DNA from: Phormidium sp. FACHB-1136
GTDB taxonomy: Bacteria; Cyanobacteriota; Cyanobacteriia; Phormidesmidales; Phormidesmidaceae
Length of the DNA: 33,472 nucleotides
Reading direction: 5' to 3'
NCBI RefSeq assembly: GCF_014697375.1
Contig: NZ_JACJRS010000059.1
Span: forward strand, 1 to 33,472
This document shows positions 1-33,472 of this stretch, in pieces; within the stretch, counting starts at the first letter, position 1, and the number at the start of each line of letters is the position of its first letter. The notes under the pieces were generated by a model, which saw nothing but the letters and a program-made list of their open reading frames with translations, made no database searches and had not been told where the DNA came from. The translations under genes and the position numbers were made by a program.

Positions 1-1
1 T

Positions 2-94
2 ACCCTAGCCCGACGGCAAGGCTGGCGAACCGTGCCTCAAGCCCTCAGACTTTGGGCCAATCGGATCCACTATGTTTTTTCTTTACTCGTATGA
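2..94 (+). CDS. C-terminal end of an unidentified protein (partial)
   Basis: A reading frame enters from the left edge and runs about 30 codons to a TGA at 92-94. The visible residues are basic and aromatic (including RRQGW, LRLWANR and HYVFSLLV). No domain can be recognised from so short a tail. The frame may be real because it is open to the edge and uses codons like its neighbours, but a 30-codon open frame can also occur by chance. Downstream (95-169) lies a G-rich spacer of the kind common between cyanobacterial genes. Confidence 0.3.
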   Translation, partial: TLARRQGWRTVPQALRLWANRIHYVFSLLV

Positions 95-169
95 AACCAC
101 CCTGCCTTTCCAAGGGGGGCTAGGGGGGATCAATCCCTGGCAAGGTCAGCATCGATGACTTGTGTGTAC

Positions 170-1336
170 TTAGTAGAGGCTGGGCTGAATCTGCCCTTGG
201 CGCACCGTCAACACTTGGGAGGTGGTTTTCCACTGGCTGTCAAAGGCTCCCAGGTGGGTGGTGGTGATGATGGTTTGAAAGCGATCCTGAATCGCCTCCA
301 GCAGTTGATTTTGGCGGTGTAGGTCGAGTTCCGCCAGCACATCATCCAACAGCAGCAGGGGCGGTTCCCCAATCACCGATTCAATTAGGTGGAGTTCCGC
401 CAGCTTTAGGGCCAGCACCAGGGTACGCTGCTGGCCCTGGGAACCATACTGGCGGCTAGGGGTGTCGTTGATGATCAGGTCAATATCATCTCGGTGGGGG
501 CCAACTAGGGTGGTGCGCTGGTGCTGCTCGGCCACGGCCCGCTGCTGAATTTTGTCCAGGAAATTGGCTTGGATGGTCTGGACATCCCCTGTGTTGCCGT
601 CTGGGGACAGGGGGAAATCTTGCAAAGGCACGTTGGGTTGGTAGTGCAGGTGCAGGGTTTCTCGCTGGCCGCTGATGGCCTGGTGCCAGTTTTGGGCGAT
701 GGGGGCAAGGCGCTGAATGGCCCTCGCCCGCCGCCGCATCACATGGGTGCCCAGGGTGGCCAGTTGGGCATCCCACAGAGCTAATTCGGTGCGGTCGGAG
801 GACGTGTCACTATCGCTACTGCCATCCCCATAAAGACGCTTAATCAGGGCGTTACGCTGCTTCAGAACTTGGTTGTACTGGCTTAGGATGTGGGCATAGA
901 TCGGCTCTAGCTGCACCAGCAAGGTATCCAACCAGGCCCGCCGTTCCCCCGGCCCCCCTCGCACCAAGTTCAGATCCAGACTGGAAAACTGCACCGCATT
1001 CAGGGTGCCCAGGCTATCGAGTTGTCGCCGCAGCTTTTCGCCGTTGAGGATGGCCGTGCGCCGCCCCGCCGCCCGCAGTACCAAGGCAATCTCCGCTGGC
1101 CCTAAATCTCGCTGCACCGAGGCGCTGACCTGGGCCAAGGGCTGATCCTGCTGCACCAAGTCTCGATCTCGGCTGGTGCGGTGAGACTTGAGCGTGGCCA
1201 ATAGCTCCACTGCCTCCAGCAGGTTCGACTTACCTTGGGCATTGTCCCCCACCACAATGGTTTTGGGAGCCGTGAATTGCACAGCCTGCTCACGGTAATT
1301 GCGAAACTGTTTGAGGGCCAGGTAGGTCAGGTACAA
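170..1336 (-). CDS. recF: DNA replication and repair protein RecF
   Basis: RecF is a cytoplasmic SMC-like ATPase that helps load RecA at single-strand gaps with RecO and RecR. The 388-residue product has the family N-terminus ([14 protein letters not shown]), a Walker A motif GDNAQGKS at residues 30-37, an ABC signature-like YGSQGQQRT and a Walker [13 protein letters not shown] near the C-terminus. Length is typical for the family. The start is a TTG at 1334-1336, chosen because the RecF N-terminus begins exactly there. The TTG lies inside the last codons of the upstream NUDIX gene, whose TGA is at 1327-1329, a 10-nt overlap. No convincing ribosome site precedes it, so translation is probably coupled to the NUDIX gene. 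A Ser/Asp-rich insert (GSSDSDTSS) sits in the middle of the protein. Confidence 0.96.
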
Positions 1337-1836
1337 CGGGGATGACGGGGGGGAATGGGGGCATTGGGGGCGGCGGGCTGGGCCAAAACGGTAACCAGTT
1401 CGTCTAAAAATTGGGCCTGGGCTTTAATAATGCGCTGTTTAGCCTCCTCCAGCGGAAACCAGGCCGCCTGATCCACCTCCGGGAATTCCCGCATTCGCCC
1501 AGAGTTGGGGGGCCATTCTAAGGTAAAGGTATTGCTGTGGAGGGTTTCGGGATCAAAGTCGCCCTCAAAGGCCCAGGCAAACACCAGCTTTCCCCCCGAC
1601 TGCCGGACGGTACGCAACGCCTGAAACTGCCCCTCGGCCCGCTGTCCGGTTTCCTCCTGAAATTCCCGCTGGGCAGCGGCAAAGGTGTCTTCGCCCGGAT
1701 CAATTTCTCCCTTAGGAATCGACCACGCCTGCCACTGACGATTGACCCAGTACGGCCCCCCGGAATGCACCAACAGCACCTCAATGCCTTGTTCAGAGCG
1801 GCGGTACATCAGCAGCCCTGCACTCTTTTTGGCCAT
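1327..1836 (-). CDS. NUDIX hydrolase
   Basis: This is a small NUDIX-domain phosphohydrolase, a family that cleaves nucleoside diphosphates linked to another moiety. The exact substrate cannot be told. The Nudix box is complete: G-x5-E-x7-REFQEETG at residues 43-65 counted from the ATG at 1836. The form [12 protein letters not shown] resembles the (di)nucleoside polyphosphate hydrolase branch. I chose 1836 because [13 protein letters not shown] begins the fold there. An upstream in-frame ATG at 1866 would add ten residues. The C-terminal tail is Pro/Ala-rich and low in complexity. The gene ends inside recF, suggesting a two-gene unit. Confidence 0.9.
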
Positions 1837-1910
1837 CACCCGCCACGGATTTAGCGACCTTTGCATTTTATCGGCTTATCGGTGTTCCTAGGCAGGGGAG
1901 TGGGAGAGTC

Positions 1911-1986
1911 GGGAGTGGGAGTCGGGGGTCGGGAGTTGGGAGTCGGGAGTTGGGAGTCGGGAGTCGGGAGTCGGGAGTCGGGAATC
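1911..1986. repeat. Heptameric tandem repeat, 11 units of GGGAGTY
   Basis: Eleven contiguous 7-bp units of the form GGGAGTC or GGGAGTT, with degenerate first, third and last units, lie between the divergent NUDIX and LRR genes. Degenerate copies extend left to about 1896. The array is G-rich on the plus strand and resembles the short tandemly repeated repetitive (STRR) heptamers known from filamentous cyanobacteria. Confidence 0.9.
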
Positions 1987-2122
1987 AGCAAATTCTCTGC
2001 CTTCTGCTTTCTGCCTGCTGACCGAATGAAAAGTGGCAAAGTGGGCCTTCAGGGGAGAGGGGCAAGTTGCTAGGATATTGCCCAGGGTATTGAGATGACT
2101 GGCAAGGGGAAGAGGGTTATCA

Positions 2123-3133
2123 ATGGTTGGTATAGGGAGGCTAGGCTGGGGTTGGGTAGTGGCCTTGGGAGTGATGGGAACGGCTGGGACGGCTTTTGGG
2201 GAAACTCCAGAGCCAGCCATTCAGGAAGCCGAAACCCAGGAGGCCGAAACTCAGGGTGTAGAGACGCCTGAGGCTGAAGCTGTCCAATCGGTGGATAGTC
2301 CTGAGAGCGAAACTGTGGACAGGGAAGCTCAGGAGGTAGAAGCGGAAGAGGCTCAGGCAGAAGACGCCCCGTCGGAGGTTGCTCCAGTGGCGAGGCCGAC
2401 CACCTTTCAGCAGTGGTGCGAGGCCAAGGATAGCCTATCGGAGGGGCAGCGCCATACGGTGGAGGTGCTGTTGACGGAATTGGGGGTGGAAAACTGCACC
2501 CAAGCAGGGCGGCGGGCCTCGGTGGTTACGCTACTCAACCTATCGCACCAGGGATTAACGGATATTGCCCCCCTGGCCAGTTGGCCCCAACTGACGCATC
2601 TGCTGTTGCACAACAACGCCATCCAAGACCTACAGCCCCTCGCCGCGATGCCCAACCTCTCCCGGCTTTATCTCAGCAATAACCAAATTACCGACCTCAC
2701 CCCGCTGTCCAACCTCGACAACCTCCGAGTGTTGGGTTTGGCGAATAATCCCCTCGGCGACTTGCAGGGCTTAGCCCCACTTACTGCACTGGAAGATCTG
2801 CACCTCAGCCAAACTCAACTGCAATCCCTGGATCCGCTGGCATCCTTGACGAGTCTCACCACCCTCTACCTCAACCACAATCAAATTACCGACCTCACCC
2901 CGCTAGGGTCTCTCACCGCCCTGGAGGTGCTGGATCTCAGCGCTAACTACATTGAGGACATCACCACCCTCGCGACCCTAGAGAACCTGCGCTACTTGAA
3001 CCTCAATCGCAACCGCATTCAGAATGCCTCGGTGCTGCGAGCCATGCCCAGCCTGGGGCAAGTGTATTTATATAACAACCCCGTCAACCGCATGGGGTGC
3101 CCCACCAACCCTAACACCCTCTGTTTGATGTAG
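2123..3133 (+). CDS. Secreted leucine-rich-repeat protein
   Basis: The 336-residue product begins with a signal peptide (hydrophobic core to about residue 26, probable cleavage after TAFG). A linker of about 65 residues very rich in Glu, Ala and Thr follows, with repeated EAETQ/VETPEAE. A cap-like segment with two cysteines (QQWCEA and ENCTQAG) precedes about eight 22-residue leucine-rich repeats of the internalin/SDS22 type (LTDLTPLSNLDNLRVLGLANN pattern, shortened here). The C-terminus has a further Cys pair (GCPTNPNTLC) that could cap the solenoid. Such proteins usually bind other proteins at the cell surface or in the periplasm; the partner is unknown. It is convergent with the large membrane protein, whose stop lies 30 bp away. 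Confidence 0.85.
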   Translation: MVGIGRLGWGWVVALGVMGTAGTAFGETPEPAIQEAETQEAETQGVETPEAEAVQSVDSPESETVDREAQEVEAEEAQAEDAPSEVAPVARPTTFQQWCEAKDSLSEGQRHTVEVLLTELGVENCTQAGRRASVVTLLNLSHQGLTDIAPLASWPQLTHLLLHNNAIQDLQPLAAMPNLSRLYLSNNQITDLTPLSNLDNLRVLGLANNPLGDLQGLAPLTALEDLHLSQTQLQSLDPLASLTSLTTLYLNHNQITDLTPLGSLTALEVLDLSANYIEDITTLATLENLRYLNLNRNRIQNASVLRAMPSLGQVYLYNNPVNRMGCPTNPNTLCLM

Positions 3134-3162
3134 GTTGGCTTGAGGTAGGGCTGACGGTGGGA

Positions 3163-5991
3163 TCATTCAAACTGGGGGGGCAGTTCTGAGGGTGACAGGC
3201 CGTTGGGGCTGGAAAGTCGGGGTGTGGTCAGGGGATCGCCTGGTTTACCTACCGCTGCCGCTGCTGCCGCCGCTGCTGCTGCCGCTGCCCCGTCGTCACC
3301 GTTACCACTCGCCCCACTAGCAGTAGCGCCGCCGCCGGAGGGAACGGTTGGGGGCGGGAGGGCGACAGTGGCCAGGGTAAACGACCGCTGTACCTGCTTG
3401 CCATCGCGGTTGGTAACCTGAAGCGTAATTACGGTGGAACTGGTTTCGGTGCTGAGGGGTAGGGGCAGGCTGCCTTGGGGGGGCACATTGCCAGGGACGG
3501 GCAACAGGGTGACCGTGGTGCCGGGATTGGCCTCCACCTGCCAAGACACCACCAGTTGGGGCGGTGGCTGACCGGGGGCGAGGGGAACGGTATATTTCGG
3601 CTGCATGGGCTGGCCATTCACCAAAAAGTTGAGAATTTGCGGGGGGCGGGCCTCAATCAAAATCGGTGCTGTGGCCAGGGTAATGGGGGGATCGGCGGGG
3701 CCATCCATGGGAATGACCGTCAGTTCAAAGATGTAGCGTCCGGCCTGACGCACCCCCGTTTGCAGGTTCTCACACACCAGCACCGCCTCCAATCGGCAAA
3801 ACTCCTGGAGGGGTTCGGGAAGCCCCTGCCTTAGATCAATCTGGATGGGGGGAAAGACAACGGTGCCCTCCGGGTCGCGCCCCACCAGTTGGAGGGCGGC
3901 AACACGCTGGGGGTTGGCAATGGCCCAGTTGAGGCGAATCCCGTAGGGTACAGGCTGGGGATTGTTGGCGTTGTCACCGTTACCGTTGGCCACGGGTTGA
4001 GCGCTGGGCGGCGCTTCTGGGTAAATGGGCTGGCTGGGCGTAAAGGCGAGAATTTCGGGCTGGGGAAAAGGATCGACGGTGATGAGGGCCGAGTCTAGGG
4101 AATGGGGCGATAGGCGACCCCGACCGGGCGAAGGAAAGGCGGTGAGGGTGAACTGATACTGTCCGGGCTGGCGGGCGTCGGTGAGCACGGCGCGACAGGT
4201 GAGCAACACCCGACTTAGGGTGCAGAAGGGTTCCAGGTCTGGGGGCAAGCCCTGGCTGAAATCGTAGACCATGGGGCCACTGGTGATGGTGCCCTCTGGG
4301 GATTGCCCCACCAGTTCTAGGCGCTGCAAACGGCGGGGCTGGCTAATCTGGAAGTCCAGCCGCACGGCATCGTCGTTGGCTTCACTGTATTGGGGATCGG
4401 CGGGGGCCAAACGTACCACCTGGAGCGGTGCCGGGGGCCGCAAAAACAGCCACCACAGCAGCCACAACCCCGCCGCCAAACTGCCGATGGCCAGCAACAC
4501 CAGGGGCAACACCTGCCACCAGGGGCGTGACTCCCACAGCAAAAAACCCTGCATGGGAATCTCCGGCAGGGGGTGGTTGTCCACATCCTGGGCTTCCACG
4601 GCAAAGTTAATCACCCGTCCACCCCCCACCCAGGGTCGTTTGCGGCGGGGCTGGGGCTGCACGGTGAGTTGGGTGGTCTGGGTTTGTTGGGGGGCGAGGA
4701 TTAACTCTGGCGGATCTAGGGTGAAGGTACACAGATTGCCACCATCCAGGGGCAGGGCTTGGAACTGGATGGTGCGGGGGGTATTACCCTGGTTGCTGGC
4801 CTGCACCATATATTGCCCCGGCTGGTTTTGCACCCGACTGACCAAGGTACGAAAGCTGAGATTCACCTGATACACCGGGAGGATGTCTAGGTAGAGCAAA
4901 TCCAGCAGGGTCAGGTCGGGCTGGTTTTCCGATTGCAGTTGTAGGGTACCGACATAGCTGCCTGCCAGGGTGTTCAAGGGCACCGTTAGCAACACTAAAA
5001 TCGTGCCCTGGTCGTTGGGGTTGAGGTCGAGGTATTGCTCCATGAGCGACAGCCCCACCGCCTGAAACCCCTGGGGATAGGTAATCGTCAGCCACTCCGG
5101 CGGCAGATCTAGACAGCGCAGCCGAAACCGATCCACCCGCTGGCCTCGGTTGTGGACGACTACCTGAAGCTCCAGGGTATCGCCAGGGGCAAGGCGGTTA
5201 GGGCTGGCGGCACGGGTGGGAGGCAGCAGAAAAAAGGTGGGATCGCTGGCCTGATCCCCATCCTCGGCGGCGGGCAATACCTGAATCCGCTGCTCAAATC
5301 GCTGGGGCGGACTGCTGGGGTAGTGCTGGGGCGAATCCACCACCAGGGCATAGGTGTAGTATCCGGCCATGGCGGTGGCGGGCACCAGAAAAGTGAAGAT
5401 GGCCTCCCGGCTTTGGTCGGGGCCAAGGGCTAAGCGCTCCTGGGTAGATGACACCCAGGCATAGAGGGAGGCGGGCAAATCCTCCAAAAACACGTCAATA
5501 ATGGCGCTGGTGTCACCCTTGTTGGTGACCGTCACGCTGAGGGTTACGGTTCCCCCCGGTGTCACCAAACTAGCCCCGCTCAGCATCACGGCCAGGGGCG
5601 CAGCGGTGGCGGTGGCTGGCCCGTCTTCTCGTCTACCCGCCCGCTGGAGCGACAAAATTCGGGCACGGTATTGCATCGGTGATCCCCCCGTCGGGAACCG
5701 ATCCTCATCCCATCCCTCACCCTCGGCAGGGGATAACGCCTGGACATAGCCCTGGGTCAGCAGGGGGGCGATCCGCTGCTGGGCCTCCGCCTCGGTTGTC
5801 CCCAACTGTTGGGCAATGTCAGCCAGGGTCACCGTGGGTTGCCGAATCAACCACACCATCAGTTGGCGCTGCTCCAGGGGTAGACTCAGCATTTCGGCCA
5901 TGCTGAGCCCTCCCCAAGTCTCCCCAGCGGCAGACTCCCCCGACCAGCCAGAACGCTGAAACCCTGGACGTTGAAACCCTGAACCTGTCAT
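3163..5991 (-). CDS. Large one-pass membrane protein with HTH-like N-terminus and Ig-like (NEW3/CARDB-type) modules
   Basis: The product has 942 residues. Residues about 30-90 look like a winged-helix domain (LEQRQLMVWLIRQPTVTLADIAQQLGTT, shown as pattern only: helix-turn-helix with LADIAQQLG). Residues about 130-480 form beta-rich Ig-like modules of the NEW3/CARDB type (repeated VTNKGDTS, VHNRGQRVD, ASNQGNT). One strong membrane segment follows (WWQVLPLVLLAIGSLAAGLWLL). The C-terminal half has two diverged copies of one module, each with PEGT, a QGLP motif, EFC/PFC and a second Cys. The tail carries 12 consecutive alanines (codons at 3253-3288, mixed GCA/GCG). No signal peptide is visible. 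Function is unknown; a membrane-linked regulator or surface scaffold are guesses. An internal start near 5901 (MAEMLSLPLEQ) would drop a Gly/Ser-rich leader. Confidence 0.75.
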   Translation of the reverse strand: MTGSGFQRPGFQRSGWSGESAAGETWGGLSMAEMLSLPLEQRQLMVWLIRQPTVTLADIAQQLGTTEAEAQQRIAPLLTQGYVQALSPAEGEGWDEDRFPTGGSPMQYRARILSLQRAGRREDGPATATAAPLAVMLSGASLVTPGGTVTLSVTVTNKGDTSAIIDVFLEDLPASLYAWVSSTQERLALGPDQSREAIFTFLVPATAMAGYYTYALVVDSPQHYPSSPPQRFEQRIQVLPAAEDGDQASDPTFFLLPPTRAASPNRLAPGDTLELQVVVHNRGQRVDRFRLRCLDLPPEWLTITYPQGFQAVGLSLMEQYLDLNPNDQGTILVLLTVPLNTLAGSYVGTLQLQSENQPDLTLLDLLYLDILPVYQVNLSFRTLVSRVQNQPGQYMVQASNQGNTPRTIQFQALPLDGGNLCTFTLDPPELILAPQQTQTTQLTVQPQPRRKRPWVGGGRVINFAVEAQDVDNHPLPEIPMQGFLLWESRPWWQVLPLVLLAIGSLAAGLWLLWWLFLRPPAPLQVVRLAPADPQYSEANDDAVRLDFQISQPRRLQRLELVGQSPEGTITSGPMVYDFSQGLPPDLEPFCTLSRVLLTCRAVLTDARQPGQYQFTLTAFPSPGRGRLSPHSLDSALITVDPFPQPEILAFTPSQPIYPEAPPSAQPVANGNGDNANNPQPVPYGIRLNWAIANPQRVAALQLVGRDPEGTVVFPPIQIDLRQGLPEPLQEFCRLEAVLVCENLQTGVRQAGRYIFELTVIPMDGPADPPITLATAPILIEARPPQILNFLVNGQPMQPKYTVPLAPGQPPPQLVVSWQVEANPGTTVTLLPVPGNVPPQGSLPLPLSTETSSTVITLQVTNRDGKQVQRSFTLATVALPPPTVPSGGGATASGASGNGDDGAAAAAAAAAAAAVGKPGDPLTTPRLSSPNGLSPSELPPQFE

Positions 5992-6092
5992 CGCCGCTTC
6001 CTATTCTCAGGGGTTATCCCACCGTGCTTAGGGGAAATTATAGTCTGGTCCACTCCGTTCTCAAGGGGTATTCAGGGAATCTGAGGCTCTAC

Positions 6093-7328
6093 CTAGGCCC
6101 GGAACTTGGCGGTGACACGGGCCATAGCTTCCACCACGTTCTCGCGGCTGTTGAAGGCGGAGATGCGGAAGTAGCCCTCCCCAGCGGCCCCAAAGCCAGA
6201 TCCGGGGGTGCCCACCACGTTGCAGGTGTGCAGTAGCTTATCAAAGAAATCCCAGCTCGATAGGTTGTTGGGGGTCTTCACCCAGACGTAGGGTGCGTTG
6301 ACGCCGCCATAGACGCTGATGCCTGCCGCCGTGAGTTGCTCGCGAATGATGCGGGCGTTTTCCATGTAAAAGTCAATCAGCGCCTTGGTTTGGGCTTGGC
6401 CTTCGGCGGAATAGACCGCCTCAGCCCCCCGCTGCACAATGTAGGAGACGCCATTGAACTTGGTGGATTGGCGACGGTTCCACAGGCCGTGCAGTTCTAC
6501 TTCGCTGCCGTCGGCGGCTTTGCCCTTGAGGGACTTGGGCACTACGGTGAGGGCACAGCGAGTCCCGGTAAAGCCAGCGTTCTTAGAGAAAGAGCGAAAC
6601 TCAATGGCGCATTCCCTCGCTCCCTCAATTTCGTAGATAGAGTGGGGAAGGGTGGGGTCGGTGATGAAGGCTTCGTAGGCGGCGTCAAACAGGATGATGG
6701 AGCCATGGGCGCGGGCGTAGTTCACCCAGGCTTGTAGGTGCTCCTTGGTGGCGACGGCCCCGGTGGGGTTGTTGGGGAAGCAGAGGTAGATCAGGTCTAC
6801 CTTTTCGCTGGGAATGCTGGCGGTAAAGTTGTTTTCGGCGTTGATGGGCAGATAGACCAGCCCTTCGTATTCGCCGTTGTCTTTCACGACTCCGGTGTGG
6901 CCCGCCATCACGTTGGTATCCACATAGACGGGGTAGACCGGGTCGGTGACGGCGATGGAGTTGTTGTCGCCAAAGATGTCTAGAATGTTGCCGCAGTCGC
7001 ACTTGGAGCCATCGGAGATGAAGATTTCCGAGGCGTCAATGGCGCAGCCGCGAGATTGGAAGTCGTGCTGGGCAATTTTTTCTCGCAGCCAGCCATAGCC
7101 CTGTTCGGGGCCATAGCCCTTAAAGGAGCCACGATCCCCCATGTCCTGTACCGCCTGGATCATAGCGTTGCGGCAGGCTTCGGGCAGGGGTTCGGTGACG
7201 TCGCCAATGCCCAATTTGATAATTGGCGCATCGGGATTCGCTTCCACGAAGGTGTTCACCCGACGGGCAATTTCGGGAAACAGGTAGCCCGCCTTGAGTT
7301 TGAGGTAATTGTCGTTAATAGTAGCCAT
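6093..7328 (-). CDS. dapL: LL-diaminopimelate aminotransferase
   Basis: DapL converts L-tetrahydrodipicolinate directly to LL-diaminopimelate with glutamate as amino donor, the short lysine/peptidoglycan route used by cyanobacteria, plants and Chlamydia. The 411-residue product is full length. It has the family N-terminus ([20 protein letters not shown]), substrate-loop residues [10 protein letters not shown], the PNNPTG motif near residue 185, and the PLP-binding Lys at residue 249 in [12 protein letters not shown]. It is a cytoplasmic fold-type I PLP enzyme. The gene stands alone between the membrane protein and pyk, both on the same strand with gaps of about 100 bp; co-transcription with pyk is possible but not shown. 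Confidence 0.97.
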
Positions 7329-7443
7329 GCTGGTTTGTGTCGCTTTGTTACTTAACCCAGATTACCGCCATTGCCGGGACGTTTTGGGTTGGAGTTCGCC
7401 CAGGGCACCCCTGGGGAAGCGCCCATCTCGCCCGATGAGGAGG

Positions 7444-9231
7444 CTAAAGCCCTAGGCCGTGATCGGTTCTCAGGGTGCCCAGCGCTCCAGAATAGACCAG
7501 TCCTCGCCGGGTATCGAGGGTGAGGATGGTGCCGTCGCGGATGATTTCCGTGGCGTTTTTCACCCCCACAATCACCGGAACCCCCAGCCGCAGGCCAATC
7601 ACCGCAGCGTGGCCTGTGAGGCTGTCGTCTTCGGTAATAATGCCGCCGGAACGACGGATGGCCTCGACAAAATCGGCACTGGTGCGGGGAACAATCAGAA
7701 TCTCGCCCTCGTTAAAGTCGCTGACATCCATGCCGCTGTGGGCCACCCGTGCCCGACCGCTGACAGAAGCTTCGCCAATGCCCACGCCTCGGCCCAGCAC
7801 CGCCGTTACCACGTCCACCTTAATCAAGTCGGTGGAACCCGATACCCCTTGCAGGGTGCCCGCTGTCAGCACCACCAGATCGCCATCGTTGAGCAGGTGC
7901 TTTTCCTGGGCCACCCCCATCGCCGCCTGGAAGGTTTGGGTGGTGGAGGGGAGATCCAACACCAACAGCGGCTTGACCCCCCACACCAGTTGCAGTTGGC
8001 GGGCTACATTCACATGGGGGGTAATGGCCAAAATGGGCGTTTGGGGCCGATATTTCGACACATTGCGGGCCGTAGCTCCGCTTTTGGTCAGGGTCATAAT
8101 CGCCGCTGCATTGAGCTGGGAGGCAATCCGCCCCACGGCCTGACTAATGGCATTGGGAATCGACCAGGCTCCAGTGTTCTCTAGCTCGCGGTTGCCCAAG
8201 CCTTCCTGCTCCGTGCGCACCGCCACCCGTGCCATGGTGGCCACGGCTTCGACCGGGAACTTGCCCACCGCCGTTTCGTTGGAGAGCATCACCGCATCGG
8301 TGCCGTCCAAAATGGCATTGGCCACGTCGGAGACCTCGGCGCGAGTGGGGCGGGGGTTGCCCACCATGCTATCCAGCATTTGGGTGGCGGTAATCACCGG
8401 AATGCCCAGGGCATTGGCGGTGAGGATCAGGCGCTTTTGCAAAATCGGCACCTCCTCGGCGGGCAGTTCTACCCCCAGATCGCCCCGCGCCACCATCACC
8501 CCGTCCGACAGCGACAAAATCGCCTCCATCTGCTCAATGGCCTCGTGCTTTTCGATCTTGACGATAACGGGCACATTTTTCCCGGCTTGGGCAATGATTT
8601 CCTTAATTTCCAGCACATCCTGGGGGTTACGCACAAAGCTGAGAGCCACCCAGTCCACCCCCTGATTGAGGCCAAACATCAGGTCTTCCCGATCCTTCTC
8701 GGTCAGGGCTTTGATGGAGAGGTAGACCCCTGGAAAGTTCACCCCTTTGTTATTCGTCAGCAGGCCCCCAACCACCACTCGACAGTGGAGTTCCTGGGCC
8801 TCGATATCCACGGCTTCCACCTTCATTTCCACCTTGCCATCGTCCAGCAAAATGGTGGAACCCACCGGAACTTCCTCCGCCAGCTTGTCGTAGGTAACGC
8901 AGGCCCGTTCCTGGGTGCCCAAAATGCGCTCGCTGGTGAGGACAAAGGGATCGCCCTTGGCCAGTTGAATCGCCCCCTGCTCAAACTTACCCAGGCGAAT
9001 TTTTGGCCCCTGCAAATCCTGCAAAATGCCGACGGGCTGATTCAACTCGAAGGACACCTGGCGAATGAGGCGGATACTGCGCTGGTGATCTTCGTGGCTA
9101 CCGTGGGAAAAGTTGAGCCGTAGGGTGGTTGCTCCGGCTTCAATCAGGGCACGGAGCACGTCAGCAGTCTGGGTTGCGGGGCCGATGGTGGCGACAATTT
9201 TCGTACGGCGGCGATTGGTACTCAGCGGCAT
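7444..9231 (-). CDS. pyk: Pyruvate kinase with C-terminal PEP-utiliser domain
   Basis: Pyruvate kinase makes pyruvate and ATP from PEP and ADP in the last step of glycolysis. The protein is about 594 residues from the ATG at 9231, longer than the usual 470. The core has RRRTKIVATIGPA at the N-terminus, the catalytic VKIEKHEAIE segment, MVARGDLGVELP and the signature ITATQMLDSM. After the regulatory C-domain comes an extra phosphohistidine-type domain (IIVPRTSADF-like segment, then GGIITEDDSLTGHAAVIG with its His), as in the PK of Bacillus and many cyanobacteria. An ATG 51 bp upstream (9282) is in frame, but the conserved N-terminus supports 9231. Two 12-bp direct repeats lie about 100-130 bp upstream of the start. 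Confidence 0.96.
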   Translation of the reverse strand: MPLSTNRRRTKIVATIGPATQTADVLRALIEAGATTLRLNFSHGSHEDHQRSIRLIRQVSFELNQPVGILQDLQGPKIRLGKFEQGAIQLAKGDPFVLTSERILGTQERACVTYDKLAEEVPVGSTILLDDGKVEMKVEAVDIEAQELHCRVVVGGLLTNNKGVNFPGVYLSIKALTEKDREDLMFGLNQGVDWVALSFVRNPQDVLEIKEIIAQAGKNVPVIVKIEKHEAIEQMEAILSLSDGVMVARGDLGVELPAEEVPILQKRLILTANALGIPVITATQMLDSMVGNPRPTRAEVSDVANAILDGTDAVMLSNETAVGKFPVEAVATMARVAVRTEQEGLGNRELENTGAWSIPNAISQAVGRIASQLNAAAIMTLTKSGATARNVSKYRPQTPILAITPHVNVARQLQLVWGVKPLLVLDLPSTTQTFQAAMGVAQEKHLLNDGDLVVLTAGTLQGVSGSTDLIKVDVVTAVLGRGVGIGEASVSGRARVAHSGMDVSDFNEGEILIVPRTSADFVEAIRRSGGIITEDDSLTGHAAVIGLRLGVPVIVGVKNATEIIRDGTILTLDTRRGLVYSGALGTLRTDHGLGL

Positions 9232-9328
9232 AGTGATCTCTCTAACATGACTGAACGACAACCCAGAGGCATCTAGAATCAAGGGCTAAGCCCGTTTGGA
9301 TGCCCAGCAGACAACATCTATATCCAGG

Positions 9329-9361
9329 CAACCTTTACATCAAGGCAGACAACCTTTACAT
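9329..9361. promoter_or_regulatory. Two direct repeats CAACCTTTACAT, candidate operator upstream of pyk
   Basis: The 12-mer CAACCTTTACAT occurs exactly twice, at 9329-9340 and 9350-9361, so the start-to-start distance is 21 bp, two turns of the helix. The extended units (CAGGCAACC.. and CAGACAACC..) also share flanking bases. The pair sits upstream of pyk and far from the crtR start. That placement and spacing fit a protein-binding site on one face of the DNA, but no known regulator is recognised. Confidence 0.45.
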
Positions 9362-9600
9362 AAAACTTGGGATTTTGTCACTCTAAAGCAAATCTGAGCG
9401 CAAACATCGAGGCCAGCCCAAGACTTTTACCACCGCCGTCCAGCCAAGCTGGCTCTGCCCGCTAGGGCCACCACCTAATTCCCAGACCCTAGCCCCAGGA
9501 TTTGACCGCTGAATGGCCCACCCTGGGTGCTTCGCCCCTACCAAGCTGAGATTTTGTCCCCTTTCCCGTCACAAAACTTTATTAACGCGGCGTCGTAACG

Positions 9601-9628
9601 TATACTACCGAGGATATTGGTGTAGGAG
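9601..9628 (+). promoter_or_regulatory. Likely -10 element and ribosome binding site of crtR
   Basis: TATACT at 9601-9606 is a near-consensus -10 hexamer. AGGAG at 9624-9628 lies 8 nt before the ATG at 9637. No clear -35 is seen 17 bp upstream. If the -10 is right, the 5' leader is only about 25 nt. Confidence 0.5.
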
Positions 9629-9636
9629 CGTGCAAC

Positions 9637-10524
9637 ATGTCGGCGGCAACCGAGCCCCTGACGATACGAAAAACGGTGCCCCCTGAGTTGCTGAAAGCTG
9701 AGGGTGGTTTAAGTCCTAATGCCCTGATGTTCATGGCCTCCGTAGGTCTGATTAGCATTTCCACCGTGGGCTATTTCCTCTGGGGTTGGCCCGGTTGGTG
9801 CGTGTTTTTGATGAACGTCCTGTCTCTGCATCTGGCGGGGACGGTCATCCACGATGCCTCCCACCACTCTGCCCATCGCAATCGCAAGGTGAATGCAATT
9901 TTGGGCCATGGTAGCGCCCTGATCCTGGGCTTTTCCTTTCCGGTGTTTACCCGTGTCCATCTGCAACACCACGCCCACGTGAACGACCCCGAAAACGACC
10001 CGGATCACTTTGTCTCCACCGGGGGGCCGCTGTGGCTGATTGCCGCCCGCTTCTTCTACCACGAGATTTACTTCTTCAAACGCCAACTCTGGCGTAATTG
10101 GGAGCTGCTGGAGTGGTTCCTGGGCCGTTTGGCTGTAGCGCTGCTGGTGTTTGCCGCCTGGAAGTTTGACTTCCTCGGCTACATCTTCAACTTTTGGTTT
10201 TCCCCAGCCCTCGTCGTCGGCATTGCCCTAGGCTTATTTTTCGACTACCTACCCCACCGCCCCTTCGAGGAACGAGATCGCTGGAAAAATGCCCGCGTCT
10301 ATCCCGGTGCCGTGCTGAATATTCTGATCATGGGCCAAAACTACCACCTGGTGCATCACCTCTGGCCCTCGGTGCCCTGGTACAAATACAAGCCCACCTA
10401 CGAAGTCATGCGGCCCCTGCTAGACGAAAAGGGTTCTCCCCAGTCCCTAGGATTGCTACAAGTGAAGGACTTCTTCAGCTTCCTCTACGACCTCTTTCTC
10501 GGTATCCGGTTCAAGCGCCATTAA
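9637..10524 (+). CDS. crtR: Beta-carotene hydroxylase, CrtR type
   Basis: CrtR is a membrane di-iron hydroxylase that adds OH groups to the beta-ionone rings of beta-carotene, giving zeaxanthin via cryptoxanthin (and acting on deoxymyxol in some species). The 295-residue product has the expected histidine boxes: HDASHH at residues 72-77, HLQHHAH at 108-114 and HLVHH at 237-241, plus YLPHRPF near 204-210. Membrane helices lie around residues 30-70 and 165-200. The start is supported by an AGGAG site 8 nt upstream. It is transcribed alone, divergently from pyk, and is followed by GC-rich hairpins. Sequence and length fit CrtR rather than the plant/bacterial CrtZ type. Confidence 0.95.
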   Translation: MSAATEPLTIRKTVPPELLKAEGGLSPNALMFMASVGLISISTVGYFLWGWPGWCVFLMNVLSLHLAGTVIHDASHHSAHRNRKVNAILGHGSALILGFSFPVFTRVHLQHHAHVNDPENDPDHFVSTGGPLWLIAARFFYHEIYFFKRQLWRNWELLEWFLGRLAVALLVFAAWKFDFLGYIFNFWFSPALVVGIALGLFFDYLPHRPFEERDRWKNARVYPGAVLNILIMGQNYHLVHHLWPSVPWYKYKPTYEVMRPLLDEKGSPQSLGLLQVKDFFSFLYDLFLGIRFKRH

Positions 10525-10542
10525 ACCCCACCACCATTGTAG

Positions 10543-10561
10543 GGGCAGGGGTTCCCTGCCC
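10543..10561. repeat. GC-rich hairpin GGGCAGGG-GTT-CCCTGCCC
   Basis: This is a perfect 8-bp inverted repeat with a 3-nt loop, 18 bp after the crtR stop and preceded by TTGTA. It has no T-run, so it is not a classical terminator. It belongs to a family of similar intergenic hairpins in this window (10636, 26186, 30203). Confidence 0.75.
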
Positions 10562-10635
10562 TCCCAGAGGTCTCAGGTGACGATTGGCTTATTCCCCTGC
10601 GTCTTGGCTTTGAAGCAGTTTGCCTTGGTATTTGT

Positions 10636-10661
10636 GGGCGAGGAGAGAGGAGACCTCGCCC
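10636..10661. repeat. GC-rich hairpin GGGCGAGG...CCTCGCCC
   Basis: An 8-bp perfect inverted repeat encloses a 10-nt purine loop (AGAGAGGAGA) and is followed by CTAC. The same stem recurs with a 3-nt loop inside the MITE-like element at 30203-30221. It lies between the convergent crtR and mscS genes. Confidence 0.75.
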
Positions 10662-10705
10662 CTACGGTGGGGGGCTGGGCTGGGTAGGGAGATGACTAAG
10701 AATGA

Positions 10706-12553
10706 CTAAGAAACCTGGCCGTTGCGGGGTTGGGTTTGGTGGATGCCAAAGGCAGGGGCGGTGTAGTCCTCTGGTAGGTAGTCGGCGGGGATGGTGGAAT
10801 GGTTGCCGTCGCGCAGGGCGGTGTAGCCCGGTGAGAGGATTTCGATATCGGCGGCGTTGCAGTGGTCTTGGATATTTTGGTGCAGAGCCGAGTAGATTAG
10901 GGGCATTTGGTTGGGGGCGGCAGTGTAGGCGCTGAGGGTGTAGCTCACGTTGAAGTCGTTGAGGGCCGTTTGCAGAACGAAGGGAGCGGGAGTGGCTTGG
11001 ATGTTGGGGGTGGCGAGGGCCGCTTCGATCATCACCGCGTGGATTTTGCGCCAGGGCACATCGTACCCCAGGGTGACGGTGGTTTGCAGCACCAGATAGC
11101 CCCCGGCTTCGCGGCAGATGGCGCTGAAGTTGGTGACGTTGCTGTTGAGCACCGAGGCATTGGGGATGGTGACGGTTTCCTGCCTAGGCGTGATCACGCG
11201 GGTGACAAACAGGGATTTATCCTGCACTTCGCCCAGGATGTTGTCGATGCGGATGAAGTCGCCAATCCGAAAGGCGCGGGTGTAGATCAGGATAATTCCG
11301 GCTAGGGCGTTGGCTACGGCGGAGGAGGATCCCAAGGTGAGCAAGGCCCCCACAAACAGCGACACCCCCTGGAAGGCGGGCGACCCAAATCCGGGCAAAA
11401 ACGGCCCAGCAATAACGAAGGCGATGGCCGCAATGAAAAACGTGGCCAGACGGATGGTAGGTGACACCCATTCGGGGTAGAACCAGGGGTACACATCCTG
11501 CCGCCCCAGTTCGATAATCACCTGCTTGGCAAATTCGATCACGTAGTAGGTGATCAAGGCCAAAACCCCCAGCATCAGCAGGTTGGGCAGGTAGGCCACA
11601 AACCCCTGGGCTAGGGCGCTTAATCGATCCGCAATGTCCCGCAGCAGGCTGTCTCCAATCGCTTCGGTGGCCGGAAACTGGCTGAGCACAAAGGGCACAT
11701 AGAGGTAGAGGGCAAACAGCATCAGCCCCATCCGCAGCAGTTGAATGAGGCTCTGAAGCAGGTAGCTGGTGGCTCCGGCTCCCAGTAGGGGAATCGACCG
11801 GATCCGTAGCGCTAGGGTGCCGTTTTCCCGCTGGGTTTGAATGCGGCTGGACAGCTTAGAGCAGAGGAAAAACAGCCCGCGCAGAAAAATCACCAGAATT
11901 AATGTGCTGACCACGATGGCCACTAAGTTGATGGCCGTCCGTTGTAGGGTGCGGGCCTCGCGATAGTCGATTAGGGCCTGCTGAATCCAATCCACCGCCA
12001 TGGCAGCAAGTTCTGGATGGGGCCGACCGTAGATCGCCTCATCCGCTGGGCGAATGGTAAACAGCACCTTGTCCCCAGCCCAAATGACGCTCTGGGTCTC
12101 CCCCGTTTCCGCCCGAATGTCGTCGGGGGTAATGCTGCTGTCAACCACCGCCGCCTGAATGCGCTGGGTGAGGATGGCGGCCCGTTCCTCCGCAGAGACC
12201 CCCTCAAGGCCCACCTTGACCCGAAATAACTCCTTGCCATCCAGCACCACCGGAAAACCGTCAATGGCATTGCCCACTAAACGGCCCGATGGACTTGACT
12301 GGCTCAAGGGGGCATTCGACGGACTGGGGGATTCCCCTGGAGTCGTTTCGTCCGCCGTCGTCTGGGCAACGAGCGGCTGGGGAACGAGGGCATTGGCCCC
12401 CCCCGGCATGGTGCGGACGCCCCCCATCAGCAGCGCCAGCAGCAACGCTACCGTCACCCAACATAATCGCCATCGCCATCGATCCCTAGAGCGAACGCCA
12501 CGGGGGGCAGCGGGGCTGGACTGGCATCGATATTTGGCGTGGTTACGGCCCAT
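10706..12553 (-). CDS. Mechanosensitive ion channel family protein (MscS type)
   Basis: The 615-residue inner-membrane protein starts with a basic N-terminus and a signal-type helix (WVTVALLLALLMGG). A periplasmic domain of roughly 130 residues follows, then several membrane helices. The MscS core comes next: a pore helix rich in Ala/Gly (LGSSSAVANALAG), the beta-domain start FRIGDFIRIDNILGEV, and the VTIPNASVLNSNVTNFS segment typical of the family. The last ~60 residues are a cytoplasmic tail ending near NGQVS. MscS channels release solutes on hypo-osmotic shock. The extra N-terminal domain and helices resemble the larger MscS-like channels of cyanobacteria, whose gating signals are less certain. 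It is followed on the same strand by no close partner. Confidence 0.9.
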   Translation of the reverse strand: MGRNHAKYRCQSSPAAPRGVRSRDRWRWRLCWVTVALLLALLMGGVRTMPGGANALVPQPLVAQTTADETTPGESPSPSNAPLSQSSPSGRLVGNAIDGFPVVLDGKELFRVKVGLEGVSAEERAAILTQRIQAAVVDSSITPDDIRAETGETQSVIWAGDKVLFTIRPADEAIYGRPHPELAAMAVDWIQQALIDYREARTLQRTAINLVAIVVSTLILVIFLRGLFFLCSKLSSRIQTQRENGTLALRIRSIPLLGAGATSYLLQSLIQLLRMGLMLFALYLYVPFVLSQFPATEAIGDSLLRDIADRLSALAQGFVAYLPNLLMLGVLALITYYVIEFAKQVIIELGRQDVYPWFYPEWVSPTIRLATFFIAAIAFVIAGPFLPGFGSPAFQGVSLFVGALLTLGSSSAVANALAGIILIYTRAFRIGDFIRIDNILGEVQDKSLFVTRVITPRQETVTIPNASVLNSNVTNFSAICREAGGYLVLQTTVTLGYDVPWRKIHAVMIEAALATPNIQATPAPFVLQTALNDFNVSYTLSAYTAAPNQMPLIYSALHQNIQDHCNAADIEILSPGYTALRDGNHSTIPADYLPEDYTAPAFGIHQTQPRNGQVS

Positions 12554-12620
12554 CCGTGGTTTTGTCCTTAGGATCGTGGATTATTGATGAAGGCTGAGGG
12601 TTGCGGCAGGAGACCGAGCG

Positions 12621-13523
12621 CTAGGCTTGATATTCCCGTTGGTCGGCCAGTTTGCGGATGGCAACCTGCACCGACATCCCTAAATAATCCGAGGCATCCC
12701 CCATCCAAGAACCCGACAAGGGCATCACTTGATTGGGATGGCGGGCAATGGCCACGGGCACCAGATCAAACCCCTCACTGATGCGGTTGGTGGGGTCATA
12801 GTTTCGCCAGCCAGCACCGGGTAGGTAAACCTGAAGCCAAGCATGGGTGGCTCCGGATCCGGTCATGCCTACCTCGCCCCCGTCGAGGGCCGCATCATAC
12901 AAGTAGCCGCTGACAAACCGACAGGCCAGTCCCAACCGTCGCAGCGCCTCGATCATCAACCACGCATAGTCCCGACAGGTGCCCATTCCGGTACGCAGGG
13001 TGTCACCGGGGGATTGAGTGCCCTCCGCCTCGCGGGCTTCGTACTTCAGGGTGCGGTGGATGGTGTCCATCATGCGGTCGATCACATCCAACGTGCCGTC
13101 TTGGTCGCCCAGCACAAATCGCCGCGTCCAATCTGCCACAAGGCCATCAAAGTCCTCGGCGTGGGGCCGCATAAACACCGACAAATCCGTCCATTCGTCC
13201 GGCGTATACTGCACAGGCAGTTCCTCCGCCCTAGAGTCGAGGGGAAAGTCTTGCACCGCTCGATAGCCGAAGTGTTCCCCCTGCACATGGTAGGCGACGG
13301 TTAGTTCTTCCCCTGGGGCTTGTAGGTCAATCACCGCCACGTTATTGGAGAGGGTATCCATCATCCAACGCACCTGGGAGGGCAGGTTGGTGTCTAGGCG
13401 GTAGCTCAGAATACGCCCGCCATAGCTGCCCCTCGGCAAAAAAATGGCGCGATGGGGACCAAAGGTGACGGGCTTGGCGTAGCGATAGGTGGTGATGTGT
13501 TCTAAATCGTAGATGACGCTCAT
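12621..13523 (-). CDS. Transglutaminase-like cysteine protease family protein
   Basis: The 300-residue product has an N-terminal beta domain found in bacterial transglutaminase-like proteins (YDLEHITTYRYAKPV...HRAIFLPR), followed by the papain-like core. The triad is visible: Cys183 in GTCRDYAWLMIEALR, His227 in ATHAWLQVYLPGAGW and Asp243 in NYDPTN. The conserved ARFVSGYL-type strand (CRFVSGYLYD) is present. Members act as peptidases or amidases; the substrate is not known. There is no signal peptide, so it is probably cytoplasmic. The mscS gene follows 67 bp downstream on the same strand, so the two could share a transcript. Confidence 0.9.
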   Translation of the reverse strand: MSVIYDLEHITTYRYAKPVTFGPHRAIFLPRGSYGGRILSYRLDTNLPSQVRWMMDTLSNNVAVIDLQAPGEELTVAYHVQGEHFGYRAVQDFPLDSRAEELPVQYTPDEWTDLSVFMRPHAEDFDGLVADWTRRFVLGDQDGTLDVIDRMMDTIHRTLKYEAREAEGTQSPGDTLRTGMGTCRDYAWLMIEALRRLGLACRFVSGYLYDAALDGGEVGMTGSGATHAWLQVYLPGAGWRNYDPTNRISEGFDLVPVAIARHPNQVMPLSGSWMGDASDYLGMSVQVAIRKLADQREYQA

Positions 13524-13642
13524 GGCAGCTCAACCCAAATAGACCGAGCTATCCTCGGTTTTATGGATCCGAAACAATAGAAGCCAGCGAGTCTATCCCC
13601 GAAGGAGGTAGAAGCGATCCAGGTGGCCTAGGAACTTAAACA

Positions 13643-13724
13643 TGGGCAGAGCGAGACTCGAACTCGCATGACCGAAGTCGCCACATTTTGAGTGTGGTGC
13701 GTCTACCAATTTCGCCATCCGCCC
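13643..13724 (-). tRNA. tRNA-Leu (anticodon CAA)
   Basis: On the minus strand the gene folds as a class II tRNA. The acceptor arms are GGGCGGA and TCTGCCC (one G-U pair), with discriminator A at 13643. The anticodon stem CCACA/TGTGG closes a loop CTCAAAA, giving CAA, which reads UUG. A short variable arm follows, and the T arm contains GTTCGAGTC. CCA is not encoded. The 5' 22 nt (13703-13724) also encode the last codons and stop of the M48 protease gene on the same strand. Confidence 0.96.
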
Positions 13725-14575
13725 TTGGATGAGCCCTCATTATACTCAATTGGGCGGTTTTTCACCAGATCATAGTAGACCTGGCTGCTGGCCCAGCGTT
13801 CAATTTCCTTTGCCCGCAGCACAGGGACGGGGTGAGTGAGACCCTGGGTGCGCAGTTGTTTGAGGGCATCGCCTAGGGCATCCTGGCTGAGATCGTCGTA
13901 GGCGCGGGCTTGATCGAGGAAGGCATCCACACTCAACTCGGCCACCAGAGAGGGGGATCCGCCACAGAGCTTCATCAGTAAGGAGGCCACAATCCGGGGA
14001 TCCTGGGCCACGAGCAGGGCAGCGCGATCACAGGTAAATTCTGCACAACGCACCCACTCCATCAGCCGATTTTGTAGGCCTTGGGCAATGCCGTCGCCAA
14101 AGGGTAGTTGACTCGCCGCCAGGGTGAGGAGATTGGCCACCGTGAGGTAAAGGCTATGGTCACACTTGAGATGGCCCAGTTCGTGGGCGATCACCGCCTG
14201 GGTTTCCTCTGGGGTCAGCAGTTCTAGCAGGGCGGTGTGGATGACAATAAAGGGCCGCTCCCCGCGCATGGCAAAGGTGTAGGCATTGGGTACCGGGTTC
14301 TGCCGCACATAGAGTTGAGGCACGTCGAGGTCGAGAATTTGGCAGGCTTCGGTAAGGGCCGCGTGGAGGCTGGGCAGTTGACGGTTGCTGACCTGAATGC
14401 TGGAGGCCAGGTTTTCTAAATGGAAAAACGACTCGGCTAGGGGGGCGACCACTAGTCGCACCAGCACGTCCAGCCCTGGCAGTTGTTGCAGAGATCGCGT
14501 CGCCTCTAGATCGAGGGGATGGCGAAACTGATTGGCTTGGAGGCCACGAAGCAGCGTTTTACCGAGCATAGGCAT
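13703..14575 (-). CDS. M48 family zinc metallopeptidase
   Basis: The product has about 290 residues from the ATG at 14575 (MPMLGKTLLRG). The zinc motif HELGH is at residues 131-135 within VIAHELGHLKCDH. A downstream FTCDRAALL supplies the third, acidic zinc ligand. Members are membrane-associated or soluble proteases of protein quality control. This one shows only a weak hydrophobic segment (LTVANLLTLAASQL), like the cyanobacterial/plant branch of the family. An in-frame ATG further up (14650) would add 25 residues unlike the family start. The last seven codons (GGWRNW and TAG) fall inside tRNA-Leu, so this mRNA and the tRNA share sequence, and tRNA 5' processing would cut off the end of the coding region. 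Confidence 0.9.
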   Translation of the reverse strand: MPMLGKTLLRGLQANQFRHPLDLEATRSLQQLPGLDVLVRLVVAPLAESFFHLENLASSIQVSNRQLPSLHAALTEACQILDLDVPQLYVRQNPVPNAYTFAMRGERPFIVIHTALLELLTPEETQAVIAHELGHLKCDHSLYLTVANLLTLAASQLPFGDGIAQGLQNRLMEWVRCAEFTCDRAALLVAQDPRIVASLLMKLCGGSPSLVAELSVDAFLDQARAYDDLSQDALGDALKQLRTQGLTHPVPVLRAKEIERWASSQVYYDLVKNRPIEYNEGSSKGGWRNW

Positions 14576-14668
14576 TACCGGACGGGGCAACGGAACAACG
14601 GGGAATGTCCGTGAGTTTATCCTAAAGTAATACAGCAGTGAAAACAGCACCCTTGTGAGGCCAGCGGC

Positions 14669-15034
14669 GTGACTCTCCCGGAATTTGGACTACTGCTGAT
14701 TTCTGTGATGGCCAGTAGCCTGGGGCAGTTTTGCCTGAAATTTGGGGCGGGGCAGTTGGGCCAAGTGACCGGAGAAAACGCCCTCAGCCACATTTTGCGC
14801 ATCGCCACCACCCCAGCCCTACTGGCGGGGTTAGCCGCCTACGGTATCGGAGCAATTTCCTATATTTTGCTGCTTACCCGCGTCAAGCTCAGTGTGGCCG
14901 CTCCTTCTGCTTCTTTGATCTACCTTGCCTCGGTGTTGATGGGCTATTTCTTCTTTAACGAAGCCCTTCCTCCAGTACGGATCTTGGGGTTGGGGTTTAT
15001 TATGTTAGGGGTGGTACTCGTGACCACCCGCTAG
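14669..15034 (+). CDS. Small four-helix transporter-like membrane protein (SMR/EamA type)
   Basis: The 121-residue protein has four hydrophobic helices and the features of half an EamA/DMT transporter or an SMR protein: an N-terminal helix LLLISVMASSLGQFCLKFG, a central GIGAISYILLLTRVKLSVAAPSASL region, and a last helix ILGLGFIMLGVVLV. SMR-like proteins work as dimers exporting amphipathic or polyamine-like compounds. The conserved Glu of drug-exporting SMRs in helix 1 is not evident, so a multidrug role is not supported. The start is a GTG at 14669; no strong ribosome site is seen. It is divergent from the M48 protease gene with under 100 bp between the two starts. Confidence 0.75.
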   Translation: MTLPEFGLLLISVMASSLGQFCLKFGAGQLGQVTGENALSHILRIATTPALLAGLAAYGIGAISYILLLTRVKLSVAAPSASLIYLASVLMGYFFFNEALPPVRILGLGFIMLGVVLVTTR

Positions 15035-15113
15035 AGAATTTTGCAGGGCGCTGCAAGCTAGGCTGCGTCGGCCCCTGCTTTCTGGGCCTATCGCTGATCC
15101 GATAGCCAATCAA

Positions 15114-15440
15114 CTAAGGATTCGGGTTGATGCAGGTGAGGCGACCCTCCTGGTTAATGGGCTCCAGGGCGGGTTGAAAGCCGGGATAGCAGCGCACTAA
15201 AACCTGATCGTTGCTGCGGGTGATGTAGAGGACGTGGATGGGGTTGCCATTGAGGATGGCGGGCACCAGGCGAGGCGGCTGGGGGGCCGTAGACCAAGCC
15301 GGAGCTACAGACCACAGGCTGAACCCCAAGACCCCAACGACCGCAAGCATCCCTAGGGTAATCCAATGGCGCAATTTCCATGGCGTAAAGCGAACGTGGG
15401 CACGGACGACAAGCCTCTGAGCCATCTGTTGAATCGTCAT
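15114..15440 (-). CDS. Hypothetical protein with one N-terminal membrane anchor
   Basis: The 108-residue product has a basic N-terminus (residues 1-24), one hydrophobic helix (WITLGMLAVVGVLGFSLWS) and a short exported-looking domain of about 60 residues with two cysteines (VRCYPG and LTCINP). No family is recognised. The ATG at 15440 is preceded by GAGGT at a workable distance. It is convergent with the SMR-like gene. It looks like a small anchored periplasmic protein; the function is unknown. Confidence 0.6.
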   Translation of the reverse strand: MTIQQMAQRLVVRAHVRFTPWKLRHWITLGMLAVVGVLGFSLWSVAPAWSTAPQPPRLVPAILNGNPIHVLYITRSNDQVLVRCYPGFQPALEPINQEGRLTCINPNP

Positions 15441-15638
15441 GGTGAGTACCTCGGTGCGAGAGATTGTCTTTTATCCTCCGCCATTCCACTTTGGAACCCG
15501 CCAAACTTAAGACAGTTGTAATGTGTTGGGGCTGGCATCGATTGGGGCTTGGGTAGACCAAGGGAATCGGCAAGGGCTAACCATGAATCCCCCCGCCCCC
15601 CTGGGGTTGATAGGAGGGCAAGGGGTGTGATGATGCTC

Positions 15639-16013
15639 CTAAACTACCAGGCCAAAAGCGCCCAAAATCATCTTCAGTAGAGAGCTGACGATGGCTAGGG
15701 CTAGGGATCCCATAATGGCGCTCCAAATGCCCCAGCGCAGGCGAAATCCTTCGACCATCCAAGCCGCAAAACCAAACACAATAATGGAGCCTAGCAGGGG
15801 CACAATGCCTAGGGTAAAGAGCCAGGTGATCGTGCGAATCACGTCGGGGAAAAAGCCCCAGATGCCATTAAACGCTCCAATGATAGCCCCGCCCAACAGT
15901 GCCTTGACAGGGCTGTCAATGTCAACACCAATGGGCGGAATCTTAGCGATGATCAGCAGGCTGACCGCTAAAACTAAAACACTAATCAAAAAGTAAATCA
16001 AAGCATCAGCCAT
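15639..16013 (-). CDS. Phage holin family-like membrane protein (cyanobacterial)
   Basis: The 124-residue protein consists almost entirely of four hydrophobic helices joined by short loops (N-terminal ALIYFLISVLVLAVSLLIIAK, then VKALLGGAIIGAFNG, FTLGIVPLLGSIIVFGFAAW and a last ILGAFGLV). This matches the superfamily IV holin-like proteins commonly annotated in cyanobacteria. Despite the name, such genes are usually not in prophages, and nothing phage-like is nearby. The motif GVDIDSPVKALLGG between helices 1 and 2 is typical of the group. Its role is unknown; a membrane-domain or stress function is only a guess. Confidence 0.75.
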   Translation of the reverse strand: MADALIYFLISVLVLAVSLLIIAKIPPIGVDIDSPVKALLGGAIIGAFNGIWGFFPDVIRTITWLFTLGIVPLLGSIIVFGFAAWMVEGFRLRWGIWSAIMGSLALAIVSSLLKMILGAFGLVV

Positions 16014-16199
16014 CGGATGTATACCTCACACGTAAACGAAAATCGGTGGTTGGACGAATCGAGAGAGCGTCAAAGTCGCTAGCCCACTCTCAGGAGTCAG
16101 CCTGACGGCCTATTGCAGATGTCTATCCTAGGGGGTGATGCCTCGTTTTCCTAGTGATAGAAGTCCGATAACGTCAAATCTAGGGCTCCAATCGTGGGG

Positions 16200-16730
16200 T
16201 TAGGGGGTTAGACCTAGCGATCGAGCAAGGGCTTTGAGCACATCAGACTCGCGCTCGCTAATCCGGCTCCCGCCAACGCCGAGGAACCCACCTTCGCGCT
16301 GGTATTCGGCTACCCGCTGCGCCACAGACATTAACCAGGTCTTAAACTCGGTGGCCTGGGCTCCGGTTACCTTGGTATCGAGGATGGCCGAAATTGCTTG
16401 AAAACTTTCCACCGCTCGATCACGGGCATCCTTGGGCTTTTTAAAGGTCTGAATAATTCCCAACAGTTCAAACTGTTTTTTAAGGATTAACTGCTCCCCA
16501 GTCAGAGGCTCTTGGGCATCGATTTCGGACATGGCGGCTACGAGGGCGGGGATCAGTTCTCCAGGCAAATCCGTACGCCTTACATCTTCGGTGACAATTT
16601 TTACCCCAGCAATCAGCTCTTGTAAAAAAGAAATGGGATCAACCTTGTCCGCTAAACAGACGGCCATGACCGCTTCCATCGGCGCTTGCAGGAGCTTTGT
16701 CCATTCTTCTTCTGTAAAGTTTTGCCGCAT
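16200..16730 (-). CDS. Conserved hypothetical protein, mostly alpha-helical
   Basis: The 176-residue product has no signal peptide or membrane segment and looks all-helical. Notable segments are EEEWTKLLQAPMEAVMAVCLADK near the N-terminus (shown for orientation), GEQLILKKQFELLGIIQTFKK in the middle, and a Gly/Ser-rich hinge GFLGVGGSRIS followed by SERESDVLKALARSLG. The N-terminal part resembles domains of stress-related or tellurite-resistance-type helical proteins only loosely, and I do not assign a family. The ATG at 16730 lacks a clear ribosome site. It stands alone, with spacers of about 190 and 310 bp. Confidence 0.65.
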   Translation of the reverse strand: MRQNFTEEEWTKLLQAPMEAVMAVCLADKVDPISFLQELIAGVKIVTEDVRRTDLPGELIPALVAAMSEIDAQEPLTGEQLILKKQFELLGIIQTFKKPKDARDRAVESFQAISAILDTKVTGAQATEFKTWLMSVAQRVAEYQREGGFLGVGGSRISERESDVLKALARSLGLTP

Positions 16731-17044
16731 CGTCTTACCCCAGAAACAACAGTGGCTTACTCAGGCATACCATATTGGTTCAAAATATGAAATTCCTAGG
16801 GCGTCCCGGCGTCCCCCCTATTCTGCATTCGGCCTAGGCTTGAACTGGGTAAGCCAACGCGAAGTTCCCAGCGAATCCGGGCTTGGAGCGAGGTTGGTCG
16901 AAGGAGAGACGACTGGGGCAATCGTGATGTGGATCACAGTTTTGTGGGGTGGTCTTCGGTTACCTGTGAAGGGGCATCTGGCGAGGGGATATCCTAGGGT
17001 AAGCCTAGGGAGCGTGCCACTCGTCGTTCAGGGTGTTCTAGTGA
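16731..17044. other. Divergent intergenic spacer, no gene seen
   Basis: This 314-bp region lies between the helical hypothetical gene (minus) and the DUF1997 gene (plus). I see no tRNA, tandem repeat or hairpin-T-run here. It must hold two promoters, but no -35/-10 pair is clear enough to call. Confidence 0.5.
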
Positions 17045-17809
17045 ATGTGTTCTGGTGAAGCCGCTATGTTGTTTTCCCCCGATGGCGATACCTCGTTTGG
17101 AATGAGCGCCACTGATCTGGTGGATGATCCGCCGCCGGGAATGCCATTGCCCTCCGAGGCCAGTCCTGGGGGATCATCCCCAGCCCCCGACACTACCCTG
17201 TGCTTTGAGGGACAGTATGCGGGCCACATGGATATGGCGGCTCCGTTATCCACCGTGGGCGACTACCTCAACTGCCATCGGGGCTGGTTTACCCGCTGCG
17301 CCCACCCCATGCAAGTCTCACCCATTTCCGACCATGGCTATGCCCTGGTGGTGGGGCATTTTTCGGTGCTGGGCTATGAGGTGGAACCCCAGGTGGGACT
17401 GTACCTTTCTCCCCTCGACCACGGGGTCTATCGCATCGACACCATCCCGATTCCAGGCTATGTGCCCCCCGGCTACGATGTGGATTTTCAATCAGCGCTG
17501 CACCTCATCGAAGGACAAGATCCTGAGGGCAATCCGCTCACCCAAGTAGACTGGCGGCTAACGCTGACGGTACACATCCATAAACCCCGGTTTCTCAATG
17601 CCCTACCCCAGTCCCTCGTCAAAGCATCGGGGGATAAACTGCTGAACCAGGTGGTACGCCAGGTTTCCAAGCGGCTAACCCGCAAAGTGCAAGAGGATTT
17701 CCACAGCAGCTACCATTTGCCCCTACCCGATAGCTACCATCGCCATCATTTTTGGTCTCATTGGGGCAAACCCGCCGCCCATCGGGAGAGTAACCGTCCG
17801 GAAACCTAA
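17045..17809 (+). CDS. DUF1997 family protein
   Basis: The 254-residue product matches the DUF1997 family of cyanobacteria and plant plastids. Key segments are LCFEGQYAGHMDMAAPLSTV, LNCHRGWFTRCAHPM, the central HFSVLGYEVEPQVGLYLSP, and a C-terminal LLNQVVRQVSKRLTRKVQEDFH. The first 45 residues are acidic and Pro/Ser-rich and vary in the family. An ATG at 17066 is an equally possible start. The protein is predicted soluble; some plant relatives are plastid-located, but no biochemical role is known to me. A His-rich stretch (YHRHHFWSHW) near the C-terminus is unusual. It stands alone between divergent and convergent neighbours. Confidence 0.85.
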   Translation: MCSGEAAMLFSPDGDTSFGMSATDLVDDPPPGMPLPSEASPGGSSPAPDTTLCFEGQYAGHMDMAAPLSTVGDYLNCHRGWFTRCAHPMQVSPISDHGYALVVGHFSVLGYEVEPQVGLYLSPLDHGVYRIDTIPIPGYVPPGYDVDFQSALHLIEGQDPEGNPLTQVDWRLTLTVHIHKPRFLNALPQSLVKASGDKLLNQVVRQVSKRLTRKVQEDFHSSYHLPLPDSYHRHHFWSHWGKPAAHRESNRPET

Positions 17810-17904
17810 AGCAAACCCCGCCGCCTAGAACCGAGACAGCAGGGCTATGGGAATCCCCTGGGGGATTTCTGTAGGAATTATCCGTAGGGGTGTGGTGCGA
17901 AACG

Positions 17905-18366
17905 CTACAGGTTAGACAGTAGGCGCTGCACAATCTGTACCCCGGTGAAGGCTTGCCAGCCAAACAAGCCCACCAAAATAACATTGAGGGAAATGTGGCT
18001 GAGACGGGCCGTTTCGCTACCCTTTTGCATAAAGGGCACCAACGCCGCCGAGGTGGTAATTAACCCAGCCATGCCGAGACCCACCAGGAGGTGTGGCCCC
18101 ACAAACAGTTTGCCACTTTCGAGGTAGGTGGCCCCCATGCCGCCGATGGTGCCTAAGACCATAAACGCCATCAGCACCGCTCCCACCTTGTGGTGCTTGA
18201 GGGCAAACTTGCCCTTGATCAGTTCTTTGCGGGTTTCGGCATCGGCAAGGCGGGTGCGACGGGCCTGAACCCCTAGATACATGGCGTATAGGGTCGTCGC
18301 GAACAAGACCCACATCAGCATGGGATGGACGAAATTAAGCCAGGGTTGGAAGGTGTCTGCGGTCAT
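17905..18366 (-). CDS. DUF4079 family four-helix membrane protein
   Basis: The 153-residue protein has four membrane helices (about residues 14-33, 60-80, 91-112 and 125-146) and matches the DUF4079 family of cyanobacteria and plants. Histidines lie at 14, 58, 59, 92 and 124, near the ends of helices, a layout reminiscent of haem-binding b-type cytochromes. That is inference, not established function. A basic loop (QARRTRLADAETRKELIKGK) lies between helices 1 and 2. The ATG at 18366 gives the usual family length. It is convergent with the DUF1997 gene. Confidence 0.8.
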   Translation of the reverse strand: MTADTFQPWLNFVHPMLMWVLFATTLYAMYLGVQARRTRLADAETRKELIKGKFALKHHKVGAVLMAFMVLGTIGGMGATYLESGKLFVGPHLLVGLGMAGLITTSAALVPFMQKGSETARLSHISLNVILVGLFGWQAFTGVQIVQRLLSNL

Positions 18367-18517
18367 AGCGAGGAGTGGAATGGTTAAGTTTTCTTACATG
18401 AGTATACGGTTAAGTCTATAGCCTTGGCAAAGCCCCACCGATGTTTACCGCTAGCGATCCAAAGCAATTCAACCACCTCCTACCCCGGCCTCCTGGAGGC
18501 TGGCTTGATCCTGGTGG

Positions 18518-18994
18518 CTACGAAGGGTCAGGCACGGGATAATCAGTCACGGGACAGTTAGCCTCGGGACGGTTAGCCACGGTGGGAAAAGGAGCGCAAG
18601 TTTGGTCGGGACAAGGGGGATAGGTCGGTTGGTAGAGGTCGGCGCGTTGACCAAAGAGTTGGTAGCGATGGTCGCGAATGTAGGCGTAGACTCGGTCACC
18701 TGTCGGTTTCGCACCGGGTAAGGCCCGATAAGCGGCGATTAACCCTTGCAGAAGGGGCATCTGGCGACCGATCTCCTCGGCGGCGTCGCTCCCCTGCCAG
18801 CGACGATGGGGTTGGGCAAGGTCAATGAGCATCATGCCCGCTTCGCCATCGGCGGGGGTGAGGTCGAACGGGGCGAGGGCGGCGGCGTCCTGCATGGGCA
18901 CATACTGAAAGCGTTGGCCCTGATCGACACCCTCCAACACGCGCACCAGATTGACACAGAGGTTGCAGTTGCCGTCGTAGATGACGCAGTACAT
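18518..18994 (-). CDS. DCC family thiol-disulfide oxidoreductase-like protein (DUF393)
   Basis: The 158-residue product has the DUF393 signature at the N-terminus: YDGNCNLC, with Cys10 and Cys13 as a CxxC redox pair in a thioredoxin-like setting. It is followed by FQYVPMQD, the MMLIDLAQ strand with the family W (HRRWQGSDAAEEI) and AYIRDHRYQLFG near the end of the domain. The last ~35 residues are Pro/Cys-rich (PPCPDQTC) and extend past the usual ~125-residue family length. Members are presumed disulfide oxidoreductases with unknown substrates. It probably acts in the cytoplasm, since no signal peptide is seen. It is divergent from the sensor kinase gene. Confidence 0.87.
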   Translation of the reverse strand: MYCVIYDGNCNLCVNLVRVLEGVDQGQRFQYVPMQDAAALAPFDLTPADGEAGMMLIDLAQPHRRWQGSDAAEEIGRQMPLLQGLIAAYRALPGAKPTGDRVYAYIRDHRYQLFGQRADLYQPTYPPCPDQTCAPFPTVANRPEANCPVTDYPVPDPS

Positions 18995-19120
18995 GGTGGA
19001 AAGGGAATCTGCGATAGGGTGTAGCCGTATCTTAATCGAAATCGGTAGTCGAGACCTTCCTTCCTAGGCTGATCGGAGGTGGAGGCCCGATCCAGCCGAT
19101 ATGATGGAGACCCATTGACC

Positions 19121-20863
19121 ATGATCATGCTTCAGAGTCCGTTCGGGTATTGCCTAGGGTTCCTCTCCGGCCGCGGGCTGGGCTGGCAGATGGGAACCTT
19201 AGGCTTGGGACTCTCTGGGTGGATGGAGGGTGGTGTGGCCCTAGCCGATGGTGTGGTGGTGGTGGCGCTGGTGATGGTATCCGCCGTATTGTGGCGACTG
19301 GGCGGGGCGGGGCGGGGGTCGCTGTGGAATCGGGCCGTTTCGACAACGGTGCAAGGCAGCCTGCAAGAAACCGCCGAACGCCTGAATCTAGCCCTGAGTG
19401 CGGCGCAGATGGGGGCTTGGGATTGGAACTTGAGCCAGCAAACCCAGTTTTGGTCGCCCCAAAGTAAGCGGATTTTGGGGCTAGATCCAGACACCTCCCT
19501 CCATCGGCTTGAGCAATGGCAGGACTTTATCCACCCCGACGACTGGCCCGCCACCCAAGCCACCGTGGAGCAAGCGATAGCCACCCAGCAAGACTTCACC
19601 CATCAGTATCGGGTACGGTGGCCCGATGGTACTTGGCACTGGGTCAGCCTCTATGGGCGGGTGGTCAACCAGGGGGGCGACCAACGCCTAGTGGGGGTGC
19701 TGCAAAATATCACCGACCGTAAGCAGGCGGAATTGTCGCTGCGCACCAGCGAAGCCCGGTTTCGGGCGGTGTTTGAACAGGCGGCGGTGGGCATGGCGCG
19801 GCTGTCACCGGAGGGGCGATGGATTCAGGTCAATCAGAGGTTGTGTGATCTCCTCGGTCGGCCCGCTGAATCGCTGTTGGGGCAGCACTTTTCGGTGGTC
19901 ACCGACGCAGCGGATCAGAGCCAGGACGCTATGTACTACCAGCGGTTGATTCGGGGCGAACAGCGATCCTGCCAGTTTGAAAAACGCTATCTCCATGGTG
20001 AGGGTCATGCCGTGTGGACTTTAGTGACCGTTTCCGTGGAAAGCGACGAATCCGACGACATTGCCGCCTTTATCGCCATTATTGAGGACGTTACTGAGCG
20101 CAAGGCCGCTCGCGAGGAGCTACTACGCCGAGCCGAAGAACTAGCCACCACCAACCTCATGCTGGCCCGCACCACCGCCCTGCTGGAACGGCGCAACAGC
20201 GAACTCGACCAGTTTGCCTATGTTACCTCCCACGATCTCAAGGCTCCCCTACGGGCCATTTCCAATCTGGCGGATTGGATCAGCGAAGACTTGGCAGGGC
20301 AGATCCCTGAGGAAAATCAGCGGCAGTTAGCCCTGCTGAAAAGTCGGGTGCAGCGCATGGAGGCGCTGATTAATGGTCTGCTGGAATATGCCCGCATTGG
20401 TCGTCGCGAGCGGCCAATCACGGAGGTGGACGTGGCCCAACTGCTCCATAGCGTGATCGATTCCCTCGCGCCCCCCTCCGGTTTTCGGGTGCAGGTGGCC
20501 GACGAAATGCCCAGACTCTACACCCACCAAACCGCCCTCGGCCAGGTGTTCGCCAATTTAATTGGCAACGCCATCAAGCACCATCACCGAGGCCAGGGCA
20601 CCATCACCATCCACTGCCGCACCCAGGCAGATGCCCTAGAGTTCTGCGTCAGCGATGATGGCCCCGGCATTGCCCCCCAGTACCACGAAAAAATCTTCAC
20701 CATTTTCCAAACGCTCAAGGCCAGGGATGACTTTGAAAGTACGGGGGTTGGCCTTTCGGTGGTGAAGAAAATTGTTGAATCAGAACAGGGCCGAGTGTGG
20801 TTAGTCTCGGCCCTGGGAGAGGGAAGTCGGTTTTATTTTACCTGGCCGCTAGCGGAGGGGTAA
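19121..20863 (+). CDS. PAS-PAS sensor histidine kinase
   Basis: The ~580-residue sensor kinase begins with a hydrophobic region (residues about 5-60, one or two helices). A PAS/PAC module follows (about 90-205; GAWDWNLSQQTQFW, HPDDW, ITDRKQAE), then a second PAS/PAC (about 215-330; AAVGMARLSPEGRW, VTERKAAREEL). A short coiled coil leads to a HisKA domain with the phospho-His in SHDLKAPLRAISN. The HATPase has the N box IGNAIKHH, DDGPGIAP, FTIFQTL and GVGLSVVKKIVE. The C-terminal half is of the phytochrome-like kinase type. I prefer the ATG at 19121 to the upstream GTG at 19079. No response regulator is adjacent, so the kinase is an orphan here. The PAS domains lack an obvious Cys or His ligand that would betray a cofactor. 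Confidence 0.92.
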   Translation: MIMLQSPFGYCLGFLSGRGLGWQMGTLGLGLSGWMEGGVALADGVVVVALVMVSAVLWRLGGAGRGSLWNRAVSTTVQGSLQETAERLNLALSAAQMGAWDWNLSQQTQFWSPQSKRILGLDPDTSLHRLEQWQDFIHPDDWPATQATVEQAIATQQDFTHQYRVRWPDGTWHWVSLYGRVVNQGGDQRLVGVLQNITDRKQAELSLRTSEARFRAVFEQAAVGMARLSPEGRWIQVNQRLCDLLGRPAESLLGQHFSVVTDAADQSQDAMYYQRLIRGEQRSCQFEKRYLHGEGHAVWTLVTVSVESDESDDIAAFIAIIEDVTERKAAREELLRRAEELATTNLMLARTTALLERRNSELDQFAYVTSHDLKAPLRAISNLADWISEDLAGQIPEENQRQLALLKSRVQRMEALINGLLEYARIGRRERPITEVDVAQLLHSVIDSLAPPSGFRVQVADEMPRLYTHQTALGQVFANLIGNAIKHHHRGQGTITIHCRTQADALEFCVSDDGPGIAPQYHEKIFTIFQTLKARDDFESTGVGLSVVKKIVESEQGRVWLVSALGEGSRFYFTWPLAEG

Positions 20864-20935
20864 GGATTCGATCCTAAGATTGCGCCGACCGATCTAGCTG
20901 GCCATGCATCGACCTAATTGTGTCTCCATTGCCCC

Positions 20936-21301
20936 CTAACGAACATTCATCTGCTTCGCCATGTCCTTAAAGGGAGACAGGCTGGGGCCGGGACGACGGC
21001 GGCGGGGCATCGTGGGGCCAGTGAGATAGCTGGCGGCAAAACTTGGCACGGGGCTCGCAGGTTTAGCGGCTTGGGGTGCCGCCGGAGCGGGCTTGGGGGC
21101 GGGGGTGGTCGCAGCGGGTTGAGCCGTAGCCGGAGCGGGGGCGGCGGGCTGAGGGGCGGCGGGCTGGACGGGAGCCTCGGCAGGGGCAGCGCCTTCGTCG
21201 AGTTCCATAAAGAACTCAGACTTTTTACCAATGCCAAACACGCCCAAGATAGCCTTGAAGACGCCACCAATGATGCCAAAGATCGACTTGATAAAGCCCA
21301 T
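20936..21301 (-). CDS. Small Ala/Pro-rich protein with amphipathic N-terminus (conserved hypothetical)
   Basis: The 121-residue protein has three parts. The first is an N-terminal hydrophobic or amphipathic helix with regular Gly and Phe (MGFIKSIFGIIGGVFKAILG) leading to KKSEFFMELDE. The second is a disordered linker of about 60 residues that is nearly all Ala and Pro (PAAPQPAAPAPATAQ-like). The third is a basic C-terminal segment (PRRRRPGPSLSPFKDMAKQMN). The bipartite design, with conserved-looking ends and a low-complexity middle, suggests a membrane-surface tether, which is inference. No family name is known to me. It is convergent with the sensor kinase gene, with 72 bp between the stops. 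Confidence 0.65.
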   Translation of the reverse strand: MGFIKSIFGIIGGVFKAILGVFGIGKKSEFFMELDEGAAPAEAPVQPAAPQPAAPAPATAQPAATTPAPKPAPAAPQAAKPASPVPSFAASYLTGPTMPRRRRPGPSLSPFKDMAKQMNVR

Positions 21302-21407
21302 GGGTATATCCTTCTAAACCTGCTTTTCTGAATTAATTATCAAGTTCCGTTACGCTCTCTCATCCAACCAAGGCCGATCTAGATACAAAAGTTAACCTAA
21401 CGCAACC

Positions 21408-22940
21408 CTAGGCTAAGGCCCGTTGATAGAACGCTTGCATGGATCGCTGCCACTGCTGGCGGGAGGCTTCCCAGGTGTAGAACATGTGACCTCCCCGGAA
21501 ATGTTGCAGGGTGAGGTTAGCTTGCAGTTCGGAGCTAAGGGCCATCAGATCCACCAGCAGGTTGGAGGCAAAGTAGGGGGTCACGAGATCGTAGAAGCCG
21601 TGGTTGATGGCCACCTGCATGTGGGGATTCAGGGCCATGGCCACCCGCAGATCGTCCACTGAACCCACAAACCCCTGTTTCGAGTCTTTTTCGGACAGGA
21701 ATTTCCAGGCTTTGAAGACCTCGTCATTCAGCAAATGGTAGGTGAGCGGGGTAGAAATCCCTAGGGTGCTACGCAGGTGGTGGTTAATGGCTCCAGTAAA
21801 CAGGCGATCCAGGCCATCTAGGGTGGGGTCGGTGCCTTCGTTGAGGGGGCGATCCGGGAAGGGATCGATAGCCGTGACCGAGGCATCGTAAAGCCCCAGG
21901 GTGCGATTCTGATCCCGCAGGAGTTCCCGCGCAAAGACATCAATGCCAAGCCGTCCCCGATGGCGCTGTACCAAAGCCAAAGGCAGCCCCGTCAGCGCGG
22001 CCATGTCGCCGTAGACCCGCTGGCGGTCGGCTTCGGTAGCAAGGTTACCCTGGGCCAAAAAGGGGATCAGGGTTTGGCGGGCAAAGGTTTCGGCCTGGGC
22101 GCGGTGGGCTTCGGGGCTGGGGGGGGATACCCGACCATGGTGAACCGCCGTTGCCGCCATCGACGGAATGGCGGTGGCCCAGCCCATTAGGCTGTAGTCG
22201 GTGCCGCCGAGGAAGTCAAACTCCAGTACCGGGGAAATAATAATCGTGCCGTTTAGCCCAACGCCAAAGCTCTGTTGCAACTGGCGGGCCAACTTAGCCA
22301 CCCGAAAGCCGCCATAGCTTTCTCCGGCGATGAAGATGGGCGACAGCCAGCGGTTTTGGGCGGAAAGATAGCCCTGAATGAACTCCCCCAACGCCTTGAG
22401 GTCTCGTTCGGTATCCCAAAAGGTTTTGGCTTTTTCTAAGGTGGCGGTCGCCGAGGAGGAATCGCCCTTGGGGCTTGTTGTCGATCCTTCTGCGCCGTTG
22501 CTGGAATCGCTGGCCTTCGGTGCCGCCTTCGCCCCAGGGCTTTCTTCCTTGGCCAATACCCGGCTAAAGCCCGTCCCCAGGGGATCGATAAACACCAAAT
22601 CCGTAAACGATAGCCAGGTTTCGGCATTGTCTTCAATCTGCACAGGCGGTTTAGGCAAACCACCCTCGGTCTCAAACACCACCCGCTTTGGCCCCATTGC
22701 CCCCATGTGTAGGTAGGCCGAAGCCGCCCCCGGCCCCCCATTCACCACAAAGGTGATCGGGCGCTGGCTGGGTTCCGCATCGTCCACGGTATAGGCAACG
22801 TGGAACAATTCGGCCACGGGCTGATCCTGGTCATACAACACCTGCCACTGGGCATCGGCGGTGTAGGGGATCATGCCCTGGGGGGTGGCGAGGGTGTGTT
22901 GGGTAGTACAGCCCTGGCGGCTGGGGGAGGCAGAGGTCAT
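21408..22940 (-). CDS. Peptidase S10 (serine carboxypeptidase) family protein
   Basis: The alpha/beta-hydrolase of about 510 residues has the S10 features: an oxyanion-hole segment FVVNGGPGAAS, FIDPLGTGFSR, and the catalytic triad Ser222 (GESYGGFR), Asp465 (HGFYDLVTPY) and His499 (FRGGHMFYT), numbered from the upstream ATG at 22982. A low-complexity insert of about 35 residues rich in Ser, Ala and Gly (SPGAKAAPKASDSSNG onward) interrupts the region after GTGFSR. Secreted relatives carry a signal peptide; none is seen here, so the enzyme may be cytoplasmic. The start is uncertain; 22940 (MTSASPSRQG) avoids a Pro-rich leader. Peptide substrates are unknown. Confidence 0.9.
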   Translation of the reverse strand: MTSASPSRQGCTTQHTLATPQGMIPYTADAQWQVLYDQDQPVAELFHVAYTVDDAEPSQRPITFVVNGGPGAASAYLHMGAMGPKRVVFETEGGLPKPPVQIEDNAETWLSFTDLVFIDPLGTGFSRVLAKEESPGAKAAPKASDSSNGAEGSTTSPKGDSSSATATLEKAKTFWDTERDLKALGEFIQGYLSAQNRWLSPIFIAGESYGGFRVAKLARQLQQSFGVGLNGTIIISPVLEFDFLGGTDYSLMGWATAIPSMAATAVHHGRVSPPSPEAHRAQAETFARQTLIPFLAQGNLATEADRQRVYGDMAALTGLPLALVQRHRGRLGIDVFARELLRDQNRTLGLYDASVTAIDPFPDRPLNEGTDPTLDGLDRLFTGAINHHLRSTLGISTPLTYHLLNDEVFKAWKFLSEKDSKQGFVGSVDDLRVAMALNPHMQVAINHGFYDLVTPYFASNLLVDLMALSSELQANLTLQHFRGGHMFYTWEASRQQWQRSMQAFYQRALA

Positions 22941-23094
22941 GGCAGGAATGGGCTTGAAGGGTGATGGGGAAAAGGCTGGCAACAGTCTGGGTATCTCTAC
23001 CCTAAAGCCAAGCTCCTTGAAATTCCAAACCCTATTTTTCCTACGGGCATCCAGCGGTGTGCCCCAGCCTCGGCGCTAACCATTTCTGATCCCC

Positions 23095-23123
23095 ATAAAA
23101 AAGGACAGCCCTAAGACCGTCCT
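23095..23123 (-). terminator. Rho-independent terminator downstream of the 23.2-kb gene
   Basis: On the minus strand AGGACGGTC pairs with GGCTGTCCT-type bases to give a 9-bp stem with G-U pairs and a TTAG loop (stem 23102-23123), followed at once by six T residues. It lies about 105 bp after the stop of the 129-residue gene and ahead of the S10 peptidase gene, so it should separate the two. Confidence 0.85.
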
Positions 23124-23228
23124 CTGCGGAGATTGCATCATGGTTGAACCGGACAAACTTGTTCGCGCAGTTCATGCGAAAAGATTAAATCTAAATCATT
23201 AAGCCAGAGCACCTTAGTCTCAGGAACC

Positions 23229-23618
23229 CTAGGCCAGAGTTTCGGGGCAATAGCCCAGCCCCATCACAAACTGGCGGCGGAAGGCTTCAATTTCATCACG
23301 ATCAGGCCGACCGTGGGAAACGATGGCGACTTGGTAGCGGCGCATCACATCCACTGGAGACTGACCCGTTTCGAGCCCCCACAGGGCCATGCGAACGCGG
23401 ATGCCGGGATCGTAAGCGATTCCCAGTTCGTTCATGTAGGCTCGGAAATCTTCGGAGTCGTCGGCACAGATGCTGTCGTTCATTTTGACGCGGATCACCC
23501 AGCCGTCGATCTGATGGATCACCGTCATAAATTCGAGGGGTAGCCTGGGAGTGCCCAGCAAATGCTCGACCACTCGAAGGGTCAGGCTAGCGTTCGCGAG
23601 ATAGTAGGTGTATTCCAT
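23229..23618 (-). CDS. Conserved hypothetical protein, 129 residues
   Basis: The product is soluble, with no signal or membrane segment. It starts MEYTYYLANASLTLRVVEHLL and has an alternating strand/helix pattern (LEFMTVIHQIDGWVIRVKMND, then DSEDFRAYMNELG). Its last third has RMALWGLETGQSP and RRQFVMGLGYCPE. I do not recognise a named family. The regular composition, typical codon use and its own terminator argue that it is a real gene. It is divergent from queA, with 113 bp between the starts. Confidence 0.65.
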   Translation of the reverse strand: MEYTYYLANASLTLRVVEHLLGTPRLPLEFMTVIHQIDGWVIRVKMNDSICADDSEDFRAYMNELGIAYDPGIRVRMALWGLETGQSPVDVMRRYQVAIVSHGRPDRDEIEAFRRQFVMGLGYCPETLA

Positions 23619-23731
23619 CGGATGACCTTTGACCAGGTGCTACAGTTTCTATTGTTGCGCCCAGGCCCGCTTTCCGTTAGGGGCATTCCCCCCGTCCTGC
23701 ACTGGGTGTATACCCCCAACCTTTCTGACCT

Positions 23732-24823
23732 ATGCCCGATCAAGACTCCCTGGACTTTTCCCTCGCGGCCTATCAATACCATCTGCCCCCAGAGCGCATT
23801 GCCCAAAATCCCGTCACCCCAAGGGATACCTCGCGTCTGCTCGTGGTCGATTCCCGCACCAGCTACCGCCACCAGCATTTCTATGATCTACCCAACCTAT
23901 TGCAACCGGGGGATCTGCTGGTGGTGAACAATACCCAGGTGATCCCCGCCCGACTGCTGGGGTATAAGCCGGAGGGGGCCAAGGTGGAGGTCTTTTTGCT
24001 GGAGGAAACGGGGCACCACCAATGGCTGGCGCTGGTGAAACCCGGTCGTCGCCTCAAGCCGGGGGCGATCATCCACTTTGGCCATGATCCCCAGCGGCCC
24101 GACCTCATCGCCCACGTTCTGGAGACCGATCCCGACACCAACGGACGCCTGCTGCGGTTTGAGGTTGGCGAAAATCAGCCCCCAGGCGAATCCCTCTATG
24201 CCCTGTTCGAGCGGTTGGGTAATGTCCCTCTCCCCCCCTACATCACCGAGACTACCGCTTCCCCTGATCAATACCAAACCATCTACGCCGAAACGCCAGG
24301 GGCCGTAGCCGCACCCACCGCAGGGCTGCACTTCACCCCCCAGGTATTTGAGGGACTAGACCAACGGGGGATCGCCCGTGCCCAGTTGACCCTCCATGTG
24401 GGGGTCGGCACCTTTCGGCCCGTGGAAGCCGAGAACATCCTGGAACACAAAATGCACGGCGAGTGGATTGATCTCCCCGCTGACACCGTAGAGAAAATCC
24501 TCGCCACCAAGGCCAACGGCGGGCGGGTGATGGCCGTGGGAACCACCGTCGTTCGCGCCCTAGAGGGAGCGGCCCAAAGGGGATCGCTGGAACCGCTCCA
24601 GGGCAAAACAGAACTCTACATCTATCCCGGCTACCCGTTCCGGGTGATCGACGGCATGATTACCAACTTTCACCTACCTGGATCCAGCCTGATGATGTTG
24701 GTGAGTGCGCTGATTGGTCGCGAGCGACTACTCAGCCTCTACGAAACCGCCATCCAAGAATCCTATCGGTTCTACTCCTTTGGCGATGCCATGCTGATTC
24801 TGCCCGAAGCCAAGATCCCGTAG
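23732..24823 (+). CDS. queA: S-adenosylmethionine:tRNA ribosyltransferase-isomerase
   Basis: QueA transfers and isomerises the ribosyl group of S-adenosylmethionine onto 7-aminomethyl-7-deazaguanine in tRNA, giving epoxyqueuosine at wobble position 34 of tRNAs with GUN anticodons. The 363-residue product has standard length and family blocks: FDYxLPxERIAQxP form ([17 protein letters not shown]), [23 protein letters not shown], the [10 protein letters not shown] block, [22 protein letters not shown], and the C-terminal [18 protein letters not shown]. It stands as a single gene. The ATG at 23732 fits the family start. Confidence 0.97.
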
Positions 24824-25497
24824 GGTGCAGTGCTTCTCGAAGGCACCGTCCTTGGTCAACGCTGTAGCGGTAACGATAAAGCCTTGCCCCATATGGAGTA
24901 CGCTGCGCTAACCCATCCGACCGAGGGCTAGCGATGGCCTTACCTTTAAGCTGTCTCACCTCCTTAGGATTGACCGTCGCACATCAATTTTCCGACGGCC
25001 AGAGCAATTCTAAAAAAATCCCCAAGAACTTCTTCCCAGAGAGGTAAATTTTGAACCGAAACCGCTATCTTAGTATTGTGTTGATTTACCAACGAGCAAT
25101 GCCGTAGCCATCATCCACGAAGCGATTCTAGGACAAGCTTGGCTAGGGGTTAGGGGACTATCTCCTAATGGATGAATTGCCCGCAGGTAATCACCATCAG
25201 CGGTGGGTAGCCGACGCTAGAACAATCCCATAGGTTGGTTTTGCATAGATCGTCTGCGATACAGATCGTTTGTCTTTGACGCTGGAGCCACGACGGTATC
25301 GGTCGTTTTGAACGCTACAGATTCACCGTCAACGGGCTAGGGGCAAGTTAGGCTTGGCCCTGCTTTTAGTAGCTTCACACCAGAGATAGTCTAGCCCCTT
25401 GGGTTAGCGTTGATCGCTTGATCCGATCAAGGCTGATTTGCCAACAGGTGCTCTACCCCTCCATTTCTATCGCCAACTCCCTAAACAACTCAAATCA
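24824..25497. other. Long intergenic region (674 bp), no protein gene seen
   Basis: Between queA and the next plus-strand gene there is no credible reading frame. At 24899-24918 lies TACGCTGCGCTAACCCATCC, the core of a dispersed repeat common between cyanobacterial genes. At 25340-25367 an imperfect stem (GGGGCAAG with CTTGGCCC, one mismatch) is followed by TGCTTTT, which could end a plus-strand RNA. An AT-rich patch near 25030-25080 contains TTGAAC and TAGTAT but with poor spacing. A long leader of the next gene or a small RNA are both possible. Confidence 0.45.
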
Positions 25498-26154
25498 ATG
25501 GCTACTTTTGAGACCGTAACTCGACCGTTTTCCCTAGCGTTGATGACCGCAGCGATGGTCAGTACAGCGGGAGGTCTGAATCAACCGACTTCTCTATCGG
25601 TCATTGCCCCATCGGTTGCCCAGGCACAGTCCGTTGATCCCCAATCTGGTGATCCCCAGTTTTCAGAGAATGCTCTCCCGGTAGACGTTTGCCTAGACTT
25701 GCCCGATTGGCAGCGTCCCTCCACCCAAACCCAGCAAAAACACCTGCGCACCGTGGCCCAGTACGGTGCCGCGCTCCAGTCCGAGCCGCTGCTGAGCGTT
25801 GCCAAAGATTGGTGGAGCCACGAGGTGTTTTCCTTCACCACCTACGGCCTTAGCGCCCGCACCGATCCCCTGTATCTATCGGGGCTGTGGACAGTGGTGG
25901 ATCAAACCTGGGCCTGCTATGAGGGCACCCAACCAGAAGCTATCAACCAAGGCCAAGTAGCGGAAGTCTGGCTAATGCATCACCGCCTGGTAGGGGTGCA
26001 GTGGCAGCAGGATCAATATGTGATGACCGTTGAACCCGCCGAAACCGGACTGCAACTGGTGCAGTTTCCCCGCCAAGAGCAAGGCCCATCCCTACCCATC
26101 ACCCTCATGACCCTAGCCGGAGATACCCTAGCCGTCATGTCCGGTGACTGGTAA
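25498..26154 (+). CDS. Secreted hypothetical protein
   Basis: From the ATG at 25498 the product has about 218 residues with an N-terminal signal peptide (LALMTAAMVSTAGG core, likely cleavage in the PSVAQAQ region). The mature part includes DVCLDLPDWQRPS, an Arg/Tyr-containing middle (HEVFSFTTYGLSARTDP), and a WTVVDQTWACYEG strand with a second Cys. Two cysteines (CLDL and ACYEG) may form a disulfide. No family is recognised. An upstream in-frame start at 25438 would put 20 polar residues before the signal peptide and is less likely. It is probably periplasmic. Confidence 0.7.
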   Translation: MATFETVTRPFSLALMTAAMVSTAGGLNQPTSLSVIAPSVAQAQSVDPQSGDPQFSENALPVDVCLDLPDWQRPSTQTQQKHLRTVAQYGAALQSEPLLSVAKDWWSHEVFSFTTYGLSARTDPLYLSGLWTVVDQTWACYEGTQPEAINQGQVAEVWLMHHRLVGVQWQQDQYVMTVEPAETGLQLVQFPRQEQGPSLPITLMTLAGDTLAVMSGDW

Positions 26155-26185
26155 ACCTAGCGATCCCCAGATTCCAACATCGTAG

Positions 26186-26204
26186 GGGCGGGGTTTTCCC
26201 GCCC
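26186..26204. repeat. GC-rich hairpin GGGCGGG-GTTTT-CCCGCCC
   Basis: A 7-bp perfect inverted repeat with a 5-nt loop, preceded by CGTAG, lies 30 bp after the secreted-protein stop. The same GTAGGGGC-type lead-in precedes the hairpin at 10543. A second repeat-like stretch (GTAGGGTAGGCATCCTGCCTGCC) follows near 26286-26308. Confidence 0.7.
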
Positions 26205-26337
26205 TTCCACTTCAGGGGATTGTCAATCCGAATTGGGCTGAGCGACCAAGCCAGATCCCAGAATCCGTAGATCGAAAAGGATCTTGTAGGGTAGGCATCC
26301 TGCCTGCCTCAAGACCCCTGCGATCTGACGGCACAAG

Positions 26338-26619
26338 TTAATCAATGGCTGAAATGGTTTGGGCCAGGGCAAAATCTTTTTCGGTCAGGCCGCCCGCATC
26401 GTGGGTACTCAGTTCGATCACGACTTTGTTGTAGGAAATGGCAAGGTCGGGATGATGGCCCGCCGCCTCAGCGGGTTCCACTAGGCGGTTCACAAAATCC
26501 ACAGCGGCAATGAAGTTTTTGAAGGTGCGGGTGCAGGTAATCGTCTTACCGTTGAGGCTCCAGTCGGGCAGTTCGCTAAGCTTGGATTGAATGGCGTCGG
26601 TGGTCAGTAGGGTAGCCAT
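26338..26619 (-). CDS. 4a-hydroxytetrahydrobiopterin dehydratase (pterin-4a-carbinolamine dehydratase)
   Basis: PCD dehydrates 4a-hydroxy-tetrahydropterins and so recycles the pterin cofactor of aromatic amino acid hydroxylases; in bacteria without such hydroxylases its role is less clear. The 93-residue product from the ATG at 26619 is typical in length. It shows the family core AEAAGHHPDLAISYNKVVIE with the conserved HHPD at residues 55-58, followed by LSTHDAGGLTEKDFALA. No phenylalanine hydroxylase gene lies nearby. An upstream in-frame ATG (26703) would add 28 residues unlike the family. Confidence 0.93.
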   Translation of the reverse strand: MATLLTTDAIQSKLSELPDWSLNGKTITCTRTFKNFIAAVDFVNRLVEPAEAAGHHPDLAISYNKVVIELSTHDAGGLTEKDFALAQTISAID

Positions 26620-26767
26620 CGTAGAGATTCCGTAGTGCAACCCCCTGATCCTAAAACATTCCCAAAAACTATCCGCCCTGCCTAGGGAAGAGAAACTCTT
26701 CAAAGGCGAGGGCGGTCTAGCTGGATCTTCGGTTAAACCTGACTGCCGGGAGGAACCCTTATCAGCC

Positions 26768-26977
26768 AGCTTCAGAAGCTTAGTTCGCTAGGCGAACACT
26801 GAGTCTTAGAGAACGGCCCCGGCGCACAGCCGGCTTTCGTTAACCTGAAGACCCATACGTTTACTACTCTCTTGCATGGGCATCACCTCCTGAAGGACTA
26901 AAGGGTACAATCTCAAGGGTTCGCCTGCTGGTCTTGTCAGCATTAGTGGTTAAGGTAGCACAGTCTTTTCGGCTGTG
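26768..26977 (-). ncRNA. Candidate structured RNA or leader containing a short ORF
   Basis: Read on the minus strand, about 210 nt carry six short hairpins: CACAG/CTGTG (26959-26977), GCTG/CAGC (26927-26941), TCCT/AGGA covering the ribosome site (26888-26897), CCGGC/GCCGG (26819-26833), GTTCGC/GCGAAC (26783-26797) and AGCTTC/GAAGCT (26768-26780). In addition GGCGAAC at 26919-26925 is complementary to GTTCGCC at 26791-26797, which would compete with the GTTCGC hairpin and enclose the short ORF. I do not recognise it as glutamine (glnA/downstream-peptide), cobalamin or TPP riboswitch. No promoter or terminator is certain. Confidence 0.4.
26806..26877 (-). CDS. Short ORF, 23 codons, behind a near-perfect Shine-Dalgarno
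   Basis: ATG at 26875-26877 is preceded at 8 nt by AGGAGG within AGGAGGTGAT, by far the strongest ribosome site in this window, where most genes have none. The peptide begins MQESSKRMGL and ends CAGAVL with a TAA at 26806-26808. An in-frame ATG two codons upstream is too close to the ribosome site. The ORF lies inside a region of hairpins, one of which (26819-26833) overlaps its last codons. It may be a leader peptide or a free small protein. No gene follows in the same direction except the pterin dehydratase about 190 bp on (start 26619). Confidence 0.45.
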   Translation of the reverse strand: MQESSKRMGLQVNESRLCAGAVL

Positions 26978-27058
26978 GCAGAAATTTACCCGTTATTACG
27001 TGAAAAATTAGCCCCGAACCTCGTCTATCTTGAAATCAGGCTTTTCCTCACCCGATAG

Positions 27059-27081
27059 CCCTCTCCCAATTTGGGAGAGGG
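27059..27081. repeat. Inverted repeat CCCTCTCCCAA-T-TTGGGAGAGGG
   Basis: A perfect 11-bp inverted repeat with a single central base lies 84 bp before the nadC start. Pyrimidine/purine-rich palindromes of this kind are common intergenic repeats in cyanobacteria. There is no T-run, so I do not call a terminator. Confidence 0.8.
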
Positions 27082-27165
27082 ACTTTGAAGAATCCCTCTA
27101 GTTCCCCTATCCCAAGCGGGGGGAGGGGAGGGCCAAGACAATGTGTTTCTCCATGGACTGCGTTT

Positions 27166-28035
27166 ATGCCCTCGGATCTCCCCCTTTCCCTGCCCGCCAT
27201 TCTTCTGGATCCCCATCTACAAACCTGGCTGCAAGAGGACATTGGCCGAGGAGATTGGTCTACGGCGGGGCTAGGGGACTTGGCACGGCGACCGGGGGCG
27301 GCGATTTGGGTGGCCAAGGCTCCGGGGATCATTGCTGGGTTGCCCGTGGCCGCACGGGTGTTTCATTTGCTGGATCCTGCGGCCAGTTTTGATCCCCAAG
27401 TGGCTGAGGGATCGTTGTGTGAACCGGGAACTGTCGTGGCCAACCTGCGGGGATCGCTGGCTACTCTGCTGATGGGGGAACGGGTGGCGCTAAATTTGGC
27501 CATGCGTCTGAGCGGCATTGCCACCGCGACTCGTCAGTCTGTGGACGCCCTGGCGGACTATCCCACCCAGTTTGTGGACACCCGCAAAACCACCCCCGGC
27601 CTGCGCCTGCTGGAAAAGTACGCGACCCGTGTGGGCGGAGCCTTTAACCATCGGCTGGGGCTGGATGATGCGGTGATGATCAAGGACAACCACATCGCCG
27701 CAGCGGGGGGCATTCGGGCGGCGGTGGAACAGGTACGAAAAACCATCCCCTACACCCTCAATATCGAAGTCGAAACCTCAGACCTTTCCCAAGTCAAGGA
27801 AGCCCTAGCCTGCGGGGTGGAAATCATCATGCTGGACAATATGCCGCCCGACGTGATGACCATGGCGGTTCAGATCATTCGGCAAGCCAATCCCCGCATC
27901 AAAATCGAAGCCTCCGGCAACGTCACCCTCGATACCCTGCGCCCCATTGCCGAAACGGGGGTGGATTTCATCTCCAGCAGCGCCCCCATCACCCGTGCCC
28001 CCTGGCTAGACTTGAGTATGCGCATGGTGGAATAG
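27166..28035 (+). CDS. nadC: Carboxylating nicotinate-nucleotide diphosphorylase (quinolinate phosphoribosyltransferase)
   Basis: NadC joins quinolinate and PRPP to give nicotinate mononucleotide and CO2, the third step of de novo NAD synthesis. From the ATG at 27166 the product has 289 residues, the usual length. Motifs are EDIGRGDWST near residue 24, DTRKTTPGLR at about 138-147, NHRLGL near 161, KDNH at 173-176, EVETSDLSQ, IMLDNMPPD, EASGNV and a C-terminal GVDFISSSAPIT. A start further upstream (27085) would begin within low-complexity repeat-like DNA. It stands alone between a repeat-bearing spacer and the lactate permease gene. Confidence 0.96.
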   Translation: MPSDLPLSLPAILLDPHLQTWLQEDIGRGDWSTAGLGDLARRPGAAIWVAKAPGIIAGLPVAARVFHLLDPAASFDPQVAEGSLCEPGTVVANLRGSLATLLMGERVALNLAMRLSGIATATRQSVDALADYPTQFVDTRKTTPGLRLLEKYATRVGGAFNHRLGLDDAVMIKDNHIAAAGGIRAAVEQVRKTIPYTLNIEVETSDLSQVKEALACGVEIIMLDNMPPDVMTMAVQIIRQANPRIKIEASGNVTLDTLRPIAETGVDFISSSAPITRAPWLDLSMRMVE

Positions 28036-28356
28036 GTCTTCAGGATCCGTATCACCCGGATCCGTAGATCGCTGGTTTCGACTAATTTTTATCTGGCCCG
28101 TAGATTAATGGGTAACCCTTAAGAGAAGGGCAAGATTTCCGCCTCAAAAAATGAAATTTTGAAGATTGCACAGGCTACCACTATCGGCCCTCAGAGATCG
28201 CCTAGTTGAGCTTTGACCACCTATTTCTCGACTCCGATGGGGAATCTCCCCACAGGCTATACTCCTGAACGAAGTTGTAACTTCGCTAGACTGATTCCCT
28301 TGGCAGTTATCGGCTATATTTATCTCGCCGCTCTACCGTTCAGTCCCCCTGTGCCG
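28036..28356. other. Spacer nadC/lactate permease
   Basis: The first part has a repeated GGATCCGTA (two copies about 20 bp apart, 28043-28068). It is otherwise AT-richer than its surroundings, with AAAAAATGAAATTTT near 28146. The last 144 bp (28213-28356) are open in the frame of the permease and could be coding if a TTG at 28213 or the ATG at 28237 is the true start. No promoter is called. Confidence 0.4.
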
Positions 28357-30018
28357 ATGCCCCTGATCTTTGCGTTTTTGGTGGCCCTGCTGCCGATTGT
28401 GACGGTGTTTTTGCTGTTGGTGGTGGCCCGTCGTCCGGCGGATCAGGCCATGCCTGGTGCCCTGGTGGTGACGCTGTTGGCGGCGGGCATGGTGTGGCGG
28501 GTGCCCCTGGCCTACCTGGGGGCATCCCTCGTGCAGGGGACGGTGATTGCCCTGGAAATTCTCTACATTGTGTTCGGGGCGGTGCTGCTGCTGAATGTGC
28601 TGCAAGTGTCCGGTGCCCTTAGCGTTATTCGTCAGAGTTTGTTGGGTTTGTCGCAGGATCGGCGGGTGCAGGTGATCATCATTGCCTGGTTATTTGGCGG
28701 TTTTATTGAAGGGGCTTCCGGCTTTGGTACCCCGGCGGTGATTGGTGTGCCGCTGCTGGTGGCGGTGGGGTTTCCGGCCATGGCGGCGGTGATGGCAGCG
28801 CTGATCATTCAAAGCACCCCATCCACCTTTGGGGCGGTGGGAACGCCGCTGGTGTTTGGCATGGCGGCGGGGCTGGGCGGGTCGCCCTCGGTGAATGCCA
28901 CCCTGGCCAGCCAGAACCTTACCCTCACCCAGGCCATTACCCAGGTGGGCGTCCGGGCGGGGATTATCCACGCCATCATCGGCACCTTCATCCCATTGCT
29001 GCTGGTGGCCACCCTCACCCGCCTATTTGGGGATCCCGACCGCAAACCTGCCGATCCCTACCTGTGGAAGTTTTCCCTGCTAGGGGGGCTGGCCTTCACC
29101 CTGCCCTACCTGCTTACCGCCCTGTTCATTGGCCCAGAGTTCCCGACCATGGTGGGCGGTTTGGTGGGGCTGTTGATTACCGTCACCGTCGTTCGTCAAG
29201 GTTGGTTGCAGCCCCAGGAACCCTGGGATTTTCCGCCGTCTGATACCTGGCCCGCCGCCTGGATGGGCAGTGCCGCCCCCACCTTGGCCAAGCCCCCGGC
29301 TTCCATGACGGTGCTAAAGGCGTGGCTCCCCTACGTGCTGTTGGGGGTGATCCTGGTTCTATCTCGACTCAGCGCGTTGCCCCTGAAAGCCGCCTTGCAA
29401 AGCGCCAAACTCACCTGGCCCAGCGTTTTTGGCACCACCGTCGCCATCAGCACCACGCCGCTGTATCTGCCGCCCACGCTGTTTCTGGCTGTCATTGGCA
29501 TCACCTGGGTGCTGTACCGAGTTCCGGCCCAAGCCATGGGGCAGGCGTTGGGGCAAACCGGGCCGCTGCTGCAAAAAACCGCCCTCGCCTTGGGGGCCGC
29601 TGTGCTGATGGCACGGGTTTTTATCAACACCGACACCAACGGGGCCAACCTCAGCAGTATGCCCCTCACCCTGGCCGACGGCATCTCTGACCTAGCAGGG
29701 CAAACCTGGCCGCTGTTCGCCGCCATCATTGGCCTGGTGGGGGCTTTCGTGGCGGGCAGCGTTACCGTTAGTAATATGATGTTTTCCCTGTTTCAGTTCG
29801 GCGTGGCCGACAGCATCGGCAAAGCCCCCGGCTGGATTTTGGCTCTGCAAACCGTGGGTGCTTCAGCGGGGAACGTGATTTGTGTCTCTAACGTGGTCGC
29901 CGCTGCCGCCACCGTGGGCCTGCTGGGCCGTGAGGGCATTTTGATTCGCCAACTGCTGCCCGTGGTGGTGTATTACTTGGCCCTGGCGGGGGTGATTGGT
30001 CTAGTGGTCACCCTATAG
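28357..30018 (+). CDS. L-lactate permease (LctP/LldP family)
   Basis: This is an integral membrane protein of about 553 residues from the ATG at 28357, the typical family length, with 12 or more hydrophobic helices. It carries the family signature [22 protein letters not shown] and later [21 protein letters not shown] and [24 protein letters not shown]. LctP proteins import L-lactate, and sometimes D-lactate or glycolate, with protons. No lactate dehydrogenase gene is adjacent. Upstream in-frame starts (TTG 28213, ATG 28237) would add a possible extra helix ([16 protein letters not shown]); the start is therefore uncertain. The stop is followed by GGGAGG and a five-codon ORF. Confidence 0.9.
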
Positions 30019-30150
30019 GGAGGAAATTTAAGCCATGACTAACGCACGATAGGGCCATTGCCGATGTGGAGGAGGTAAGGGTTCCCGTTGGCAGTCCGCA
30101 GTGATCCTCTGAACCTGTGCTTGTCATGGCGTTATCGCTGCCCTCGGAAC

Positions 30151-30257
30151 TAATACCAAATCCGAATTAGATAACCCCGGTTCCTAGCCCAGCAAACCTT
30201 AGGGGCGAGGAGACCTCGCCCGCTGATACCGGGGACAAACGAGCCGGATTTAGTATA
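30151..30257. mobile_element. MITE-like element with nested inverted repeats
   Basis: The terminal inverted repeats TAATACCAAATCCG (30151-30164) and CGGATTTAGTATA(A) (30245-30257) match at 12 of 14 positions. Inside are two more nested inverted repeats: CCCCGGT/ACCGGGG (30175-30181, 30228-30234) and GGGCGAGG/CCTCGCCC (30203-30221). TA dinucleotides at both ends would fit a TA target duplication, as in IS630/Tc1-type MITEs. At about 107 bp it encodes nothing. It abuts the truncated ParD-like gene. Confidence 0.7.
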
Positions 30258-30491
30258 AGAAAATTTGCCGACCGCCAGATTGCTCGCGGCAAATATACCT
30301 CCCCCGACGATATGCTCCTGGCCGGATTACAAGCCTTAGCTAAGCGGGAACAGGGTTATCAAGGCCGCTTTGAAGCCCTGCGCCAAGACGTTTTGATTGG
30401 TGCTGCCGAAGCCGAACGCGGTTAACTCTTGGACGCAACCACCAAAATCGAGGCTATTTGGCAACGAATAACGTCACCTTCACAATTATAA
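30258..30491 (+). pseudogene. ParD-like antitoxin gene remnant, 5' truncated with one in-frame stop
   Basis: Directly after the MITE-like element a frame reads RKFADRQIARGKYTSPDDML, then LLAGLQALAKREQGYQG, then FEALRQDVLIGAAEAERG. This is the body of a type II ParD-family antitoxin without its N-terminal strand or start codon. A TAA at 30423-30425 interrupts it where Glu is usual, and the same frame continues LLDATTKIEAIWQRITSP to TAA at 30489-30491, completing a ParD-like C-terminus. So there is one truncation and one nonsense change. No ParE toxin follows. Confidence 0.72.
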
Positions 30492-30515
30492 GGAAGCCAT
30501 ACTTGGGGAAGGCTG

Positions 30516-30740
30516 TCATACAGTGGCGCGGATAACATCCCAATCGCTGGTGGTCATTGGCGTGGGTTCGCCGGAGTTAAGCCCTTCGAGAATGAGAGAT
30601 TCGAGGTGGTCTTTTCGGGCTTTGTCTTGTTGGATGAGGGCTTGGATGTAGTCGTTGGCGGTGCCGTATTGGCCGGATGCAAGTTGCTCTTTGAGGTAAG
30701 CAGCTAAAGCCTCTGGGAGTGAGATGGTTAGATTAGTCAT
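30516..30740 (-). CDS. Type II toxin-antitoxin ParD-family antitoxin, orphan
   Basis: The 74-residue product begins with the ribbon-helix-helix pattern MTNLTISLPEALAAYLKEQL. It continues ASGQYGTANDYIQALIQQD and has an acidic C-terminal tail (ILEGLNSGEPTPM, DWDVI) of the kind that binds the toxin. ParD dimers bind their own promoter and neutralise ParE gyrase-targeting toxins. In intact loci parE follows at once on the same strand; here the downstream DNA holds the other ParD remnant in the opposite direction, so the toxin is absent. The upstream AAGG is a weak ribosome site. It is intact and full length. Confidence 0.85.
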   Translation of the reverse strand: MTNLTISLPEALAAYLKEQLASGQYGTANDYIQALIQQDKARKDHLESLILEGLNSGEPTPMTTSDWDVIRATV

Positions 30741-30779
30741 GGAGTTACCTTGATGGAGAAGGACTGGACGATTAATCGG

Positions 30780-30899
30780 CTATTGGTCTGAGTTTGGGGG
30801 ATACTCATAGTCATGCTTAACCCGCTCAACAAAACTAAATTTGATGACATTTAGGAAGGGTTTAATTTCTTTTTCAGAAATATTGACATGTCTTGATTA
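30780..30899 (-). pseudogene. Possible short coding remnant upstream of the ParD gene
   Basis: A minus-strand frame with no start codon reads (after a stop) HVNISEKEIKPFLNVIKFS and then FVERVKHDYEYPPNSDQ to TAG at 30780-30782. The composition is protein-like, but it is short and no family is certain. It may be a fragment of another decayed accessory gene, or chance. Confidence 0.2.
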
Positions 30900-31026
30900 T
30901 TGATTGTTAATAATTCCAGGGAAAGCTGTAGGGACGGGAAGCAGTGCTAGGGTTGCCCAGAATGCTGGTTAGGGCTGGGATATATGAGGGGAGAATGATA
31001 GATAAATTGATGAGCGAAAGCCTTAG

Positions 31027-33342
31027 CTAAGACAGCATAATTTCATTGATCTTACGCTCCCATTCATCATCAAAAATAAGCTTAAATTCAATTCTAGAAC
31101 CAAAAAATTCCTGCCTCAGTTCTCCCCACTGTTTCTTCTGGCCTAGTTCGTTGCAAATTTCAAAAATAGTCTGTTTATACTGAGTATCTTCATTTTTCAA
31201 GTGTAAGCCTTTGCTTTCAATGACATACACGGTTGCACAGTCGTCAGGGTTCTGCAAGTCTGCTTCAGGCACAATAAAATCTGGATAGATTTTTCCTTTT
31301 TTCCATCCCTGGACGTAATAGTCTTTCTTAGAAGCATTTCTGTACCAGAACAGTAGTTTCTCTTGACCATCTAAGTAGATAGCAAGTGCTTTCTCAAGTT
31401 CGTTAAACTCTTCCTCTAGAACATAATCAAAGAGACTGCGTTGGATTGGATCGTTATTATCTCTAGTTAGTTTTGGTGCATTTTTACGAACCGTAATTCG
31501 TGTGGGAATATCTGAATTTCGATCCACTACTAAGAAAAAGAAAAGTTTTTGATTTTCCAGTAAATCGCGAAAAACTTTCTCTGCAAGTCGATCACATTCT
31601 TTAGCCAGAGTCTTTCTTATCTCCTCGACAATAAAGACCATATTGCTTGCAATGACTTCCTCGCTATTATCTGGGATGCTGGATAGCGATGAGAAGACCT
31701 GTTCTGCAATCTGGTAAGCGATCCAGGGATTAGGTACAATATCGAGGATTTGGCGAGTGACATAAACTAAGTCGAGTTTGACGGTTGCCTTTTGAATTTG
31801 GCTGTCTTTCTTCTCGATTACTTCTTGCACATATTGACTCAATCCAATGGCTGAGGCTTCGTCTCTGCTTTCTGCTTTGATTAGTGACAGCTTCTTGATG
31901 CCATCTAAATCGACGAGTCCCCAATTGATGCGACTCAAAATATCCATTTCATAGCTGAGTTCACGCCATCCCTGTTCTTGTTGAATGACAAACCGAGATA
32001 GGTATAGTTTTCCTTCAAACTTCTTGAATTGTTGACGATAGCCAACTTCTTCCTTTTTATCATCTACTGTATCTTGAACAACATTGCCAGCAATATCACC
32101 TAGACCTTCACTTTGAAGACCAGATCGAATACTGCTAATTAGGCTCTGGGCTTTTTGTTTGAATCAGAAAATGTAGCATTCATCTAGAGCTTGAATTTTT
32201 GTTTTTCGAGCATAGGGTTGTCTGAGAATACGACCCACTAACTGAATGATAGCACTCTTTGAACCAGGATTAGTTAATACTGTCAATACATAGGCAAAGG
32301 AGCAATCCCATCCTTCCTGTAGGGCTTGCTTTGTAATGATGTAACAAATCGGACATTCCTGATCGAACAGATCAATACCTTCAATGTCATCTTTCTCGCT
32401 GGACTTAATTGCAATGGCATCAGGGCTAATGCTGCATTCTTTAATCAAGAAGTTTTTCGCATCCTCCGCGTTGATGTAGTGAATATCATGACGCTGATCT
32501 TTGCCTGTTCGCTCAACCTGAATCAGGTAGATTGGGCGAATATAAGTTCCGATTCTAGCTTGGTAGTCTAAGGCTTGTCTATGCAGTTCATCGCGTTTTG
32601 CGACACTGTCTCGGAGGCAGTCTTTCCAGTCATAACTCGCTTTATTAGTAAGGTGAATATCTAGCTTAATCATCTCTTCGCGATTAAGCTCTTGGCCACT
32701 AATGCTAACCAGTTCATTGCTATTTGGTGGCGGATTAGCTGATAATTCGACAACGATTTAGGGATTAAAATTCAGAATAGTATCTTGAGCATTTTTACTG
32801 TAAGCCTTGTGACCCTCATCAATAATAATGATGGGCTTCAGAATGCGAAGAGTATTGCCTAGAGATGTTTTAATTTGCCCACCTAGGAGAGAATAGCGTT
32901 CTCCAAAACAGTCTAGGTTAGAAAATTTCTCTAGCAGAATTTGATGATCGGGCAATCGATCATCGGGAGGGAAGAAAGCATCAAATCCTGAAGAGTCCTG
33001 AAAGAGCTTTAGGGTTTCTTTATTTTGTCGGTTTGCAGAGAGCAACATTAACAGCAGAACTACCAGGCTCTCTTGAATATCTGCTGGGGTAAAGCGCTCT
33101 GATTTTTCAACAATCTTAGTTCGTCCACCGCTGTTGAAATCTAAAACTTGACGATAAGGGTGCTCGCGAGTACGCAGGGCTTTTCGGGTTTGTCGATAAA
33201 TTTGATTGGTGGGAACAATCCACAATACCAAGCCCGTTTGCTTTTTTAGGTAGTGGGTATTGATTAAGCCGATGGCATGGGTGGCTAATAGCGTCTTGCC
33301 CCCACCCGTGGGAACTTTGATACAAAAGTTTGGGCACCTCGA
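31027..33342 (-). pseudogene. Type III restriction enzyme Res (R) subunit, 5' truncated and broken by two in-frame stops
   Basis: Res subunits are SF2 helicase-nucleases that translocate and cut DNA with a Mod methyltransferase. One minus-strand frame carries all landmarks in order: Walker A VPTGGGKT (33292-33315), IVPTNQIYRQT, DEGH (about 32809-32820), the motif III-like ELSANPPPNSN, helicase motif VI QLVGRILRQPYA, and the nuclease site YPDFIVPEA with VYVIESKG (PD-D/ExK). TAA at 32758-32760 and TGA at 32164-32166 interrupt the frame, which continues homologously across each (NFNP-stop-IVVELSA and CYIF-stop-FKQKAQSL). The sequence before Walker A is missing; the frame stops at 33343-33345 in foreign-looking DNA. 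No mod gene is in the window. GC is lower than in the core. Confidence 0.88.
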
Positions 33343-33472
33343 TTAATCGAGCATTCAGGGAATTGCCGTCTCAAAAAAGAACACAGTGAGACAGGAATTT
33401 CCCTTCCATCGCACTGTGTCAGTTGTGACTCAAATGAATTTATCAGCGTTGCCTTATGGCTTCACTTAGAAC
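33343..33472 (-). mobile_element. Probable end of an insertion sequence at the window edge (partial)
   Basis: The res gene breaks off at about 33340, next to the 14-bp palindrome CTCGATTAATCGAG (33338-33351). Beyond it lie further inverted repeats: GTCTCA/TGAGAC (33368-33373, 33387-33392) and ACACAGTG/CACTGTGT. A minus-strand frame entering from the right edge reads VLSEAIRQR and stops with TGA at 33443-33445, compatible with the C-terminus of a transposase. The family is not identified. Confidence 0.45.

Follow-up and report, generated by a model that had tools for sequence, protein, structure and literature searches.

A small cyanobacterial gene whose conserved 23-codon reading frame is predicted to pair with its own 3' untranslated region

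The window, that is, the whole analysed stretch of 33,472 nucleotides from Phormidium sp. FACHB-1136 (contig NZ_JACJRS010000059.1), carries on its minus strand a short ORF, MQESSKRMGLQVNESRLCAGAVL, located upstream of a PCD gene. Judged by its sequence, the element around this ORF is a small free-standing gene that is kept across a wide range of cyanobacteria, and its mapped parts are collected in Table 1. A sequence-only reading of this DNA had pointed to a strong Shine-Dalgarno (SD) sequence 8 nt before a 23-codon minus-strand ORF, which was confirmed: the AGGAGG of the SD AGGAGGTGAT (26891..26882) ends 8 nt 5' of the ATG at 26877. The same reading had called this the strongest ribosome site in the window. 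Measured against the 3' end sequence of 16S rRNA, its 10 nt are indeed the longest complement in the window, but the rank is shared with AAGGAGGTGA at 24965 (-). The latter site is situated between the ORFs 23732-24823 (+) and 25438-26154 (+). The span originally assigned to the element, 26768-26977, contains the ORF and the SD but is too short on the 3' side, where the partner strand of the fold described below and the terminator occupy 26751..26664.

Table 1. Mapped parts of the element in the window (predicted features; positions are those of the window)
Feature	Position	Strand	Basis or remark
Predicted transcript	26664..26949	-	5' end approximate, placed from the -10-like box; ~290 nt
-10-like box GTGCTAC	26955..26961	-	pattern G[TC]G[CT][TC]A, compared across loci
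Shine-Dalgarno AGGAGGTGAT	26882..26891	-	10-nt complement of 16S 3' end
AGGAGGTGATGCCC directly before ATG 26877		-	read from window sequence
ORF MQESSKRMGLQVNESRLCAGAVL, 23 codons + stop TAA	26806..26877	-	sequence and codon test
Start-codon hairpin P0 (CCCAU:AUGGG, AGAGUAGUAAA in loop)	26852..26880	-	RNAalifold; weak covariation
P1 5' strand GGGUCUUCAGGUUAAC, within ORF	26839..26854	-	covariation (A1, A2)
P1 3' strand, in 3' UTR	26723..26736	-	covariation (A1, A2)
P2b 5' strand GCCGGCU, within ORF	26828..26834	-	covariation and RNAalifold
P2b 3' strand AGUCAGGU	26737..26744	-	covariation and RNAalifold
P2 5' strand GCCGGGG, within ORF	26817..26823	-	covariation and RNAalifold
P2 3' strand UCCCGGC	26745..26751	-	covariation and RNAalifold
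Hairpin GTTCGC/GCGAAC in variable loop (local hairpin of the sequence-only reading)	26783..26797	-	sequence
Second conserved block, 3' of ORF	26759..26723	-	conservation
Intrinsic terminator CTAGACCGCCC...GGGCGGATAG + U tract	26664..26720	-	pairs kept in alignment

The signals flanking the ORF were compared across loci. In alignment A1 (MAFFT, 43 of 47 representatives; L028, L034, L035, and L038, which have long middles, were left out) the SD columns are invariant or at least 90% conserved, and a strong SD is present in nearly all loci. Of 73 diverse loci, 54 have a G[TC]G[CT][TC]A box 40-130 nt 5' of the ATG, compared with 13% when the stretch is mononucleotide-shuffled, and the distance of the box to the ATG ranges from 56 to 126 nt. 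A scan with the sigma-70 consensus yielded no promoter. At the 3' end, each of the 13 terminator pairs is retained in 40 to 43 of the 43 sequences, and a pattern search found the terminator in 164 of 170 loci. By eye, the GAGCGGATAG terminator is absent or replaced while the ORF is kept in L036, L118, L154, L202-L206, L215, L217-L219, and L221-L223. Two minor features of the 5' UTR were also observed by eye. A hairpin, GCUGACAAGACCAGC at 26927-26941 (-), seems to be kept in form and not in sequence in several loci (e.g. L021, L024, L030, and L035), and a ACCGTTTAGG-like box just 5' of the SD, with the window version ACCCTTTAG at 26898-26906 (-), is common to many loci.

A BLAST search with a 321-nt query matched 53 genomes out of 57, counting that of the window. 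After the spurious match L046 (G030) was dropped, the element is carried by 51 of the 56 other genomes, sampled among relatives and the class. A covariance model built from A1 (R1, threshold E <= 0.01) matched 125 of 386 genomes of the phylum, a count that includes the window's own genome and the out-of-class G135, whose match is of the same weak kind as that of G228. The matches L239 in the out-of-class G228 and L211 in G354 are weak, have no such ORF, and were excluded from the set of loci used for gene context. Almost all genomes matched by R1 gave a single match, with an extra weak one in G146 and G321. Looser R1 settings, applied to 12 genomes, recovered G045 (E 3.3e-20), which had been missed by BLAST, and again G051; eight of the genomes gave nothing, and the matches in G231 and G199 were marginal. 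At these settings R1 also had no match in small genomes, e.g. G034 and G211. The copy in G045 (L271), a genome that is Gloeobacter-like in size, has the frame MSIPGTSLNLRTANGRLCAGAVAL preceded by GGAGGTGGTGCCG, and the N-terminal half of this frame is unlike that of the other members. Among 81 genomes of a family with small genomes (1.0-3.9 Mb, in size like marine Synechococcus), a marine-type query matched 50, its own genome included, and caught six that R1 had missed (G187, G189, G222, G235, G246, and G250). A pattern scan of named genomes returned at least 118 stretches, and 80 of 80 titles among the matches listed were cyanobacterial. Two exact element patterns had zero copies in viral contigs.

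The ORF could be read in 170 of 171 loci. It has 23 codons in 158 of these, and 24 (five loci), 25 (one), 27 (one), 17 (four), or 16 codons (one) in the others; the stops in 74 representatives are 32 TAA, 40 TAG, and 2 TGA. Among the 74 representatives, 64 have 23 codons, and for these the crude nonsynonymous-to-synonymous ratio of single changes comes to 0.51 in the reading frame versus 1.06 and 1.48 in the other frames, a measure that is not a formal dN/dS and for which the frame-0 ORFs had been selected as open. Codon 3 specifies D or E in 64 of 64 sequences, and all 24 changes in this codon are at the third base. Whole-codon insertions were seen by eye in L029, L030, L036, and L221. The stretch AGTAGTAAA is kept at the nucleotide level, beyond the conservation of S-S-K alone. 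Shortened frames are found in L044, where a one-base gap in A1 amounts to a frameshift that cuts the frame to 16 codons, and in L045, L059, L107, and L168, with 17 codons each. L059 and L107 belong to Thermosynechococcus, as does L116, which has 23 codons. Among the marine-type loci, 25 of 30 could be parsed with a pattern that required a Ser-Cys-like motif and under 40 codons (five loci were not parsed), and 25 of 25 parsed ORFs have 17 codons and the stop TGA. The C-terminal portion of the peptide is missing from the 16-17-codon frames of the marine-type loci and of L044, L045, and L059. Three 23-aa peptides gave no match in NCBIfam or Pfam, a search that has low power at such a length, and no occurrence of five peptide strings was found in the open-licence literature. 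By reading, the peptide is polar across its first two thirds, which does not match the hydrophobic membrane peptide expected of a type I toxin mRNA.

Gene context was assessed in 110 loci (the 74 representatives plus 36 of 38 additional loci) with flanks of 3.5 kb, shorter for some, and with neighbor names checked on single examples. On the same strand, PCD lies downstream in 40 of 110 loci, a porin in 41, and GAF-HD in 16, and PsbD lies upstream in 19; in 66 loci PCD, GAF-HD, or the porin is found within the available flank. In L036, the downstream gene encodes YchF and is on the opposite strand. In the window, the PCD ATG is at 26619, ~44 nt past the U tract, and read-through into PCD is possible. 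Because the element has its own terminator and its neighbors vary, the RNA is best seen as a stand-alone unit. The cis-regulatory role that had been suggested for it is, given this terminator, the variable downstream genes, and the arrangement in L036, unsupported in general.

Three stretches, P1, P2b, and P2, make up the pairing between codons 9 to ~21 of the ORF and the 3' UTR block; they were found by eye and then counted. For the 25 pairs in A1, 91.8% of 1063 cells are paired versus 85.0% after shuffling (0/500 shuffles), both-side changes occur in 16 of 25 pairs versus 9.2 (0/500), double-sided cells number 86 versus 27.2 (0/500), and further pair types 41 versus 36.8 (12/500), these shuffle controls ignoring the relatedness among sequences. 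Sliding the A1 registers by 1 to 3 columns gave 21-57% paired. In the model-fitted alignment A2, which consists of 73 true loci and two weak partial rows (second matches in L089 and L064), 96.5% are paired with 155 double-sided cells, and here the alignment is biased towards the model for P1 and P2, P2b being absent from the model. One set of 73 of the 74 representatives omits L097. RNAalifold, unaided, predicted P0, P2b, P2, and the terminator; P1 is absent from its prediction.

Covariation of the start hairpin and the local P2 hairpin is weak, with 14 double-sided cells versus 7.5 (1/500) and pair types that are no better than shuffled. The start hairpin CCCAU:AUGGG and P1 need the same GGG and are therefore mutually exclusive. 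In L041, all three strands of the start hairpin and P1 are altered together, as noted by eye. The hairpin GTTCGC/GCGAAC lies in a region of A1 that varies in both sequence and length. A GGCGAAC/GTTCGCC pair, which in the sequence-only reading could compete with this hairpin, did not prove conserved in the nine loci checked. It comprises 8 nt in the window copy (L001), is left with 7 nt in L003, and is lost in the 97% identical L002. In the six other relatives the complements are different, unrelated ones of 0 to 8 nt, suggesting that complements this long turn up there in any case.

In the energy model, the mean P1 pair probability exceeds 0.5 in 64 of 73 loci and is 0.5 or lower in nine, e.g. 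L036 and L059. P2 and P2b both exceed 0.5 in 32 of 73 loci and do not in 41, including the window copy, while the start hairpin and the local P2 hairpin each do so in 13 of 73. For the window copy the probabilities are 0.91 for P1, 0.34 for P2b, 0.26 for P2, and 0.58 for the local hairpin, and its single-sequence fold is of ordinary stability (z -0.96). The evidence for the structure comes from covariation and not from single-sequence stability. In the short-frame loci L044, L045, and L059 the bases that pair with the 3' block are retained by eye; by energy, L045 makes the fold between ORF and 3' block, whereas L059 does not. Within the predicted full fold, the SD is paired in more loci than it is unpaired, with a median unpaired probability of 0.39 and values above 0.5 in 18 of 68 loci, and when the ORF was masked in silico it was still unpaired above 0.5 in just 18 of 68. 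As masking the ORF leaves the SD unfreed, the data do not support a simple on/off switch acting at the SD. A feedback on the SD through UUCCUYCC was also considered and rejected: with the ORF masked, SD/3' UTR pairing above 0.3 goes from 3 to 17 of 68 loci, and the SD is not freed.

A literature comparison suggested that the family is already on record. ncl0160 is a conserved sRNA of Synechocystis 6803 that likely encodes a peptide of 23-25 aa, its homologues always have a possible ribosome site in front of the ORF, and the stops among 83 are 47 TAA, 34 TAG, and 2 TGA (Brenes-Alvarez et al. 2016, PMC4734099). As its text describes, that survey omitted the marine Prochlorococcus/Synechococcus lineage (PMC4734099). 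Like ncl0160, the present element is an intergenic RNA that is widespread in cyanobacteria and has a conserved ORF of 23-25 aa behind a ribosome site, and it is likewise present in heterocystous and other cyanobacteria. Because of this close fit in ORF, ribosome site, and spread, we take the two to be the same family; the element is thus very probably ncl0160, in print since 2016, and the novelty previously supposed for it is doubtful. The name was found in no open-licence paper besides PMC4734099. A long-range fold is not described in the text of that paper, whose alignment, weblogo, and predicted structure are given in its Figures S1 and S2, and as the fold was set against ncl0160 by text description, no claim to newness is made for it. 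The shortest entries in Table 2 of PMC5126843 are not below 26 aa.

The sequence-only reading had proposed an RNA that encodes a small protein, and this part of its proposal, here with a conserved fold, is supported by frame conservation and covariation. The covariance search retrieved homologues (125 of 386 genomes), alignment A1 shows compensatory changes (86 double-sided cells versus 27.2), and the in-frame ratio of 0.51 and the 23 codons in 158 of 170 loci speak for conservation of the peptide. In Rfam, the window element had no match, permissive thresholds gave just matches far below gathering scores, and the element in nine related loci had no match at gathering. Searches for the Downstream-peptide and glnA motifs (RF01704 and RF01739) gave no match at gathering in the window, nor at E up to 5 in 26600-27200, so the earlier remark that the core of this class is missing was right. 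The sole Rfam match at gathering in the window, and the sole tRNA found, is a tRNA-Leu (caa) at 13643-13724 (-).

These motifs resemble the element in being cyanobacterial RNAs tied to a short conserved ORF, but their conserved part is in the 5' UTR of that ORF (PMC2864571), whereas the conserved core here is within and after the ORF. Both the latter difference and the lack of RF01704 or RF01739 matches make a metabolite riboswitch of this type very improbable. Yfr6 of Prochlorococcus, an RNA of 239-244 nt with a short internal ORF, differs in that its ORF encodes 33 aa from nt 97 (PMC1242208). The 33-aa ORF behind a Downstream-peptide 5' UTR is not found in our element, which has 23 codons and no RF01704 match.

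Taken together, the data point to a stand-alone peptide mRNA of the ncl0160 family whose coding sequence would form one strand of a conserved fold that translation would have to open, a reading with about even chances of being right. Most likely, the peptide would be a real product and the fold would gate its translation. We infer that the locus is transcribed and translated, that the fold is opened by translation, and that its opening is of importance. Two RNA states can be envisaged. In the untranslated RNA the coding sequence would be locked to its own tail, and this closed state would limit peptide output and protect the RNA. A ribosome entering from the strong site would first have to open the start hairpin, followed by P1, P2b, and P2, and the 3' block would thereby be free while translation runs. 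The state of translation would in this way set both the amount of peptide and the exposure of the 3' block.

The conservation of the reading frame and the strong SD would equally suit a plain small-protein gene, in which the peptide is the sole product and the fold-back is a structure for mRNA stability or decay that involves no switch; such folds need not be regulatory. However, the extent of two-sided change across the 25 pairs, together with a start hairpin whose GGG is also used by P1, suggests more than bulk stability, and we consider this explanation rather unlikely. Less probable is a non-coding structured sRNA in which the ORF is kept merely because the fold uses the same bases. It would account for AGTAGTAAA being conserved as nucleotides beyond S-S-K, and for the 3'-block-pairing bases that are kept despite the shortened frames of L044, L045, and L059 (in L059 not by energy), but the in-frame ratio of 0.51 versus 1.06 and 1.48, the whole-codon insertions, the strong SD in nearly all loci, and the 17 codons found in all 25 marine-type ORFs that were parsed argue against it. 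Slightly less probable still is a leader-peptide attenuator of the downstream gene, PCD in the window. Same-strand PCD in 40 and porin in 41 of 110 loci are in its favor, as is, by reading, the little room for a promoter between the window terminator and PCD. Yet the constant cis gene of an attenuator is not found, as even the three families together reach 66 of 110 loci within the available flanks, which were short for some loci, and YchF in L036 is on the opposite strand, and P1 and P2 do not overlap with the terminator stem.

Beyond a translation-gated peptide mRNA, the freed 3' block may possibly have a role in trans. On this extended reading, which is tentative and on the unlikely side, the element would be a bifunctional RNA from Gloeobacter-like to marine-type cyanobacteria, in which ribosome traffic on a frame of 16-27 codons switches between the closed form and an exposed 3' block acting in trans. 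Dual-function RNAs such as RNAIII/delta-hemolysin and SgrS/SgrT also have a short peptide inside a regulatory RNA (PMC2518516). Unlike in these, the coding sequence of our element would itself be one strand of the main helix. A tiny gene that is kept by so many cyanobacteria, apparently including early-branching and marine ones as judged from genome size and family, is likely to be important, and the fold supplies concrete base pairs by which RNA and peptide function could be separated through compensatory mutation. In the marine-type loci, GGGUC pairs with the 3' UTR at a probability above 0.5 in 21 of the 25 that were parsed.
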